From Panacagrimonas perspica (lineage in GTDB: Bacteria; Pseudomonadota; Gammaproteobacteria; Nevskiales; Nevskiaceae), in assembly GCF_004364935.1 (NCBI RefSeq), contig NZ_SOBT01000012.1, positions 186,001 to 250,000 on the forward strand: 64,000 bases of DNA, in the 5' to 3' direction. Under the pieces are notes generated by a model that did no database searches, was not told where the DNA came from, and worked only from the letters and a program-made list of their open reading frames with translations. Below are positions 1 through 64,000 of this stretch, one piece after another. The position numbers were made by a program, and so were the translations under genes. Positions within the stretch are counted from its first letter, which is position 1; every line of letters starts with the position of its first letter.

Positions 1-383
1 TCGAGGACGTCTTCGGTGCCGAGTTCGCGCGCGAGTCGCGCGATGCCCGCGTGCTGGTCAACGCCACCAACGACGCCTGGTTCGCGCATTCGTCGGCACC
101 GCACCAGCACCTCGACATCGCGCGTTTTCGCGCACTCGAAAACGGACGCTGGCTCGTGCGTGCAACCAACACCGGCATCTCCGCGCTGATCGGTCCGGAT
201 GGACACGTCTTCGCGCGCTCGCGCCAATACCAGACCGAGCTCATGCGCGGCGAAGTCGTGCCGCGCTCGGGCCTGACGCCGTACGCGCGCTGGCGCGACA
301 CGCCGCTGTGGTTCCTCGGCGTGGCGGTCGTGCTCGCGGGTCTCGTCCTTCGCGTGAGAAAGCGCGCGAACAAAACCGCGTAA
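1..383 (+). CDS. lnt: Apolipoprotein N-acyltransferase, C-terminal part (5' end outside window)
   Basis: This is the C-terminal end of Lnt, the inner-membrane enzyme that adds the third acyl chain to the N-terminal Cys of lipoproteins. The reading frame is open from base 3. It shows EDVFG right after the position where the catalytic Cys (CYE motif in the family) would lie, just outside the window. The nitrilase-fold signature NATNDAWF and the following PHQHLDIARFRALENGR match the family. A hydrophobic segment near the end (WFLGVAVVLAGLVLRV) is the last membrane helix. About 126 residues of a protein usually near 500 are visible. Lgt lies about 19 kb away in the same window. Confidence 0.92.
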   Translation, partial: EDVFGAEFARESRDARVLVNATNDAWFAHSSAPHQHLDIARFRALENGRWLVRATNTGISALIGPDGHVFARSRQYQTELMRGEVVPRSGLTPYARWRDTPLWFLGVAVVLAGLVLRVRKRANKTA

Positions 384-485
384 GCACGACGTAAGAAAGA
401 AAGTCTTCAGCCCGCAGTCAGATTGCAAACGAATACTCCTGCTCGCCGACGCAAGTTCGGTCACACCTCAACGGAGAGCAAGAAC

Positions 486-1070
486 ATGAAGCGCGAGTTG
501 ATCGCGGCCATCGCCGCATGCGGTTTCGCGGCGCCTGCCCTGGCAGCAACCGGCAACAATTACGTCGACGGCTATTTCTATCTGTCTGACATCGATGTCG
601 GGCCGGCGGATGACGATGGTGTCGGCGTCGGCGTGAAGGGCGGATTCCAGGTTGCCGATCAGGTCTATCTGACCGGCGAGTACCAGACCGTCGAATACGA
701 CGATTTCAACGTCGACCTCGATCAGCTGCGTCTGGGTGCGGGCTTCGGTCCCGGCATGGGCACCAAGGGCCAGGGCCTCTACGGCCGCGCCGAGTACGTG
801 AAGTTCGACATCGACAGCGAAGACGACAGCGGCATCGGTGGCCACGTCGGCTACGCGCTGCCGTTGTCGGACCAGTTCCGTCTGCACGGTGAAGTCGGCT
901 ACCTGCTGCTCGACGACAGCGATGGCCCCGAACTGGCGATCGGCGGTACGTATCGCGTGGCGCAGAACTTCGGCATCTTCGCGGACTACCGTGCGAGCTT
1001 CCTCGACGGCGACCACGGCGGTGATCTCGACATCAGCGATCTGCGCATCGGTGCGCGGTTCTACTTCTGA
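486..1070 (+). CDS. Small outer-membrane beta-barrel protein
   Basis: The product is a 194-residue secreted protein. It begins MKRELIAAIAACGFAAPALA, a Sec signal peptide with an Ala-x-Ala cleavage site, and continues with alternating polar and aromatic strands. The last residue is Phe (ARFYF), the usual C-terminal signal for outer-membrane insertion. Size and pattern suggest an eight-stranded OmpA/OmpX/Ail-like barrel with acidic loops rich in Asp and Gly. The ATG at 486 is preferred over an upstream in-frame start at 423 because GGAG lies about 10 bases before it and the signal peptide starts there. It is monocistronic, followed by a strong terminator. The function is unknown: adhesion, porin or structural roles are all possible. 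Confidence 0.75.
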   Translation: MKRELIAAIAACGFAAPALAATGNNYVDGYFYLSDIDVGPADDDGVGVGVKGGFQVADQVYLTGEYQTVEYDDFNVDLDQLRLGAGFGPGMGTKGQGLYGRAEYVKFDIDSEDDSGIGGHVGYALPLSDQFRLHGEVGYLLLDDSDGPELAIGGTYRVAQNFGIFADYRASFLDGDHGGDLDISDLRIGARFYF

Positions 1071-1093
1071 TGCATCGGTCGTAACGCTTCAAG

Positions 1094-1123
1094 AAAAAGG
1101 CCCCGCTCGCGGGGCCTTTTTTT
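1094..1123 (+). terminator. Rho-independent terminator after the barrel gene
   Basis: A GC-rich stem (ggccccgc paired with gcggggcc) with a two-base loop is flanked by an A-run and a T-run of seven, so it may work in both directions. It starts 24 bases after the stop of the outer-membrane barrel gene. Confidence 0.85.
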
Positions 1124-1225
1124 CGCGCGACATTGCGTGCGCCCGATGACGGCTCTCCCGCTCGGGGCGCGCTCACCCGATCCAACCACGCGGCGAGCCG
1201 CGATCTTCACGCCAGCTCCGGGCGC

Positions 1226-1375
1226 ATGCGCGCGCTGCTGCGGATCGACCGGGTAGAGCGGCAGTGCAGGATGGCGCTCGTCGAGATAGCGCGCGATGCG
1301 CGTGCTGTCCTGGATATGGCGGCCATCGATATCCAGCACCGGCACCGTGCCGACGTTGCTCAGGCGTCCGACCCT
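1226..1375 (-). pseudogene. Glutathione S-transferase N-terminal domain remnant
   Basis: Read leftward, this stretch encodes GTVPVLDIDGRHIQDSTRIA followed by RYLDERHPALPLYPVDPQQR. That is the classic second half of a thioredoxin-like GST N-terminal domain (cis-Pro VPVL loop, D/E-S-T glutathione-binding turn). It lacks the first ~45 residues with the start codon. After QQR the expected ALELE-type helix is lost to a frame change, and no C-terminal helical domain follows. It is therefore a decayed fragment, abutting a second fragment of an unrelated gene on the other strand. Confidence 0.5.
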
Positions 1376-1413
1376 GGCAGCGAGCAAACCGTGGCCGGGA
1401 CGCGTGTGCGCCG

Positions 1414-1617
1414 GTCGAGTTCCTGCACCCCAAATGCGGCCACAAGCTCCGCCCGCTGACGGTGTGCTCCGATTGCCGTGAGCCCATGGAAGCACGAGCG
1501 ATCACGCCGAGCGTGGGGCCGGGCCTGCGAGCACGACAAGCGCCATCTGCCGAGGCGGCCCGCCATTCGGAACAGGGCGCGGAGCGCATCGGCACGCCGC
1601 GGAAAATTCAGTCTTAA
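1414..1617 (+). pseudogene. HxlR-type transcriptional regulator C-terminal remnant
   Basis: This frame ends at a TAA at 1615-1617. It contains LHPKCGHKLRPLTVCSDCRE and then PMEARAITPSVGPG. Some HxlR/MarR-like winged-helix regulators carry a C-terminal extension of this kind, with paired Cys and a CSxCGEPLDAR-like segment. The winged-helix domain and start are missing, and no ribosome site supports an independent gene. I infer it is the tail of a regulator whose front was deleted in the event that also truncated the neighbouring GST fragment. Confidence 0.5.
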
Positions 1618-1644
1618 TTCAGAGCGCGGGCATAGACTTCGGCA

Positions 1645-1663
1645 GGTCGGGAACATCCCGACC
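1645..1663. promoter_or_regulatory. Perfect inverted repeat in the leader of the Ala/Gly-rich protein gene
   Basis: Eight-base arms ggtcggga and tcccgacc flank a 3-base spacer, 19 bases before the ATG of the next gene. It could be an operator or a leader hairpin near the ribosome site. About 35 bases upstream is a direct repeat ttcag-N6-ttcag with 11-base spacing, the geometry used by OmpR-family regulators. No regulator can be named. Confidence 0.35.
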
Positions 1664-1682
1664 ACACTCTGGGGTAACACAC

Positions 1683-2333
1683 ATGAACAAGTTCTCACTG
1701 CCGGCTGCGGCGCTGCTGGCGCTCGCAACTTCCTCGACGTTCGCGGCGAGCCTGAACACCGGACTGGGCGTTGACGCCGCTGTCAATGTCAACGCGCCGA
1801 CCAAGACGCAGGTCGAAGCGGATGCGAAGGCCAAGGCCAAGGCAGAAGGCGATGCGCAGGCTCAGCAGGCCAAGGATGCTGCTGCTTCAAAGGCGGGCGT
1901 CGACGCCAGCGTCGGTGCGGGCGCCAACGCGGAAGCGGGTTCGGCGATGGAGCACGGTGCGGCGAAGGCCGGTGAAGCCAAGGCTGCCGTCGGCGCCGGA
2001 CTGGGTGCCGGTGCGGCTGCGGGTTCGAGCGCGGTTTCGGGCGGCAAGGCTGCCGTCGGCGCGGGCGTGGATGCCGGCGTCGAGGTCGGCAACAAGACCG
2101 GCGCCGCCGTGAAGGACGGCGCGCATGCGGCCGGCGACGCCGGCAAGAAGGCGGCGAAGAAGACGAAGAAGGCCGTCGGCGGCGTGACCGATGGCGTGAA
2201 GAGCGGCGTCGGTGGCGTGCTCGGTGCGGGCGCCAGCGTCGGTGCGGGCGTCAACGCCGGTGGTTCGGCGAACGGCGGCTCCGCAGGGGCCTCGGCCAAC
2301 GTCGGTGTCGACGCGGGCGCCAAGAAGGAATAA
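1683..2333 (+). CDS. Secreted Ala/Gly-rich low-complexity protein
   Basis: The product has 216 residues. A signal peptide (MNKFSLPAAALLALATSSTF, cleaved near FAA-S) is followed by almost pure low-complexity sequence. An Asn/Val-rich start leads into an Ala/Lys/Gln/Asp stretch (VEADAKAKAKAEGDAQAQQA), then repeated Gly-Ala-Val motifs such as VGAGVDAG. A lysine cluster (KKAAKKTKKAVGG) sits near residue 160, and the end is Gly/Ser/Asn-rich. No catalytic domain is visible. The part around residues 40-70 could form an amphipathic helix. It is probably a periplasmic or cell-surface structural or stress protein. An inverted repeat lies in its leader and a strong terminator follows. Confidence 0.75.
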   Translation: MNKFSLPAAALLALATSSTFAASLNTGLGVDAAVNVNAPTKTQVEADAKAKAKAEGDAQAQQAKDAAASKAGVDASVGAGANAEAGSAMEHGAAKAGEAKAAVGAGLGAGAAAGSSAVSGGKAAVGAGVDAGVEVGNKTGAAVKDGAHAAGDAGKKAAKKTKKAVGGVTDGVKSGVGGVLGAGASVGAGVNAGGSANGGSAGASANVGVDAGAKKE

Positions 2334-2351
2334 GCAGCGCGACGTGCAAAC

Positions 2352-2381
2352 AAAAGGCCGGGCAATCGCCCGGCCTTTTTT
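2352..2381. terminator. Bidirectional Rho-independent terminator between convergent genes
   Basis: The stem ggccgggc/gcccggcc has a 4-base loop, an A-run on the left and a T-run of six on the right. It lies between the convergent Ala/Gly-rich gene and the glutathione peroxidase gene and can serve both. Confidence 0.85.
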
Positions 2382-2398
2382 GTTGCGTGCTTCGAGAC

Positions 2399-2875
2399 TC
2401 AGATCATCGCGGCAATGTCCTTGCCGATCGACGCCGGGGTATCGGTGGGCGCGTAACGCTTCACGACCTTGCCGGACTTGTCCACGAGGAACTTGGTGAA
2501 GTTCCATTTGATGAAGTCCATGCCGAGCAGGCCGCCCTGCTCGTTCTTCAGATACTTGTACAGCGGATGCGCGTCGTCGCCATTGACCTTGATCTTCGCG
2601 AACATCGGGAAGCTGACGTCGTAGTTGAGCGAGCAGAAGTTCTTGATCTCGTCCTCGTCGCCCGGCTCCTGGTGACCGAACTGGTCGCAGGGGAAACCGA
2701 GAATCACCAGGCCCTTGTCCTTGTATTCGCGGTACAGCGCTTCGAGGCCCTTGTACTGCGGCGTGAAGCCGCATTTGCTGGCCACGTTCACCACCAGCAG
2801 CATCTTGCCCTTGTAACTGGCAAGGCTCTGCTCGCTGCCGTCGATGCCGGTTGCCGCGAAGTCATAGACGCCCAT
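2399..2875 (-). CDS. Glutathione peroxidase (GPx/BtuE family)
   Basis: This 158-residue thioredoxin-fold peroxidase reduces hydrogen peroxide and organic hydroperoxides with thioredoxin or glutathione. The catalytic tetrad is visible: Cys35 in VNVASKCGFT (Cys, not selenocysteine), Gln65 in FPCDQFG, and Trp124/Asn125 in KWNFTKFLVD. Cys63 and Cys81 are candidates for the resolving Cys of the CysGPx subgroup. The length is normal for the family. There is no signal peptide, so it should be cytoplasmic. It lies 32 bases downstream of a lipoprotein gene on the same strand and may share its transcript. Confidence 0.93.
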   Translation of the reverse strand: MGVYDFAATGIDGSEQSLASYKGKMLLVVNVASKCGFTPQYKGLEALYREYKDKGLVILGFPCDQFGHQEPGDEDEIKNFCSLNYDVSFPMFAKIKVNGDDAHPLYKYLKNEQGGLLGMDFIKWNFTKFLVDKSGKVVKRYAPTDTPASIGKDIAAMI

Positions 2876-2907
2876 GGCCCGCTCCTGATGAGACTGATCG
2901 GTGAAAA

Positions 2908-3888
2908 TCAGTATCCCAGCTTTCGCGGCAGGGAAACCAGCCCGAAGACCTTGTTCTGCACCAGCGTGCGCAACGGCTCGTAGATCGGGACGAGATAACG
3001 CGGCGGCATGTCGTCGAGATCCTTCGGCAATTGCGCGTTTGGCACGTCGCCGATGCTGCGTTCGCCTTCCGGGGCAATCGGGAGAACGAGCTGGGCCGGT
3101 GAGCCGACGAGGCGGTAGAACTGCAGGGTAGAGAACACAGCCGCCTTGCGACCGCGCGTGTACAGACCCGAACCGCTGAGCTTGGCGCCGCCGACGAACG
3201 ATCCGTCGCCGGTCTTGGCGTAAGCCACGATGATCAGCATCGACAGGCGGTTCTGGCTGATGATGCCGTCGAACTCGCGCTGGAACGTCGGCGCGAAGGA
3301 CTGGCCATTCCAGCTGTCCTGCCAGGTGTTGGACGCTTGGCGCAGGGCGCCGGTCGAGGCGACGGTCACCGGCTGGTATGGCGTCTTGGCGAGCAGCGCC
3401 TTGCGCAGTTCTTCGGTCACATAGCCGTTGAGGTCGAACTGCGTGGTGTAGCTCTGCTGCTTGCTGCCGAAGGTGCCCGAGTTGACGTGCTGCAGCTCGT
3501 TGCCGAGCAGGCTCATGATGCCGACGCGACCTGCCATCGGCGCCATCGGCGCATTCGGATTGGCGGTGCCCTTTGCGCGCGACGCGGCAGACGAAGACGG
3601 GCCTCCGGCGTTGGCGCGGGCCTCGGCCGCAGCGCGGCGCGGATCGTTGCCCAGGATGCGATTTTCTTCCTCGAAGCCACGTCGCTTTTCGGGCGTCTCG
3701 GCGGGGCGGGGCAGCTCGTCGCGAAGGGGCTCCGAAGAGATCTCGAACGGCGGCGGTGCATCGCCGGACGTGCTGACCGCGTTCTCCGGCATGGGGAGAC
3801 GGTCCGGCTCTTCGGACGACTTCTTGTCGAACGTGGAACAGCTAGCCAGCAGCACGACCAGGGCAACCCAGATCCCACGAAAACTCAT
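2908..3888 (-). CDS. Putative lipoprotein of unknown function
   Basis: The 326-residue product starts MSFRGIWVALVVLLASC, a lipoprotein signal with Cys17 as the acylated residue. Residues ~18-120 are Pro/Ala/Glu-rich and probably unstructured. The rest (~125-326) looks folded, with strands such as SMLIIVAYAKTGDGS and the end VFGLVSLPRKLGY. It belongs to no family I recognise. It precedes glutathione peroxidase on the same strand. A location at the inner leaflet of the outer membrane is inferred, because the residue after Cys is Ser rather than Asp. Confidence 0.75.
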   Translation of the reverse strand: MSFRGIWVALVVLLASCSTFDKKSSEEPDRLPMPENAVSTSGDAPPPFEISSEPLRDELPRPAETPEKRRGFEEENRILGNDPRRAAAEARANAGGPSSSAASRAKGTANPNAPMAPMAGRVGIMSLLGNELQHVNSGTFGSKQQSYTTQFDLNGYVTEELRKALLAKTPYQPVTVASTGALRQASNTWQDSWNGQSFAPTFQREFDGIISQNRLSMLIIVAYAKTGDGSFVGGAKLSGSGLYTRGRKAAVFSTLQFYRLVGSPAQLVLPIAPEGERSIGDVPNAQLPKDLDDMPPRYLVPIYEPLRTLVQNKVFGLVSLPRKLGY

Positions 3889-4069
3889 CGCAATTCTCCT
3901 CCGAGGTACGGTATTCGGACCTTCAGGTCCTTATGTTCACATTCTGATGCAAACCCATCGGAGACCATACGCTGGCGGCCGGGCGGCGCGACTTTCCCGA
4001 CGAGGAGATTCTGGTGTCAGGTTGGGGGCCGACCGATCGTTCCGGACGTCCAGCCGGTCGGCGCCGGCC

Positions 4070-4123
4070 GTAGCCCGGGATGGCGGTCGCGGCCTGAGCG
4101 CCCCGGACTTCGTCCGGGCTACG
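4070..4123. repeat. Dispersed inverted repeat, copy 1 (short form)
   Basis: The outer ends gtagcccgg and ccgggctac flank a degenerate left arm and an intact right arm (ccccggacttcgtccgggct). At 54 bases it is shorter than the other copies (about 66-68 bases). It lies in the 269-base gap between the lipoprotein gene and the acyl-CoA dehydrogenase stop. No gene was seen in this gap. Confidence 0.75.
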
Positions 4124-4157
4124 GGGCAGAGGCGCCGGCGTGCGGCGCCTCCCGCGA

Positions 4158-5906
<1,749 letters not shown>

Positions 5907-6019
5907 GGAGTGCTCCTCGTTGGAATTCGAATGCGGTGCGAAAGGCTAGTTACGAGGCAGGCCTGGCGCAATGCCCCTACCCGCGAGAGTAGCGGAGAGA
6001 TTCGGGCATTGCGGGTGGC

Positions 6020-6087
6020 GTAGCCCGGGTGCAACCCGGGGCTTTTCCTCGAGTAACGAGCGGAATCCCGGGTCTCACCCGGGCTAC
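6020..6087. repeat. Dispersed inverted repeat, copy 2 (gggtg/cacccggg subtype), overlapping a stop codon
   Basis: The arms gtagcccgggtgcaacccgg and ccgggtctcacccgggctac surround a ~25-base centre. The right end overlaps the rlmKL stop: cta at 6084-6086 reads tag on the minus strand. The repeat occupies most of the 177-base gap between the two divergently oriented ends here. Confidence 0.85.
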
Positions 6088-8303
6088 CTGGTGATGCGCC
6101 AGGCCCGGTGCGCGGGCGGCGGACGTTTGAAATCCTCGTCCAGCGTCTGCGGCGTGATGTCCTCGCACCGCAGTCCTTCGATCGCAGCGGGGTCGAGCTT
6201 GAACTTGCGCCTGTTGGTCGAGAAGTACAGCACGCCGCCCGGCGCGAGCAGGCTGGCGCAGCTCCGGATCAGTTCCGGATGGTCGCGCTCGACGTCGAAC
6301 ACGTCGTCGAGCTTCTTCGAATTCGAGAACGTCGGCGGGTCGCAGAAGATCAGGTCGTAGCGATCCGAGGCATCGCCGGCCGCATCACGCAGCCAGGCCA
6401 TGCAGTCGGCGCGCACGAGCAGGTGTACGTCCTGTTGCGCCGACGCCGACCGGGCCTTCCCGCGCCAGGGTCCGCTCGCGGGCCGCGGATCGCGATCGCG
6501 CTGATCGGACTCAAAGCCGTTGAGGCTGAGATTCCGCCCGGCCCAATGCAGGTAGGTGTTCGATAGATCCACCGAGACCGTCTGACGCGCCCCGCCCAGC
6601 GCGGCCTGCACGCTGGCTGCGCCGGTGTAGCAGAACAGGTTGAGCACCCGCTTGCCCTGCGCTTCCTTGCGCAGCCGCAGACGCATCAGGCGATGGTCGA
6701 GAAACAGCCCCGTGTCCATGTAGTCGTCGAGGTTCACCAGCAGCTTGCAGCCTTGCTCGTCGACTTCGAACACGCGCAGCTGGTCGCCCTGCTTTTCGTA
6801 CTGCGAGGCGCCGCGCTGGATGGCGCGCTGCTTGAAGTGCAGCCGCGAGGCCGGCACCTCGTACGAAGCCTGCAGATGGGCCAGCGCCTCGCGCAGCCGC
6901 TTCTCGGCCTTCACCGGGTCCACGCTCTTGGGCGCGGCGTATTCCTGGACGTGCAGGTGCGTCTCGGCGGCTTCGTAGACGTCGACTGCGAGCGCGTAGT
7001 CCGGCAGGTCGGCGTCGTAGACGCGATAGCAGCTCACGCCGGTGCGGCGCGCCCACTTGCCCAGGTGCTTTCGGTTCTTGGCGAGCCGGTTCGCGAATTC
7101 GCCGCCGCCGGCAGGCGCTGCCGGCACGCCGATCTCGGGAACGGGCGCCTCGGCGATGCCGAACTGCAGCAGCTTGACCGGCAGATCACCGTTGAAGAAG
7201 GAGTGGATGGCGTCGGCGCGCAGGCCGATGCGCGGCCCAAGGTCGGGCCGCGACGTCAGCACCGCGGCGCGCCAGCCTGGAAAATGGCTCTTGAGCGTGG
7301 CGCCCATCAGCGAGTACAGCTTGATCACCTCGCCCTCGGCGGCCATGCGCTCGCCATAGGGCGGGTTGGTGACCACCAGGCCGGGGACGTCGCCGACCGG
7401 TCGCGTTTCGAGCAGGTCGCCGGCCTGCCATTCGATCGAATGGCCCAGGCCAGCATTCAGCGCGTTCTTGCGCGCGAAGTTGAGCACGCGAGCATCGAGG
7501 TCGCGGCCGATCAGCGGCGGCAGCTTTTTCAGGCCCAGGTCGCGCCGCGACTGCGCATCGCGCTTGAGTTCCTGCCATAGGGCTGGCACGTGATCGAGCC
7601 AGGCTTCGAAGCCGAAGCGGTGCCGCATCAGGCTCGGCGCGATATCCGCCGCCATCCACGCGCCCTCGATCAGGAAGGTGCCGGAACCGCACATCGGGTC
7701 GATCAGTGCGCCGCCGCGGGCCGCGATTTCGGGCCAGCCGGCGCGCAGCAGGATCGCGCACGCGAGATTTTCCTTGAGCGGCGCCTCGCCGGTGGCGCCG
7801 CGATATCCGCGCCGATGCAGGCTTTCGCCGGACAGATCCAGGCTCAGATTGGCTTCGGCGCGGTCCAGATGCACATGGATGCGAATGTCCGGCTCGTCCG
7901 TATTGACGTCCGGCCGGCGCCCGAACTTGTCGCGGAACACGTCCGCGATCGCATCCTTGACCTTCAGTCCTGCGAAATGGGTGTGCGTGACGGCGGGCGA
8001 ATGGCCGGCGACCGCGATCGAGAACGTCGAGTCCGGAGAGAACAGATCGGTCCAGTCGACACCCCGCGCTCCGGCGTAAAGACCGTCGGCGTCCTCCAGC
8101 GGGAAATTGGCCAGCGGCAGCAGGACGCGGCTGGCCAGACGCGACCACAGGCAGGCGCGGTAAGCCAGTTCGCGCGGGCCGACGGCGGCCACGCCGCCGC
8201 TGCGTTCCTTGGATTCGGTGGCGCCCAGGGCCAGCAACTCGGCGGCCAATAGCGGTTCCAGGCCGCGCGGACAGGTGACGAATAGACGGAAGGCATCGCT
8301 CAT
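6084..8303 (-). CDS. rlmKL: Bifunctional 23S rRNA methyltransferase RlmKL
   Basis: The 739-residue fusion should methylate 23S rRNA at G2445 (N2, RlmL half) and G2069 (N7, RlmK half). The N-terminal THUMP domain spans ~45-155. The RlmL domain shows DPMCGSGTF at 202-210 and NPPYGERMA. The RlmK domain shows VLNLFCYTGAASVQAALGG near 553 and CDPPTFSNSK. The start MSDAFRLFVTCPRGLEPLLA matches family N-termini; an upstream in-frame extension to 8762 would run through yajC and is rejected. Oddities are a polar insert at ~598-623 (from DQRDRDPRPASG on) and a stop codon lying inside a dispersed repeat. Confidence 0.93.
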   Translation of the reverse strand: MSDAFRLFVTCPRGLEPLLAAELLALGATESKERSGGVAAVGPRELAYRACLWSRLASRVLLPLANFPLEDADGLYAGARGVDWTDLFSPDSTFSIAVAGHSPAVTHTHFAGLKVKDAIADVFRDKFGRRPDVNTDEPDIRIHVHLDRAEANLSLDLSGESLHRRGYRGATGEAPLKENLACAILLRAGWPEIAARGGALIDPMCGSGTFLIEGAWMAADIAPSLMRHRFGFEAWLDHVPALWQELKRDAQSRRDLGLKKLPPLIGRDLDARVLNFARKNALNAGLGHSIEWQAGDLLETRPVGDVPGLVVTNPPYGERMAAEGEVIKLYSLMGATLKSHFPGWRAAVLTSRPDLGPRIGLRADAIHSFFNGDLPVKLLQFGIAEAPVPEIGVPAAPAGGGEFANRLAKNRKHLGKWARRTGVSCYRVYDADLPDYALAVDVYEAAETHLHVQEYAAPKSVDPVKAEKRLREALAHLQASYEVPASRLHFKQRAIQRGASQYEKQGDQLRVFEVDEQGCKLLVNLDDYMDTGLFLDHRLMRLRLRKEAQGKRVLNLFCYTGAASVQAALGGARQTVSVDLSNTYLHWAGRNLSLNGFESDQRDRDPRPASGPWRGKARSASAQQDVHLLVRADCMAWLRDAAGDASDRYDLIFCDPPTFSNSKKLDDVFDVERDHPELIRSCASLLAPGGVLYFSTNRRKFKLDPAAIEGLRCEDITPQTLDEDFKRPPPAHRAWRITR

Positions 8304-8347
8304 CCGCGCAATGATCGCAGGTTCCCGGAGGCCCAAAACCCCTATGG

Positions 8348-8353
8348 CATAAT
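8348..8353 (+). promoter_or_regulatory. Candidate -10 box for yajC-secD-secF
   Basis: The hexamer cataat is followed by a ccgcgg discriminator, 38 bases before the yajC ATG, in the gap with divergent rlmKL. No convincing -35 is present. Similar -10/discriminator pairs precede other genes here (norM, ilvD). Confidence 0.35.
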
Positions 8354-8390
8354 CCGCGGCCAATTTTTCACCGACCCGCGCGTAGAGCTC

Positions 8391-8726
8391 ATGAGCCTTC
8401 TCGATCTCGTTATCAGCCCCGCTTTCGCCCAGGCCGCGCCGGCCGCACCGAATCCCATCTTTCAGTTCGCGCCCCTCGTCGTCCTGGGCGTGATCTTCTA
8501 TTTCATGCTGATCCGGCCGCAGATGAAGCGCACCAAGGAGCACCGCCAGATGCTCGGCGCGCTGGCCAAGGGCGACGAAGCGGTCACCAGCGGCGGCATC
8601 GCCGGCAAGGTGACCAATATCGGCGAGAACTATGTGTCCCTTGAGGTTGCCGAGGGCGTCTCCATCAAGATCCAGAAGGCCGCCGTGACGCAGGTGCTGC
8701 CGAAGGGAACTCTGAAAGCGCTGTAA
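8391..8726 (+). CDS. yajC: Preprotein translocase accessory subunit YajC
   Basis: This is the 111-residue single-pass subunit of the SecDF-YajC complex that assists protein export through SecYEG. One membrane segment (FAPLVVLGVIFYFMLIRP, ~26-43) is followed by the conserved cytoplasmic part: QMKRTKEHRQML, then GDEAVTSGGIAGKVTNI. It sits directly upstream of secD and secF, the standard order, in a probable operon. A GC-rich hairpin lies between it and secD. Confidence 0.95.
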   Translation: MSLLDLVISPAFAQAAPAAPNPIFQFAPLVVLGVIFYFMLIRPQMKRTKEHRQMLGALAKGDEAVTSGGIAGKVTNIGENYVSLEVAEGVSIKIQKAAVTQVLPKGTLKAL

Positions 8727-8737
8727 GCCATAACGAC

Positions 8738-8760
8738 GCCCCGGGCGAACCGCCCGGGGC
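8738..8760 (+). promoter_or_regulatory. GC-rich hairpin between yajC and secD
   Basis: A perfect 10-base stem gccccgggcg/cgcccggggc has a 3-base loop. No T-run follows, so it is not a standard intrinsic terminator. It could stabilise the yajC transcript or tune secD translation, since secD starts 37 bases later. Confidence 0.55.
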
Positions 8761-8796
8761 ATGCACGCTGTTTCAAGCCGGCTCGATACGACCTAC

Positions 8797-10653
8797 ATGC
8801 GTCCTTACGCCACCTGGAAGTACGTCACCCTGTTGCTGGTCTTGCTGCTGAGCGGCTTGTACGCGGCGCCCAACCTGTTCGGCGAACAGCCCGCGGTGCA
8901 GATCTCGCGCGATTCGGGCGATCCGCTGCCGTCGGACTTCGGTCCCGAGGTCGTGGCGGCGCTCAAGGAAGCCAGCATTCCGATGGAGTCGGCGGCCATG
9001 GAGAACGGACAGTGGGTCGTCCGCTTCAAGGCCGAAGAAGACCAGCTTCAGGCCAACGATGCGCTGAAGAAGGCGCTGGGCAATTCCTATGTCGTGGCAC
9101 TCAACCTTGCGCCGCGTACGCCGGGCTGGCTGCGCCAGATCGGCGCCAAGCCGATGGCGCTGGGTCTGGATCTGCGCGGCGGCGTGCACTTCCTGCTCGA
9201 AGTGGATGTCGACGAAGTGCGCAAGAAGGCCATCGAGAACTACGTGACGGAAATTCCGGCGCAGTTGCGCAAGGAGAACATCCGTTACTCGGGCCGTCGT
9301 CAGGACGGTGGCGACGTGGTGCTCGATTTCCCCGATCAGGAGAAGTTCGACGCGGCTCGCAAGTTCATCGCGGGTGAGTACCGCGAACTGCAGCTCGCCA
9401 ACTCTCCCAACAACGCGCTGTCGCTGCGCGTGCGGATCACCGACGCCGAAGCCAAGCGCATCCAGGACTTCGCGGTCCAGCAGAACCTCATCACGCTGCG
9501 CAATCGCGTCAACCAGCTCGGCGTGGCCGAACCGGTGGTGCAGCGTCAGGGCGTCAACCGCATCGTCGTGCAGCTTCCGGGTGTGCAGGACACGACGCGC
9601 GTGAAGGATCTGCTCGGCGCCACCGCGACGCTCGAATACCGCGCGGTCGCCGAGGACGATGCATCCCTGGCGGCGTCCAGTGGCGTGGCTCCGGTCGGGA
9701 CCGAGCTCTACTTCACACGTGAAGGCCGCCGGCCGGTGCTGCTGAAGAAAGAGATCATCGTCACCGGTTCGCAGATCGTCGATGCGCAGCCCACGGTCGA
9801 TGAGAATCACCAGCCTGCCGTGTCGGTGACGCTGGACGGCCAGGGCGCCAAGAAGATGTTCGAGTTCACCACCAACAGCGTCGGCAAGCCGATGGCGGTG
9901 CTGTTCCGCGAACGCCAGGTGACGACCACGTACAACGCCAAGGGCGAGCCGGTGCGCGAGCATCGCGACGTGCAGGAGATCATCTCGGTCGCCAGCATCC
10001 GCGGTGTGTTCGGCAAGCGCTTCCAAACCACGGGTCTGGAAAGCAAGGAAGCCCACGATCTGGCGCTGCTGATCAAGGCTGGTGCGCTCGCCGCCCCGGT
10101 GGACATCGTCGAAGAGCGCACCGTCGGCCCGAGCCTGGGTGCCGACAACATCCGTCGCGGCTTCCAGGCGGCGATGCTCGGCCTAGCGATGGTCGCGGCC
10201 TTCATGGTCTTCTACTACCGCGTGTTCGGCGTGTTCGCCATCATGGCGCTGACGCTCAACCTGCTGATCCTGGTCGCCGGTCTTTCGATCATGCAGGCGA
10301 CGTTGTCGATGCCGGGTATCGCGGGCATCGTGCTGACGATGGGTATCGCAGTGGATGCCAACGTGCTGATCTACGAGCGCATCCGTGAAGAGTTGCGCAA
10401 CGGAATGAAACCGCATGCCGCGATCGAAGCCGGATACGACCGCGCGTTCCTGACCATCGCCGACGCCAACGTGACCACGCTGGTGGCCACGGTCGTGCTG
10501 TTCGTGTTCGGCAGCGGCCCGGTGAAGGGATTCGCGGTCACCTTGACGCTCGGCATCCTGGCTTCGCAGTTCACCGCGATCGTCGGTTCGCGCGCCCTGT
10601 CTCACCTGGTCTTCGCGCGCCGTTCGCGGATGACCGATCTGCCGATCTGGTAA
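8797..10653 (+). CDS. secD: Protein translocase subunit SecD
   Basis: SecD uses the proton gradient, with SecF, to help pull exported proteins through SecYEG. The product is 618 residues from the ATG at 8797 (MRPYATWKYVTLLLVLLLSG); an in-frame ATG at 8761 inside the hairpin region would add only 12 unconserved residues. It has one N-terminal membrane helix, a large periplasmic domain with GLDLRGGVHFLLEVD, and five C-terminal helices. The latter include GIAGIVLTMGIAVDANVLI and YERIREELRNG. Length matches the family. secF follows after 48 bases. Confidence 0.95.
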   Translation: MRPYATWKYVTLLLVLLLSGLYAAPNLFGEQPAVQISRDSGDPLPSDFGPEVVAALKEASIPMESAAMENGQWVVRFKAEEDQLQANDALKKALGNSYVVALNLAPRTPGWLRQIGAKPMALGLDLRGGVHFLLEVDVDEVRKKAIENYVTEIPAQLRKENIRYSGRRQDGGDVVLDFPDQEKFDAARKFIAGEYRELQLANSPNNALSLRVRITDAEAKRIQDFAVQQNLITLRNRVNQLGVAEPVVQRQGVNRIVVQLPGVQDTTRVKDLLGATATLEYRAVAEDDASLAASSGVAPVGTELYFTREGRRPVLLKKEIIVTGSQIVDAQPTVDENHQPAVSVTLDGQGAKKMFEFTTNSVGKPMAVLFRERQVTTTYNAKGEPVREHRDVQEIISVASIRGVFGKRFQTTGLESKEAHDLALLIKAGALAAPVDIVEERTVGPSLGADNIRRGFQAAMLGLAMVAAFMVFYYRVFGVFAIMALTLNLLILVAGLSIMQATLSMPGIAGIVLTMGIAVDANVLIYERIREELRNGMKPHAAIEAGYDRAFLTIADANVTTLVATVVLFVFGSGPVKGFAVTLTLGILASQFTAIVGSRALSHLVFARRSRMTDLPIW

Positions 10654-10701
10654 CCCGGTTTTCTCCGCGCTCCGGATCGCAAGGCTCGAAAAGAAAAGAC
10701 G

Positions 10702-11631
10702 ATGAGATTCTTCGCCCAAGTCCCCAACATCAACTTCATGGCCCAGCGCAAGACGGGCCTGTGGGTCTCGTCGCTGCTGACGGTCGCCGTCGTCCTGCTG
10801 CTTGCGTTTCGCGGCCTGAACTTCGGCATCGATTTCACCGGCGGCGTGCTGGTGGAAGTCCACTATCAGCAGACGGTGGAACTCGACAACGTGCGTGAAG
10901 CGCTCGGCAAGGGCGGCTACGAACGTGCGGTCGTGCAGTACTTCGGCACCAGTCAGGACGTCTTGATCCGCCTGCCCCCCGCGCACGATACCGACCAGTC
11001 CAAGGTCAGTACCGCGATTCTCGACGCGCTCGGCAGTGAAGCCGAGGGCATCGATCTGCGTCGCGTGGAGTTCGTCGGTCCCCAGGTGGGCCAGGAACTC
11101 ACCGAGAAGGGCGGAATGGCGATGCTGTTCGCATTCCTCGGAATCATGGCGTACATCGCCTTCCGGTTCGAATGGAAGTTCTCGGTGGGCTGCGTCGCGG
11201 CGCTCGTGCACGACGTGCTGATGACGCTCGGGTTCCTGTCGCTGTTCCAGGTCGAGTTCGACCTGACCACGCTCGGTGGCATCCTGGCGCTGATCGGTTA
11301 TTCCAACAACGAAACGGTCGTCATCTACGACCGTGTGCGTGAAAACCTGATCAGCCTGCGCCGCGCCTCCATCTACGAGGTGGTGAATCTTTCGATCAAC
11401 CAGACGCTGCTGCGTTCGATCATCACCCACTTGACCACGCTGCTGGTGCTGACGGCGCTGTTCATGCTGGGCGGCGCGAGCGTGCACAGCTTCTCGGTGG
11501 CGCTGATCTGCGGCGTGATCGTGGCGACCTACTCGTCGATCTACATCTCGACGGGCCTCGCGATCCTGCTGGGCATCCAGCGCGAAGACCTGCTGCCGCC
11601 CAAGGAAGAAACCGAGAAGGAAGTGGTCTGA
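10702..11631 (+). CDS. secF: Protein translocase subunit SecF
   Basis: This 309-residue inner-membrane partner of SecD carries the diagnostic GIDFTGGVLVEV in its first periplasmic segment. The C-terminal membrane bundle contains LALIGYSNNETVVIYDRVRE, the SecF counterpart of the SecD proton-pathway helix. Six membrane segments can be seen. It is last in the yajC-secD-secF operon. A dispersed inverted repeat begins 29 bases after the stop and may help end or stabilise the transcript. Confidence 0.95.
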   Translation: MRFFAQVPNINFMAQRKTGLWVSSLLTVAVVLLLAFRGLNFGIDFTGGVLVEVHYQQTVELDNVREALGKGGYERAVVQYFGTSQDVLIRLPPAHDTDQSKVSTAILDALGSEAEGIDLRRVEFVGPQVGQELTEKGGMAMLFAFLGIMAYIAFRFEWKFSVGCVAALVHDVLMTLGFLSLFQVEFDLTTLGGILALIGYSNNETVVIYDRVRENLISLRRASIYEVVNLSINQTLLRSIITHLTTLLVLTALFMLGGASVHSFSVALICGVIVATYSSIYISTGLAILLGIQREDLLPPKEETEKEVV

Positions 11632-11660
11632 GACCACGGGTTTCCAAACCCGGTAGGCCC

Positions 11661-11728
11661 GTAGCCCGGACGAAGTCCGGGGCGGTTCCTTCCGAGCGGG
11701 CAGGATTCCCGGACTGCGTCCGGGCTAC
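11661..11728. repeat. Dispersed inverted repeat, copy 3 (ggacg/cgtccgg subtype)
   Basis: Left arm gtagcccggacgaagtccgg and right arm cccggactgcgtccgggcta bracket a ~25-base centre. It lies between the convergent ends of secF and pldA. The right arm has one mismatch (ctgcg for cttcg) against the other copies. Confidence 0.85.
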
Positions 11729-11741
11729 GCGTTGATTCTGT

Positions 11742-12695
11742 TCAGCGCGCCAGCGAAAAGCCGATGCCGACGCGCGTGACCGAGTCGTCGTAGTCCGTCA
11801 GGCTCTCGCCGTAGCCGTGGAATGCGTAGGCGTTCCAGAACAGGTCGCCGTCTCCGATCCGCCAGCTGTATTCGATCTGCACGGCGCCGTGGCCGGTGCC
11901 GGCATTCAATCGCGTCATCATGTGCAGGCGCGCGTCCTGATTGAAGCGCCGGTAGAAGTTCAGCTCCCCGTACCCCATGTAGTCCTCGATGTCAGGGTTG
12001 TCGTCGCCCTTGGCATCCTCGTCGTCCTTCTTCTTGTCCTCGGGCAGGCGATACCAGAGCTTGAGCTGCACGGCGGTGCCGCCTTTTTCGAAGAACGGCG
12101 CAGCGTAGAGCCGATCCCATGAGCGCGACTCGGGGATGTCCTGGCCGTTGGATTCATGCTCGTATCCGCCGTCCAGACCCCAGGTGAAGGCGGCGTTTTT
12201 GGGTGGTGGCGCGGCCCAGCGATAGAAGATTTCGGGGTTGTAGACGGTCTCGCGAAACGGACGCGAACGCTTGGAGTCGTAGAGCTGCCAGTAGCTGCGT
12301 TGCGAATACGAGAAGTACAACGGAAGGCCCATCGGCCGAAGCTTCGCGCTGACGCTGAACAACACTTCGGTCTGCCTGCCGTCGTAATCCGGGGAGTAGG
12401 TGTACGGCAGGATGAAGATCGGCTTGTGCCAGTCGACATCACAGGGCGTCCCGAACATCGGCGAGACCGGGTGGTCGCCTGAAGCGAAGTGACGCAGCCA
12501 GCCGCGGGAGCGATCGGTGCCGTCCTCGCAGCGCGTGACCTTCCTCCACCAGCTCGCGGGCTCCTTGTCCTCGGGCTTCTGAGAGAGTTCGGTGGCCGGC
12601 GTCAGTTGCAGCGGCGGCAGCGGTTCCGGGACCGTGTCTACCGCCAGGGCAGCGGCGCTGGACGAAAGGCCGATCGCGGCGAAGATGAAGCGCAT
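11742..12695 (-). CDS. pldA: Outer-membrane phospholipase A (OMPLA)
   Basis: This 317-residue barrel enzyme hydrolyses acyl chains of phospholipids that reach the outer leaflet of the outer membrane. A signal peptide (MRFIFAAIGLSSSAAALA) is followed by a family pattern of NPEIFYRW, EHESNG and SRSWDR. The catalytic pair is His180 and Ser182. The third triad position, 12 residues after Ser (Asn156 in E. coli), is Asp194 here. A charged Lys/Asp loop (PEDKKKDDEDAKGDDN) is a likely external or calcium-binding loop. The C-terminus is GIGFSLAR rather than the usual terminal Phe. It lies 3 bases downstream of an AbiEi-like gene and is probably co-transcribed with it. Confidence 0.88.
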   Translation of the reverse strand: MRFIFAAIGLSSSAAALAVDTVPEPLPPLQLTPATELSQKPEDKEPASWWRKVTRCEDGTDRSRGWLRHFASGDHPVSPMFGTPCDVDWHKPIFILPYTYSPDYDGRQTEVLFSVSAKLRPMGLPLYFSYSQRSYWQLYDSKRSRPFRETVYNPEIFYRWAAPPPKNAAFTWGLDGGYEHESNGQDIPESRSWDRLYAAPFFEKGGTAVQLKLWYRLPEDKKKDDEDAKGDDNPDIEDYMGYGELNFYRRFNQDARLHMMTRLNAGTGHGAVQIEYSWRIGDGDLFWNAYAFHGYGESLTDYDDSVTRVGIGFSLAR

Positions 12696-12698
12696 GAG

Positions 12699-13316
12699 TC
12701 AGGCGAGAGCGTCGAAGTACGGTTTGATCACGCGCTCCACGCGGCACAGTCGCGCGAAATGCCAGAGTTTTTCCTTGCGGACGCGACGTGCACTCAGCGC
12801 CGCGCGCAGCGCATCGACCGCCAGGTGAGGTCCGATCTTGTTGCGGAACTTGAACAGGTCGGCAAGCGTCTTCTCGAGCGAGTAGACGCGCACTTTCACG
12901 CCCGCGATGACGTGCTTCTCGACGCCCTCGGTGAACGCCAGGCCGCCGAGCCGGGCGACACGCAGCCGCGGATAGTCCAGCCGGGGTCGCGCCGCGCGGC
13001 GCTCGATCGCCACGTCCACCGTGTTGCGTGGAATCTCGCCGAGGCCGTGATAGGCCAGTGCGGACCGCAGGCAGATCACGCCATTGGGCACGGCGCGCGC
13101 GACCAGCGCGAAATCCAGATCGGGATTCATTTCCTTGGCGGACAGAACGTAGCTGCCGCGTCCCACCTTCTTGATCACGCCCTTGTCGCAGGCCCGTCTC
13201 AGGTACTCGGCCTGGATCCCTTCACCCGCGAGATCCTTCGGACGCAGCACGCCGAGCTGCCCCGCGAGCTGGAGGATGCGTTCGGACTTGCTCGGCTCGT
13301 TGGCGCGGGTGTGCAA
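12699..13316 (-). CDS. AbiEi-like antitoxin/transcriptional regulator, orphan
   Basis: The 205-residue protein has an N-terminal winged-helix-like segment (ERILQLAGQLGVLRPKDLA up to VGRGSYVLSA). It is followed by the alpha/beta domain typical of AbiEi-type proteins, with CLRSALAYHGLGEIP and VYSLEKTLADLFKFRNKIG. In type IV AbiE systems this protein represses its own promoter and counters the nucleotidyltransferase toxin AbiEii, normally encoded next to it. No such toxin is present; pldA follows instead. The start is TTG by frame opening, with a weak ribosome site, so it is uncertain. Upstream lies an AT-rich pocket unlike its neighbours, which suggests transfer. Confidence 0.72.
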   Translation of the reverse strand: MHTRANEPSKSERILQLAGQLGVLRPKDLAGEGIQAEYLRRACDKGVIKKVGRGSYVLSAKEMNPDLDFALVARAVPNGVICLRSALAYHGLGEIPRNTVDVAIERRAARPRLDYPRLRVARLGGLAFTEGVEKHVIAGVKVRVYSLEKTLADLFKFRNKIGPHLAVDALRAALSARRVRKEKLWHFARLCRVERVIKPYFDALA

Positions 13317-13648
13317 GAGAGTGAATCTAAAAACAGAAGTGCAAAGAGTTCAGCACAAGTTAGAAAGTGTTGCAAGAAATTATCTCAAGCTAATAAAGAT
13401 AAAGATAAAACTTTGATTAAAATGGATAGCGGCACGGACAATTCCGCGGCTTTGGATCAGCGCCACGTCGGTGGCTTGATCATGCGGGAGTCGTGCCGAT
13501 TGCGGGTCGCGCCCGGCGGCGCTGGCTGCGCGCTCGAGGGTCGAAGGCCACCGGCGGTGCTTCGGGATCGGTATCCAGGACCCCTCTCCAGGGCGACCGT
13601 CGCGGCGTTTCCATGGCCTAATCGCGTCACCCCACGGCAGCCCTCCTC
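13317..13648. other. 332-base intergenic region with AT-rich pocket
   Basis: There is no supported gene. Bases ~13320-13435 are strikingly AT-rich (about one third G+C by eye, in a region near two thirds). They contain a short tandem aaagataaagataaaac and several ttgca/tgcaa words. This is presumably the promoter and operator region of the AbiEi-like gene. The rest (~13440-13648) returns to high G+C and leads into the Kef-type antiporter gene. Confidence 0.6.
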
Positions 13649-15433
13649 ATGCTGGCAACCACGACCCTGTTTCTCGCTGCCGCCGTGTTGTTCGTGCCGC
13701 TGTTCAAGCGGCTCGGATTGGGGGCGGTGCTCGGGTATCTGGCGGCGGGGCTGGTCATCGGGCCCGGCGGTTTGGGCCTGATCGGCGACGTCGAATCGAT
13801 CCTGCATATCTCCGAGTTCGGCGTCGTACTGCTGCTGTTCGTGATCGGGCTCGAACTGCAGCCTTCCCGCCTGTGGCTTCTGCGCAGTCCCGTGTTCGGG
13901 ACGGGCGGGCTGCAGGTGCTGCTCAGCGCGCTGGCGCTCGGCGGCGTGGCGTTGGCGCTCGATCAGACGCCCGTGGTGGCGTTGGTGATCGGATTCGGTC
14001 TGGCGATGTCGTCCACCGCGCTGGTGCTGCAGATGCTGGGCGAGCGCAAGGAGCTCACCGACAAGCACGGCCGTGCGGCGTTCGCGGTGCTGTTGTTTCA
14101 GGATCTGAGCGTGATCCCGTTCCTGGCGCTGGTGCCGTTGATGGCGGCGCAGCCGGGACGCGAAGGCGGCGGCGACTGGATGCCGGCGTTGTTCGCCATC
14201 GGCGCGATTGTCGGCGTCATCGCGCTGGGTCGCTACGCGTTGCGCCCGGTGCTGCGCGCGATCGCGGCGGTCGAGATGCCGGAGGTGTTCACGGCGGCGG
14301 CGTTGTTGCTGGTCGCGGGCACGGCACTGCTGATGGAAGGCGTGGGCCTGTCGCTGTCGCTCGGCGCTTTTCTTGCCGGCGTACTGCTGGCGGACTCCGA
14401 ATACCGGCACGAGCTGCAGGCGGACATCGAACCGTTCAAGGGTCTCCTGCTCGGCCTGTTCTTCATGGCGGTCGGCATGGGAGCCAATGTCCACATGGTG
14501 CTCAGCCAGCCGCTGCTCGTGCTCGGCCTCGTCGTCATCCTGCTGACGATCAAGGGTGGCGTCCTGTTCGGTGTCGGCCGCTTCACGGGTCTTAACAACG
14601 CCGCCGCGCGACGCCTGGCCTTCGCGGCCTCACAGGGCGGCGAGTTCGCCTTCGTGCTGTTCGGAGTCGCAGCCACGGCGGGGATCCTGGCGTCCGATCT
14701 ACAGGGCCTTCTGGTCGTCACGGTGACGCTGTCGATGATCCTCACGCCGCCGCTCTACGCACTGCAGTCGCGCTGGGGACAGGAGAGCGAGGCGCGCCCG
14801 TTCGACGAGATCGTGGTGCCGGAGACGCCCGTGGTCATCGCCGGCTTCGGTCCGTTCGGCCAGATCATCGGCCGCGTGCTGCGCCTGCGCGGCGTGCCGT
14901 ACACGGTGCTCGAGCGCGACTGGCAGCAGGTGGACTTCCTGCGCCAGTTGGGCAGTCCGGTGTTCTACAGCGACGCCACGCGGCTGGAGGTGCTGCGTGC
15001 AGCGCACGTGGGCAAGGCGCAGCTCTTTGTCATCAGCGTGGCCGAACCGGAGGACGTGAGTCTTCGCATCGCCGAGACGGTGCGCAAGCACTTTCCGAAC
15101 GTGCGCGTGTTCGCCGTGGCCCGCACGCGCCAGCACGCCATGCATTTGATGGATCTGGGCGTGCACAAGATCGTGCGTCGCGCGTACTTCTCGAGCCTGC
15201 ACATGACGCGCGATGTTCTGATCGAACTCGGTGACGCCCCCGAGAAGGTCGACGACATCCTGGTGCGCTTCCAGCGCTTCGATCAGGACACGCTGCTGCG
15301 CCAGCAAGCCATTCACCGCGATCCCGAGCGCATGCGGCAGTCGGCAAAGGAGGCATCGAAGGAACTGGAGCAACTGTTCGAGGACGATCGCCGGTCCGAG
15401 CCGGCCGCCGTGCGGCCGGCCGACTCCGCCTAG
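13649..15433 (+). CDS. Kef-type monovalent cation:proton antiporter (CPA2) with RCK/TrkA-N domain
   Basis: This 594-residue inner-membrane protein is likely a K+ efflux or K+/H+ antiporter. Residues ~1-375 form a dozen hydrophobic helices with the CPA2 segments LEGVGLSLSLGAFLAGVLLA-like (MEGVGLSLSLGAFLAGVLL) and LLFQDLSVIPFLALVPL. A NAD(H)-binding RCK domain follows from ~390 with the Rossmann motif GFGPFGQIIG and a C-terminal acidic tail. The arrangement is that of KefB/KefC, which respond to glutathione adducts; glutathione gating itself is inference. It starts at ATG 13649. It is followed after 30 bases by a membrane cyclase, possibly one transcript. Confidence 0.88.
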   Translation: MLATTTLFLAAAVLFVPLFKRLGLGAVLGYLAAGLVIGPGGLGLIGDVESILHISEFGVVLLLFVIGLELQPSRLWLLRSPVFGTGGLQVLLSALALGGVALALDQTPVVALVIGFGLAMSSTALVLQMLGERKELTDKHGRAAFAVLLFQDLSVIPFLALVPLMAAQPGREGGGDWMPALFAIGAIVGVIALGRYALRPVLRAIAAVEMPEVFTAAALLLVAGTALLMEGVGLSLSLGAFLAGVLLADSEYRHELQADIEPFKGLLLGLFFMAVGMGANVHMVLSQPLLVLGLVVILLTIKGGVLFGVGRFTGLNNAAARRLAFAASQGGEFAFVLFGVAATAGILASDLQGLLVVTVTLSMILTPPLYALQSRWGQESEARPFDEIVVPETPVVIAGFGPFGQIIGRVLRLRGVPYTVLERDWQQVDFLRQLGSPVFYSDATRLEVLRAAHVGKAQLFVISVAEPEDVSLRIAETVRKHFPNVRVFAVARTRQHAMHLMDLGVHKIVRRAYFSSLHMTRDVLIELGDAPEKVDDILVRFQRFDQDTLLRQQAIHRDPERMRQSAKEASKELEQLFEDDRRSEPAAVRPADSA

Positions 15434-15463
15434 TCCCGCCCGGATCGCTCTGCGCGCCGCCGC

Positions 15464-16756
15464 ATGTTCGCCATCTCGCTCCACACGCTGGTTTCGCTGA
15501 TCGCGCTGGGCATGGCGTTCGCGTTCATCACGGCCGACGCCCACTCGCGCACGTCGCAGGCGCTGGCGGTTTCGCTGGGCGCCACCGGCGTGGCGATTTT
15601 CCTCAACGTCTCGTTGATCGACATGGCGGAGCAGGTGCCGTCGTGGTCGGGATGGCTCGCGATTCCGGAATCCATCGGCCTGATCGCGATGCTCGAATGG
15701 CTGCTGCGCGTACGCCGGACCTTGCCGGCGGCGCCGGGGATGAACACCAGCACCGGTGATCGCATCCTGCGGGTCGGGCAGGTGTCGGCGGCGCTGTACA
15801 GCGTGATGTCGATCGCTGCGCCCGACCTGCGCGTCGAGCACTTCATTCGCGCTGCGGCGCGTCCGGACTCGATGCAAGACTGGCAGTTCTGGATGTTCGC
15901 GGCGCCGATCGAATTCGCGGCCCTCTGCGGCTTCGCCGGCATCTTCCTGCTGCTCAATCGCCGGCCGGATCGCAACGAACGCATTCGCCTGATCGCGATG
16001 GCCCTCGCCGTGCCGTTCTTCCTGGCCGGTTTCATCCTGCCGCGCGACCTCGCGGCGGTGAGCTGCGTGATCGGCGAGATCTTCCTGCTCGTCGGATCGG
16101 TTCGCTATTACGTGGAACAGGGCCAGCGCGGGCAGTTCATGGCGCGCTTCCTGTCGCCCGATGTCGCCAAGCTGGTCGGCGAGCGCGGCCTGAAGACGGC
16201 GATGCAGGAGAACCAGCTCGAGATCACCGTCGTCAGTTGCGACCTGCGCGGCTTCACGCCGTACGCCGCGGCCGCGCCGTCGGGCGAGGTGCTGCGCGTG
16301 CTGCGCGACTACTACGACGCCGTGGGCGAAGTCGTGGGCGCCTATGGCGCGACGATCAAGGACTACGCCGGCGACGGCATCCTGATTCTGGTCGGAGCGC
16401 CGATCGCGATGACCGACCACGCGATGCGCGGCATCGAGATGGCGCGCCGCATCCGCGCCGCCTGCATCGAGCGCTCGCGCGGTTGGGGCCCGGAAGGATC
16501 GCGGCTCGGCATCGGGATCGGTGTGGCCAGCGGCACGGTGACGGTGGGCGTCATCGGCACGGCGGCGCTCGAATACACGGCGGTCGGCTCGGCCGTGAAC
16601 CTCGCCTCGCGACTCTGCGAGCAGGCGGCGCACGCCGAGATCCTCGTCGACGGCCGCACCTGCGAGCTGGTGCCTTCGCATGTCCTGGAATGTCGCGAGC
16701 CTTTGCGCGTGAAGGGCTTCCCGGAACCGATCGCCCTGTTCGCGGCGCCGGCATGA
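15464..16756 (+). CDS. Membrane-bound class III adenylate/guanylate cyclase, tandem copy 1
   Basis: The 430-residue product has about seven hydrophobic segments in residues 1-215, then a short linker GQRGQFMARFLSP and a class III cyclase domain (~250-425). Metal ligands Asp260 (SCDLRGFT) and Asp304 (YAGDG) are intact. The transition-state pair is Asn379 and Arg383 (AVNLASRL). It should make cAMP (or cGMP) from inside the membrane in response to an unknown signal sensed by the membrane part. Substrate choice cannot be assigned by reading. A paralogue follows 43 bases downstream and another lies at 46.9-48.3 kb. Confidence 0.88.
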   Translation: MFAISLHTLVSLIALGMAFAFITADAHSRTSQALAVSLGATGVAIFLNVSLIDMAEQVPSWSGWLAIPESIGLIAMLEWLLRVRRTLPAAPGMNTSTGDRILRVGQVSAALYSVMSIAAPDLRVEHFIRAAARPDSMQDWQFWMFAAPIEFAALCGFAGIFLLLNRRPDRNERIRLIAMALAVPFFLAGFILPRDLAAVSCVIGEIFLLVGSVRYYVEQGQRGQFMARFLSPDVAKLVGERGLKTAMQENQLEITVVSCDLRGFTPYAAAAPSGEVLRVLRDYYDAVGEVVGAYGATIKDYAGDGILILVGAPIAMTDHAMRGIEMARRIRAACIERSRGWGPEGSRLGIGIGVASGTVTVGVIGTAALEYTAVGSAVNLASRLCEQAAHAEILVDGRTCELVPSHVLECREPLRVKGFPEPIALFAAPA

Positions 16757-16799
16757 CGATCCCACGAGACCCCCGCGACCGCATCCGGAAGGCTCGCGC

Positions 16800-18107
16800 T
16801 TGAGTCTGGATTTCCCGGCTGCCTGGTTGCCCAGCCTGCTGGTCGCGCTGGTGGGCCTGGGTATCGGACTGGCGTTCCTGAGCGCGGACTTTCGCGCGCC
16901 GACCAGCCGTGCGCTGGGCATCGCGTTCGTTGCGTTCGCCTGCTCGGTGGGCCTGAGCCTCCCGCTCGGCGCCGCCGCCGGACCGGTGCCGCTGGCCGGT
17001 CGCTGGCTGGCCGTGGCGGATGCCCTCGCGCTGATCGCGTCGCTGGAATGGGTGCGTCGCGTGCGCAAGACGATCGACGCCGAACATCTGCATGTGCGCT
17101 TCAGCAACGTGTTGCTGAGGGTCGGCCAGGTGGCCGGCATCGCGATGGGCGTGGCCGGCGTCTATGCCCCCGAGATGCGGCGTGACGAGTTCCTCGGCGC
17201 GGTCCACGGCCTCGAATCGCTGGTGCAGCCCGGGTTCTGGCTGTTCGCCGGACCCTTGCTCATCGCCCTGTTCACGGGTGCCGCGGCCACCGTGCTGCTG
17301 CTGATGGCCCAGCCGGATCGGACCGAGCGCATCCGCATCGTGGCGGCGGTGATCGGGTTCCCGCTGATCGTCGCGGGGCTGATCCTGCCGGTGAAGGTCG
17401 GCTCGATCCTGATGGTCAGCGGCGAGATGATCTATCTCGTCGGTGCCATGCAGTACTTGGTGCTGCAGGGTCAACGCGGCCAGTTCCTCGCGCGTTTCCT
17501 GTCGCCCCAGGTCGAAAAGCTGGTGCGTGAACGCGGACTGCGCCACGCGGTGCAGCACCGTTCGCTCGAGATCACCGTCGTCTGCTCGGACCTGCGCGGC
17601 TTCACGGCCTTCGCGCAGGCGCATCCCTCTTCCAGCGTCATCAAGACGCTGCGCGAGTACTACAACGCCGTCGGCAAGGTCGTCGCGGAGTACGGTGGCA
17701 CGGTGAAGGACTATGCCGGCGACGGGATCCTGATCCTGGTCGGCGCGCCGCTGCCGGTCCCCAGCCATTCGCGCTCGGGCCTGGAGATGGCGCAGCGGAT
17801 CCGCGAAGCCGCCAGCGAGGTCACGCGGCGCTGGAGCACGCAGGCGCACCCGCTGGGGGTCGGCATGGGCGTGGCCAGCGGCGTCGTGACGGTGGGCATC
17901 ATCGGTTCGGCCTCGCGATGGGAATACACGGCGGTCGGACCGGCCGTGAACCTGGCGTCGCGCCTGTGCGAGCAGGCCGCCGACCGCGAGGTGCTGATCG
18001 ACGGCCGCACCGTCGAACTGTCGGGCATGGGCCAGCTCGAGCGACGCGAACCGCTGCGTGTGAAGGGTTTCGCGGAGGCCGTGCCGATCTGGGCGATGCC
18101 GCCCTGA
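16800..18107 (+). CDS. Membrane-bound class III adenylate/guanylate cyclase, tandem copy 2
   Basis: The 435-residue paralogue of the preceding gene has the same layout: about seven N-terminal hydrophobic segments, the linker GQRGQFLARFLSP and a cyclase domain with Asp264 (CSDLRGFT) and Asp308 (YAGDG). AVNLASRL carries the Asn/Arg pair. It starts with TTG at 16800, supported by GGAAGG about 8 bases upstream and by alignment with copy 1. The membrane parts of the two copies diverge more than the catalytic parts, suggesting different signals feeding one second messenger. Confidence 0.88.
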   Translation: MSLDFPAAWLPSLLVALVGLGIGLAFLSADFRAPTSRALGIAFVAFACSVGLSLPLGAAAGPVPLAGRWLAVADALALIASLEWVRRVRKTIDAEHLHVRFSNVLLRVGQVAGIAMGVAGVYAPEMRRDEFLGAVHGLESLVQPGFWLFAGPLLIALFTGAAATVLLLMAQPDRTERIRIVAAVIGFPLIVAGLILPVKVGSILMVSGEMIYLVGAMQYLVLQGQRGQFLARFLSPQVEKLVRERGLRHAVQHRSLEITVVCSDLRGFTAFAQAHPSSSVIKTLREYYNAVGKVVAEYGGTVKDYAGDGILILVGAPLPVPSHSRSGLEMAQRIREAASEVTRRWSTQAHPLGVGMGVASGVVTVGIIGSASRWEYTAVGPAVNLASRLCEQAADREVLIDGRTVELSGMGQLERREPLRVKGFAEAVPIWAMPP

Positions 18108-18130
18108 ACGGGTATACCGGCGGGATACGG

Positions 18131-18136
18131 CACAAT
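18131..18136 (+). promoter_or_regulatory. Candidate -10 box before the RlmI-like gene
   Basis: The hexamer cacaat followed by gcgcgccc lies 33 bases before the ATG of the next gene. It resembles the -10/discriminator words before yajC, norM and ilvD. The -35 is not evident. Confidence 0.25.
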
Positions 18137-18169
18137 GCGCGCCCTCCGACGTCGTGCCCCTTCTTCCAG

Positions 18170-19354
18170 ATGAGCGAGTCCCTGCCGACGCTGCGCCTGA
18201 ATCCCAATGCCGAACGCCGTCTGCGCGTGGGCCATTCCTGGGTGTTCAGCAATGAGGTCGATACGGCCAAGACCCCGCTCAAGGCTTTGAAAGCGGGAGA
18301 CTTGGTCAACATCGTGGACTCGCGCGGCAAGGCGGTGGGCACGGCCTACGCGAACCCGAATTCGCTGATCGCGGCGCGCCTGCTGAGCAGCCGCGCCGAC
18401 GCCGTGATCGACCTGGCCTGGCTGACGCGGCGCCTGGCCGCCGCGCGGGCGATGCGCGATTCGATCTATCCGACGCCGCATTACCGCCTGGTCTACGGCG
18501 AGGCGGACGGCCTTCCGGGCCTGGTCGTCGACCGTTTCGGCGACATCTGCGTCGTGCAGACCAACACGGCCGGCATGGATCGGCTGCAGCCGCTGGTGAT
18601 CCAGGCCCTGCAGGCCGAGCTCCAGCCGCGCGGCATCCTGCTGCGCAACGACGGTTCGTCGCGAACGGTCGAAGGGCTGCCCGAGGCGGTCGAAGCCATC
18701 GGCGAAGTACCCGACTCGGTCGAACTCGTCGAATCCGGCGTGCGCTTCAAGGCGCCGGTCCGGCACGGCCAGAAGACCGGCTGGTTCTTCGACCAGCACG
18801 ACAACCGCGACCGCTTCACGCGCTACGTGCGCGAAAAGCGGGTTCTGGACGTCTTCAGCTACGTCGGAGCCTGGGGCATCCGTGCGATGGTCGCGGGCGC
18901 GACGAGCGCGACGTGCGTGGACAGTTCGCAGCCGGCGCTGGACGCGGTGGTCGAGAACGCGGCGCTCAATGGCGTCGAGGTCGAGGCGCTCAAGGGAGAT
19001 GCGCTGGACCGTCTCAAGAGTCTGCGTGCCGATGGCCGCACCTTCGATGTCGTTGTCGTCGATCCGCCGGCGCTGATCAAGCGGCGCAAGGATCACGATG
19101 CCGGCCTGGAGCACTACGCCGCGCTCAACCGCGCCGCGATGCAGCTGCTGGTGCCCGGGGGCGTGCTGGTGGCCTGTTCCTGCTCGTTCCACCTCGAGGA
19201 AAGCGAACTGCAGCGCATCCTGCTGCGCGAGGCGCGCGCCCAGAACCGCCAGTTGCAGATCCTGGAGCAGGGCGGGCAGGGGCCGGACCACCCGGTGCAT
19301 CCCGCCATCGTCGAGACCCGCTATCTCAAGGCGTTCTACTGCCGCGTGAACTAA
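18170..19354 (+). CDS. rlmI: Class I SAM-dependent rRNA methyltransferase, RlmI-like
   Basis: The 394-residue protein matches RlmI/YccW, which makes m5C1962 in 23S rRNA. An N-terminal PUA domain (RLRVGHSWVFSNEVD and following) precedes a middle domain (YGEADGLPGLVVDRFGD). The Rossmann methyltransferase domain has VLDVFSYVGAWGIRA, the DPPALIK motif and CSCSFH, where a Cys is the expected catalytic residue. The start at 18170 matches family N-termini, and length equals E. coli RlmI within two residues. The lgt gene follows after 49 bases. Assignment within the RlmI/RlmO-like family is likely but not proven. Confidence 0.85.
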   Translation: MSESLPTLRLNPNAERRLRVGHSWVFSNEVDTAKTPLKALKAGDLVNIVDSRGKAVGTAYANPNSLIAARLLSSRADAVIDLAWLTRRLAAARAMRDSIYPTPHYRLVYGEADGLPGLVVDRFGDICVVQTNTAGMDRLQPLVIQALQAELQPRGILLRNDGSSRTVEGLPEAVEAIGEVPDSVELVESGVRFKAPVRHGQKTGWFFDQHDNRDRFTRYVREKRVLDVFSYVGAWGIRAMVAGATSATCVDSSQPALDAVVENAALNGVEVEALKGDALDRLKSLRADGRTFDVVVVDPPALIKRRKDHDAGLEHYAALNRAAMQLLVPGGVLVACSCSFHLEESELQRILLREARAQNRQLQILEQGGQGPDHPVHPAIVETRYLKAFYCRVN

Positions 19355-19403
19355 GCGGTCCCTCCCCGAGTCCCTTTCCCGCCTCCGTTCCACCTCGCGC
19401 TTC

Positions 19404-20195
19404 ATGCTCGTCCATCCGAACTTCGATCCCGTCGCGTTGAGCCTAGGGCCGGTCCATATCCACTGGTACGGCCTGATGTACCTGATCGGGTTCTACGGCT
19501 GCTGGTTCCTGGCGATTCGGCGCGGCAAGTCGGCGCACATGCCGTTCTCGGCCCCGGCCGTGTCGGACCTGCTGTTCTTCACGGCGCTGGGGGTGATCCT
19601 GGGTGGGCGCATCGGCTACACGCTGTTCTACAACCTGCCGACGTTCCTGAAGGACCCCGTCGAGATCTTCCGGATCTGGAAGGGCGGAATGTCCTTCCAC
19701 GGCGGCCTGCTGGGCGTCATCGCGGCGGTCTGGCTGTTTGCCCGCACGCGCAAGCTGACCTTCTTCTACGTGATGGATTTCGTGGCTCTGGTCGTGCCCT
19801 TCGGCCTGCTGACCGGCCGCATCGGCAACTTCATCAACGCCGAACTCTGGGGCAAGGCCAGCAGCCTGCCCTGGGCGATGGTCTTCCCGACCGACCCGGA
19901 CCGCCTGCCGCGCCATCCCAGCATGCTCTACGAGGCCTTCCTCGAAGGCTTCGTGATGCTGGTGATCCTGTGGTGGTTCTCGTCCAGGCCGCGCCCGCCC
20001 GCCTCGGTCTGCGGCCTGTTCCTGATCCTGTACGGCACGTTCCGCTCGCTCATCGAATTCGTGCGGGTGCCGGATGCCCAGATCGGATACCTGGCCGGTG
20101 GATGGCTGACGATGGGGCAGGTCCTGTGCCTCCCGATGCTGCTCACCGGCACGTTCCTCATGGTCTGGGCCTACCGCAGACCGGCCCGCGCGTGA
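19404..20195 (+). CDS. lgt: Prolipoprotein diacylglyceryl transferase
   Basis: This 263-residue, seven-helix inner-membrane enzyme transfers diacylglyceryl from phosphatidylglycerol to the lipobox Cys of prolipoproteins. The Lgt signature LTGRIGNFINAELWG contains essential Arg139, and MSFHGGL carries the conserved His99. A second conserved Arg region, FRSLIEFVRVPD, is present. It is the first step of the pathway completed by Lnt at the left edge of the window. It serves several lipoproteins encoded here (PilF, BamB, LolB and the one at 2.9-3.9 kb). Confidence 0.96.
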   Translation: MLVHPNFDPVALSLGPVHIHWYGLMYLIGFYGCWFLAIRRGKSAHMPFSAPAVSDLLFFTALGVILGGRIGYTLFYNLPTFLKDPVEIFRIWKGGMSFHGGLLGVIAAVWLFARTRKLTFFYVMDFVALVVPFGLLTGRIGNFINAELWGKASSLPWAMVFPTDPDRLPRHPSMLYEAFLEGFVMLVILWWFSSRPRPPASVCGLFLILYGTFRSLIEFVRVPDAQIGYLAGGWLTMGQVLCLPMLLTGTFLMVWAYRRPARA

Positions 20196-20298
20196 TTGCC
20201 GCACTGCGGCATAGACCGCTAAACTCGCGTGCTTTTCAGGGGCTTGCCCAGCTTGGCGGGCCTATCATTTACTCAGAAAAATCAGCAGGAAAACCGTC

Positions 20299-20730
20299 AT
20301 GGCCGTAGAACGCACGCTTTCCATCATCAAGCCCGACGCCGTCGGCAACAATGTCATCGGGCAGATCTACACGCGCTTCGAAGCCGCCGGCTTGAAGGTC
20401 GTCGCCGCGCGCATGGCGCATCTGACCGAGAAGGAAGCCGGTGGCTTCTACGAGGTGCACCGCGCCCGTCCGTTCTTCAAGGACCTCGTCGGCTTCATGA
20501 TCAGCGGTCCGGTCATGATCCAGGTGCTCGAAGGCGAGAACGCCGTCGCCAAGCACCGCGACATCATGGGTGCCACCGATCCGAAGAAGGCCGCGCCGGG
20601 CACGATCCGCGCCGACTTCGCCGCGTCGATCGACGAGAACGCGGTGCATGGTTCCGACAGCGCCGAGAACGCCGCCGTCGAGATCAGCTACTTCTTCCGC
20701 GCCACGGAGCTGTGCCCTCGCACGCGCTGA
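20299..20730 (+). CDS. ndk: Nucleoside diphosphate kinase
   Basis: The 143-residue cytoplasmic enzyme balances NTP and dNTP pools by a ping-pong transfer through a phosphohistidine. His117 lies in the signature [12 protein letters not shown]. The N-terminal [10 protein letters not shown] and the Kpn loop are typical. The length equals E. coli Ndk. It is upstream of rlmN in the conserved ndk-rlmN-pilF-rodZ-ispG-hisS order. Confidence 0.97.
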
Positions 20731-20766
20731 GGCGCGCTCGAGGAATCATCGGGAATCGATAAGGAC

Positions 20767-21951
20767 GTGGATCCGAAAGGGCCGACCGAAACGCCGAGCG
20801 ACGTCCCCGAGGGGGCGAACGCCGTCGCGAGCGAAGCCCGGCCGGCAGCGGCAACCGCCGGCCGTTTCAGGAACCTGTTCGGCATGGATCGCGAGCGCCT
20901 GCGGGCGGAGTTCGCGTCGATCGGCGAGAAGCCGTTCCGCGCCGATCAGATCATGCAGTGGATCTACCGCCGCGGAGTCGACGACTTCGGTGGCATGACC
21001 AACATCTCCAAGGACCTGCGTGCGCGGCTCGAATCGAGCTTCGTCGTGCGTCCGCCGGAGCTGCTCACCGAGCAGAAGTCGATCGACGGCACCCGCAAGT
21101 GGGTGCTCAAGGTCGGCGGGGGTCAGGCGATCGAGACCGTGTTCATTCCTGAAAAGGACCGCGGGACGCTGTGCATCTCGTCCCAGGTCGGCTGCGCGAT
21201 GGATTGCGCCTTCTGCTCCACCGCGCAGCAGGGCCTGAATCGCAACCTGGATACCGCGGAGATCGTGGCGCAGGTGTGGTTCGCGGCCAAGGCGCTCGGC
21301 GGCGATTTCCAGAACGAGCGTGTCATCTCGAACGTCGTCTTCATGGGCATGGGCGAGCCGCTGGCCAACTACAACGCGGTGCTGCCCGCGGTGAAGATCC
21401 TGCAGGACGACTTCGGCTTCGGACTCTCCAAGCGCCGCGTCACGGTTTCGACGTCGGGCCTCGTGCCTTTCATCGATCGCCTGCGCGAGGACGTCGATAC
21501 GGCGCTGGCGGTATCGCTGCACGCGCCGAACGACGATCTGCGCAACGTGCTGGTGCCGATCAACAAGAAGTATCCCGTTGCCGAACTGATGGACGCCTGC
21601 CGACGCTACACCGCGCAGCGCGACCACAAGATGCACATCGTCTACGAGTACGTGATGCTCGATGGCGTCAACGACTCGCCGGCGCTGGCGCGTGACCTCG
21701 CCAAGCTGCTCAACGGCATGCCGGCCAAGGTCAACCTGATTCCGTTCAATCCGTTTCCGGAGACGCGCTTCAAGCGCAGCCGTCCGGAGGCGATCGAGGC
21801 CTTCGCCAACATCCTGCGCGCCAAGAACATCATCGCCACGACGCGCAAGACGCGTGGCGACGACATCGACGCCGCATGCGGCCAGCTTGTGGGCAAGGTG
21901 CTGAACAAGCAGAAACGCCGCCTGGGCGACATTCCGGTGAGGGCAGGCTGA
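20767..21951 (+). CDS. rlmN: Dual-specificity 23S rRNA/tRNA (adenine-C2) methyltransferase RlmN
   Basis: The 394-residue radical-SAM enzyme methylates C2 of A2503 in 23S rRNA and A37 in some tRNAs. The iron-sulfur Cys are 143, 147 and 150 (CAMDCAFC). The mechanistic pair is Cys136 (TLCISSQ) and Cys371 (DAACGQL). The start is taken as GTG 20767, because the family segment before the ATG at 20884 (RFRNLFG) is conserved; no ideal ribosome site is seen. The unusual feature is that the 3' end, from the Cys371 codon to the stop, is repeated 83 bases further on. The stop overlaps an ATG in ATGA fashion. Confidence 0.93.
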   Translation: MDPKGPTETPSDVPEGANAVASEARPAAATAGRFRNLFGMDRERLRAEFASIGEKPFRADQIMQWIYRRGVDDFGGMTNISKDLRARLESSFVVRPPELLTEQKSIDGTRKWVLKVGGGQAIETVFIPEKDRGTLCISSQVGCAMDCAFCSTAQQGLNRNLDTAEIVAQVWFAAKALGGDFQNERVISNVVFMGMGEPLANYNAVLPAVKILQDDFGFGLSKRRVTVSTSGLVPFIDRLREDVDTALAVSLHAPNDDLRNVLVPINKKYPVAELMDACRRYTAQRDHKMHIVYEYVMLDGVNDSPALARDLAKLLNGMPAKVNLIPFNPFPETRFKRSRPEAIEAFANILRAKNIIATTRKTRGDDIDAACGQLVGKVLNKQKRRLGDIPVRAG

Positions 21952-22109
21952 TGGCCGCACGCGTCGCTCGCCTTGCTCCGATCCCCACGCATGAAGCCGC
22001 GTGGGGCCCCTCGTCGGAAGCTCGCGCCGGGTCCTGCGGCCAGCTCGTGGGCAAGGTGCTCAACAAGCAGAAGCGCCGCCTCGGCGACATCCCGGTGAGG
22101 GCAGCGTGA
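21877..22109 (+). repeat. Direct duplication of the rlmN 3' end (copies at 21877-21951 and 22035-22109)
   Basis: Each copy is 75 bases, encoding CGQLVGKVLNKQKRRLGDIP then VRA plus one residue and TGA. The first 23 residues are identical, yet five codons differ at the third base (ctt/ctc, ctg/ctc, aaa/aag, ctg/ctc, att/atc). The final residue is Gly in copy 1 and Ala in copy 2. The spacer of 83 bases holds a perfect hairpin (ccccacgc/gcgtgggg, 21983-22006). The synonymous differences argue against a recent simple tandem duplication. Confidence 0.9.
21951..22109 (+). CDS. Small ORF carrying the second rlmN tail (possible remnant)
   Basis: A 52-codon frame starts at an ATG overlapping the rlmN stop (TGA/ATG sharing A at 21951). 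It ends at a TGA overlapping the pilF start. Residues 1-28 (from MAARVARLAPIPTHEAAWG on) resemble nothing known. Residues 29-52 repeat the end of RlmN, including a Cys equivalent to the mechanistic Cys371. It may be the stranded tail of a former rlmN allele rather than a functional gene. Its perfect overlaps with both neighbours could still keep ribosomes moving from rlmN into pilF. Confidence 0.35.
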   Translation: MAARVARLAPIPTHEAAWGPSSEARAGSCGQLVGKVLNKQKRRLGDIPVRAA

Positions 22110-22891
22110 TGCGCAACACGCTGGTCGCGCTCGCGCTCGTGATGTCGGCGGGTTGCGTTACGGTGAATTCGACCGGCGGGACGATCAAGAAGGAAGCGCC
22201 TGCGCCACGTGCCGCACCGGACATGCGCGAGGCCGCCCGTGTGAACACGGATCTGGGCGTGACCTACGCCCGCGACGGCAACTATGACGTGGCGCTCGAC
22301 AAGTTCTCGCGTGCCATCGGACAGGACGCCAACTACGCTCCGGCGCATTCCGGCATCGCGTTCGTCTACGCGCAGCGCCACGACAACGAGAAAGCCCAGG
22401 TGCATTACGAGCGCGCGTTGCAGCTTCAGTCGGACGATCCGATGACGCGCAACAACTACGGCGCCTTCCTGTGCTCGATCAAGCGCTACAAGGAAGCCGA
22501 GAAGCAGATGCTGCAGGCGGCGAAGTCGATCACGTATCGCGAGCCCGAGCGGGCCTACGCGAATCTCGGCGCCTGTGCGCAGCGCATTCCCGATCTGAAC
22601 AAGGCGGAAGGGTATTACCGCGAGGCACTCGCGCGCCGTCCGGACCTTCCCGATGCGCTGCAGCAGATGGCCTCGATCCTGCTTGAGAAGAGGGACTACG
22701 CGCGTGCGCGCGTATTCCTGCAACGCTACGAGAAAGTCGGCGAAGCCACGGCCGCGACGCTGTGGATGGGCGCCAGAATCGAATACGCGCTGGGAGACAA
22801 GGGTGCGGCGGCGGCTTACCAGCGCCGGCTGCGCATCGAATTTCCCGATTCCGAAGAAAGTCTGAGCACGTTGAGTCCGTCCGCCTCATGA
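22109..22891 (+). CDS. pilF: Type IV pilus biogenesis lipoprotein PilF/PilW
   Basis: This 260-residue outer-membrane lipoprotein acts as the pilotin for the PilQ secretin. The lipobox LVMSAGC places the acylated Cys at residue 16. Tetratricopeptide repeats follow from ~45 (NTDLGVTYARDGNYDVALDK, YAPAHSGIAFVYAQR, RNNYGAFLCSIKRY and others), about six in all, as in the family. The ATG at 22109 overlaps the preceding TGA, and rodZ starts within its own stop. The position in front of rodZ and ispG is diagnostic for PilF. Confidence 0.9.
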   Translation: MRNTLVALALVMSAGCVTVNSTGGTIKKEAPAPRAAPDMREAARVNTDLGVTYARDGNYDVALDKFSRAIGQDANYAPAHSGIAFVYAQRHDNEKAQVHYERALQLQSDDPMTRNNYGAFLCSIKRYKEAEKQMLQAAKSITYREPERAYANLGACAQRIPDLNKAEGYYREALARRPDLPDALQQMASILLEKRDYARARVFLQRYEKVGEATAATLWMGARIEYALGDKGAAAAYQRRLRIEFPDSEESLSTLSPSAS

Positions 22892-23823
22892 ATGCCGAAC
22901 ACGTCACTCCAGATCCCGCCGTTCACGGCAGCCCGGGCGCGACGATCCGCGCCGCCCGCATCCGCGCAGGCCTGTCGATCGAGGAGCTGGCTTCGGGCAC
23001 GCGCCTGACCAAACAGACGCTCGAGTCGATGGAGAGCGATGCGTTCGACCAGTTGCTCGAACCGGTCTACGTGCGCGGCTATTTCCGCAAGTGCGCGCGC
23101 ATCCTCGAGATCCCGGAGCAGCCGCTGATCGACGCTTACGATCGGCTGTACACACCGCCCCCGAAGGTCCCGCCGCAGCGTCTGCGCCTGGCCTCGGGTG
23201 GCGACCTGGGTTCCTCGCCGCGCGTATCGTCGCGCCTGCCGATCTTCGCGCCGCTCGCCGCGATCGTGATCATCTCGGTGCTCTGGATGGTGCGTCAGGC
23301 CTCGACGCCCACGACGGCCCCGGCGACGGTTCAGATGATCGAACCCGGCACCGATGCAGAGACCGGCGCGATCAGCGATCCGACGATTCTCGATCCGCCG
23401 CTGCCGCCCGATACGGCCGTGCCGAGCATGTCGACGAATGCCGCTGCGCCGCCGTCGGATCCCGCGGCTACTGCGGCTCCCGCCGATCCGGCCGCCGCCG
23501 GCACTGCTCCGGCCGTCGCCACGATTGAGCCGGTCGCACCCGCGCCTGCGGCGGCACCCACCCCGGTGGGCACGCAGCTGGTGCTCGAGTTCGACGCGAT
23601 TTCCTGGGCCAGGGTCGAGGACGCGAGCGGCAAATCGCTGCTGTCGGGCGTGATCTCCGCGGGCGAAAAGCAGACGCTCGACGGCAAGCCGCCGTACTCG
23701 CTGTTCCTGGGCAACGCGCCCGGCGTGAGAGTCACGTTCGGCGGCCAGCCGATCGATCTCAAGGCCTACGTGAAGAGCAATTCCACGGCGCGATTCTCGA
23801 TTCCCGCCGCTGGCGCGAACTGA
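22888..23823 (+). CDS. rodZ: Cytoskeletal/cell-shape protein RodZ
   Basis: The 311-residue bitopic protein links MreB to the elongation machinery. A cytoplasmic helix-turn-helix domain (~18-85: [32 protein letters not shown]) is followed by one membrane helix (~118-135: [17 protein letters not shown]). A long Pro/Ala/Thr-rich periplasmic spacer leads to a C-terminal DUF4115 beta domain ([20 protein letters not shown] through [12 protein letters not shown]). The ATG at 22888 overlaps the pilF stop in ATGA form. ispG follows after 14 bases. Confidence 0.9.
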
Positions 23824-23837
23824 AGCAGACCGACGCG

Positions 23838-24938
23838 ATGGCGATGAAAGCCCACCATGTGATCGAGCGGCGCAAGTCGCGCCAGATCAAGGTCGGGCGC
23901 GTGCTGGTGGGTGGCGATGCGCCGATCTCGGTGCAGACGATGACCAACACCGACACCGAGAACGTCGAGGCGACCGTCGCGCAGATCCGCGCGGCGATGA
24001 AGGCCGGCGCCGACATGGTGCGTGTCTCGGTGCCGACGATCGCGGCGGCCGAAGCCTTCGGCAAGATCAAGAAGGAAGTCGGCTACGTGCCGCTGATCGC
24101 GGACATCCACTTCAACTACAAGTGCGCCCTCAAGGCCGCCGAGATGGGCGCGGACTGTCTGCGCATCAACCCGGGCAACATCGGCAGCGATCGCAAGATC
24201 GCGGAAGTCATCGCCTGCGCGCGCCATCACGGCGTGCCGATCCGGATCGGCGTCAACGCCGGTTCGCTGGAAGGCGACCTGCAGGAAAAGTACGGCGAGC
24301 CCACGCCGGACGCGCTCGTCGAGTCCGCGCTGCGGCATGTCGAGATCCTGAAGCGCCACAACTTCGAGGACTTCAAGGTATCGCTGAAGGCCAGCGAGGT
24401 CTTCATGACCGTCCACGCCTATCGCAAGCTGGCCAAGCTCATCGACCAGCCGCTGCATCTGGGTATCACCGAGGCGGGCGGCCTGCGCGCCGGCGCCGTG
24501 AAGTCGTCGATCGGTCTCGGGATGATCCTGGCCGATGGCATCGGCGACACCATCCGCGTCTCGCTCGCCGCCGATCCGGTCGAGGAAGTGAAGGTCGGCT
24601 GGGACATCCTCAAGTCGCTGCACCTGCGCTCGCGCGGCATCAACCTCGTGGCCTGCCCGAGCTGCTCGCGGCAGAACTTCGACGTGATCAAGGTCGTCAA
24701 CGAACTCGAATCGCGCTTCGAAGGCATCGAGGAGCCGATCAACCTCGCGGTCATCGGCTGCGTCGTCAACGGTCCCGGCGAATCGCGCGAAGCTGCCATC
24801 GGCGTGGCCGGCGGTTATCCGAATTCGATCTACGTGGACGGCCAGATCGCGCACAAGGCACACAACGACCAGCTGGTCGACGTGCTCGAGAAACTCGTGC
24901 GCGAACGACTCGCGAAAACAGCGGAAGCCAAGGCGTGA
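23838..24938 (+). CDS. ispG: 4-hydroxy-3-methylbut-2-enyl diphosphate synthase (flavodoxin)
   Basis: The 366-residue 4Fe-4S enzyme converts MEcPP to HMBPP, the penultimate step of the MEP isoprenoid pathway. Cluster ligands are Cys273, Cys276 (CPSCSRQ) and Cys308 ([10 protein letters not shown]), with the conserved Glu315 as fourth ligand. The N-terminal TIM-barrel begins [17 protein letters not shown]. Another MEP enzyme, ispE, lies at 30.8-31.6 kb. hisS starts inside its stop codon, so the two are translationally coupled. Confidence 0.96.
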
Positions 24939-26215
24939 AGATCCAGAGCATCCGCGGTTTCAACGATGTGCTGCCCGCCGACTCGGCGCTTTGGCAGTAC
25001 CTGTTCGACACGGCGCGCAGCCTGTTCGAGGCCTACGCCTATCGCGAAGTACGCATCCCGGTGGTCGAGTCCACTGCGCTGTTCAAGCGCGCGGTCGGCG
25101 AAGTCACCGACGTCGTCGAAAAGGAGATGTACGCGTTCGAGGACCGCGGCGGCGAGCACGTCGCGCTGCGTCCGGAGTTCACGGCGGGCCTGGTGCGCGC
25201 TGGCATCGAGCACGGGCTGTTCCACAATCAGCAGCAGCGCCTGTGGTGCGCCGGCCCGGTGTTCCGCTACGAGCGGCCGCAGGCCGGACGCTATCGGCAG
25301 TTCCACCAGCTCGACGTCGAGGCCTACGGCATTCCGGGCCCGGACGTCGACGTCGAAATGATCGCGATGACCGCGCGGCTGTGGAAAGCGCTCGGCTTCC
25401 AGAACCTGCGGCTGGAACTCAATTCGCTCGGCGGACCGGATACACGCAGCCGCTATCGCGCGGCGCTGATCGAATTCCTGCAGCAGCACGAGTCCAGCCT
25501 GGACGAGGACTCGAAGAAGCGCCTGCTGACCAATCCGCTGCGCGTGCTCGACTCCAAGGTGCCGACCACGCAGGCCATCGTCAAAGATGCGCCAAGCATC
25601 CTGGATTTCCTCGATCCGGAATCGGCCGCCCACCTCGACGGGCTGCGCCAGGGCCTGACGGACCTGGGCATCGAGCACCACGTGAACCCGCGGCTGGTTC
25701 GTGGTCTCGATTACTACACCAAGGGCGTGTTCGAGTGGATCACCACCGAACTGGGCGCGCAGGGCACGATCTGCGCGGGCGGCCGTTATGACGGCCTCGT
25801 CGAGCAGCTCGGCGGCTCGCCGACGCCGGCGGTGGGTTGGGCGGCTGGTGTCGAGCGGCTGATCCTGCTGCTGCAGAAGGCCCAGACCGCCGCATTGCCC
25901 GCCGAGGCTGATGTCTACATCTGCCGTTTCGGCGCCCAGGGCGAGCGTCTGGGGCTGGCCGTGGCCGAACAGGTGCGCGATCTTCTGGGCCCCAAGGCCC
26001 GGGTCGCGCTCAACGCCGGCGGCGGAAAACCGGCTGCCCAGTTCAAGCGCGCAGACAAGTCCGGGGCCCGTGTGGCGCTGGTCATCGGCGATGACGAAGC
26101 GGCGGCAGGCGTCGTTCAAGTAAAATTCCTCAGAGAAGATCGCCCGCAGGCGACCGTGACCCGTTCGGAGCTGGCTTCAGCGCTGTCGGGTCTTTTCCCC
26201 TCCAAACACGCATAG
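24935..26215 (+). CDS. hisS: Histidyl-tRNA synthetase
   Basis: This 426-residue class II synthetase charges tRNA-His. Motif 2 region ([20 protein letters not shown]) and the histidine-specific [15 protein letters not shown] are present. The C-terminal anticodon-binding domain starts near 325. The start is GTG at 24935 (reading [16 protein letters not shown]), overlapping the ispG stop as GTGA, and matches family N-termini. The open frame reaching upstream to 24122 only shadows ispG. It is followed by yfgM and bamB in the usual order. Confidence 0.95.
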
Positions 26216-26234
26216 AGAACGACAAGGCCTGATC

Positions 26235-26873
26235 GTGGCAACTCATCTGGATGACGAGGAAGACCTCGAAAAGCTCAAGACGTGGTGGAAGGACAACTGG
26301 GTCGGCCTGGTTGCCGGACTGGTGATCGGCTTCGGTGCGATCGGCGGCTGGGAGGGCTACAAGCACTGGCGCGACGGCCGTGCCGAAGCGGCCTCGCAGA
26401 TGTTCGAGGAGCTCAAGAAGAACCTCGAGGCTTCCAAGACCGAGGACGCCGACAAGATCGTCGCCACGCTCAAGGCCGACTTCTCGCACACGCCGTATGC
26501 GGCCGCAGCGGCACTGACCGCGGCGCAGCGCGAAGTCCAGGCGGCGAAATACGACGAAGCCTCGGCGAATCTGGCCTGGGTGGTCGAGCATTCTTCCGAC
26601 GATGGCCTGGTGCAGGTCGCGCGCCTGCGGCATGCGCGCGTACTGCTCGCCCAGGGCAAGCCGGACGATGCGATGAAGGCGCTCGGCGACGAGGCCGGCA
26701 GCTTCTCCAGCCTGGCCGAGGAACTGCGCGGCGACATCCAGCTCGCCAAGGGCGATCGCAAGGCGGCCCGCAGCGCGTACGAGAAGGCGCTGGCGGCGGC
26801 CGAGAGCGGTGCCACGAACAAAACTTTGCTGCAGCAGAAACTGGATGACCTCGCCGAGGTCAACCCCTCATGA
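26235..26873 (+). CDS. yfgM: YfgM-like ancillary SecYEG subunit
   Basis: The 212-residue protein has a short cytoplasmic start (ATHLDDEEDLEKLKTWWKDN), one membrane helix (~22-40, LVAGLVIGFGAIGGWEGY) and a periplasmic TPR-like helical domain. E. coli YfgM binds SecYEG and the chaperone PpiD. The start is GTG at 26235. The stop overlaps the bamB ATG, and the hisS-yfgM-bamB-der order supports the assignment. Confidence 0.88.
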   Translation: MATHLDDEEDLEKLKTWWKDNWVGLVAGLVIGFGAIGGWEGYKHWRDGRAEAASQMFEELKKNLEASKTEDADKIVATLKADFSHTPYAAAAALTAAQREVQAAKYDEASANLAWVVEHSSDDGLVQVARLRHARVLLAQGKPDDAMKALGDEAGSFSSLAEELRGDIQLAKGDRKAARSAYEKALAAAESGATNKTLLQQKLDDLAEVNPS

Positions 26874-28033
26874 AGACCTCCCCGATGACCCGAAACCTGG
26901 CCTTGGCGGCAATTGCCCTGCTGCTTGCGGCCTGCGGCGGCAAGAGCACGGTGCGCGAGCCGACCCCGCTGACGGAGATCAAGAATCCCCAGATCAAGCC
27001 GGTCTCGGTCTGGAGCGCTCATGCCGGAGACGGCAGCGGCGGCCGCGTTTCGGGCCTGCGCCTGAACCTGCAGCCGGACGCGCTCTACACCGCGGACGTC
27101 AGCGGCGGCGTGTACGCCTACTCGCGCGACAAGGGCAAGCTGCTGTGGAAGACGCAGACGGGTGCGCGCGTGATCTCCGGCCCCAGCGTCTCGGGTGACC
27201 AGATCACCGTCGGCACGCTGGACGCCGAAGTCATCGCGCTCAAGCGCGCGGACGGCACCGAGATGTGGCGCAGCAAGACGTCGAGCGAAGTGATCGGTTC
27301 GCCGGCGGGTGAGGGTGACCTGGTCATTGCGCGCAGCGTGGACGGACGCGTGCACGGGCTGAGCGCCGCTGCGGGCGAGCGCCTGTGGACGTTCGATCGC
27401 GACGTACCCAACCTCGTGCTGCGCGGCAGCTCGGCGCCGCTGCTGATCGGCGATCGCGCCTACATCGGCATGGACAACGGCCGCGTGGCCAGCCTGCGGA
27501 TGAACGACGGGCAGCCGGTCTGGGAGCAGGCCGTCAGCGTGCCCAGCGGCCGTACCGAACTCGAACGCCTCACGGACGTCGACGCCGATCTGCTCGACGG
27601 CCCCGATTGCATCATCGCGGCCAGCTTCGGCGGTGAAATCGCCTGCCTGGAAGCCGAGTCCGGCGAGGCGCTGTGGCGCCGTTCCATCCGCAGCTATACC
27701 GGCATGGCCGCGTCCGAGGACCGCCTGTTCGTCACCGACGACGTCGGCACGGTCTGGGGCCTGGACCTGCGCACCGGCGCTGCCGCGTGGAAGCAGGAAG
27801 GCCTGGCCTATCGGCGTCTGTCGGCACCGGCCTACTTCGGCGGCTACGTGGTGGTGGGTGATCTCGAGGGTTACCTGCACTGGCTGGATCCGTCGACCGG
27901 TGCGTTCGTTGCGCGCGTGAAGGTCGGTTCCGATCCGATCGTCCAGGCCCCGGTCTCCGGCGACGACAAGCTCTACGTGATGAACACGATGGGTCGAATC
28001 GCGGCCATCGAGTCGCGCAAGCCCAAGCACTAG
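26870..28033 (+). CDS. bamB: Outer-membrane assembly lipoprotein BamB
   Basis: This 387-residue, eight-bladed beta-propeller lipoprotein of the BAM complex helps insert outer-membrane barrels. The lipobox LLLAAC gives acylated Cys22. Repeated PQQ-like blades follow, for example YSRDKGKLLWKTQTGARVIS, ALKRADGTEMWRSKTSSEVI and GLDLRTGAAAWKQEGLAYRR. The ATG at 26870 overlaps the yfgM stop. A 127-base gap without a visible gene separates it from der. It works with the many barrel proteins and lipoproteins encoded nearby. Confidence 0.94.
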   Translation: MKTSPMTRNLALAAIALLLAACGGKSTVREPTPLTEIKNPQIKPVSVWSAHAGDGSGGRVSGLRLNLQPDALYTADVSGGVYAYSRDKGKLLWKTQTGARVISGPSVSGDQITVGTLDAEVIALKRADGTEMWRSKTSSEVIGSPAGEGDLVIARSVDGRVHGLSAAAGERLWTFDRDVPNLVLRGSSAPLLIGDRAYIGMDNGRVASLRMNDGQPVWEQAVSVPSGRTELERLTDVDADLLDGPDCIIAASFGGEIACLEAESGEALWRRSIRSYTGMAASEDRLFVTDDVGTVWGLDLRTGAAAWKQEGLAYRRLSAPAYFGGYVVVGDLEGYLHWLDPSTGAFVARVKVGSDPIVQAPVSGDDKLYVMNTMGRIAAIESRKPKH

Positions 28034-28160
28034 CGAAACATGCCCATCCCGAGCGAGCCACCCGTCATCGCGGTGCCGCTTCGGGATGCGGCAATGAACC
28101 CCGGTCGCGCATGCGTACGCATCGCGCGACTCTTCCGTTGCACCCAGTAGGCATCGAATC

Positions 28161-29552
28161 ATGCAAGGCGGCCTCCCAGTCTTCGTCCTCGTGGGGCGGC
28201 CCAACGTCGGCAAATCCACGCTGTTCAACCGCCTCACCGGGACGCGCGATGCGCTGGTGGCGGACTTCCCCGGCCTGACCCGTGACCGGCAGTACGGTTT
28301 CGGCATCTTCGCGGACCGTCGCTTCGTGGTCGTCGACACCGGCGGGCTGATGCCCGAGTCGGCCGACCCGCTGGCCGCGCTCGCCGAGGACCAGGCGCAG
28401 GTCGCGCTGGAAGATGCCGACCAGATCTTCTTCCTGACCGATGTGCATTCGGGCCGGCACGGCTCCGATGCCGAGATCGCCAAGCTGCTGCGCAAGACCG
28501 GCAAGCCGATCCACCTGCTGGTGAACAAGGCCGAGGGACTCAACAAGTCCGAGGCAGCCGGTGATTTCTACGCGCTCGGACTCGGCGAGCCGCGCGCGAT
28601 CTCCGCGCAGCACGGCGACGGCGTCGCCGCGCTGATGAACAGCCTGCTCGAGCACCTGCCGCCCAACCTCGAGCCCTCGCTGGACGACAACGAGGTCCGG
28701 GTGTGCGTGGTCGGCCGACCCAACGTCGGCAAGTCCACCTTGGTCAATCGCCTGATCGGCGAAGAGCGCGTCGTGGCGGCCGACCAGCCGGGCACCACGC
28801 GCGACGCCATCCGCGTGCCGTTCGAATACGAGGGCCGTCCGTTCGTGCTGATCGACACCGCCGGCGTACGCCGTCGCGGCAAGATCGAAGAGGCCATCGA
28901 GAAGTTTTCCGTCATCAAGACGCTGCAGGCCGTCGAACAGGCGCACGTCGTGATCGTCGTCGTCGATGCGCAGCACGACATCGGCGAGCAGGACGCGCGA
29001 CTGATGGGCCTGGTCGCCGAACGCGGCCGCGCGATGGTGCTGGCGGTGAACAAGTGGGATCACCTGAAGGGAGACCAGCGCGAGCAGGTGCGCTACCAGG
29101 TGACGTTGAAGATGCCGTACCTGGATTACGTGCCGACGCATTACATCGCGGCCAAGCACGGTTCGGGTCTGGGCGAACTGATGATCGACGTGCAGCGCGC
29201 CTTCGAGGGTGCGGTCATTGAGATGCCGACGCCGGAACTCACGCGCATCCTCGAGCGTTCGGTGGAGGCGCATAGCCCGCCCGCCGTGCTCGGACGGCGC
29301 ATCAAGCTGCGCTATGCGCACCAGGCGGGCCGCAATCCGCCGAAGATCCTGATCCACGGCAACCAGACCGAGAAGCTGCCGGTCGCGTACCGCCGCTACC
29401 TGATCAACGAATTCCGCGCGGCGTTCAAGCTGAAAGGCGTGCCGTTGCAGGTGTCGTTCAAGACCGGCGACAACCCGTTCAAGGACAAGAAGAACCAGCT
29501 CACGCCGCGGCAGATCAAGAAGAAGCAGCGCACGGTGGATCGCTGGCGCTGA
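28161..29552 (+). CDS. der: Ribosome biogenesis GTPase Der (EngA)
   Basis: The 463-residue protein has two tandem GTPase domains and a C-terminal KH-like domain, and is required for 50S assembly. P-loop 1 (VGRPNVGKSTLFN) is at residues 11-23 and P-loop 2 (VVGRPNVGKSTLVN) near 184. DTGG and DTAGVRR switch II motifs and NKAE/NKWD specificity motifs are present. The tail is Lys/Arg-rich (DKKNQLTPRQIKKKQR). It closes the housekeeping run. A dispersed inverted repeat begins 6 bases after the stop. Confidence 0.96.
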   Translation: MQGGLPVFVLVGRPNVGKSTLFNRLTGTRDALVADFPGLTRDRQYGFGIFADRRFVVVDTGGLMPESADPLAALAEDQAQVALEDADQIFFLTDVHSGRHGSDAEIAKLLRKTGKPIHLLVNKAEGLNKSEAAGDFYALGLGEPRAISAQHGDGVAALMNSLLEHLPPNLEPSLDDNEVRVCVVGRPNVGKSTLVNRLIGEERVVAADQPGTTRDAIRVPFEYEGRPFVLIDTAGVRRRGKIEEAIEKFSVIKTLQAVEQAHVVIVVVDAQHDIGEQDARLMGLVAERGRAMVLAVNKWDHLKGDQREQVRYQVTLKMPYLDYVPTHYIAAKHGSGLGELMIDVQRAFEGAVIEMPTPELTRILERSVEAHSPPAVLGRRIKLRYAHQAGRNPPKILIHGNQTEKLPVAYRRYLINEFRAAFKLKGVPLQVSFKTGDNPFKDKKNQLTPRQIKKKQRTVDRWR

Positions 29553-29557
29553 GCGGC

Positions 29558-29625
29558 GTAGCCCGGGTGAAACCCGGGGGTTTTCTTCGAATACTGAGCG
29601 CAACCCCGGGTTTTACCCGGGCTAC
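29558..29625. repeat. Dispersed inverted repeat, copy 4 (gggtg/cccggg subtype)
   Basis: Arms gtagcccgggtgaaacccgg and cccgggttttacccgggcta flank an AT-richer centre. It fills the gap between the convergent ends of der and prs and may act as a bidirectional transcript end. Confidence 0.87.
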
Positions 29626-29638
29626 GAATCAATCGATA

Positions 29639-30592
29639 TCAATCGATGTACAGCGAGCTCACCGACTCTTCGGCGCTGACACGGCGGATCGTCTCGGCCA
29701 GCAGTCCGCCGATCGAGAGCTGACGGATCTTCGGGCAGGCGGCGGCGGCCGGCGACAGCGGAATCGTGTCGGTGACCACGAGTTGGTCGAGGCGCGAATT
29801 CATGATGTTGCTCACCGCAGGGCCCGAGAGCACCGGGTGCGTGACATAGGCGACGACCTTGATCGCGCCTGCGTCTTTCAACGCGCCGGCTGCCTGGCCG
29901 AGCGTGCCCGCCGTGTCGACGAGGTCGTCCACCAGCACGCAGGTCTTGCCGCGCACGTCGCCGATGATATTCATCACCTTGGCTTCATTGGGACGCGGAC
30001 GGCGCTTGTCGATGATGGCGAGATCGGCATCGTCGAGGCGCTTGGCCACCGCGCGCGCGCGCACCACGCCACCGACGTCGGGGCTGACGACGATCAGGTT
30101 CTCGTACGTCTGGCGCCAGATGTCGCCGAGCAGCACGGGGCTGGCGTAGACGTTGTCCACGGGGATATCGAAGAAGCCCTGGATCTGATCGGCGTGCAGG
30201 TCGACCGTGAGCACACGATCGGCGCCGCACTCGCCGATCATGTCGGCGCAGACCTTCGCGCTGATCGGCACGCGCGCGCTGCGCGGGCGGCGATCCTGGC
30301 GCGCATAGCCGAAGTAGGGCACGACCGCCGTGATGCGCTGAGCGCTCGCGCGCTTGAGCGCGTCGAGCATCATGATCAGCTCCATGAAGTTGTCGTTGGT
30401 CGGCGCGCAGGTCGGCTGGATCACGAACACGTCCTTGCCGCGGACGTTCTCGAGGATCTCGATCTGCACCTCGCCGTCGGAGAACCGGCCGAGCATGGCC
30501 TTGCCCAGCGAGACCTTCATGTAGTTGGCGATTTCCTGCGCCAGCTGGGGATTGGCGTTGCCTGTGAACAGCATCAGGGAAGATTCAGCCAT
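29639..30592 (-). CDS. prs: Ribose-phosphate pyrophosphokinase
   Basis: The 317-residue enzyme makes PRPP from ribose 5-phosphate and ATP for nucleotide, His and Trp synthesis. The class signature [14 protein letters not shown] is near residue 130, and the PRPP loop [14 protein letters not shown] is intact. The length matches E. coli Prs. It lies just downstream of tRNA-Gln and ispE on the same strand, the conserved ispE-tRNA-prs arrangement of gammaproteobacteria. Confidence 0.97.
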
Positions 30593-30644
30593 GGCGAGTT
30601 CTTTTACGGGGCCGACAGGCCACGGTTGAAAGTGATGATGGGGG

Positions 30645-30719
30645 TGGCTGGGGAGCCAGGATTCGAACCTGGGAATGACGGGATCAAAACCCGCTGCCTT
30701 ACCACTTGGCTACTCCCCA
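30645..30719 (-). tRNA. tRNA-Gln (anticodon TTG)
   Basis: Read on the minus strand, the 75-base gene begins tggggagtagccaagtggta and ends with an encoded CCA. The acceptor stem tggggag pairs with ctcccca; the T arm contains the ggttcgaatcc loop. The anticodon loop is ttttgat, giving TTG for Gln. The gene sits between ispE and prs. Confidence 0.95.
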
Positions 30720-30735
30720 CCAGGAAAGCACGCAA

Positions 30736-30741
30736 ATTATA
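30736..30741 (-). promoter_or_regulatory. -10 box for tRNA-Gln (and prs)
   Basis: A perfect TATAAT on the minus strand lies 16 bases before the tRNA 5' end, between the tRNA and the ispE stop. The -35 position, 17 bases further up, falls at the ispE stop region and is poor (ctaaag). An ispE-independent transcript for the tRNA is likely. Confidence 0.6.
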
Positions 30742-30760
30742 GCGGTCGCGATCGCATTCT

Positions 30761-31633
30761 TTAGCCGGCACGCAGTCGCGCGAGCGGCGATTCGTTCAAT
30801 CCACGCGCGATGAAGCTGCTCCAGCCCTTCGGCATCGCCGAACGCGCCATCAGCGCCTCCGGGCGCGATGCGAACGCCGCGAACACCGAACTGCCGGTAC
30901 CCGACATGCGCGGCGGCGCAAAGCGGCCCAGTGCCCGCAGCGCCTCGTCGACCAGCGGATAGCGCTGACGCGTCACCGGCTCGCAATCGTTGCGCGTCAC
31001 CGAACCTGCGCGGAACTGGCGCGAGGTGATGCGCGGCGTGTCGCGCCGCAGTTCGGGCGCCTCGAAGATCTCGCGGGTGCTGATCGCCAGCGGCGGCGTC
31101 ACGACCAGGTACCAGGGCTCGGGCAATTCCAGCGAGCTCAGGCGCTCGCCGACACCTTCCGCGAAGCTGGCCTGGCCGTGGATGAAGACTGGCACGTCGG
31201 CGCCGAGCTTCAGGCCCAGCGCTGCCAGTTCGTCGCGCGTGAAGCCCAGATTCCACAACCTGTTGAGCGCGACCAGCGTCGTCGCCGCATTGCTCGAACC
31301 GCCGCCCAGGCCGCCGCCGATCGGCAAGCGCTTGCCGACGCGGATGTCGGCGCCCAGGCCGCAGCCGCTGGCCTGGCTCAGCAGGCGCGCCGCGCGAACG
31401 GCGAGGTCCTGATCCGGCTCGACGCCTTCGATCGCGTTCTCGCGCTGGCACACGCCATCGCCGCGCGGGCGGAAGAACAGCGTGTCGCCGTGGTCCAGAA
31501 ACTGGAACACCGTCTGCAGCTCGTGCATCCCATCGGCGCGACGGCCGATGACGTGCAGGAACAGGTTGATCTTGGCCGGTGCGGGCCAGGGAAATTCTGC
31601 GGTCAACGGAACGTCGGAAATGAGGCGGGGCAT
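30761..31633 (-). CDS. ispE: 4-diphosphocytidyl-2-C-methyl-D-erythritol kinase
   Basis: This 290-residue GHMP-family kinase phosphorylates CDP-ME in the MEP pathway. It shows the N-terminal PAPAKINLFLHVIGRRADGM with the conserved Lys-Ile-Asn, the ATP loop PIGGGLGGGSSNAATTL, and a C-terminal MSGTGSSVFAAF. lolB lies upstream with a 45-base gap and tRNA-Gln downstream, the usual lolB-ispE-prs order. It pairs functionally with ispG in this window. Confidence 0.95.
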   Translation of the reverse strand: MPRLISDVPLTAEFPWPAPAKINLFLHVIGRRADGMHELQTVFQFLDHGDTLFFRPRGDGVCQRENAIEGVEPDQDLAVRAARLLSQASGCGLGADIRVGKRLPIGGGLGGGSSNAATTLVALNRLWNLGFTRDELAALGLKLGADVPVFIHGQASFAEGVGERLSSLELPEPWYLVVTPPLAISTREIFEAPELRRDTPRITSRQFRAGSVTRNDCEPVTRQRYPLVDEALRALGRFAPPRMSGTGSSVFAAFASRPEALMARSAMPKGWSSFIARGLNESPLARLRAG

Positions 31634-31678
31634 CTGCGAAATGCGAAGAAAGGATCGGGTGTCGAAGGACGAAGCAGA

Positions 31679-32308
31679 TCAGGGTGCAGGGTTCATCAAC
31701 GGCGGCAACTGGCTCCACTGGTCGGCCAGCACCAGCACGCGCGTATCGCCGTTGCGCGCCTCGATGCGGCGCGGCAGGTCAAGCGAATCGGCCACACGAT
31801 ACTCGACGTAGTCCAGCTCCCATCCGTTCTGGACGATCCGCAGCGCGCGGCCGCTGGCGGGGTCGATCAGCACGTCGCTGTGCGATTCCGGCGCCGGCAG
31901 GCCCAGCGCCCACCAGCGTAGCCCACTGACGGGCAGGCGCACGCCGAGCGCTTTCTCGAGCCAGGCTTCCGGGTCGGTCGTGACCGTCGTCGCATCGTCG
32001 CCGGTGCGCACGCGCACCTCCTGCGTGTCGCCTGCGAGTTCCGCTGCGCGCGCACCGAAAGGTCCGGCCACGCGCATCTCGAAACGCCCGGCCGGATGCT
32101 GTTTCCAGCGCAGGTCGGCCTTGAAGCCGAGCGCGCCGCTGGCGACGCGGCCCTGCAGCACGAAACGATCGATTGGCGAGAGCAGCGCGATGCGCTGCTG
32201 CCAGGCGGCCGACTGCGCGACATCGGCCGGCGTGCCTTCGGTCTTGGGCCGCAGCAGGGCGCAGCCGGACAAGGCCGCGATCAGCGCGGCGATCAGGATC
32301 AGCCGCAT
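31679..32308 (-). CDS. lolB: Outer-membrane lipoprotein receptor LolB
   Basis: The 209-residue lipoprotein receives lipoproteins from LolA and inserts them in the outer membrane. The lipobox AALIAALSGC gives acylated Cys16. The following beta-rich domain has the LolB hallmarks RFVLQGRVAS and GLRWWALGLPAP, with the conserved hydrophobic loop region. The start lies one base after the stop of the TPR gene, so the two are coupled. Confidence 0.9.
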   Translation of the reverse strand: MRLILIAALIAALSGCALLRPKTEGTPADVAQSAAWQQRIALLSPIDRFVLQGRVASGALGFKADLRWKQHPAGRFEMRVAGPFGARAAELAGDTQEVRVRTGDDATTVTTDPEAWLEKALGVRLPVSGLRWWALGLPAPESHSDVLIDPASGRALRIVQNGWELDYVEYRVADSLDLPRRIEARNGDTRVLVLADQWSQLPPLMNPAP

Positions 32309-32309
32309 C

Positions 32310-34037
32310 TCAGCGCGTCAGCCGCTCGACGGTGTCGAGCAGCACACGATGTCCTGGATCGCGCGTCAGCGCCTTGTCCCAGACGGCGTGCGCCTGTTCG
32401 CGCTGGCCAAGGGCCCACAGCACTTCGCCCAGGTGCGCGGAGATCTCGGGATCCGCAGCCTTGGCCAGCGCCTTCTCCAGGTATCCGCGCGACTCCTCGA
32501 GCTGGCCCAGCTTGTAGAGGACCCAGCCCATGCTGTCGATGACGGCCGGATCATCAGGCGAGCGCTGCAGCGCGGCCGCGATCAGCTTTCGTGCTTCCTC
32601 GAAGCGATCGGTGTTGACGGCGAGCATGTAGCCGAGCGCATTCATCGCGCGCGCGTCCTCCTGGTTGGTCGCCAGGATGCTGCGAAGGTCGGCTTCGGCC
32701 TGCGGGAACTTGCCCATCTTCTCGTGCACCAGCGAGCGGCCGTAGAGCAGCCCGGTGTCGTTCGGATTGGACTTGAGCGCCTCGTCGTAGACCGCCAGCG
32801 CGTCGGCGTTGAGGCCGGCATCCATCAGCATCTCCGCCTCGGCCAAGGTCAGGCGCGGACCCAGGGGCGGGAACTGGCGGCGCAACTGGTCGAGCAGCTC
32901 GCGCCCTTCGGCGACCTTGCCCATGTGCGTCATGACGGCCGCCTGCCGCACCGCGGCCTCGATGGCCTGACCGCCCGAGTTCACGCGGCGGTAGAGTTCC
33001 AGCGCCTTCTCGTACTGCTTGCGCGATTCGGCGACCCGGCCCAGCTGGTAGGCGGCGTCGCCACCGCGCTCGGCGTCGGCCAGCAGCGGGGTGAACATGC
33101 TTTCGGCCTGCTCCAGATCGCCGTCGGTGAACGCCATTACACCGAGCGCGTAGCGGGCGTCCTGGTTCTTGGGATCCTGCTTGAGCGTCTCGCGAAGCTG
33201 GCCGCGTGCCGCTTCGCGGTGCGAGGAATCGAGCAGCAGGCGCGCATACGTCATGCGCACCTCGGACTTCTCCTCGCCCTTGGCCTGCTTGACCAGCTTG
33301 GCGACCAGGGTGTCGGCTTCCTTCAGCTCGTCCTTGCGGACCAGCACGCCGATCAGCAGCAAGGTGTCGTCGCGCGATTCCGGATCCAGACGCAGGGCTT
33401 CGCGAGCCGACTTCTCGGCGAGTTCGAACTGCTCGAAGCGCAACGCCACCAGCGAGCGGGCGTAGTGGGCGCCGGCGAGCTTCGGATACTCGCCGACCAG
33501 GCGGTCGAGGACGCCCAGCGCCCGCGGCCCGGCTTCCGGCTCCATCGACAGCAGCAGGGCGACGTGGCGGAAGCCCTCCGCTGGTCCGCCGGCGTGCCCG
33601 CGAATCATCTCCAGGCTCTGCGCGTAGACCTCGTCGAGATCGTCGTCGCGCAAGGCCAGGCGCGACAGCACCTCGCGCGCATCCATGCTGTTGGGTTCGA
33701 GTTCCAGCCAGCGCCGCGCGGCGGCGCGTGCGGTCTCGGCGTCGCCGGCGCTGAGTGCCAGCTGCGTCGCCCGACCGGCCAGCGCCGCGTCGGGGGCCAG
33801 TTCCAGCGCCTTGAGGAAGGCCTGCGCCGCGATGCCAGGCTGTCCGCGGCCGGCCGCCAGTTCGCCGGCCATGATGTTGAACTGCACCTGTGTTTCCTGC
33901 TCCCGCGTCAGCTTGGGCGCGTCCGCTTCCTCGGCAGCGCCGGCAGCCGGTGCAGCGACCGGCGATGCCGCGAACGAAGCCGGGGACAGCACCAGGCACA
34001 GGGCCAGCGGCAGGGAAATTGCAAAGCGAAAGGGCAC
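32310..34037 (-). CDS. Periplasmic tetratricopeptide-repeat protein
   Basis: The 575-residue product has a signal peptide (MPFRFAISLPLALCLVLSPA, cleavage near SFA-A) and then TPR units almost throughout. Clear examples are GIAAQAFLKALELAPDAALA, NALGYMLAVNTDRFEEARKL and SAHLGEVLWALGQREQAHAV. No enzymatic domain is visible. It precedes lolB with a 1-base gap and is divergent from hemA, an arrangement common in this group. It is likely a scaffold in envelope or lipoprotein handling, but that role is inferred from context only. Confidence 0.85.
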   Translation of the reverse strand: MPFRFAISLPLALCLVLSPASFAASPVAAPAAGAAEEADAPKLTREQETQVQFNIMAGELAAGRGQPGIAAQAFLKALELAPDAALAGRATQLALSAGDAETARAAARRWLELEPNSMDAREVLSRLALRDDDLDEVYAQSLEMIRGHAGGPAEGFRHVALLLSMEPEAGPRALGVLDRLVGEYPKLAGAHYARSLVALRFEQFELAEKSAREALRLDPESRDDTLLLIGVLVRKDELKEADTLVAKLVKQAKGEEKSEVRMTYARLLLDSSHREAARGQLRETLKQDPKNQDARYALGVMAFTDGDLEQAESMFTPLLADAERGGDAAYQLGRVAESRKQYEKALELYRRVNSGGQAIEAAVRQAAVMTHMGKVAEGRELLDQLRRQFPPLGPRLTLAEAEMLMDAGLNADALAVYDEALKSNPNDTGLLYGRSLVHEKMGKFPQAEADLRSILATNQEDARAMNALGYMLAVNTDRFEEARKLIAAALQRSPDDPAVIDSMGWVLYKLGQLEESRGYLEKALAKAADPEISAHLGEVLWALGQREQAHAVWDKALTRDPGHRVLLDTVERLTR

Positions 34038-34206
34038 GGGGAGAGCCTGTACGGGGACTGGCTAGTGACCGACGTATGGTAACGCGGTTCCATCGGGCGA
34101 CCCGCGAATCGAGCGCATTTCGGCGCGTTGCGGTTGAGGCAAGGCGGCTGGATCGCCGAAGATACCGATGTGCGGCGACCGCTCCGGGCGCCGCGTCAGG
34201 ATAGCG

Positions 34207-35469
34207 ATGGCCTTCATCACCTTGGGTCTCAGCCATCACAGCGCGCCTGTCGAGGCGCGTGAGCGACTGGCTTTCACGGATGCCGAACTGCCGGCCGCAC
34301 TGTCGCGCCTGCGCGCGATGACCGGTGTCGACGAAGCCGCGATCCTGTCCACCTGCAACCGCACCGAGATTCTCGTGGTGTCGGAGCCCGAACTGGCGCC
34401 CGTCCTGATCGAATGGTGGCGGCGCGAGCTGAACGCCCCGGCCGGGCTGATCGAGCAGTTCGTCTACACCCACCGCGACCAGGGCGCCGTGCTGCACAGC
34501 CTGCGCGTGGCCTCGGGCCTCGATTCGATGGTCGTCGGCGAGCCGCAGATCCTGGGCCAGATGAAGGGCAGCTTCGCGCTGGCCACCGAGTCCCGCGCGC
34601 TGGGCCCGGTGCTGTCGCGCCTGTTCCAGCATGCGTTCGCGGTGGCCAAGGTCGTGCGCAGCCAGACCCAGGTCGGCGCGCATCCGGTGTCGGTGGCCTA
34701 CGCCGCAGTGCAGATGGCGCGGCAGATCTTTTCGGACCTCGAGCAGCAGACGGCGCTGCTGGTCGGCGCCGGCGACACCATCCAGCTCATCGCGCGCCAT
34801 CTGCGCGGGCAGGGCATCGGCCGCATCGTCGTGGCCAATCGCAGCCTCGAGCGGGCCGAGCGGCTCGCCCGCGAGGTGCAGGGTTACGCCATCGCGCTGT
34901 CCGACCTGAACGCCTACCTGGGCGACGCCGACCTCGTGATTTCCTCGACCGCGGCCCGCGAGCATGTGATCGGGCAGGCGGCGATGAAGCTGGCGCTGAA
35001 GAAGCGCCGCCGCAAGCCGGTCTTCATGATCGATCTCGCGGTGCCGCGCGACCTCGACCCGAAGATCGCCGATCTCGAGGACGTCTATCTCTACACGCTC
35101 GACGACCTGCGCAACGTCATCGCCGGCAACCTGCAGGCGCGCGCGGAAGCAGCCAAGCAGGCCGAAGTGCTGGTCGAGACCTACTCGCAGGATTTCACGC
35201 GCTGGCTCGAAAGCCGCGACGCCGGTCACGTGATCCGCCGCCTGCGCGAGCAGGCGCGAGCGCATCGCGACGACGTGATGGCCAAGGCGCGGCGCAAGCT
35301 GGCCTCCGGCGCCTCGGCGGAGGAAGTGCTCGGCTTCGTCGCCGACACGCTGAGCAACAAGCTGCTGCACGCACCCAGCCACCGGCTGCGCAGTGCGGAC
35401 AGCGTCGAGCAGTCGATGCTCGTCAATGCGGCGCGCAAGCTGTTCGACCTGCCGGACGACGAGGCGTGA
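34207..35469 (+). CDS. hemA: Glutamyl-tRNA reductase
   Basis: This 420-residue enzyme reduces Glu-tRNA to glutamate-1-semialdehyde, the first committed step of heme synthesis. The catalytic Cys50 is in ILSTCNRTEI, and GLDSMVVGEPQILGQ follows. An NADPH domain contains LVGAGDTIQLIARHL, then a C-terminal helical dimerisation domain. The start is the ATG at 34207, since MAFITLGLSHHSAPVEARER matches family N-termini. It is followed by prfA and prmC, the standard gammaproteobacterial order. Confidence 0.96.
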   Translation: MAFITLGLSHHSAPVEARERLAFTDAELPAALSRLRAMTGVDEAAILSTCNRTEILVVSEPELAPVLIEWWRRELNAPAGLIEQFVYTHRDQGAVLHSLRVASGLDSMVVGEPQILGQMKGSFALATESRALGPVLSRLFQHAFAVAKVVRSQTQVGAHPVSVAYAAVQMARQIFSDLEQQTALLVGAGDTIQLIARHLRGQGIGRIVVANRSLERAERLAREVQGYAIALSDLNAYLGDADLVISSTAAREHVIGQAAMKLALKKRRRKPVFMIDLAVPRDLDPKIADLEDVYLYTLDDLRNVIAGNLQARAEAAKQAEVLVETYSQDFTRWLESRDAGHVIRRLREQARAHRDDVMAKARRKLASGASAEEVLGFVADTLSNKLLHAPSHRLRSADSVEQSMLVNAARKLFDLPDDEA

Positions 35470-35575
35470 GCGGGCGCGGATTCCGAAGGCATTAGCTTTC
35501 GCGTAGCGTGCGCACCGCGCACGTTTTTCCCGGCCGTGCGTCCGCGCGCGCCACGTTCCTCCTTCGGCTTTGCCC

Positions 35576-36664
35576 ATGCTTCCCTCCCTGATCCAGAAAC
35601 TCGAACAGATGGTCGATCGTCGTCAGGAGATCGAGGGCGAGCTCGCCACGCCGCAGGTGTCGTCCAACGCCGACCTGTTCCGGCGGCTGTCGCAGGAATA
35701 CGCGCAGCTCGGTCCGCTGTCCGAAGGCTTCCAGGCCTGGCGTGCGGCGCAGATCGAGATCAGCGATCTCGAGCCGATGCTCGGCGATGCGGACGCCGAA
35801 GTGCGCGAGATCGCGCAGAGCGAGATCGAGCAGGCCGAAGCGCGCAAACAGAAGCTGGAGAAAGACCTCCAGGGATTCCTGGTTCCGCGCGACCCGCTCG
35901 ACGGCAACAACGTCTTCCTCGAAATCCGCGCCGGCACCGGCGGCGACGAGGCCGCGATCTTCGCCGGCGACCTGTTCCGCATGTACGGCAAATACGCCGA
36001 GGCGCGCGGTTGGCAGCTCGAGAAGCTCAGCGAGAGCGAGGGCGAGCACGGCGGCTTCAAGGAAGTGATCGCGCGCATCGTCGGCTTCGGCGTCTATTCG
36101 CAGCTCAAGTTCGAATCGGGCGCGCACCGCGTGCAGCGCGTGCCCGAGACCGAGGCGCAGGGACGCATCCACACCAGCGCCGCGACGGTCGCGATCCTGG
36201 CGGAGATCGCCGAGACCGAGGCCATCGACATCAACCCGGCCGATCTGAAGATCGACACCTACCGTTCTTCGGGCGCCGGCGGCCAGCACGTCAACAAGAC
36301 CGAGTCGGCGATCCGCATCACGCACTTGCCGAGCGGCGTCGTCGTCGAATGCCAGGAAGAGCGCAGCCAGCACAAGAACCGCGCGAAGGCGATGGCGCTG
36401 CTGGCCTCGCGCCTGCTCGACGCCGAGCGCAGCAAGCAGCAGGGCGACATGGCGGCGACGCGCAAGAAGCTGGTCGGCAGCGGCGATCGTTCCGAGCGCA
36501 TCCGCACCTACAACTTCCCGCAGGGCCGCGTCACCGACCATCGCATCAACCTGACGCTCTACCAGCTCGAGCGCGTGATCCAGGGCGACCTCGATCCGGT
36601 GATCCAGCCCTTGCTGGCCGAGTACCAGGCCGACCTGCTCGCGAGCCTCGCGGACGCGAACTAG
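35576..36664 (+). CDS. prfA: Peptide chain release factor 1
   Basis: The 362-residue factor reads UAA and UAG stop codons and triggers peptide release. The GGQ motif is in [13 protein letters not shown] near residue 235; its Gln is the substrate of PrmC, encoded next. [16 protein letters not shown] is the conserved segment after it. The start is the ATG at 35576 rather than a TTG two codons earlier. prmC starts 6 bases after the stop. Confidence 0.97.
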
Positions 36665-36670
36665 AAACCC

Positions 36671-37606
36671 ATGACGCCCGCCGAAGGATCCGCGCCGATT
36701 CCCGATTCGCAGCCGCGACCAGTGCCGCCGGTCGAGGGTCTCGCGCCGGGGAATATCGGGGCCTGGGTGCAGTGGGCCGTGCGCGCGCTCGAGACGGCGT
36801 CTTCCGATGCGCGCATCGATGCCGAAGAACTGATGGCGGCGCAGCTGGGCTTGCCGCGATCACGGTTGTCGATGCGATTCGAGGATTCGATATTGGCGGC
36901 CGATGCGCTGCGTTACGCGGGCTCGGTCGAGCGGCGTCGCGTCGGCGAGCCGGTGGCCTACATCACCGGACGACAGGGCTTCTGGAGCCTGGACCTCGCG
37001 GTGAATCCGGCGGTGCTGATTCCGCGCGCCGATACCGAGACGCTGGTCGAGTGGGCCTTGCAGCTCATGCGTGCGCGCGCGGGCGGAATCGCGGCAGGCG
37101 CGCTGCGGATCGCCGATCTCGGGACCGGCAGCGGCGCCATCGCGCTGGCGCTCGCGCAGGAGTTGCGCGCGAACGCGGCGATCGTCGCGACCGATCAATC
37201 GGAGGCGGCGCTGGCGGTGGCGCGGCAGAACGCGCAGGCCGCGGGCATCGAGCGCGTCGATTTCCGTTGCGGCAACTGGTTTTCGGCGTTTCGCGACGGC
37301 GAGCGCTTCGACCTGATCGTCTCCAACCCGCCCTACATCGCCGAGCGGGATGCTCATCTCGAAGCGCTGCGCTACGAGCCCCGAGTGGCGCTGACGTCGG
37401 GCGTCGACGGTCTCGACGCGATCCGGCATCTCGCCGGTGGCGCGTTCGCATATCTCGCGCCGCAGGCCTGGTTGCTGCTGGAGCACGGACACGATCAGGG
37501 CGCCGCGGTTCGCGGCCTGCTGGACGAGGCAGGCTTCGTCGACGTGTCGACGCGGCGCGACTTCGGCGGCAACGAGCGCATCAGCGCAGGACGCCTCGGA
37601 TCATGA
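36671..37606 (+). CDS. prmC: Release-factor glutamine methyltransferase PrmC
   Basis: The 311-residue enzyme methylates the GGQ glutamine of release factors. The catalytic NPPYI motif lies near 220 (VSNPPYIAERD), and the SAM loop is IADLGTGSGAIALALA. The N-terminus is extended by ~25 Pro-rich residues before the helical substrate-binding domain; the true start could be later. The stop overlaps the ATG of the next gene. Confidence 0.95.
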   Translation: MTPAEGSAPIPDSQPRPVPPVEGLAPGNIGAWVQWAVRALETASSDARIDAEELMAAQLGLPRSRLSMRFEDSILAADALRYAGSVERRRVGEPVAYITGRQGFWSLDLAVNPAVLIPRADTETLVEWALQLMRARAGGIAAGALRIADLGTGSGAIALALAQELRANAAIVATDQSEAALAVARQNAQAAGIERVDFRCGNWFSAFRDGERFDLIVSNPPYIAERDAHLEALRYEPRVALTSGVDGLDAIRHLAGGAFAYLAPQAWLLLEHGHDQGAAVRGLLDEAGFVDVSTRRDFGGNERISAGRLGS

Positions 37607-38346
37607 GCAGCCTTGCGCGCTACTCCCGGCAAGTCGTGCTGCGCGAGATCGGTGTCAACGGTCAGCAGGTGCTGCGCGACTCGTCGGCACTGATCATCGG
37701 ACTCGGTGGCCTCGGAACGCCGGCGGCGCTGTATCTGGCGGGCGCCGGACTCGGACGCCTCGTGCTCAGCGACTTCGATCGCGTCGCCGCGTCCAACCTG
37801 CATCGCCAGATCCTGTACCGGCAGGCGCAGGTCGGCGAGTCCAAGCTCGATGCTGCTCGCGAGCAGCTCGAGGCGCTGAATACCGACTGCAGGATCGAGT
37901 GTCGCAAAGGGCCGCTCGACGATGCCGCGCTGGTGGCCGCGGCGCGCGACGTCGATGTCGTGCTCGACTGCACCGACAACTTCGCCACGCGCTTCGCCAT
38001 CAACCGCGCCTGCGTCACGGCGCGCAAACCGCTGGTCTCGGGCGCCGCGATCCGCTTCGACGGGCAGCTCGCGGTCTTCGACACCGCGCGCGCCACCGCC
38101 TGCTACGCCTGTCTGTATCCGGTGGCCGGTGAATCGCAGGAAACCTGCGAGGAAGCCGGCATTCTTGGCCCGGTGGTCGGCACCGTCGGCACGCGGCAGG
38201 CGCTGGCCGTCCTCAAGCTGCTGCTGGGCCTGGGCGACGATCGTGGCGTGCTGTGGATCTGGGATGCATTGACCGATACCTCGCGCCGCCTGAGCATCCC
38301 GCGCGATCCTTCCTGTCCTGTCTGCGGAACCCTCCATGCACGCTGA
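37603..38346 (+). CDS. E1-like ThiF/MoeB/HesA-family adenylyltransferase
   Basis: The 247-residue protein resembles MoeB/ThiF, which adenylate the C-terminus of small ubiquitin-like sulfur carriers. RYSRQVVLREIG is the N-terminal hallmark and GLGGLGTPAALYLAGAG the nucleotide loop. The segment FDRVAASNLHRQILY is followed by a zinc-binding pair CYAC and CPVCG. Cys in ETCEEAGILGPVVGTVG aligns with the possible acceptor Cys. No rhodanese domain and no MoaD/ThiS partner gene is nearby. It overlaps prmC upstream and a JAMM-like gene downstream, so it is part of the hemA-prfA-prmC operon. Confidence 0.88.
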   Translation: MSSLARYSRQVVLREIGVNGQQVLRDSSALIIGLGGLGTPAALYLAGAGLGRLVLSDFDRVAASNLHRQILYRQAQVGESKLDAAREQLEALNTDCRIECRKGPLDDAALVAAARDVDVVLDCTDNFATRFAINRACVTARKPLVSGAAIRFDGQLAVFDTARATACYACLYPVAGESQETCEEAGILGPVVGTVGTRQALAVLKLLLGLGDDRGVLWIWDALTDTSRRLSIPRDPSCPVCGTLHAR

Positions 38347-38683
38347 TACCGACCTCGTCATGCCGCGCCGGCTCGCGATCCAGATCCTTCACGAGGCGCA
38401 GATCGCGCAGCCGGAGTCGATCGCCGGCGTCGTCGGCGCACGCGACGCGGAGCCCTCGAGTTTTTCGCAGGCCCAGGGCGTGGACTTCGCCGCGCGTGGG
38501 GAGACTTTATGGGCGCGGCTGTGGTCGAACCCCGCCGCGCCGGCCGTTCCGACGGCCGATCAGCTGTCCGGCGGCGGGCTGTACCTCGTCGTGTCGCTCA
38601 ACATCAAGGGCGTGCTGGAAATGCGCGCCTGGGAGTTGAGAGGCGGTGCGCCGTTCGAGCGCGTGATCAAGGTTCAGGACTGA
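38336..38683 (+). CDS. JAMM/Mov34-fold protein lacking zinc ligands
   Basis: The 115-residue product overlaps the ThiF-like gene by 11 bases. Its layout follows M67/JAMM peptidases: PRRLAIQILHEAQIAQP at the start, then a core ending GLYLVVSLNIKGVLEMRAWE. The expected zinc motif H-S-H-P-x6-S-x2-D reads W63-S-N65-P and then PTADQ. Both His, and probably Ser and Asp, are replaced, and the Glu at the family position is not in register. It therefore looks like a catalytically dead JAMM fold. Pairing of E1-like and JAMM genes is common in bacterial ubiquitin-like and sulfur-carrier systems. Family assignment is by pattern only. Confidence 0.55.
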   Translation: MHADTDLVMPRRLAIQILHEAQIAQPESIAGVVGARDAEPSSFSQAQGVDFAARGETLWARLWSNPAAPAVPTADQLSGGGLYLVVSLNIKGVLEMRAWELRGGAPFERVIKVQD

Positions 38684-38690
38684 AGCTGTG

Positions 38691-38799
38691 CTCCCCTCTC
38701 CCGCAGGGAGAGCGGCCGGGGGTGAGGGAGTGTCTGCCCGACGTTTCGAGACGCTCCCTCATCCGCCCCTTCGGGGCACCTTCTCCCCGTGGGAGAAGG
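38691..38799. repeat. Complex inverted repeat element between convergent operons
   Basis: About 109 bases contain three nested stem-loops. These are ctctccc/gggagag (38696-38712), tgagggag/ctccctca with the long middle (38722-38761), and ttctccc/gggagaa (38781-38797), plus gccccttcggggc in between. This type of ctctcccgcagggagag element is dispersed in many proteobacterial genomes. It separates the convergent JAMM-like gene and purH. Confidence 0.75.
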
Positions 38800-38812
38800 A
38801 AACGGCAACGTC

Positions 38813-40359
<1,547 letters not shown>

Positions 40360-40363
<4 letters not shown>

Positions 40364-40635
40364 CGTGACGAGGAGGTCGGCCGTGCGCCGATCTTGTGCT
40401 GTCGCAGCTTCTTGCGCAGCGTGGCGCGGTTGAGTCCCAGCACTTCGGCGGCCTTCGATTGGTTGTTGTCGCAATAGCGCAGCGTCGCCTTGAGCAGCGG
40501 CGGTTCCACCTGGTCGAGCACGGTCGTATACAGGTCGACCGGGCGATGACCGTTGAGGCTGCGGAAATAGTCGTCGATGCACTCGGCGACGGAATGGCTC
40601 AGGGGCTTGGTCTCGACGTTCTTGTGAGCGGACAT
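40360..40635 (-). CDS. fis: DNA-binding nucleoid protein Fis
   Basis: The 91-residue dimeric DNA-bending protein activates rRNA promoters and shapes the nucleoid. The C-terminal helix-turn-helix [20 protein letters not shown] is almost invariant among Fis proteins. The N-terminal part ([20 protein letters not shown]) is the dimer region. The ATG at 40635 is chosen by family length; the open frame extends upstream only as a shadow of prmA. It is coupled to purH by a 4-base overlap. Confidence 0.94.
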
Positions 40636-40760
40636 TCTCGGGTCGCCCTGTGAGCCCGGAGGAACACCATCCGGACGGTCTTGCGAAAAAGGGGCGCAAT
40701 CATAGCGCCAGAAACGTGGACAGAAAATGCCCTGATCGGACGAAGGGCGAATCGTCCCGC

Positions 40761-41636
40761 TCAGCGCTTCCGGGCCGCGATCCGCGTCCAGCCTTCGCGC
40801 GACACGTCGGCTTCGAAATCGAATGCGGCAGCGTAGGCGGCGCGCACCTCGTCGGCTTGGCGGTCGAGCAGACCGGCGAGCACGATGCGGCCGCCCGGCT
40901 TGAGACTCGACGTCAGCAACGGAGCGAGCTCGATCAAGGGGCGCGCGAGGATATTGGCGAGCACGACGTCCGCCGGAAACGGTGTGAACACCGCGTCGTG
41001 TTCGAGTGCGTTGATGCCGGCCTGCACGCCGTTCTGCCGGGCGTTGTCGCGCGTGGCCAGGATCGCCTGCGGATCGATGTCCACCGAGGTGCAGCGGACC
41101 GCGCCGAGCTTCAGCGCAGCGATGCCCAGAATCCCGCTGCCGCAGCCGAAGTCGAGCACCTCGAGTCCGTCCACGTCGTTGCGCGCGATCCAGTCCAGGC
41201 ACAGCGCCGTGCTCGGATGCGTGCCGGTGCCGAACGCCAGGCCCGGATCGAGCAGCAAGGTGGCGCAGCCGGGTTCGTCCACGCGCTTCTCGTGCGGGCA
41301 CACCCACAGCCGTTCGCCGAACTTCATCGGCGGGCAGTCCTTCAGCCATACGCGCACCCAGTCCTGGTCCTCGACCAGCTCGGTCGACAGCTCGACGGTC
41401 GGGCCGTCCGGCAGGTACTCGCGCAGGTTGTCGCTGATGCGGGCGGCGTCTGCCTGCGCATCGAACAGCCCGATCGCGACGGTGCGCGACCACAGCGGCG
41501 TCGCACCCGGGGCGGGCTCCAGCACCGGATCGTCGCCGGCGTCGACCAGGCTCACGCTGCTGGCACCGCTGGCGAGCAGCAGCTCTTCAGCGAACTCGGG
41601 GTGGTCGGACAGCACGCGGATCTGCAGGAAGGCCAT
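40761..41636 (-). CDS. prmA: Ribosomal protein L11 methyltransferase
   Basis: The 291-residue enzyme trimethylates several Lys/N-terminal positions of L11. An N-terminal substrate-recognition domain precedes the SAM domain with LLLDPGLAFGTGTHPST and VLDFGCGSGILGIAALKLGA. ANILARPLIELAP carries the N-I-L motif. The start is MAFLQIRVLSD at 41636; the longer open frame upstream is antisense to norM. fis follows after 125 bases, in which I see no gene. Confidence 0.95.
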   Translation of the reverse strand: MAFLQIRVLSDHPEFAEELLLASGASSVSLVDAGDDPVLEPAPGATPLWSRTVAIGLFDAQADAARISDNLREYLPDGPTVELSTELVEDQDWVRVWLKDCPPMKFGERLWVCPHEKRVDEPGCATLLLDPGLAFGTGTHPSTALCLDWIARNDVDGLEVLDFGCGSGILGIAALKLGAVRCTSVDIDPQAILATRDNARQNGVQAGINALEHDAVFTPFPADVVLANILARPLIELAPLLTSSLKPGGRIVLAGLLDRQADEVRAAYAAAFDFEADVSREGWTRIAARKR

Positions 41637-41711
41637 GGCGAAAGCCGGGGGAGGAGCGGGAACGCGCGCATGGTAGTGGCGAGCGTCACGGCGCGCTCGC
41701 AAACAGCGGCC

Positions 41712-41717
41712 TAGAAT
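41712..41717 (+). promoter_or_regulatory. Candidate -10 box for the MATE transporter gene
   Basis: The hexamer tagaat followed by the discriminator ccgcgccccc lies 40 bases before the ATG, in the divergent gap with prmA. A matching word, tagaattcacgcccc, precedes ilvD. The -35 is weak. Confidence 0.35.
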
Positions 41718-41756
41718 CCGCGCCCCCACCGTCCGCACAACGAAGTCCGGATACCG

Positions 41757-43112
41757 ATGTTCCTCGCCAGCCTGCGCACCGAAGTCCGCGCCAACCTGCG
41801 CCTTGCGCTGCCGCTGATCGCCGCGCAGCTCACGTTCGTGAGCATGGGAACCGTGGACGCCATCTTCGCGGGGCAGCTGGGCGTATCGGAGCTCGCCGCG
41901 GTGGCGGTGGGCAGCAACATCTGGTTCCTGACCTGCGTGATGTTCATGGGCGTGGGCATGGCGGTCTCGCCGATCGTGTCGCAGCGCCTTGGCGCCGGGC
42001 AGTCGCCGGCGCTGATCGGACGCTTCCTGCGCAGCGCGATGGTGCTGTCCGCGCTGCTCGGCCTGGTCTGGCTGGCCTTGATGCTGTTCGCGGCCGGACC
42101 GGTGCTGACCTTGCTCGACCTCGACGCACGCACTGCGGGCTTCGCGCGCGAGTACGTGTTCGCGATGGCGTGGTCGGCGCCGCCGCTGAGCCTGTGCTTC
42201 TTCCTGCGCAACGGCGCCGAGGCGCACGGCATGACGCGCGTGCCGCTGGCCGCGGGCCTGGTCGGCCTGTGCGCCAACGCCTTGTTCGCGTGGCTGCTGA
42301 TGTATGGGCACTGGATCTTCCCGCCGATGGGTCCCGAAGGCTGCGGCTGGGCGACGGTGATCGGTTCGTGGGCGATGCTCGCGGTCTACGTGGGCTTCTA
42401 CCTGCGCTCGCGGATGCTGCGTGCCTTGCAGCTCTTCCGGCCCGGATGGCCGCGGATCGACCGCGAGACGCTGGAAGTGCTCAAGGTCGGTGTGCCGGTC
42501 GCCGCGATCATGGCGGCCGAGGCCTGGCTGTTCTGTATCGGGGCCTTGCTGATGGCGCGCTTTGGTGCCGACGCCGTCGCCGCGCACCAGATCGCGATCA
42601 ACTTCGCCTCGCTGTGCTTCATGGTGCCGACGGCCATCGGCATGGCCACGGCCGTGCGCGTCGGCCACGCCGCCGGTGCCGGCGATCGTGCCAGCGTGGC
42701 GCTGCGGGGCCGCGCCGGCATCCTGCTGGGGATCGTGTTCGCCGGGATGTCGGCCTCGCTGATGGCGCTAGCGCCCGGCGTGATCGTGCACGTCTACACC
42801 GATGCGGAACATCTGGCCGGACCGGCCGCGCGCTTCCTTGCGTTCGCCGCCGTCTTCCAGATCTTCGACTGCGTCCAGGCCACCAGCAATGGCGCGCTGC
42901 GCGGGCTCAAGGACACGCGCATTCCGATGACGCTGACCTTGTTCGCGTACTGGGTGATCGGCATGCCGCTTGCAGCAGGACTGGCGTTCTGGACCGACGT
43001 CGGGCCGGCCGGAATCTGGTGGGGCTTCATCGCCAGCCTCGCCATCGCCGCGATCGGGTTGGCCGCGCGCTTCCATGCACGCACTACTTTCCCGTCACGA
43101 AGCGCCCGGTAG
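41757..43112 (+). CDS. MATE-family multidrug efflux transporter (NorM-like)
   Basis: The 451-residue inner-membrane protein has twelve hydrophobic segments in two pseudo-symmetric halves. It has the NorM-type start LRLALPLIAAQLTFVSMGTV followed by DAIFAGQLGVSELAAVAVGS. The corresponding segment in the second half is VAAHQIAINFASLCFMVPTA. It should export cationic drugs or metabolites by Na+ or H+ antiport. A gene for a degenerate EAL protein follows after 17 bases, possibly on the same transcript. Confidence 0.92.
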   Translation: MFLASLRTEVRANLRLALPLIAAQLTFVSMGTVDAIFAGQLGVSELAAVAVGSNIWFLTCVMFMGVGMAVSPIVSQRLGAGQSPALIGRFLRSAMVLSALLGLVWLALMLFAAGPVLTLLDLDARTAGFAREYVFAMAWSAPPLSLCFFLRNGAEAHGMTRVPLAAGLVGLCANALFAWLLMYGHWIFPPMGPEGCGWATVIGSWAMLAVYVGFYLRSRMLRALQLFRPGWPRIDRETLEVLKVGVPVAAIMAAEAWLFCIGALLMARFGADAVAAHQIAINFASLCFMVPTAIGMATAVRVGHAAGAGDRASVALRGRAGILLGIVFAGMSASLMALAPGVIVHVYTDAEHLAGPAARFLAFAAVFQIFDCVQATSNGALRGLKDTRIPMTLTLFAYWVIGMPLAAGLAFWTDVGPAGIWWGFIASLAIAAIGLAARFHARTTFPSRSAR

Positions 43113-43129
43113 ACTTTCCGAAGACCCCC

Positions 43130-44413
43130 ATGCCGGACCCCAGCGTGTCCTCCTCCAAGCCGATCCGCTTGCTGTTGGTCGAGGACTCCTTCGCCGTCGC
43201 GCGCGAATTGCAGACGCTGCTGCGCGGCGTCGAAGGCGACGCGCTGGTGTTCGAGCATGTCGAGACGCTGGGCCAGGCGCTCAAGCTGCTGGGTCGCGGT
43301 CGCGCCCGCGCCCGTTTCGATTGCCTGCTGGTGAGCCTGCGCCTGTCGGATGCCGAGGGCCTGGTGGCGGTGCGGCGTCTGCGCACCAGCGAGCCGGACG
43401 CGGCGATCGTGGTGCTCGCCGCACCCGACGATCGCGCGCTGGCCCTCGAATCGTTGCGCCTGGGCGCGCAGGACGTGCTGGTGAATCCGTGGCTGCGTAC
43501 CGCGGACGTCGCGCAGGATCTGCAGCGGCTGATTCGCGGCGCGATGGACAGCCGAAGGTCCAACGCTTCGCGTCCGGCGGAGGCGTCCACGCAGGGCGCC
43601 ACCGCAGACGCATCGGTCGCGTCCTCGGTGTTCACGCGTGACGAGGAATCGGCGTTCGATCTTCGCTTCCAGCCCTGGGCACGGACGGTGGACGGCAGCA
43701 TCCACGGCATCGAGGTCACGCTCGGATCACGTGCCGCGCAAGTCTCGCCGCGTGAATTGCTGAGCGCTGCGGAAAGTCGCGGCGAGCTGGATGCCTTGAG
43801 TCGCTGGTTGCTGCGTCGCGTGGCGCCGTTGTGGATCGAATGGCGCCGGCTGGGGATCGCACCGCCGCGCCTGGCGCTGAACGTGGCGCCCAGCGAACTG
43901 CATGCACGGAATTTCGCGGCCTCCCGCCTGGCGCTGATCGACGAACTCGGGCTGCGGCCGCGTGACCTGCAGATCGAACTGGCCGAGGACGCCCTGATCG
44001 GCGCAGCGGTGAAGGCGCATGGAGAACTGCAGGCGCTGCGTGACGCCGGCGTGCGCGTGATCGCGGACAACGTCGGGCGATCGCAAGTGGCCCTGCTCGC
44101 GCTCGGACGCCTGCCGCTGGATGGCGTGAAACTGGACATCGCATTGATCCAGTCGATCCGCCTGCAGGAACGCGCGTCGCGTGCGGCGGTACGCGGCATC
44201 GTGGGTTTCTGCGAGGAACTGGGCATCCAGTGCTGCGCCGTCGGCGTCGAGGTGGAGCCCGATGCGACGGTGTGCCGTGAACTGGGCGTGCCCTACATCC
44301 AGGGCTATTGGCTGGCGCGGCCGCAGACCTCGAAGGCGATGGGCGAATGGCTGATGCGCTGGCTGCCACCGGCGCCGCGCGCCACTCCCGAGGCGCCGTT
44401 GGCCTCCGTCTGA
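43130..44413 (+). CDS. Pseudo-receiver/degenerate EAL-domain protein
   Basis: The 427-residue protein has a receiver-like domain (~10-135), a Ser/Ala linker and an EAL-like domain (~170-415). In the receiver the acidic pair Glu18/Asp19 is kept, but the phospho-acceptor is Ser69 (LLVSLRLSD). The conserved Lys is Asn (DVLVNPW). In the EAL part the signature is GIEVT, the Asp-Asp-Phe-Gly loop is DNVGRSQ, and the AEGVE Glu is Val. Some ligands remain (Asn in LNVAPSE, Glu in ELAED, Lys in VKLD). It is thus unlikely to be phosphorylated or to hydrolyse c-di-GMP, though it might bind it or a partner. Confidence 0.82.
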   Translation: MPDPSVSSSKPIRLLLVEDSFAVARELQTLLRGVEGDALVFEHVETLGQALKLLGRGRARARFDCLLVSLRLSDAEGLVAVRRLRTSEPDAAIVVLAAPDDRALALESLRLGAQDVLVNPWLRTADVAQDLQRLIRGAMDSRRSNASRPAEASTQGATADASVASSVFTRDEESAFDLRFQPWARTVDGSIHGIEVTLGSRAAQVSPRELLSAAESRGELDALSRWLLRRVAPLWIEWRRLGIAPPRLALNVAPSELHARNFAASRLALIDELGLRPRDLQIELAEDALIGAAVKAHGELQALRDAGVRVIADNVGRSQVALLALGRLPLDGVKLDIALIQSIRLQERASRAAVRGIVGFCEELGIQCCAVGVEVEPDATVCRELGVPYIQGYWLARPQTSKAMGEWLMRWLPPAPRATPEAPLASV

Positions 44414-44433
44414 ATTCAGAACGAATCGTTCTG
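44410..44433. promoter_or_regulatory. Overlapping palindromes upstream of the peroxiredoxin gene
   Basis: A perfect 10-base palindrome ctgaattcag (44410-44419) overlaps a 17-base inverted repeat cagaacga-a-tcgttctg (44417-44433). They lie right at the stop of the EAL-like gene and 70-93 bases before the peroxiredoxin ATG. An operator for a redox regulator is plausible but unproven. Confidence 0.4.
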
Positions 44434-44502
44434 GCGGCCAGGCCGCTCGCGGCGCAAGATGGCCCCTTCACTTCACCGCTCACGCAACAGGAGGAGCCCG
44501 CC

Positions 44503-45135
44503 ATGACGCTCAGACTCGGCGACATCGCCCCCGACTTCGAAGCCGACACCACCGAAGGCCGCATCCGCTTCCACGACTGGCTCGGCACGAGCTGGGGCGT
44601 GCTGTTCAGCCATCCGAAGAACTACACGCCGGTGTGCACCACCGAGCTCGGCTACACGGCCAGGCTCAAGGGCGAGTTCGACAAGCGCAACGTCAAGGCC
44701 ATTGGCCTGTCGGTCGACAAGCTCGAGGACCATCACGGCTGGAGCAAGGACATCGAGCAGACGCAGGGCGTGGCGCTGAACTTTCCGCTGATCGCCGACG
44801 CGGACAAGAAAGTCGCCAACCTCTACGACATGATCCACCCGAACGCGAGCGATACGTTCACGGTGCGCAGCGTGTTCGTCATCGATCACAACAAGAAGAT
44901 CCGCCTGCAGCTCACCTACCCGGCCAGCACCGGCCGCAACTTCGACGAGATCCTGCGTGTCATCGACTCGCTGCAGCTCACCGACAAGTACAAGGTCGCC
45001 ACGCCGGTGAACTGGAAGCAGGGCGAGGACGTGATCATCGTCCCGGCGGTGAACAACGAGGACGCGAAGAAGCTGTTCCCCGCGGGCTGGAAGGAACTCA
45101 AGCCCTACCTGCGGATCGTGCCCCAGCCCAAGTAG
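44503..45135 (+). CDS. 1-Cys peroxiredoxin (Prx6 type)
   Basis: This 210-residue thiol peroxidase reduces peroxides. The peroxidatic Cys45 lies in HPKNYTPVCTTELG with the P-x3-T-x2-C motif complete. The C-terminal extension (VATPVNWKQGEDVIIVPAVN, then KLFPAGWKELKPYLR) is typical of the Prx6/AhpC-TSA 1-Cys branch, and no resolving Cys is evident. A strong ribosome site (caggaggag) sits 7-8 bases before the ATG. It complements the GPx at 2.4-2.9 kb in oxidant defence. Confidence 0.94.
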   Translation: MTLRLGDIAPDFEADTTEGRIRFHDWLGTSWGVLFSHPKNYTPVCTTELGYTARLKGEFDKRNVKAIGLSVDKLEDHHGWSKDIEQTQGVALNFPLIADADKKVANLYDMIHPNASDTFTVRSVFVIDHNKKIRLQLTYPASTGRNFDEILRVIDSLQLTDKYKVATPVNWKQGEDVIIVPAVNNEDAKKLFPAGWKELKPYLRIVPQPK

Positions 45136-45216
45136 AGGTCTTCGCTCCCGAGCCGCGGCCCGCCTGGGCACGCGGTTTGCGAAATCGCGCGCTCGCGGAT
45201 TTCGGGGAGTTCGAGC

Positions 45217-46854
45217 ATGCCCTTGCTGCGTCGTTGTGGCGTTTTCGCCCGCTGCGCCTTCGTGTCGGGATCGTTCTGGATCGTGGCGCCGGTCGCTGCC
45301 GCCGACGTGGCGCAATACGGCGGAAGTTTTCGTCTGAACGCGACGCTGCCGGGTGACCAGCGCGATGTCGCGATCGCCGTGGCGCCCGATGGCCAGTTCG
45401 CTGCAGCGTGGACCGGTCCCGATGGCGGCGGCCTGTCCACGTTCGTGCGCTTCTACGATTCGGTGGGCAAACCCAGGACGCGCGAGATCCGCGTCAGCGA
45501 TGCCGCCGTGGCGGAACAGACGCGCCCATCGCTGGCGACGACGGGCAACACCTACATCGTGGCCTGGACCACCGGCGAGGGCACGAGCACCGGCGTGCAG
45601 GCGCGCAGGCTCACGTTCGGCGGACGGTTGATCGACGACGCGCCTTTCGACGTGGATGCGCGCGGACCGGAATTCTCGGTCGCGCACCCGAGCGTCGCCT
45701 GCTCGATCGGCGGCCTTTGCGCCATCGCCTACACCTTGTCGAGCGAGGAGCCGGATTTCGTCGACGCCCTGGTGCGACGCATCGATCCTTCGACCGGAAC
45801 GCTGGATCCCGAGATTCGGGTGTCGCCGCAGAGCGCGCGCAATCGCATGGCGATGCTGGTCCAGCCCGACGGCGCGTTGCGGCTCGCGTGGCAGCAGCCG
45901 GGTGGTGAATTCAACGATCGCGTGATGACGGCGAACCTCGCATCCGGCGCCTCGGTACCCAACGCCGCGGTGCTGGTCGGCCGTGGCTCGTCACCACGCA
46001 TCGGCGGTGACCAGGACGGCAATTTCACGCTGGTGTTCGACCTGATGACCGACGAGGACGAAACCGATCGTCCGATCCGCGCGCGCCGGTATCTGGCGAA
46101 CGGCACCGCGCTGGGCGAAAGCTTCGTCGTCACCACCGACAGCGCCAATCGATCGCCCGACGTGGCGGTCGCCGCGGACGGCGACTTCCTCGTCGTGTGG
46201 CAGGGCGTCGATCGTCCCGAGGACGAGCCGGGTGTGTTCGCGCGACGCTATCGCGCCGATGGCTCGCCCGTCGCCGCACCCTTCGTTGTTCGTTCGCCGA
46301 CCACCGGATCGCAGCTTCTGCCCGCGGTGGCGATGGATCCGGATGGCGATGCGATCGTGGCGTGGGCCGACGATGCGCGCGACGGCGCGGGCCGAGAAAG
46401 TGGCGTGTACGCACGACGCTATCGTTCGATGACGCCGATCGATCTGAGCCTGATCCAGATGGACGCGACCGATCCGGTGGTGAGCGGGCAGATCTGGTCC
46501 AAGCAGCTGTTCCTGAGCAATCTCACGCCGACGATCGACACGCCGCAGACCCACGCCTACGACCGCGCGCTCGGCAGCGGCGACGCGCTGACGATCGACA
46601 TCGAAGCCGATGCCGAATACGTGGGCACCGGACTGCAGACCAGCGACTTTTCGTGCGAGCCGGTCGATGCGGCGCTCGTGCGCTGCCATCGCGCGCGCGG
46701 GCTCGAGGCCGGCGCGAACGACTACATCGAACTGCGCTTCCGCGCCGGCAGTCCGGGCATCGTGCGCAGCCGCGTCACGTTGACGGCTGCGCAGACCGAG
46801 GGACGACGATCCAACAACACGGATCCCGACAGCACGCGGATCGTGGCGCCCTGA
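45217..46854 (+). CDS. Large secreted protein with beta-propeller-like repeats
   Basis: The 545-residue product has a signal peptide (core FVSGSFWIVAPVAAA). Repeated segments of ~45-60 residues share a pattern of Asp-Val-Ala-Val-Ala-x-Asp-Gly-(D/Q)-F-x-(V/A)-x-W, for example DVAIAVAPDGQFAAAWTG, DVAVAADGDFLVVWQGVD and AVAMDPDGDAIVAWADDA. These look like propeller blades. The last ~140 residues (from IDLSLIQMDATDP) resemble a beta-sandwich of the DUF11/CARDB kind. No catalytic motif is visible. An extracellular or surface location is likely; the function is unknown. Confidence 0.75.
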   Translation: MPLLRRCGVFARCAFVSGSFWIVAPVAAADVAQYGGSFRLNATLPGDQRDVAIAVAPDGQFAAAWTGPDGGGLSTFVRFYDSVGKPRTREIRVSDAAVAEQTRPSLATTGNTYIVAWTTGEGTSTGVQARRLTFGGRLIDDAPFDVDARGPEFSVAHPSVACSIGGLCAIAYTLSSEEPDFVDALVRRIDPSTGTLDPEIRVSPQSARNRMAMLVQPDGALRLAWQQPGGEFNDRVMTANLASGASVPNAAVLVGRGSSPRIGGDQDGNFTLVFDLMTDEDETDRPIRARRYLANGTALGESFVVTTDSANRSPDVAVAADGDFLVVWQGVDRPEDEPGVFARRYRADGSPVAAPFVVRSPTTGSQLLPAVAMDPDGDAIVAWADDARDGAGRESGVYARRYRSMTPIDLSLIQMDATDPVVSGQIWSKQLFLSNLTPTIDTPQTHAYDRALGSGDALTIDIEADAEYVGTGLQTSDFSCEPVDAALVRCHRARGLEAGANDYIELRFRAGSPGIVRSRVTLTAAQTEGRRSNNTDPDSTRIVAP

Positions 46855-46921
46855 CCGCGCATTTTTCAGCGGACCGTGCGGCCGGCCGTGCAGTTCGCGA
46901 GCGGCGCGCCAGCAGCGGTTT

Positions 46922-48292
46922 TCAGGGCGCGACGCCCTGGCGGCTGCCCAGCGGCTCGTTGGCGGCGCGTGCGTAATGCAGGACGTCGCCCAGGCCCTTG
47001 ACGTGCACCGGCCCGCGCGCGACCAGTCCGCGCGATCCGGCCAGCTCCACGGTGCGGGCGTCGATCAGGATCTCGCCGCCGCGCGCCAGATCGCATAGCC
47101 GCGACGCGAGGTTCGCGGCGTTGCCGATCGCCGTGTATTCGAGCATCGACGACGAGCCGATGGCGCCCACCGTGACGATGCCGCTGGACACGCCGACGCC
47201 GGCCGAGAGCGGCGTCTCGGGGCGGTGCCAGCGCTGGGTGATCGTCTGCGCGGCCGTCATGACCCGTTGGGACAGCGCGAGCCCGCGCGTGGCGTGATCC
47301 GCGGCCGGAATCGGCGCGCCCACCAGGATCATGATGCCGTCGCCAGCGTAGTCCTGGATCGTGGCCTGGTACTCGGCGACGACGACGCCCACCGCCTCGT
47401 AATACTCGCCGAGCAGCTGGGTGACGACCGTCGAATCGTGCGCGTTGGAAAAGTGCGTGAAGCCGCGCAGGTCGCAGCAGACCACGGTCAGCTCCAGCTT
47501 CTGCGACTGCATCGTGTAGGCAAGGCCGCGGCTGGCGACCTGCTTGACGACCTCGTGCGACAGGAAACGGCTTAGGAACTGCCCGCGCTCGCCCTGGATC
47601 GTGTGGTAGCGCAGCCCGCCGATCAGGAAGATGAAGAGTCCCGGCAGGCTGGTCAGCACGTTGTAGCCGGCCGGCAGCACGTAGTTGGCGAAGAAGAACG
47701 GCGCCGCCAGGGCCACGCAGACCACGCGCTGGCGTTCGGCCTCGTCGATGCGCTGGCTGAAGACGATCAGGCCCACCGCGACCATCAGCGAGCCCATGAC
47801 GACCACCGGCAGCGCGAACATCCAGAAGAAGTCGCCGCTGCAGCCGCCCTCGCGGCCCACGCAGAACAGGAACAGCGTCATGCGCTCGACCGGGTAGATC
47901 GCGCCCAGGACCAGGTACAGCAGGGTCACGCCGGCAAACATCCAGGTGCAGCGGCGGATCCAGCTCAGCGCGCGGGCGGACGGTTGTGCGGCCCGGACTA
48001 CCCGGATCATCCACAGCAGCAGCCCGCTCATGACCAGCGCATCGAAGATCGGGAGCTGCACCAGCCACCAGGTGCCGTCGCCGTCGGGGTGGAGGACGTT
48101 CTGCGCGGGATACGACATGTTTGCAAGTCCGACCATGGCCACGGCGAAGGCCAGGGCGCGGGTCGAAGGCGAGCGGGGATCGCCGAAGAAATACGTGATG
48201 GCCACGCCCAATCCCGAGACACCGACGACGGCCGCGACGACGACGACGGCGCTGTCGTCCATCGGCAGGGTGAAGAAATCGGCGTATTGCAT
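46922..48292 (-). CDS. Membrane-bound class III adenylate/guanylate cyclase, third copy
   Basis: The 456-residue paralogue of the tandem cyclases at 15.5-18.1 kb has about seven N-terminal hydrophobic segments. They are followed by the shared linker GERGQFLSRFLSHEVVKQVA and a cyclase domain with VVCCDLRGFTHF, YAGDGIMILVGAP and AANLASRLCD. The first loop carries extra Cys residues (FLFCVGREGGCSGDFF) absent from the other two. The start is MQYADFFTLPMDD at 48292; the much longer open frame to 50530 is antisense to ilvD and is rejected. It is divergent from ilvD. Confidence 0.87.
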   Translation of the reverse strand: MQYADFFTLPMDDSAVVVVAAVVGVSGLGVAITYFFGDPRSPSTRALAFAVAMVGLANMSYPAQNVLHPDGDGTWWLVQLPIFDALVMSGLLLWMIRVVRAAQPSARALSWIRRCTWMFAGVTLLYLVLGAIYPVERMTLFLFCVGREGGCSGDFFWMFALPVVVMGSLMVAVGLIVFSQRIDEAERQRVVCVALAAPFFFANYVLPAGYNVLTSLPGLFIFLIGGLRYHTIQGERGQFLSRFLSHEVVKQVASRGLAYTMQSQKLELTVVCCDLRGFTHFSNAHDSTVVTQLLGEYYEAVGVVVAEYQATIQDYAGDGIMILVGAPIPAADHATRGLALSQRVMTAAQTITQRWHRPETPLSAGVGVSSGIVTVGAIGSSSMLEYTAIGNAANLASRLCDLARGGEILIDARTVELAGSRGLVARGPVHVKGLGDVLHYARAANEPLGSRQGVAP

Positions 48293-48324
48293 GCCCGATT
48301 CTAGTTCGCGGCTGCCAGTGCAAT

Positions 48325-48353
48325 TAGAATTCACGCCCCCCGCCGGCCGGCGG
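48325..48353 (+). promoter_or_regulatory. Candidate -10 box and GC palindrome before ilvD
   Basis: tagaat (48325-48330) is followed by tcacgccccc, then a perfect 14-base palindrome ccgccggccggcgg (48340-48353), 17 bases before the ilvD ATG. The -10 word matches that before norM. The palindrome may form a small leader hairpin or be an operator. Confidence 0.35.
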
Positions 48354-48370
48354 ACCCCCAGGTGTCTTCC

Positions 48371-50050
48371 ATGACCAGCCCGCTGAATCGCAAGTCCAAG
48401 ACCATCACCGGCGGCGTCGCCCGCAGCCCCAACCGCGCGATGCTGCGTGCCGTCGGCTTCGGCGACAACGACTTCGAGAAACCCATCGTCGGCGTCGCCA
48501 GCGGCCACTCCACGATGAACCCGTGCAACGCCGGCATCGCGCCGCTGGTGGTGCGCGCGGAGGAAGCGCTGCGCAAGGCCGGCGCCATGCCGCAGACCTT
48601 CGGCTTCCCGACCGTCACCGACGGCATCTCGATGGGCACCGAGGGCATGAAGTTCTCGCTGGTGTCGCGCGAGGTCATCGCCGACTCCATCGAGACCGCG
48701 GCATCGAGCCAGTGCATGGACGGCGTGCTCGCCGTCGGCGGCTGCGACAAGAACATGCCGGGCGCGATGATCGGCATGCTGCGCATCAACGTGCCCGCGG
48801 TGTTCTGCTACGCCGGCACCATCAAGCCCGGCTACTGGAAGGGCGTGCCGCTGACCATCGTGTCGCCGTTCGAGGCGGTCGGTGCGTTCAACGCCGGCAC
48901 CATGAACAAGGAAGATCTCGACGGCATCGAGAAGAACGCCTGCCCGACCACCGGCGCCTGCGGCGGCATGTACACCGCCAACACCATGTCGAGCGCCTTC
49001 GAGGCGCTGGGCATGAGCCTGCTGGGTTCCTCGCAGATGTCCTGCCCGGATCCGGAGAAAGCCGATTCCGTGGCCGACTCGGCGCGCGTGCTCTACAACG
49101 CCATCGTCAACGACATCAAGCCGCGCGACATCGTCACGCGCAAGAGCATCGAGAACGCGATCAGCCTGGTGATGGCCACCGGCGGTTCGACCAACGCCGT
49201 GCTGCACTTCCTGGCCATCGCGCACGCCGCGGGCGTGGAATTCTCGATCGACGACATCGAGACGATCCGCCTCAAGACCCCGGTGCTGTGTGATCTGAAG
49301 CCCTCGGGCAAGTACGTGGCGGTGGACCTGCACAAGGCCGGCGGCGTGCCGCAGGTGCTGAAGATGCTGCTCGCGCATGGCCTGCTGCACGGCGATGCGC
49401 TGACCATCACCGGCGAGACCATGGCGCAGGCGCTGGAGCGCGTGCCCAGCGAACCGCGCAAGGACCAGGACGTCATCCGGCCCTGGGACAGGCCGATGTA
49501 CGCGCAGGGTCACCTCGCGATTCTCAAGGGCAACCTGTCGCCCGAGGGCGCGGTGGCCAAGATCACCGGCCTGAAGAACCCGGTCATCACCGGCCCGGCG
49601 CGCGTCTTCAACTCCGAGGAGGAGTGCATGGACGCGATCCTCGGCGACAAGATCAAGGCCGGCGACGTGCTGATCATCCGCTACGAAGGGCCCAAGGGCG
49701 GCCCCGGCATGCGCGAGATGCTGGCGCCGACCAGCGCGATCATCGGCAAGGGCCTGGGCGAGAGCGTGGGCTTCATCACCGACGGCCGCTTCTCCGGCGG
49801 CACCTGGGGCATGGTCGTGGGCCATGTCTCGCCCGAGGCCTACGAAGGCGGCGTCATCGCGCTGGTGGAGGAGGGTGACTCCATCACCATCGACGCCAGG
49901 AAGCTGCTGATCCAGCTCAACGTGGACGACGCCGTGCTCGCCGATCGCCGCACGCGCTGGAAGCAGCCGACGCCGCGCTATACCCGCGGCGTGTTGGCGA
50001 AGTTCGCGCGCGTGGTGTCGAGCGCCTCCAAGGGCGCGGTCACCGACTAG
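48371..50050 (+). CDS. ilvD: Dihydroxy-acid dehydratase
   Basis: The 559-residue Fe-S enzyme makes 2-keto acids in valine and isoleucine synthesis. Cluster cysteines are seen in [18 protein letters not shown] and [13 protein letters not shown]. The C-terminal signature [14 protein letters not shown] is intact. The ATG at 48371 is preferred over an in-frame GTG at 48362, because AGGTG lies ~8 bases before it. With ilvE at 61.9 kb it supplies the end of branched-chain amino acid synthesis. Confidence 0.96.
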
Positions 50051-50073
50051 TCCTGATCGTTGCGGCCGCGACG

Positions 50074-50715
50074 ATGCGCCGCATCGAACTGTCGTTACCC
50101 TGGCCCGGCGTGGCGGCGCGCCTCGGCGTCTTCGGCATTCCGGGCGCCGAGTCGCGGCTGACGCCGGCGATGCGGCGCGTGCACCAGTCGCGCAGCGCGC
50201 GAGCGCTGGCCATCGATCTGCTGGCCGAGCAGGGCCACGAGGCGGTCGAGGTCCGGAAGAACCCCGGCGGCGCGCCGGTCTGGCCCGAGGGTTTCGTCGG
50301 CAGCCTGGCGCACACCGAGTGCTACGCGGCGGCAGCCGTCGCGCGAACGGACGCGTGCACGGCGCTGGGCATCGACGTGGAGCCTGCCGAAGCGCTGCCC
50401 GCCGACGCTGGCGACATCGTGCTGACCGAGGACGAGCGCGCCTGGGTGACCACCGCCCAGACCACGCGCCCCGAGATCGCCCGCCTCGTGTTCTGCGCCA
50501 AGGAGTGCGTGCACAAGGCGGTCCATCCATTGCGCGGCGCCTGGCTGGAATTCTCCGACGTGCGCATCGTCTTCGATGCGCAGGCCGAAACCTTCGTGCC
50601 GCAGCCGCTGACGCCGGCGGCGCAGGCCGCGTTCGCCGGATTGCGTGCGGAAGGACGCGTGCTCGTGCGGGAAGGGCACCTGGTCACGGTGCTCGCCTTG
50701 TTTGCGTCGTCGTAG
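50074..50715 (+). CDS. 4'-phosphopantetheinyl transferase (EntD/Sfp-like)
   Basis: The 213-residue enzyme attaches phosphopantetheine from CoA to carrier proteins. The motifs in order are GSLAHTECYAAAAVA, GIDVEP and FCAKECVHKAVHP, the last being the W/F-x2-K-E-x3-K magnesium and CoA-binding motif. It belongs to the EntD-like subgroup by its N-terminal Arg-rich region. No carrier protein or synthetase gene is adjacent. The stop codon TAG (50713-50715) lies within a dispersed repeat that begins at 50712, so the last residues (ASS) may be repeat-influenced. Confidence 0.88.
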   Translation: MRRIELSLPWPGVAARLGVFGIPGAESRLTPAMRRVHQSRSARALAIDLLAEQGHEAVEVRKNPGGAPVWPEGFVGSLAHTECYAAAAVARTDACTALGIDVEPAEALPADAGDIVLTEDERAWVTTAQTTRPEIARLVFCAKECVHKAVHPLRGAWLEFSDVRIVFDAQAETFVPQPLTPAAQAAFAGLRAEGRVLVREGHLVTVLALFASS

Positions 50716-50779
50716 CCCGGACGAAGTCCGGGGCTTCTGCCGATCGACGGAGCGGGATCCCGGACTTCGTCCGGGCTAC
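50712..50779. repeat. Dispersed inverted repeat, copy 5 (ggacg/cgtccgg subtype), overlapping a stop codon
   Basis: The arms gtagcccggacgaagtccgg and cccggacttcgtccgggcta are complete. Its first bases (g-tag) contain the stop codon of the phosphopantetheinyl transferase gene. It lies 75 bases before the first glycosyltransferase of the glycan cluster. Confidence 0.88.
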
Positions 50780-50853
50780 GGGCGCGGCTTGACGCGCGCG
50801 AGTCCACCGCTTGTACTTCCGCGCCTCACGCCCGTCGACACCGATCTGTCCGA

Positions 50854-51966
50854 ATGAGTGCTGCACCCGACCTCACGTTCCTGATCGAGTCTTTGTACAA
50901 CGACGGCGTCGGCAAGATGCGCGTGCATTTGATGAACGAGATCGCGCGGCGCGGCTATCGCGTCGAACTGCTGCTTGCCGAGATGGACAGCCCCTATCTG
51001 TCCAAGGTCGATGCGTCGATCCCGCGCCAGGGTCTTCGCAGCGTGCATGGCTTGAAGGGCTTGCCGGGCCTGGCGCTGTACCTGCGGCGCTCGCGTCCGC
51101 GCGTGCTGCTCACGCAGCGGGTGCGACTGAATCTGCTGGCGCTGCGTGCGCGCGCCCTGTCACGGACCGATACGCGGGTGTTCGTGACCGTGAACGTCAA
51201 CATGTCGGCCAAGTTCGATCACCAGTCCGCCCGCAAGCGCGATCGCCAGATCGATCACATGCGCACGTATTACCCGCGCAACGACGGCATCATCGCGGTG
51301 TCACGCGGCGTGGCCGACGATGCCGCCGCGCTGATCGGCATCGCGTCCGATCGCGTCACGGTGATTCCCAATCCGACGGTGACGCCGGAACTCGCGACGC
51401 TTGCCGCGCAGCCGCTCGATCACCCGTGGTTCGCGCCCGATCAGGCGCCGGTGCTGCTCGGTGCCGGACGGCTGATGATCGAGAAGGGATTCGACACGCT
51501 GATCCGCGCATTCGCCCTCGTGCGGCGCGACGTGCCGACCTGCCGCCTGATGATTCTGGGCGAGGGACCCGATCGCAAGGCGCTGGAAACCCTGGCCGCG
51601 GAACTGGGGCTGGCCGAGAGCGTGGCGATGCCGGGTTTCGCGAACAACCCCTATGCCTACATGACGCGCGCCAGTGCCTTCGTGCTGTCGTCGACGCGCG
51701 AGGGCTCGCCCAATGCGCTGGTCGAGGCGCTGGCGGTCGGCGTCCCGCTGGTGTCGACCGACTGCCCGAACGGGCCGCAGGAAGTGCTCGAAGGCGGGAA
51801 GCACGGGCGCCTGGTGCCGGTGGGCGATGCCGCAGCGCTGGCCCGCGCGATCGTCGATACGTTGCGTGATCCGGTCGGCACGAAGGATTCCCGCATGGCC
51901 GCGGCGCAGCGCTATACGGTGGAGCGCAGCACGACGCTGTACCTGCAGGCGCTGGGGCTGGCTTAA
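50854..51966 (+). CDS. GT4-family glycosyltransferase
   Basis: The 370-residue GT-B enzyme is probably retaining. The C-terminal domain carries LGAGRLMIEKGFDTLIRAFA and the E-x7-E type motif in REGSPNALVEALAVGVPLVS, followed by TDCPNGPQEVLEGG. The N-terminal domain is less conserved, as usual for acceptor binding. It is closely similar in the C-terminal half to the enzymes at 56273 and 57406, pointing to local duplication. It opens the surface-glycan cluster; sugar donor and acceptor are unknown. Confidence 0.87.
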   Translation: MSAAPDLTFLIESLYNDGVGKMRVHLMNEIARRGYRVELLLAEMDSPYLSKVDASIPRQGLRSVHGLKGLPGLALYLRRSRPRVLLTQRVRLNLLALRARALSRTDTRVFVTVNVNMSAKFDHQSARKRDRQIDHMRTYYPRNDGIIAVSRGVADDAAALIGIASDRVTVIPNPTVTPELATLAAQPLDHPWFAPDQAPVLLGAGRLMIEKGFDTLIRAFALVRRDVPTCRLMILGEGPDRKALETLAAELGLAESVAMPGFANNPYAYMTRASAFVLSSTREGSPNALVEALAVGVPLVSTDCPNGPQEVLEGGKHGRLVPVGDAAALARAIVDTLRDPVGTKDSRMAAAQRYTVERSTTLYLQALGLA

Positions 51967-52036
51967 GGACCATCTGCGCAGGTCCTGTCGGGGCTGACGC
52001 GCCTCCTGCCCACCTCTCGACCCTGCAGGAGGGGCG

Positions 52037-52705
52037 TCAGCCCGCAGCCTTCCGGGCGTGGAAGGCGACCACGCGCGCGAACTGGTCAGGCCAGCGTACG
52101 GCCTTCTTGCCACCCTTCAGCGGCACGATCTCGACGACCTCGAAGTACGTCGACAGCAGCTTGCGAAGGTCGGAGTAGCGCATGAACTGCAGGTGGGTCG
52201 GGTCGCGCGCCATCCACAGCTTCTTGCCGCGGAATACGTCCCAGCGATCCTTCCAGTGGTAGGCCAGCGGCAGACTGCCAAGGTACTGACCGCCGGGAGC
52301 GAGCACGCGCCGGACCTGTTCGAGCGTGAGATGCGGGTAGGGCAGGTGCTCCAGCACCTCGCCCATCACGATGACGTCGAAGCTCGCATCGGCGAAGGGC
52401 AGGGCCTCGTTGAGGTTGACCTCCACGGTGTCGACCCCCAAGGCCTCGCGCGCCAGGCGCATGGCCCCGGCATCGATGTCGCCGATCGTCACGTGGTTGC
52501 CGTCGACGAAGTGGCGGGTCAGTTGGCCGTCGCGGCCGCCCAGGTCCAGCACGCGCCTGCCGGTGCCGATCCACCGCTTGAGCAGGGGGCCGCGCTGTCC
52601 TTCCTCGAAGGACTGCCCGAGCCGCTTGCCGATGACGTGGTGCGATTCGTAATAAGCCCCCAGCGACGTCTTGCTGGTGAGCGAAAGCGGGTCGTCCGAA
52701 TTCAT
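52037..52705 (-). CDS. Class I SAM-dependent methyltransferase
   Basis: The 222-residue protein has the SAM loop RRVLDLGGRDGQLTRHF and motif IV region FDVIVMGEVLEHLPYPHLTL, as in UbiG/glycan O-methyltransferase-like proteins. The start is chosen at MNSDDPLSLTSKTS (52705); the open frame reaches 52846 but lacks conserved sequence there and would overlap the divergent GT2 gene. It is the only leftward gene among the first cluster genes. A role in capping or modifying a glycan is suggested by position only. Confidence 0.78.
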   Translation of the reverse strand: MNSDDPLSLTSKTSLGAYYESHHVIGKRLGQSFEEGQRGPLLKRWIGTGRRVLDLGGRDGQLTRHFVDGNHVTIGDIDAGAMRLAREALGVDTVEVNLNEALPFADASFDVIVMGEVLEHLPYPHLTLEQVRRVLAPGGQYLGSLPLAYHWKDRWDVFRGKKLWMARDPTHLQFMRYSDLRKLLSTYFEVVEIVPLKGGKKAVRWPDQFARVVAFHARKAAG

Positions 52706-52830
52706 GCGGAGCACCGGGGGTCGAAGGCCCGCCCATCTTGCTTGGCCCGCCACGAACCTTCCATGGCCCGACGTCATAATGGCGATATGCCGACGCAGAA
52801 TCAGGCGGCCATGTGCCGCGGGTCCGACCG

Positions 52831-53790
52831 ATGACGCCATCGCCACCGCGCATCACGGTCCTGATCCCGACCTACAACCGCGAGCGCCTGCTGCTGCGCG
52901 CGCTCGACAGCATCGCCGCCCAATCCTTTCGCGAATTCGAGATCGTCGTCGTCGACGATGGCTCCACCGATGCCACACCGTCCGCCGTCGCCGCGTGGTC
53001 GTCGGCCAACGGCATCCCGGTGAGCTACGCGCGTCAGGACAACGCCGGACAACACGCGGCGCACAACCGCGGCGTGCAGCTCGCCACCGGCGAGCTGGTC
53101 GTCATGCTCGATTCCGACGACCTGCTGGCGCCCGATGCGCTGCGCCATTACGTCGAGGCCTGGGACGCGATCCCCGCCCGCCAGCGCGACGGCTTCTGCG
53201 GCGTGCTCGGACACTGCGCGTGGTGGGCCACGCGGCAGAACACCGGCGACGCCTACCCGCAGCCGGTCTTCGACTCGACCTACCTGGAGGTCAAGCAGCG
53301 CCACCGGATCCACGGCGACAAGCCCGGTGCCTGGCGTCGCGACCTGCTGTTGCTGCATCCCTATCCGGTGTTCCCGGGCGAGCGGCGGTTCCGCATGTCC
53401 TGGGCCGCGCAGGTGATGGCGCTGACGCACCGCGTGCGCTGCATCGACGTGGTGCTGCACTACGTCGACCAGCAGGCCGACGGTCTTTCGTCCAACACGC
53501 TGCGCAAGCGGCTGATGGCGCCGCGCAGCCTGTGGTTCTGCTTTCGTGACGAAGCCAACCGCTTCACCCGCGGTTATTCGCGGCGGATACGGCTGCAGGC
53601 GCACGTGCGCTACGTGCGTTACGCGCTGCATGTCGGCAAGGGGCCGATCGCGCAGCAGCGCGAGATCGCCGATCGCGCGCTGCTGCTGCGCGCTTGGCCG
53701 GCGGGGTTCGTGAAATGGCTGCGCGATGTGGTCTATCGTCGCGCGGGATGGGTCAAAGTCCCGAACCGGTCCCTGACTTCCGCTCCATGA
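52831..53790 (+). CDS. GT2-family glycosyltransferase
   Basis: This 319-residue GT-A enzyme is probably inverting. It shows the N-terminal nucleotide-sugar segment ITVLIPTYNRERLLLRALDS, EIVVVDDGSTDATPS, and the metal-binding DxD-like VVMLDSDDLLAPDAL. A Trp-rich acceptor region follows. The ATG at 52831 is chosen; a GTG at 52813 would add six residues. The stop overlaps the start of the sulfotransferase gene, so the two products likely act in sequence on the same glycan. Confidence 0.87.
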   Translation: MTPSPPRITVLIPTYNRERLLLRALDSIAAQSFREFEIVVVDDGSTDATPSAVAAWSSANGIPVSYARQDNAGQHAAHNRGVQLATGELVVMLDSDDLLAPDALRHYVEAWDAIPARQRDGFCGVLGHCAWWATRQNTGDAYPQPVFDSTYLEVKQRHRIHGDKPGAWRRDLLLLHPYPVFPGERRFRMSWAAQVMALTHRVRCIDVVLHYVDQQADGLSSNTLRKRLMAPRSLWFCFRDEANRFTRGYSRRIRLQAHVRYVRYALHVGKGPIAQQREIADRALLLRAWPAGFVKWLRDVVYRRAGWVKVPNRSLTSAP

Positions 53791-54449
53791 TCCTGTCGAA
53801 CCGTTACAACTTCCTGTACGTCCACATCGCCAAGACCGGTGGGACCAGCGTGCGTGCGGCCTTGAAGAGCCTGCAGTGGCGCGATCCGTATTACCTGGCG
53901 CAATGGATGTGCTCGCGCCTGTCGGGGCTGACCGGGCATCGCATCGCCTCCAAGCTGCCGCGGCACTCGAAGATCGTCTGCGCGCAGGAGATGCTGCCGC
54001 GCGAGTTCTTCCTGGGCCTCTACAAGTTCGCGTTCGTGCGCAATCCCTGGGACCTGCAGGTCTCGAGCTATCACCACCTGAAGCGCGAGCGGCCGTTCCT
54101 GCTCGAAGGGCGCGAATCCTTCGAGGCGTTCACGCGCTGGAAGCTCGACCCCGAGCGGCCCTACCAGTACCACCTCGACACCGCGATCACGCCGCTGACG
54201 GACTATCTGGTCGACCTGCACGGCCATCTGCTGACCGACTACATCGGCCGCTACGAGCGCCTGCAGGAAGACTGGGACCACATCTGCAAGCACCTGGGCA
54301 TCGCCACGCCGCCGCTGCCGCACAAGCGCCAGGCCACCGACCGGCAGAAGGATTACCGCAGCTACTACAGCAGCGACCTGGCGGATCTCGTCGGCACGTA
54401 CTTCAAGCGCGACGTCGATCTGCTCGGCTACCGCTTCGATCCGGAGTAG
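53787..54449 (+). CDS. Sulfotransferase family protein
   Basis: The 220-residue protein has the PAPS 5'-phosphosulfate loop FLYVHIAKTGGTSVRAAL near the N-terminus. A 3'-phosphate motif reads YKFAFVRNPWDLQVSSYHHL. This is the layout of carbohydrate sulfotransferases of the Sulfotransfer_2 type. It is coupled to the GT2 gene upstream (4-base overlap) and is followed after 6 bases by asnB. It suggests that the glycan made here is sulfated. No PAPS synthesis genes are in the window. Confidence 0.83.
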   Translation: MILSNRYNFLYVHIAKTGGTSVRAALKSLQWRDPYYLAQWMCSRLSGLTGHRIASKLPRHSKIVCAQEMLPREFFLGLYKFAFVRNPWDLQVSSYHHLKRERPFLLEGRESFEAFTRWKLDPERPYQYHLDTAITPLTDYLVDLHGHLLTDYIGRYERLQEDWDHICKHLGIATPPLPHKRQATDRQKDYRSYYSSDLADLVGTYFKRDVDLLGYRFDPE

Positions 54450-54455
54450 ACCGCC

Positions 54456-56276
54456 GTGTGCGGCATCGCCGGCATGGTGCTGCGCCGCGGGCGCGTTGCT
54501 GAAGGCGATCTCGCGCGCATGGCCGCAACGCTCGCGCACCGCGGACCCGAGGACACCGGCCATTACGTGTCCGACAGCTTCGGCATCGCACACACGCGGC
54601 TGGCGATCATCGATCTGGCGGGCGGACACCAGCCGATCTTCGACGCCGGCAAGCGCTATGCGCTGGTCGCCAACGGCGAGATCTACAACTACGTCGAGCT
54701 GCGCGCCGAACTCGAAGCGCTCGGTGCGCGGCCGCAGAGCCATTCGGACAGCGAGGTCGCGCTGCATGGCTGGGCGCACTGGGGTCGCGATTCGCTGAAG
54801 CGCCTGCACGGCATGTACGCCTTCGCGCTGTTCGACCACGCGCAGCGCGAGCTGTGGCTGGTGCGCGATCGTCTGGGCATCAAGCCGCTGTACTACGCGC
54901 GGCTGCCGGATCGCCTGCTGTTCGCCTCAGAACTGAAGGCGTTGTTGCCGGCGCTGCCGTCGACGCCGGCGATCGATCCGGCCGCGCTCGCGCAGTTCCT
55001 GCAGAACCAGGCGTCGAGCGGACGCGAGACGATCTTCCGCGGCATCGAACGCGTGCTGCCGGGCGAGGCGCTGCGCATCGACGCGGAGCTGAACATCGAG
55101 CATGTGCAGTACTGGCGTGCAACGGACGTGAAGCCGCGGGAACTGACGCACGAGCAGGCGGTGGAGGAATGGGAGCCGCTGTTCGCACAGGTGATGCGCG
55201 AGCACATGCGCGCGGACGTGCCTTACGGCGTGTTCCTGTCCGGCGGCGTCGATTCGGCAGTGCTGCTCGCGCAGATCAAGCGCCTGCACTCGCAGCCGGT
55301 GCGCACGTATTCGATCGGCTGGTCGGACGCGCGGCAGACCGACGAACTCGACGGCGCGCAGCGCATCGCGCAATTGCTCGGCTCCGAACACCAGCCGATC
55401 CGGCTGTCCTCGCAGCAGGTGTTCCGCCGACTGCCGCGCTGCGTCTGGGCCGCCGACGACCTGATGCGCGACTACGCCTGCCTGCCGACGCTCGCGCTGG
55501 CCGAAGCCGCGGGACGTGACCTGAAAGTGGTCTTCAGCGGCGAGGGCGGCGACGAGGCCTTTGCCGGCTACGGGCGTTATCGGCCCGCGTGGATCGAGCG
55601 CCGGTTCAAGTCGATGCGCTATCCGGGCAGCGGCGGTTTTCGCGCGCGCGGCGAACTCGACAGCAGCTGGGCGCGCCGACTGTTCCAGCCGGTTCTGCGC
55701 GATGCATTGGAGCAGCATCGCGCGCCGTTCGTGCGCGCCTGGGCGCAGACGCCGGCCGAGTGGACCGACCTGCAACGCCGTCAGTACGTGGACCTGACGA
55801 CGAACCTGCCGGACGACCTGCTGGTGAAGGCCGATCGCATGCTGATGGCCTTCAGCGTCGAGGGTCGCGTGCCGTTCCTGGACCATCGCGTGGTGGAGTT
55901 CGGCCTGTCGCTGCCGGACGCGCTGAAGGTGCGCAAGGACTCGGGCAAGGTTTTCCTGAAGCGCTGGGCGGAGAGCTTTCTTCCGGCCGATCACCTGTGG
56001 AAGCACAAGGCCGGATTCCACGTGCCGGTCGGCGAATGGCTGCGCGGGGATTTCCTCGCGGCGCTCGCGCAGAAGCTGCCGCGCAATGCCGCGATCCTCG
56101 AATGGTGCCGGCCCGAAGCGGTCACGGCGCTGCTGGCGCGCCAGGCCGCCAAGCACGATGCGACGCGCGAAGTCTGGAGCCTGATGCAGTTCGCGATCTG
56201 GCATCGCCTGTTCGTCGAAGGCGGCGGCAGCCGCGCGGTTCCCGGGGCCGAAGAGGATCCACTCGCGTGGCTGTGA
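54456..56276 (+). CDS. AsnB-type glutamine-hydrolysing amidotransferase
   Basis: The 606-residue protein has an N-terminal class II glutaminase domain, whose Cys2 nucleophile follows the GTG start directly (CGIAGMVLRRGR). Then comes an ATP-pyrophosphatase synthetase domain with FLSGGVDSAVLLAQI near 260 and VFSGEGGDEAFAGYGRYRP. It could make asparagine. Within a glycan cluster such enzymes often amidate sugar uronic acids instead. The GTG start is fixed by the need for Cys at position 2. The next gene starts inside its stop codon. Confidence 0.9.
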   Translation: MCGIAGMVLRRGRVAEGDLARMAATLAHRGPEDTGHYVSDSFGIAHTRLAIIDLAGGHQPIFDAGKRYALVANGEIYNYVELRAELEALGARPQSHSDSEVALHGWAHWGRDSLKRLHGMYAFALFDHAQRELWLVRDRLGIKPLYYARLPDRLLFASELKALLPALPSTPAIDPAALAQFLQNQASSGRETIFRGIERVLPGEALRIDAELNIEHVQYWRATDVKPRELTHEQAVEEWEPLFAQVMREHMRADVPYGVFLSGGVDSAVLLAQIKRLHSQPVRTYSIGWSDARQTDELDGAQRIAQLLGSEHQPIRLSSQQVFRRLPRCVWAADDLMRDYACLPTLALAEAAGRDLKVVFSGEGGDEAFAGYGRYRPAWIERRFKSMRYPGSGGFRARGELDSSWARRLFQPVLRDALEQHRAPFVRAWAQTPAEWTDLQRRQYVDLTTNLPDDLLVKADRMLMAFSVEGRVPFLDHRVVEFGLSLPDALKVRKDSGKVFLKRWAESFLPADHLWKHKAGFHVPVGEWLRGDFLAALAQKLPRNAAILEWCRPEAVTALLARQAAKHDATREVWSLMQFAIWHRLFVEGGGSRAVPGAEEDPLAWL

Positions 56277-57409
56277 CGTCGGAGGGCACCGCGCCGCGCG
56301 TCGCTTTCTTTTTGGCGACTTCCGGACACAGCGGCGTCGACCGGCTGATGCGGAACCTGATTCCCGCCATCGCCCGTCGCGGCTACGCGGTGGATCAGCT
56401 CAAGGTGCGTCGTCACGGGCCGGACCTGGGCGACGCGCCGGGTGTGCGCGTGATCGACCTCGGAAGTTCGCACGTGTATTCGAGCCTGCCCGCCGTGATC
56501 GGATATCTGCGGCGTGAACGTCCGGTCGTGATGCTCTCGGACAAGGACAAGGTCAATCGCTGCAGCGTGATCGCGCGGGCGCTGTCCGGCGCCAGCACGC
56601 GACTGGTGCTGCGTTCGGGTACCACGATCTCGGTGGACCTGGCGCATCGCGGCGCGATGGATCGCTGGATGCAGCGCAACTCGATGCGCTGGCTGTATCG
56701 CAAGGCGCAGGCCGTCGTGGTGCCGAGTGTCGCGGCGGCGCAGGACCTCGTCGGCTATACCGGCCTGCCGGCGTCGCTGGTGCAGGCCTTGCCCAGTCCG
56801 GTGGTGCCTGCGCCGCTGTTCGAGCGCGAGGCGGCGCGTCCCGATCATCCGTGGCTGCAACCCGGCGAGCCGCCGGTGATCCTGGGGGTCGGCGAACTGT
56901 CACCGCGCAAGGATTTCGCGACGCTGCTGCGCGCCTTCGCGAAGCTGCGACATCACGGTCGCGCGTGCCGCCTGCTGATCCTGGGTCGTGGCGGGCAGCG
57001 CGACGCACTGCTGGCCGAGGCCGCCGCGCTGGGCGTGGCCGACGACGTCGCGCTGCCGGGCTTCAGCACCGAGGTGTTCGCGTACATGACGCACGCCGCG
57101 GTGTTCGCGCTGTGCTCGCACTGGGAGGGCATGCCGGTGGTGCTGATCGAGGCGCTGGGCTGCGGCACGCCGGTGGTGGCCACCGACTGCCCCGGCGGTT
57201 CGCGCGAACTGCTGGAAGACGGTGCGCTCGGACCGCTGGTGCCGATCGGCGATGTCGATGGGCTCGCCGCCGCGCTCGAGTCGCTGCTGATGCAGCCCAA
57301 GCAGGCCGAGCGCAATCGCGCGGCCGCACGACGCTACGAGATCGAGGCCGCGACGACCGGCTACTTGCGTGCGATGGGCCTGCCGCCCACGCCGTCGGAG
57401 AGAGGATGA
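56273..57409 (+). CDS. GT4-family glycosyltransferase
   Basis: The 378-residue GT-B enzyme starts N-terminally with RVAFFLATSGHSGVDRLMRN. The C-terminal donor domain has LGVGELSPRKDFATLLRAFA, SHWEGMPVVLIEALGCGTPV and TDCPGGSRELLEDGALGPLV. The start is taken as GTG 56273, overlapping the asnB stop (GTGA); a GTG two codons upstream is also possible. The stop overlaps the next gene's ATG. It is a paralogue of the flanking GT4 genes. Confidence 0.87.
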   Translation: MTSEGTAPRVAFFLATSGHSGVDRLMRNLIPAIARRGYAVDQLKVRRHGPDLGDAPGVRVIDLGSSHVYSSLPAVIGYLRRERPVVMLSDKDKVNRCSVIARALSGASTRLVLRSGTTISVDLAHRGAMDRWMQRNSMRWLYRKAQAVVVPSVAAAQDLVGYTGLPASLVQALPSPVVPAPLFEREAARPDHPWLQPGEPPVILGVGELSPRKDFATLLRAFAKLRHHGRACRLLILGRGGQRDALLAEAAALGVADDVALPGFSTEVFAYMTHAAVFALCSHWEGMPVVLIEALGCGTPVVATDCPGGSRELLEDGALGPLVPIGDVDGLAAALESLLMQPKQAERNRAAARRYEIEAATTGYLRAMGLPPTPSERG

Positions 57410-58536
57410 GTCCGCAACGCAAACGCCTCGGCGTACTGATCGCTTTTTCCGGCGACGGCGGCGTCGAGCGCATGGTCACCAACCTGTGCGCGGAGTTCGC
57501 GCAGCACGTGCAGGTGGACCTGCTCGCGCTCAAGCTCGATGGCGGCCACGCGGCGCGCATTCCGCCGAGCGTGAACCTGATGCGCCTCGAAGCGCGCCAT
57601 GCCTGGACCAGCGTGCCCGAGGTTGCGCGCTACCTGCGGGAGCAGAAGCCCGACGCGCTGCTGGTGGCGAAGGACCGCGCGGGACGTGCGGCCTTGTCGG
57701 CGCGGCGCAAGGCCGGCACCACCACGCCGATCTTCATTCGCCTGGGCACCAACCTGTCGGCCGCGCTGGAGCGCAAGGATCCCTTCAGCCGCTGGCTGCG
57801 CACCGCGCCGATGCGCCGCCGCTATCCCGAGGTCGACGGCGTGATCGCGGTCTCGGAAGGCGTGCGCGAGGACACGCTGCGCGTCACCGGCATCCCGGCG
57901 CAGCGCGTGCACGTGATCCGCAATCCGGTGATCACGCCGCGGCTCGCCGACCAGGCGGCGGAAGCCGCGCCGCACGACTGGCTGGTCGACAAGTCGCTGC
58001 CGGTCGTCATCGGCATGGGACGGCTGACGCGGCAGAAGGATTTCGACACGTTGCTGCGCGCGTTCGCGGCGATGCAGGCCGAATTGCCGTCGCGTCTGAT
58101 CATTCTTGGCGAGGCGCCGCAGCCTGGCGATCGCCAGCGACTGGAGCAGCTCGCGCGGTCGCTGGGGGTCGAGGGCCGTCTGCTGTTGCCGGGCTTCCAG
58201 AAGAACCCGTACGCCTGGCTCGCGCATGCTGACCTGTTCGTGCTGTCCTCGGCCTGGGAAGGTTCGCCGAACGCGCTGACGGAGGCCCTCGCGCTGGGCA
58301 TTCCGAGCGTGTCCACCGATTGCCCGAGCGGACCGATGGAAATCCTGGCCGGCGGGGCGTTCGGACCGCTGGTGCCGGTAGGCGACCCCGCGGCGATGTC
58401 GGGCGCGATGCTTGCGACTTTGCGCTCGCCGCTGCCGGCGGATCGTCTGCGCGCCGCGGTAGCGGAGTATCGTTCCGACCTGAGTGCGCAGCGATATCTG
58501 CAATTGATGAACCTGCTTCCCCGAACGAACGACTGA
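57406..58536 (+). CDS. GT4-family glycosyltransferase
   Basis: The 376-residue GT-B enzyme starts SPQRKRLGVLIAFSGDGGVE; the GDGGVERMVTNL loop resembles GT4 acceptor-domain starts. The donor domain has IGMGRLTRQKDFDTLLRAFA, SAWEGSPNALTEALALGIPS and TDCPSGPMEILAGGAFGPLV. It is closest in this window to the enzyme at 50854. It is coupled to the preceding gene by ATGA. The next gene begins 8 bases after the stop. Confidence 0.87.
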   Translation: MSPQRKRLGVLIAFSGDGGVERMVTNLCAEFAQHVQVDLLALKLDGGHAARIPPSVNLMRLEARHAWTSVPEVARYLREQKPDALLVAKDRAGRAALSARRKAGTTTPIFIRLGTNLSAALERKDPFSRWLRTAPMRRRYPEVDGVIAVSEGVREDTLRVTGIPAQRVHVIRNPVITPRLADQAAEAAPHDWLVDKSLPVVIGMGRLTRQKDFDTLLRAFAAMQAELPSRLIILGEAPQPGDRQRLEQLARSLGVEGRLLLPGFQKNPYAWLAHADLFVLSSAWEGSPNALTEALALGIPSVSTDCPSGPMEILAGGAFGPLVPVGDPAAMSGAMLATLRSPLPADRLRAAVAEYRSDLSAQRYLQLMNLLPRTND

Positions 58537-58544
58537 TCCCTTCG

Positions 58545-59624
58545 ATGCCCTCCAGCATCCGCAGCCTGCAAGTCATCGCCAGCCCGCGCATGGGCGGGGC
58601 GGAGAGCACGTACCTGCGGCTCGCAGGCGCACTGGAAGCGGCCGGCCACCCGGTGCTGGCTGGCGTGCGCCGCGGCGCGGAAATCCAGCGGCACCTCGTC
58701 GATCGCGTCGCTGCGGAAGTCTTTCCGATGCGCAACTATGTGGACCTGGGGTCGATCGTGCAGATCCGCCAGGCGGCGGAGCGTCACGGCGCGGACATCG
58801 TCCAGTCCTGGGCTTCGCGCGCGAGCTGGCTGACGCGTGCGCCCGAAGGCGCGGTCCACATCGCCCGACTCGGCGGCTACTACAAGCTGCGCTACTTCCG
58901 GCATGCCGATGCCTGGATCGTGAACACGCGGCGCATGCGCGAATGGATGGTGGCCAAGGGGTTTCCGCCGGACCGCGTCGAATGGGTGCCCAACTTCGTG
59001 CCGCCGCTGCCGCCGGGCGCCGTGCCGGCCGTGACGCGCGAACAGCTCGGTGTGCCGCCCGAGGCGCTGATCATCGTGGGCCTGGGCCGCTTCATCGAAA
59101 AGAAGGGATTCAAGGACCTGATCGACGCCGTCGCGTCGCTGCCTTCGCACATCGGCGATCGTCCGCTGCACCTGATCCTGATCGGCGACGGTGTGCTGCT
59201 CGAGGCGCTGCGCTCGGCCGCAGTGCCGCTGGGATCGCGCGTGCATTTCACCGGCTGGCTGGACCACCCGCTGCCGCTGCTGGCGATGGCCGACGTGTTC
59301 GTCTGCCCGTCGCGGATCGAGCCGCTGGGCAATGTCGTGCTCGAGGCCTGGAGCCTGGGGGTGCCGGTGGTGTGCACCGAGACCGATGGCGGCACCGAAC
59401 TGATCCAGAGCGGCGACACCGGGCTGTTGACGCCGGCGCAGGACGTGCCACGCCTGGCGCATTCGATCGAGCGCGTGCTGCGTGAACCGGCCTTGCGCGC
59501 CGAACTCGCGGGACACGGGCTGAATCATTTCCGGCATCGCTACAGCGAGCAGAAGACGCTCGACGCGACGCTGGATTTCTATCGGCGGATGATTCGCAGG
59601 CTCGGCAAAAAAACATCGTCGTAG
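58545..59624 (+). CDS. GT4-family glycosyltransferase
   Basis: The 359-residue GT-B enzyme starts SLQVIASPRMGGAESTYLRL. The donor domain has VGLGRFIEKKGFKDLIDAVA and SRIEPLGNVVLEAWSLGVPV, followed by TETDGGTELIQSGDTGLL. Similar enzymes act in LPS core assembly (WaaG/RfaG-like layout), but the specific linkage is unknown. The TAG stop at 59622-59624 is part of a dispersed repeat, as is the stop of the convergent neighbour. Confidence 0.86.
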   Translation: MPSSIRSLQVIASPRMGGAESTYLRLAGALEAAGHPVLAGVRRGAEIQRHLVDRVAAEVFPMRNYVDLGSIVQIRQAAERHGADIVQSWASRASWLTRAPEGAVHIARLGGYYKLRYFRHADAWIVNTRRMREWMVAKGFPPDRVEWVPNFVPPLPPGAVPAVTREQLGVPPEALIIVGLGRFIEKKGFKDLIDAVASLPSHIGDRPLHLILIGDGVLLEALRSAAVPLGSRVHFTGWLDHPLPLLAMADVFVCPSRIEPLGNVVLEAWSLGVPVVCTETDGGTELIQSGDTGLLTPAQDVPRLAHSIERVLREPALRAELAGHGLNHFRHRYSEQKTLDATLDFYRRMIRRLGKKTSS

Positions 59625-59687
59625 CCCGGACGAAGTCCGGATTCCCCTCGCAAATCGAAACGCGATCCCGGACTTCGTCCGGGCTAC
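59621..59687. repeat. Dispersed inverted repeat, copy 6, supplying stop codons to both convergent genes
   Basis: Left arm gtagcccggacgaagtccgg holds the TAG that ends the rightward glycosyltransferase gene (59622-59624). Right arm cccggacttcgtccgggcta holds the cta (59684-59686) that reads TAG for the leftward one. The whole intergenic space between the two genes is this element. Confidence 0.9.
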
Positions 59688-60763
59688 GGGGACGGAACGA
59701 GTTCCCGGTACACCGCGAGATTGCCGTCGACCATGTTCTCCACCGAGAACTCGCGCTCGATGCGCGCGCGTCCCTGCGTTCCGAGACGGGTGCGCAAGGC
59801 CGGATCACCGATCAGCGCGCGCAGCGCCGACGCCAATCCGGCCACGTCGCCGGGCTCGACCAGCAGGCCGCTGACGCCGTCCGCGACCGCTTCGGGCATG
59901 CCGCCCGCGCGGCACGCGATGATCGGGACACCCGCGGCCGAAGCCTGCAGCAGCGAGATGCCGAGGCCTTCCATCAGCGCCGGATGGACCAGCAGATCCA
60001 GGGCGCCGACCCAGCGCGCGAGATCCTTGCGAAAGCCGGCGAAGCGCACGATGTCGCCCAGGTCCGTGGCCTCGCGCCTCAGCGTCTCGGCGAGGGGGCC
60101 CTGGCCGAAGCAGATCACGCGCAGCCCTGCGCGGTCGGGCAGGGCGCGCAGGGCGTCGAACAGGATGCGATGGCCCTTGCGTTCGATGAGCTGCGCCACG
60201 ACGCCGATCGTGACGACGTCCGTGGGCAGTCCGAACTCGGCGAGGAACACCGCGCGCGGCTCGGGTTGCTGCCAGGGCTTCGGGTCCAGGCTCGATCGCA
60301 CGACGCGCAGTTTCATGGCGGGCACGCCCTCGGCGGCGAGCACGTCGGCGATGCCCTGCGAGATCGCGATGACGCGGTCGTGCAGGCGGTACTTGAGGCC
60401 GACCCAGGCGCGCGATTCGGGGTTGTCCACGCGGCGCGACAGGACTACCGGCAGGCCGGCGAGCCGCGCGGCGAGGGCGCCCAGGACGTCGGCGCCGCGC
60501 CGCGAATGCAGGTGCACGACATCGGGCCGCTGTTCGTGCAGCACGCGCCGCAGCCGAAACAGGAAGCCCAGATCCGCGTCCCCGCTGCAGGGCACTTCCA
60601 GCACCTTCACCGCGGAGCCGGCGAAGTGCTGGCCGATGGCGGCGCCAGGCGGGCACACGAGCAGGTTCTGCACACCGCGATCGGCAAGTCCGCGGAGCAG
60701 GAAGGCGACCTGCTGCGCACCCCCGTAGAGGTGCAGCCCGGTTTCGACGTGCAGAACCTTCAC
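59684..60763 (-). CDS. GT4-family glycosyltransferase
   Basis: The 359-residue GT-B enzyme starts with GTG at 60763 (reading KVLHVETGLHLYGGAQQVAF), overlapping the stop of the heptosyltransferase gene. The donor domain has IGVVAQLIERKGHRILFDAL, HPALMEGLGISLLQASAAGV and CRAGGMPEAVADGVSGLLVE. The layout resembles LPS-core glycosyltransferases. It is transcribed with the GT9 gene. Its stop codon is inside the dispersed repeat. Confidence 0.87.
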   Translation of the reverse strand: MKVLHVETGLHLYGGAQQVAFLLRGLADRGVQNLLVCPPGAAIGQHFAGSAVKVLEVPCSGDADLGFLFRLRRVLHEQRPDVVHLHSRRGADVLGALAARLAGLPVVLSRRVDNPESRAWVGLKYRLHDRVIAISQGIADVLAAEGVPAMKLRVVRSSLDPKPWQQPEPRAVFLAEFGLPTDVVTIGVVAQLIERKGHRILFDALRALPDRAGLRVICFGQGPLAETLRREATDLGDIVRFAGFRKDLARWVGALDLLVHPALMEGLGISLLQASAAGVPIIACRAGGMPEAVADGVSGLLVEPGDVAGLASALRALIGDPALRTRLGTQGRARIEREFSVENMVDGNLAVYRELVPSP

Positions 60764-61794
60764 GCCGTTTCCAGCAACAGCTTCTGCGCCTCGGCGGCGA
60801 CCCTCTCGGGCTTGAGATCGCGCATGCACATGAACACGCCGCCGCAGGTGGGATGGCGCTTGCAGGGCGCGCAGGGCAGCGCCAGGTACATCACCTTGAG
60901 CGGAGAATCGGCGCCGCCGGTGTACGGACAGGTGGAGCCGAACAGCGCGAGCACGGGTTTGCGCACGGCACTGCCGATGTGGGTCAGGCCGGTGTCGACG
61001 CCGATCACCAGACTCGCGCGATCCAGCATCGCCGACAGATCGGAGATGCGCGTGGCGCCGACGAGATCGACGGTGTTCTCGGGCATGCCCGCCATGATGC
61101 GCCGGGCGGCATCGCGGTCGGCCGGGCTGCCGAACACGGCGAACGGGCCCAGGCCGAGATCGCGCAGGCGGCGCGCCAGCTCTCCCCAGTACGGCTCCAT
61201 CCAGTGCTTCTGCGGCCGCGTCGTGAACGGACACAGCGCGATGAAACCGGGCGGCAGATGCGTGCTTCGCATGATGTCGGCGGCCCGCTCGCTCGCGAGC
61301 AGTGACGGCACCAGGCGCGGCGCACCCGGATCGGGGCCACCGGTGAGGTAACGGGCGAGATGCCGGTATTCGCGGCCGATGGTCCGTGGCTCGCCGTCCT
61401 TGGGCACCAGCTCATGCATCAGGAAGCCGCCGGGTTCCTTGGACCCGAACCCGTACCGGCGGCGCGCCCGCACCATGCGGGCCAGCAGGCGCGTCTTGAA
61501 CAGGCCCTGCGCGTCGATGACCCAATCGAATTTCGGTTCCTTGGCCAGCAGCCGACGCGTTTCCAGCAGGCCCGACAGGCTGTCGAGCGCACCGGCCGGA
61601 AGGCGGATCAGTTCGCTGAGCCGCGCGTCGCCCTCGAGCAGCCCGGCGAGGGTCGGTTGTGCCAGCCAGGCGATGTAGGCGCCCGGATAGGCGCGCCGCA
61701 GGCCCTCGAGCAGGGACGTGCAGAACACCATGTCCCCCAGCGCCGAGATCCGCACGATCAGAATGCGGCGCGGTGGCTGGGGGCGGTTGCTCAT
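60760..61794 (-). CDS. GT9-family (heptosyltransferase-like) glycosyltransferase
   Basis: The 344-residue protein resembles LPS heptosyltransferases. It starts RRILIVRISALGDMVFCTSL, the GT9 hallmark, has FDWVIDAQGLFKTRLLARM and the ADP-heptose region VIGVDTGLTHIGSAVRKPVL. It ends with the Cys-rich CAPCKRHPTCGGVFMCMRDL. The start is the ATG at 61794. The nearby hldE gene makes the ADP-heptose donor, which supports a heptose-transfer role in LPS inner core. Confidence 0.88.
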   Translation of the reverse strand: MSNRPQPPRRILIVRISALGDMVFCTSLLEGLRRAYPGAYIAWLAQPTLAGLLEGDARLSELIRLPAGALDSLSGLLETRRLLAKEPKFDWVIDAQGLFKTRLLARMVRARRRYGFGSKEPGGFLMHELVPKDGEPRTIGREYRHLARYLTGGPDPGAPRLVPSLLASERAADIMRSTHLPPGFIALCPFTTRPQKHWMEPYWGELARRLRDLGLGPFAVFGSPADRDAARRIMAGMPENTVDLVGATRISDLSAMLDRASLVIGVDTGLTHIGSAVRKPVLALFGSTCPYTGGADSPLKVMYLALPCAPCKRHPTCGGVFMCMRDLKPERVAAEAQKLLLETA

Positions 61795-61799
61795 CGGCC

Positions 61800-61834
61800 T
61801 ATAATAAAGTCCGCCCGCCGCACAGGCGGGTTTT
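61800..61834 (+). promoter_or_regulatory. TATAAT box and terminator-like hairpin in the ilvE leader
   Basis: tataat (61800-61805) is followed by cccgcc-gcaca-ggcggg and tttt (61814-61834), 34 bases before the ilvE ATG. A transcript from this -10 would begin about where the hairpin starts. A leader attenuator or 5' stabiliser are both possible. The same stretch also holds the upstream region of the leftward GT9 gene. Confidence 0.45.
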
Positions 61835-61868
61835 GTATTCCCAACCCCGCGACGAAGGAATTCCTGCA

Positions 61869-62792
61869 ATGACGACGATGGCCGACCGCGACGGCTGGAT
61901 CTGGTACGACGGCGAGATGCGCCCCTGGCGCGACTGCACGACCCATGTCCTGACCTACACGCTCCACTACGGCGTCGGCTGCTTCGAGGGCGTGCGCGCG
62001 TACCAGACGCCGAAGGGCACGGCGATCTTCCGCCTCGACGAGCACACCAAGCGCCTGTTCAACTCCGCGAAGATCCTCGGCATGAAGATGCCGTTCTCGC
62101 CCGAGCAGGTCAGCGAGGCGCAGCTCGAAGTGCTTCGCCGCAACAATCTCAAGGAAGCCTATCTGCGCCCGATGGTGTTCTACGGCGCCGAGGGCATGGG
62201 CCTGCGCGCGGACAATCTCAAGACGCATGTGATCGTCGCCGCATGGACCTGGGGTTCGTACCTGGGCGCGGACAACATGGAACGCGGCATCCGCGTGAAG
62301 ACCAGTTCGTTCACGCGCGGCCATCCGAATTCGAACATGCACCGGGCCAAGGCCAACGGCCAGTACATCAACTCGATGCTGGCGCTCAACGAAGTGCTGC
62401 GCGAGGGCTACGACGAGGCGATCACGCTCGACACCAACGGCTTCGTCGCCGAGGGCAGCGCCGAGAACATCTTCATCGTCAGTCGCGGCGAGCTGCACAC
62501 GCCGGACCTCAGCGCCTGCCTCGACGGCATCACGCGCCGTACGGTGATCCAGCTCGCGCAGGACATGGGCCTGAAGGTCAACGAGCGCCGCATCTCGCGT
62601 GACGAGATGTACTGCTGCGACGAGGCCTTCTTCACCGGCACGGCGGCGGAAGTCACGCCGATTCGCGAGATGGACAACCGCGTCATCGGCATCGGCTCGC
62701 GCGGCCCGATCACCACGCAGCTGCAGGCGAACTACCTGGCGCTGGTCAAGGGTCAGAGCGAGAAGTATCCGGAGTGGCTCAGCCACACCTGA
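61869..62792 (+). CDS. ilvE: Branched-chain amino-acid aminotransferase
   Basis: The 307-residue PLP fold-type IV enzyme makes or degrades Leu, Ile and Val. TYTLHYGVGCFEGVRAYQTP and the PLP-Lys region (KANGQYINSMLALNEVL) are present. EAITLDTNGFVAEGSAENIF and FFTGTAAEVTPI are conserved segments. The ATG at 61869 is preceded by gaagg (61855-61859). It works with IlvD at 48-50 kb. It interrupts the glycan cluster between the GT9 gene and hldE. Confidence 0.95.
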   Translation: MTTMADRDGWIWYDGEMRPWRDCTTHVLTYTLHYGVGCFEGVRAYQTPKGTAIFRLDEHTKRLFNSAKILGMKMPFSPEQVSEAQLEVLRRNNLKEAYLRPMVFYGAEGMGLRADNLKTHVIVAAWTWGSYLGADNMERGIRVKTSSFTRGHPNSNMHRAKANGQYINSMLALNEVLREGYDEAITLDTNGFVAEGSAENIFIVSRGELHTPDLSACLDGITRRTVIQLAQDMGLKVNERRISRDEMYCCDEAFFTGTAAEVTPIREMDNRVIGIGSRGPITTQLQANYLALVKGQSEKYPEWLSHT

Positions 62793-62799
62793 TCGACGC

Positions 62800-62866
62800 A
62801 TAGCCCGGGTGAAACCCGGGTTTTTGCGGCTCGATCAGCGGGAACCCCGGGCTGCTTCCGGGCTAC
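62800..62866. repeat. Dispersed inverted repeat, copy 7 (gggtg subtype, imperfect)
   Basis: The arms atagcccgggtgaaacccgg and ccccgggctgcttccgggct are less symmetrical than in other copies (left end a-tag, right arm with changes). It lies between ilvE and hldE and begins 8 bases after the ilvE stop. Confidence 0.8.
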
Positions 62867-62895
62867 GGGGTTACGGGGGCGGTAAGCTTTCGCCC

Positions 62896-64000
62896 ATGTA
62901 CGGAATCCCTGATTTCTCGAAGACCCGCCTGCTGGTGGCGGGCGACGTGATGCTCGATCGCTACTGGTCGGGTCCGACCCAGCGCATCTCGCCCGAAGCA
63001 CCGGTGCCGGTGGTGCGCGTCGGTCGCGACGAGTCGCGACCCGGTGGCGCGGCCAACGTGGCCTTGAACCTCGCGGCGCTCGGCGCGCGTGCCTCGCTGC
63101 TCGGCGTCGTCGGACGCGATTCGCCCGCCGCCTCGCTCGCTGCGCTGCTTCGCCTTCACGCGATCGAGCCGGACTGGGTCGAGTCGCCCCGCCTGCCGAC
63201 GATCACCAAGCTGCGCGTGCTGTCGCGCAACCAGCAGGTGATCCGGCTCGACTTCGAGGAGTCGTATGCGAGCCAGGGTGCGTTCGATCGCGCGAAGCTG
63301 ATCGAGCGTTTCACGATCGGCATGGCCGACGCGCAGGTCGCGGTGCTGTCGGATTACGCGAAGGGCACGCTGATCGACGTGGCCGCGCTGATCGCGCAGT
63401 GTCAGGCCCTGAAGAAGCCGGTCGTCATCGATCCCAAAGGCAACGACTTCACGCGCTATCGCGGCGCCACCGTGCTGACGCCCAACCTGGGCGAACTCGA
63501 GGCCATCGTCGGTGCCTGTCCCGACGACGCCACGCTGATCGGCAAGGGCGCGCGCCTGATCAACGATCTGCATCTCGAGGCGCTGCTGGTCACGCGCAGC
63601 GAGAAGGGCATGACCTTGCTGCGCCCGGGAAAGCCGCCGCTGCATCTGCCCACCGAAGCACGCGAAGTATTCGACGTCACCGGTGCGGGCGACACCGTGG
63701 TGGCCGCGCTCGCTGCCGGCCTCGCTGCCGGCCAGGATCTGGGCGACGCCGTGCGGCTCGCGAATGTCGCGGCCGGCATCGTCGTCGCCAAGCTGGGCAC
63801 GGCCACCGCGAGCCGCGCGGAACTGGAACTCGCATTGCATCGACCGGCGGCGGGCGAGGAGAGCCTGCTCACCGAGGAGCAGTTGCTGGCCAAGCTCGCC
63901 ACTGCACGCTCGCGCGGCAACACGATCGTCATGACCAACGGCGTGTTCGATCTGCTGCACGTGGGCCACGTCCGCTATCTCGAGGCCGCGCGCCAGCGCG
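62896..64000 (+). CDS. hldE: Bifunctional heptose-7-phosphate kinase / heptose-1-phosphate adenylyltransferase (3' end outside window)
   Basis: Here are 368 codons of a protein usually ~475 residues long that makes ADP-heptose for LPS core. The PfkB-type kinase domain starts TRLLVAGDVMLDRYWSGPTQ, with RPGGAANVALNLAALGA and the catalytic DVTGAGDTVVAALAAGL near 265. The nucleotidyltransferase domain begins at ~340, and its TNGVFDLLHVGHVRYLEAAR motif is seen just before the edge. The start is the ATG at 62896. It supplies the donor for the GT9 enzyme upstream. Confidence 0.95.
   Translation, partial: MYGIPDFSKTRLLVAGDVMLDRYWSGPTQRISPEAPVPVVRVGRDESRPGGAANVALNLAALGARASLLGVVGRDSPAASLAALLRLHAIEPDWVESPRLPTITKLRVLSRNQQVIRLDFEESYASQGAFDRAKLIERFTIGMADAQVAVLSDYAKGTLIDVAALIAQCQALKKPVVIDPKGNDFTRYRGATVLTPNLGELEAIVGACPDDATLIGKGARLINDLHLEALLVTRSEKGMTLLRPGKPPLHLPTEAREVFDVTGAGDTVVAALAAGLAAGQDLGDAVRLANVAAGIVVAKLGTATASRAELELALHRPAAGEESLLTEEQLLAKLATARSRGNTIVMTNGVFDLLHVGHVRYLEAARQR

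Follow-up and report, generated by a model that had tools for sequence, protein, structure and literature searches.

A second rlmN tail before pilF in Panacagrimonas perspica is probably one flank of a hairpin element inserted at a coupled gene junction

Introduction

Why should the end of rlmN stand twice in front of pilF? The question is raised by a stretch of the Panacagrimonas perspica genome (contig NZ_SOBT01000012.1, positions 186,001 to 250,000; 64,000 nucleotides), the whole of which is referred to here as the window. A sequence-only reading of the locus had offered, as one explanation, that recombination brought in a relative's rlmN allele and stranded the old tail beside pilF. The evidence described below points elsewhere: the second tail probably flanks a small hairpin element that entered the junction of rlmN and pilF, where a phase-keeping mini-ORF would preserve the coupling of the two genes.

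Coupling by termination and reinitiation is known at ATGA and TGATG overlaps (PMC6728339, PMC10666635). Reinitiation drops to near zero once 20–40 nt separate two genes (PMC10666635), and an untranslated insert of the element's size would therefore uncouple a gene pair. Two kinds of short repeat have been described in such settings. The MIRU, as outlined in the summary of Supply et al. (1997) given in PMC12548453, is a short, apparently mobile repeat at coupled junctions, with an ORF coupled to its neighbour at a −4 spacing. Tagged REP/REPIN sequences (GTAG, CGTC) are small palindromes at operon gene ends, which are sometimes found in coding frames and sometimes in tandem with flanking DNA (PMC3733652).

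The doubled tail in the window

The features of the locus are collected in Table 1. The two tail copies are 91% identical over 77 nt at a spacing of 158 nt, and they translate to CGQLVGKVLNKQKRRLGDIPVRAG and CGQLVGKVLNKQKRRLGDIPVRAA, each followed by a stop. Twenty-three of the 24 residues are the same, and the codon differences comprise five synonymous changes and one non-synonymous change. In the alignment with E. coli RlmN (3rf9), Cys371 corresponds to chain residue 355, in ..DDIDAACGQL.., the known methyl-carrying (methyl-accepting) cysteine.

The spacer contains a perfect 8-bp stem with an 8-nt loop, CCCCACGC-ATGAAGCC-GCGTGGGG. When the sequence was read again, the two tails, the five silent codon changes, the 83-base spacer and the perfect hairpin were all as the sequence-only reading had described them. 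It had missed an outer pair of inverted arms, TGGCCGCA/TGCGGCCA, which encloses the hairpin in a larger folded structure; the left arm adjoins the rlmN stop and is an inverted repeat of the right arm, with which tail copy 2 opens. The mini-ORF runs from its ATG at 21951 to its TGA at 22109 and, again as described, shares a single base with the rlmN stop and another with the pilF start. The Shine-Dalgarno-like GAGGG of pilF sits inside the rlmN tail. An insert within the tail would truncate the RlmN C-terminus and one placed after it would split pilF from the coupling, so it is a duplication of the junction that leaves both genes complete.

In the 800 kb of the 5.4-Mb source genome that were searched, direct repeats of at least 30 nt at like spacing are almost absent elsewhere, in-frame protein repeats aside, and the doubled rlmN tail is far above chance. 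An assembly artefact is an unlikely source of the second tail because 12 other genomes share the same architecture.

Table 1. Features of the rlmN-pilF junction (positions are those of the window)
Feature	Position	Strand	Evidence
rlmN, complete gene with its own tail (copy 1)	20767..21951	+	TIGR00048, 455.7 bits; PDB 3rf9, E 2e-124
Tail copy 1, codons Cys371 to stop	21877..21951	+	Sequence comparison
Shine-Dalgarno-like GAGGG before the mini-ORF start, within tail copy 1	21939..21943	+	Sequence
Mini-ORF, 52 aa, TGATG at both ends, covering hairpin element and tail copy 2	21951..22109	+	Frame open in 13/13 rlmN loci
Inserted spacer (hairpin element), 83 nt	21952..22034	+	Sequence and comparison with relatives
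Left outer arm TGGCCGCA, inverted repeat of the start of tail copy 2	21952..21959	+	Sequence
Conserved core ATCCCC-hairpin-GGGGCCCCTCGTCGG	21981..22017 (stem 21983-21990 / 21999-22006)	+	Comparison with relatives
Tail copy 2, opening with TGCGGCCA (right outer arm)	22035..22109	+	Sequence comparison
Shine-Dalgarno-like GAGGG for pilF, from tail copy 2	22097..22101	+	Sequence
pilF/pilW, type IV pilus biogenesis lipoprotein	22109..22891	+	TIGR02521, 214.1 bits

The rlmN-pilF junction in relatives

A second tail, with the hairpin core in the spacer, was found between rlmN and pilF in 13 genomes belonging to four genera of one family: two of the window's own genus, four of g3, one of g4 and six of g11. 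In the carriers the core has the form ATCCCC-stem-loop-GGGGCCCCTSSTCGG, slightly shorter in the g4 genome. The core pattern read backwards, as a control, gave zero matches in every genome. Relatives with both tails intact, which the sequence-only reading had named as evidence that would count against recombination, were thus largely found, but the arrangement does not extend to deep ancestry: other relatives, including G001 of the window's own genus, have a plain junction and no second tail.

The repeat period at the 13 loci is 149, 152, 155, 158 or 164, in every case 2 mod 3. At all of them the mini-ORF start overlaps the rlmN stop, and at 11 the mini-ORF ends directly on the pilF start. The earlier observation that coupling down the operon had been kept is key to the case and is borne out by this overlapping mini-frame, retained at all 13 rlmN loci examined. 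The 13 cases may stem from one ancestral insertion and so be non-independent. In G075 (L075) and G080 (L077) a second short frame (MSRATGPARVRVATR and MSDVTDALCARGASR, respectively, each to its stop and read by hand) lies between copy 2 and pilF and overlaps both neighbours, and the chain to pilF appears to run via two mini-ORFs. One genome, G066 (L072), has three rlmN tails and two near-identical elements in tandem, a natural array expansion.

In most genomes the tails are mutually nearest relatives. The differences between tail copies are all silent in g3 (29 synonymous and no non-synonymous codon differences, summed over all comparisons), with 14 of 14 silent in G064. In g11 the between-species differences average 14.4 of 63 sites for copy-2 tails vs. 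7.9 for copy-1 tails, and copy 2 is rich in amino-acid changes, with 7 in G075 and G080. Copy 2 has kept Cys371 in 12 of the 13 genomes and has lost it in G026. Exchange between tails in tandem arrays, where each tail may at times form the end of RlmN, combined with a degree of selection on the mini-ORF, would account for these patterns. We infer that tandem exchange upholds the likeness of the tails within a genome.

The hairpin core at other gene junctions

When 84,980 species genomes were scanned for the core, 56 stretches were returned. The majority belong to the window's family and to Betaproteobacteria, and a few hits inside genes of other phyla look like chance matches. In the family and in Betaproteobacteria the core occurs at about 20 other gene junctions, mostly with a stop-start overlap, among them nuoF/nuoG, nuoH/nuoI, murG/murC, livH/livM, cheR/cheW, trpA/accD, ureB/ureC, tig/clpP, lolC/lolD and that between a DUF493 gene and lipB, the flanking genes being named from their translated sequences. 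Among these sites too are those downstream of hrcA, whose tail is doubled at 95% identity, and of fis, whose tail is likewise doubled. At L074 (G026:C14) doubled fis tails, at least two in number, form an array with the hairpin element that reaches the end of the contig and may continue beyond it.

The duplicated flanking sequence is generally about 11–115 nt long. Flanking direct repeats scoring at least 22 accompany 31 of the 56 elements, vs. 4.3% of mismatched pairings. Relative to the genes, the element runs in reverse in the betaproteobacterial cases, where the long repeats duplicate the start of a gene; in NuoG, for example, they cover roughly the first 25 residues. Pairing in the stem is conserved by changes on both sides, positions 5–9 occurring as GC, AT, CG and TA pairs. 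The outer inverted arms differ from gene to gene.

At the stringency used there are one or two copies per genome, a low number for an active element. The core found no match in plasmid, phage and viral-contig collections at the sensitivity used; Rfam gave chance matches only; and no mobilising enzyme or transposase was identified for the element. Literature searches for the core sequence, full text included, and for related terms, most subscription papers lying outside their reach, found no description of the element.

Empty sites are seen at murG-murC. In 30 genomes of one betaproteobacterial genus this junction is plain in 27, mostly with a 4-nt ATGA overlap, and filled by the element in two. 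The third filled site (G272, L195) has at the same spot an unrelated palindrome, CGCAGAGGCGC..GCGCCTCTGCG, read by a mini-ORF that overlaps murG and murC, with a repeated GATTGC..ATGA. Other copies of this palindrome are partly of the same coupled mini-ORF kind. This second palindrome family was seen in coupled mini-ORFs between operon genes at L195, L224, L227, L228 and, in the source genome, at about 528928 of G000:C1.

Phase of the mini-ORFs

Where a junction with ATGA or TGATG is repeated after a distance d, the first ATG shares its frame with the TGA of the repeat only if d = 2 mod 3. Outside rlmN this holds at 11 of the 14 junctions with a clear repeat (p about 7e-4), or at 11 of 17 (p about 0.008) if three alignments at chance level are scored as failures. 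The rule is broken at fis, at an isocitrate-lyase-like gene and, within the lipB tandem array, at the internal unit. A mini-ORF linked on both sides to its long neighbours was found at 16 of 34 testable non-rlmN loci, the other 18 being without one. As a base rate, two of 151 same-strand gaps of 60–260 nt in the source genome are doubly linked by simple gene calls.

The frame in which the core is read changes from locus to locus (MSHRAGAPRSGDASKANAA.. or VSYRAGAPLAGMRAKRIA..), giving two peptides, GDASKANAA or GMRAKRIAA. The mini-proteins had no match in Pfam. A coding role for the hairpin was considered and rejected: cores differ in length by single bases, and the frame that reads the downstream part differs too. 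Judged from these sequences, it is openness and phase that are conserved, and not the peptide sequence.

Origin of the second tail

The best reading of these sequences is that of a small mobile hairpin which would be tolerated where the duplicated junction and the in-phase mini-ORF keep the RlmN C-terminus, the pilF Shine-Dalgarno sequence and the coupling. Insertion would have copied a stretch of target that varied in length, about 11–115 nt, and we infer that the duplication arose together with the insertion. Copy 1 would then let rlmN keep its C-terminus, and copy 2 would let pilF keep its Shine-Dalgarno sequence and start. Ribosomes finishing rlmN would start again at the ATG at 21951, pass through the hairpin and copy 2 while translating the 52-codon mini-ORF, and start once more at pilF. 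Insertions out of phase would be lost. The peptide itself is probably without a fixed function.

The alternative that survives best, although we consider it unlikely, is that a palindrome resident beside the gene led to tandem duplication of its surroundings by template switching, with no insertion. In its favour, the outer arms are inverted repeats of the copy 2 start, tandem arrays occur, and in the source genome the tail of lysS is doubled around different hairpins. Against it stand the empty murG/murC sites, which have no palindrome, and the sharing of a single core by many genes, unrelated to one another, of two bacterial classes, which needs dispersal; moreover, 98 GTAG-type REP clusters in 800 kb of the source genome are essentially without flanking duplications. 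The gene-specific inverted arms could still mirror a template-switch step.

It is less likely again that the mini-ORF is kept as a useful small protein, e.g., a mimic of the RlmN C-terminus with its methyl-accepting Cys. The wholly synonymous differences between the g3 copies (29 vs. 0) and the retention of Cys371 in copy 2 of 12 of 13 genomes speak for such a protein, and a functional peptide in g3 is possible on this evidence. Yet copy 2 gathers amino-acid changes in g11 (7 in G075 and G080) and lacks the Cys in G026, and other elements read the core in two frames to give the unlike peptides noted above, for which Pfam has no match.

Recombination of a relative's rlmN allele, with the old tail stranded beside pilF, has in its favour that the copies differ almost solely at silent sites (five silent changes to one other in the window, 14 to none in G064). 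It is slightly less probable still and is already largely refuted. Allele exchange would not be expected to leave a conserved core between the tails, and the same core lies between duplicated flanks at many unrelated junctions, where gene starts are duplicated as well as tails. Since the core recurs elsewhere and empty murG/murC sites exist, insertion with duplication of the junction explains two tails without an imported allele. That the copies within a genome are usually nearest to each other speaks against a foreign origin of one tail. The sequence-only reading took the silent differences to mean that the copies diverged before becoming neighbours. This is not required: the mini-ORF reads copy 2 in frame as well, and tandem arrays such as the three tails of G066 allow copies to exchange.

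Tail duplication at the end of a gene is a hallmark of site-specific integration, and the duplicated rlmN tail fits it, but a remnant of a site-specific integrative element that restores a gene 3′ end (attL/attR) is very improbable here, given that the same core flanks many genes with a different duplicated sequence, gene starts included, and that just about 70–110 nt lie between the copies in 13 genomes.

Comparison with known systems

The element resembles the MIRU in being short and apparently mobile, in lying at coupled junctions, in having an ORF whose ends overlap the neighbouring genes, and in forming tandem copies. The overlap is present at the upstream end in 13/13 rlmN loci (directly at both ends in 11) and at both ends in 16/34 other loci, and insertion at a stop-start site (ATGA/GTGA) with empty relatives is seen at murG-murC, where 27/30 are empty. 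It differs in having a palindromic core, in occurring in either orientation, in the long and variable duplication of a flanking gene end, and in its hosts, which belong to another phylum, as Nevskiales-type Gammaproteobacteria and Betaproteobacteria, and are not mycobacterial (Solimonas, Fontimonas, Polycyclovorans, Nevskia, Dechloromonas, Azonexus and other Betaproteobacteria). From these descriptions it would work like a MIRU and is probably unrelated to it.

Like REP/REPIN sequences, the element is a small palindrome at gene ends. Unlike them, it is present in one or two copies per genome rather than many, and it has a longer composite structure, duplicated flanks and a mini-ORF in phase. 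The GTAG tag is absent from the spacer, and CGTC stands beside the stem in the window type and not in the TGCTCGG type. The overlaps at both ends of the mini-ORF are of the same kind as those of termination-reinitiation coupling; what differs from plain overlaps is that a new mini-cistron has been placed between two formerly overlapping genes.

Two further candidates were rejected. A MITE of a DDE transposon would have a fixed short target-site duplication and fixed terminal inverted repeats; here the duplication is about 11–115 nt and the arms vary by gene. A VR/TR pair of a diversity-generating retroelement does not fit differences that are C/T, G/C and A/G and are not confined to template adenines.

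Only tentatively can these cases be extended to a proteobacterial class of mobile hairpins that would target stop-start overlaps and duplicate the target over a long and varying stretch, from about 11 to over 100 nt, turning the end or start of a host gene into a coupled mini-cistron. The length of the mini-ORF would be tuned by selection, and unrelated palindromes would have converged on the same solution. As part of that extension, such a long and variable target duplication would perhaps be unlike known bacterial transposons.

These junctions offer a natural experiment for translational coupling. Core operons (nuo, mur, liv, ure, che, rlmN-pilF) carry inserts of about 100–160 nt at overlapping junctions and seem to tolerate them chiefly where an in-phase mini-cistron results. 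The MIRU idea is thereby carried from mycobacteria to Proteobacteria, with a long junction duplication added. Partial repeats of gene ends in operons can be insertion footprints and not relics of allele exchange, and small ORFs annotated at such repeats may be spacers.

Other repeats in the source genome

The lysS locus (L170, G000:C1, about 376739-376890) has the gene's tail (..FPQMKPEA and stop) doubled at a spacing of 120 around two hairpins of different sequence, with an inverted copy of the tail start directly after the first stop. Two degraded doubled gene tails around GTAG-type REP doublets lie on G000:C1 at about 446570-446760 and 157500-157735. A gene at 618900-624000 of the same contig has long, near-identical internal repeats (periods 282 and 423) and a run of N in the assembly.

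Follow-up and report, generated by a model that had tools for sequence, protein, structure and literature searches.

The 115-residue protein encoded at the end of a prfA-prmC operon in Panacagrimonas perspica is, by its predicted fold and aligned sequence, a JAMM protein by descent that fails the M67 peptidase definition by its residues. It is moderately likely that a JAMM that once matured sulfur carriers is here no longer needed for that task and persists as a non-catalytic partner of the E1 enzyme encoded beside it, or of a carrier. The gene lies in the window, the 64,000-nucleotide stretch of DNA that was analysed (G000:C5:186001-250000, from a genome of 5.4 Mb). A preliminary description of this DNA had placed it among the Xanthomonadales; sequence searches correct this to an order of the Nevskiales type, with Panacagrimonas, Solimonas, Hydrocarboniphaga and Stenotrophobium as the closest relatives.

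The locus and its E1

Five genes run head to tail on the forward strand of the window. The first is an open reading frame at 34168..35469 (exact start approximate), which we take, from recognition of its sequence, to be hemA, the gene for glutamyl-tRNA reductase and the first of the operon. It is followed by prfA (release factor 1; 35570..36664), an open reading frame that as a phmmer query recovers conserved prfA-prmC neighbours in related loci, and by prmC (release factor methyltransferase; 36671..37606), a conserved neighbour upstream of the E1/JAMM pair. An intact E1-like MoeB/ThiF adenylyltransferase of 247 residues occupies 37603..38346, with its ATG at 37603, and the gene for the JAMM-fold pseudoenzyme of 115 residues occupies 38336..38683. 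The E1 gene begins inside prmC, overlapping its stop by 4 nt, and the overlap between the ThiF/MoeB-like gene and the 115-residue gene, already recognized in the preliminary description, amounts to 11 nt. A scan of 37400-38950 gave no site resembling a promoter or terminator, and translational coupling therefore fits the arrangement. Downstream of the JAMM gene, in the gap before a convergent purH-like ORF, positions 38690-38800 hold a G+C-rich inverted-repeat stretch (CTCTCCCGCAGGGAGAG then ...CTTCTCCCCGTGGGAGAAGG) that resembles a short repetitive palindromic element and has one copy in the window.

The E1 had been thought intact, and this is borne out both in the window and in its relatives. 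The window protein matches PF00899 (ThiF) at 1.2e-70 and passes the NCBIfam subfamily model NF004281 (280.2 bits, cut-off 266), but falls below the equivalog cut-offs for moeB (TIGR02355, 242.9 vs 376.55 bits) and thiF (TIGR02356, 233.5 vs 275.25). Its closest solved structures are E. coli MoeB and ThiF (1jw9, 1zud), and like these it is a normal member of its class, with all the expected motifs: the GxGGxG loop of the ThiF domain, N-L-x-R-Q, K, the zinc C-x2-C pairs and the acceptor Cys. Across the 57 genomes of the order in which the JAMM is degenerate, the E1 likewise retains its nucleotide loop, its acceptor Cys and the two zinc Cys pairs. The window E1 differs from other MoeB/ThiF E1s in being encoded together with prmC and a dead JAMM in one operon, and in being a single copy. 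Since it is the only PF00899 match in the genome at E<=1e-8, it presumably activates both ThiS and MoaD.

A JAMM fold that has lost its zinc site

Searched alone, the 115-residue protein gave no match in Pfam, NCBIfam or PDB sequence searches, and neither it nor three degenerate relatives matched Prok-JAB (PF14464) over the cut-off. Its homology to Prok-JAB was established via orthologues only. Those recovered by tblastn range from 77% down to ~30% identity, the distant ones carrying a complete E..HSHP...S..D; the intact Prok-JAB orthologues share 34-41% identity with the window protein (E 1e-15 to 1e-20), and intact relatives match PF14464 at 1.3e-20 (the orthologue in genome G001) and 4.5e-16. 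The JAMM fold that had been suspected is also found in the predicted structure. An AlphaFold model made with 85 homologues has a pLDDT of 89.5, and its best Foldseek matches are all JAMM/MPN proteins (top E 1.6e-6, range 1e-6 to 1e-4), including PfJAMM1-SAMP2 (PDB 5lda), Rpn11/Rpn8, AF2198 and CfBRCC36-CfKIAA0157. The model of the intact G001 orthologue has a pLDDT of 92.7 and matches DSY2949 at 4e-12 and PfJAMM1 at 3e-11. The two models have the fold in common, but helices 59-71 and 92-96 of the intact orthologue, the second of which follows HSHP, are absent from the window protein.

In the alignment of the 85 homologues, the H-S-H-P column of the window protein is occupied by W63-S64-N65-P66 (codons at 38522..38533, forward strand). 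This is the W-S-N-P of the preliminary description, which had also judged the later Ser and Asp to be replaced; T73 and Q76 stand in these columns, and S28 in that of the N-terminal Glu. Zinc ligands displaced to some other part of the chain would have spoken against a dead enzyme, but across the alignment the ligands are lost rather than moved. Each of the 57 aligned degenerate members of the order keeps between none and two of the five active-site residues, with Glu kept in no row, the first His in 2, the second His in 13, Ser in 6 and Asp in 22. With these residues gone, the 115-residue protein should not be annotated as an M67 peptidase; a JAMM fold without metal ligands, held under purifying selection, places it instead, by analogy, with the non-catalytic JAMMs of the MPN- type. 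Two members of the order (L033 and L035, in G067 and G066) are half-eroded, keeping HSH and Asp while Glu has become Arg and Ser has become Asp. Judged from these residues, they are possible zinc binders without activity, at an intermediate stage.

A quite different part of the protein has been kept. The motif [K/R]GVL[E/Q]xR hardly varies, whether members are intact or degenerate, and is absent from the ordinary M67 proteins of the order, such as those of G069-G072. In the window protein it reads K91-G-V-L-E-M-R97 (codons at 38606..38626, forward strand) and forms a hairpin between strands 82-88 and 94-102 of the AlphaFold model. Among the 57 degenerate rows, K/R is found in 56, G in 57, V in 56, L in 57, E/Q in 57 and R in 55; K and V are gone in G036 and the Arg in G037.

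Carrier ends and the state of the JAMM

JAMM proteases can free the C-terminal glycine of ubiquitin-like carriers, and it was therefore read off how the genes for ThiS and MoaD end. Deinococcus DRJAMM has been found by experiment to cleave MoaD-MoaE, freeing MoaD (PMC8832034). In the passages of Iyer et al. 2006 compared here (PMC1779556), release of fused ThiS/MoaD by JAB proteins is predicted, and JAB is stated to be absent from the thiamine and molybdenum cofactor operons. The preliminary description had remarked on the lack of a carrier protein nearby, which is true of the locus but not of the genome: ThiS and MoaD are both encoded away from the window, ending GGG-stop and GG-stop respectively, with neither tail nor fusion.

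Within the order, a carrier tail or fusion is present in 11/15 genomes with an intact JAMM vs 2/45 with a degenerate one (Fisher 2.7e-7; this and the other Fisher tests given here ignore shared ancestry). Among the former, G001 encodes ThiS-GGG-QYRDHE, and G003 has a ThiS-ThiG fusion together with MoaD-GG-SATPWPAGPAL. They also include Salinisphaera-like genomes, in which ThiS-ThiG and MoaD-MoaE are both fused and an intact JAMM lies away from the E1 (L123, L125, L127, L172, L174, L178, L180, L189 and L229, with further loci at L124, L126, L128, L212, L215, L216, L221, L222 and L227). In the genomes with a degenerate JAMM the carriers otherwise end GG(G)-stop. Two genomes depart from this pattern. 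G008 retains a MoaD tail, but its assembly carries 9% contamination and its two moaD copies part company one codon past Gly-Gly; G010 encodes a tail-less ThiS of its own and, in addition, a ThiS-ThiG fusion. On contig C1 of G008 (Hydrocarboniphaga effusa) the moaD region and the JAMM locus occur twice (L164, L170), ~203.5 kb apart, through either an assembly duplication or a real duplication with a breakpoint in moaD.

The same association is seen outside the order. In two class-wide samples, a tail or fusion occurs in 13/30 genomes with the JAMM vs 0/30 without it. Because one genome (G202) had been chosen for its known fusion and genomes free of fusions had supplied the JAMM-less sets, the four fusion genomes were also omitted, leaving 9/26 vs 0/30 (Fisher 4e-4). 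In a sample of 370 genomes, all six with an uninterrupted ThiS-ThiG frame, which represent four families, carry the JAMM, vs 102/370 overall (Fisher 4e-4). Since intact JAMMs are also found where no tail or fusion was detected (G002, G063, G011 and G068 in the order, and 17/30 of the class genomes with the JAMM), intact members may have other substrates as well. A link between MoaD and retention of the gene was considered and rejected, as G053 and G064 keep a dead JAMM with no detected MoaD.

The ancestral protein may thus be pictured as the JAMM metalloprotease of a prfA-prmC-(E1)-JAMM cluster, whose job would have been to cut ThiS and MoaD after Gly-Gly, removing their tails or freeing them from fusions to ThiG or MoaE, so that the E1 could adenylate them. 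Intact members would still cut these carriers. In the lineage of the window, with ThiS and MoaD already encoded with GG(G) ends, the protease activity would have become unneeded. Loss of the tails may in this way have released the constraint on the active site, after which the protein lost its zinc ligands together with the long helix adjoining them and the one that follows HSHP. Tail-less carriers as the probable reason for the loss, and the frequency with which the loss recurred, go beyond what the preliminary description had proposed.

Possible roles of the degenerate protein

On a tree of E1 and PrmC, the dead forms of G060-62 are sister to the intact form of G063 with full support, those of G064/65 and G036/37 make up separate dead clades, and the remaining dead members fall in family f1, with the intact G011 in their midst. 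This nesting of degenerate clades among intact ones implies at least four losses within the order. Six more degenerate members occur elsewhere in the class (G119, G158, G179, G245, G302 and G403), all with a recognizable KGVL-type motif and an E1 in the locus; the other members in the class are mostly intact (HSHP...S..D), in the order prfA-prmC-JAMM or prmC-E1-JAMM. A bolder proposal, which can be offered only tentatively, is that, in the Gammaproteobacteria, an E1-linked JAMM that matures ThiS and MoaD has become a non-catalytic E1 subunit on ten or more independent occasions, always once the carriers had become tail-less and always with the docking hairpin kept.

The degenerate protein could also be a slowly decaying relic, which persists as a short gene at the end of an essential operon after the carriers lost their tails. 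The central segments of the protein have been deleted, and G044 has dropped the gene while keeping prmC and the E1. In that genome (L228, on G044:C1, a single contig, 98% complete) no JAMM gene follows prfA-prmC-E1 and no MoaD was found above the cut-off; the partner is thus dispensable. The most eroded orthologues of the order, those of G037 and G036 (L105, L106), have a dN/dS of about 0.8 as a pair, which is near neutral, and may be genuine relics. As an explanation for the family, decay is nevertheless unlikely. In all other degenerate pairs dN/dS is 0.11-0.37, against 0.16-0.39 in intact pairs, so that these members are not pseudogenes, an interpretation that was rejected on this ground. 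In addition, an open-frame orthologue is found in 83/85 genomes of the order, and the G and L of the retained motif are invariant in 57 rows across separate losses.

If the protein is maintained for its contacts, the partner need not be the E1. In Methylococcales and in genus g2 the JAMM gene directly follows prmC with no E1 between, and this makes PrmC or another partner possible. An adaptor of PrmC/RF1, or of some other process of the prfA-prmC operon, to which the E1 is a passenger, is however rather improbable. An E1 adjoins 63/63 degenerate JAMMs with a readable upstream region (57 in the order and 6 outside) vs 21/45 intact KGVL-type JAMMs. Catalysis is thus seen to have been lost only in genes linked to an E1, forms without an E1 neighbour stay intact, and the state of the JAMM tracks the carrier tails and nothing known of PrmC. 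The adjacency may in part be inherited gene order, and no natural in-frame fusion of an E1 to a KGVL-type JAMM was seen in the loci read.

There is likewise little likelihood that the dead JAMM is a chaperone or shield for the carrier, guarding its GG or thiocarboxylate end through the ancestral groove independently of the E1. JAMM proteins do bind ubiquitin-like carriers, as in PfJAMM1-SAMP2 (PDB 5lda), and the dead form is kept where ThiS is the only carrier found, for example in G053 and G064, but the helices flanking the ancestral cleft have been lost and the conserved hairpin motif is distant in sequence from the catalytic segment. That the protein is still a peptidase or hydrolase, acting through other residues or an altered metal site, is very improbable despite its intact fold and the second His or Asp column kept in some members, since diverse, unrelated residues fill the columns of Glu, the first His and Ser without any position taking over, since the residues shared by at least 85% of degenerate rows include no new His/Cys/Asp/Glu set, and since the helix following HSHP has disappeared.

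A search for a second JAMM in the genome of the window gave a weak RadC-like match. Elsewhere in this genome (L231:1000-3297, on G000:C1) is a 765-residue protein with a Prok-E2_A domain, an E1-like stretch and an intact JAB/HSH (GTWHSHLVPSGPSEQD), which matches the PADLOC E1-E2 and JAB models and is possibly an anti-phage ubiquitin-like system. It may replace the dead JAMM, but its architecture is of the defence type.

Purifying selection, the invariant non-catalytic motif and E1 adjacency suggest that the protein acts without catalysis at the E1 or its carrier, and fit the adaptor or regulator of the E1 that the preliminary description had in mind, although binding to either partner is something we infer. 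What remains of the fold would be held by selection for such a partnership, the K/R-G-V-L-E/Q-x-R hairpin is the likely binding surface, and the partner may serve to position the carrier tail at the E1.

In its fold, and in its coupling to an E1 and ubiquitin-like sulfur carriers, the window protein resembles the Prok-JAB/MEROPS M67 proteins (PfJAMM1, HvJAMM1, DRJAMM), but it lacks their zinc and catalytic residues, is ~23 residues shorter than an intact relative with two helices fewer, and scores below detection with PF14464. In the way it works it would be most like the MPN- subunits of eukaryotes (Rpn8, Csn6, eIF3f/h, Abraxas/KIAA0157), structural partners with a JAMM fold and no working metal site. 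The resemblance is convergent, without homology at the subfamily level: MPN- subunits pair with a living MPN+ protein, whereas no other stand-alone JAMM of this type is encoded in the window genome, where an E1 is the neighbour. Among the E1-JAB neighbourhoods in the compared passages of Iyer et al. 2006 (PMC1779556), the E1 adjoins the JAB gene as in the window, but those passages hold no prfA-prmC-E1-JAB cluster with carriers elsewhere and no mention of PrmC/HemK. Our partial coverage of the literature gave no description of this cluster or of its bacterial dead JAMMs. Since the Prok-JAB profile does not detect the dead members, automated pipelines will probably label them hypothetical proteins.

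The family provides comparative evidence for the 2006 prediction that JAMM proteases mature the housekeeping carriers ThiS and MoaD, so far tested mainly in archaea and Deinococcus. It also forms a natural series, intact, half-eroded, dead and absent, in which a protease sheds catalysis while keeping its place beside the E1, and this makes a non-catalytic JAMM role testable in cultured, non-pathogenic bacteria. If the conversions did occur at least ten times, bacteria would possess a counterpart of the MPN- subunits, and the living JAMM would also have a second, non-proteolytic role at the E1.
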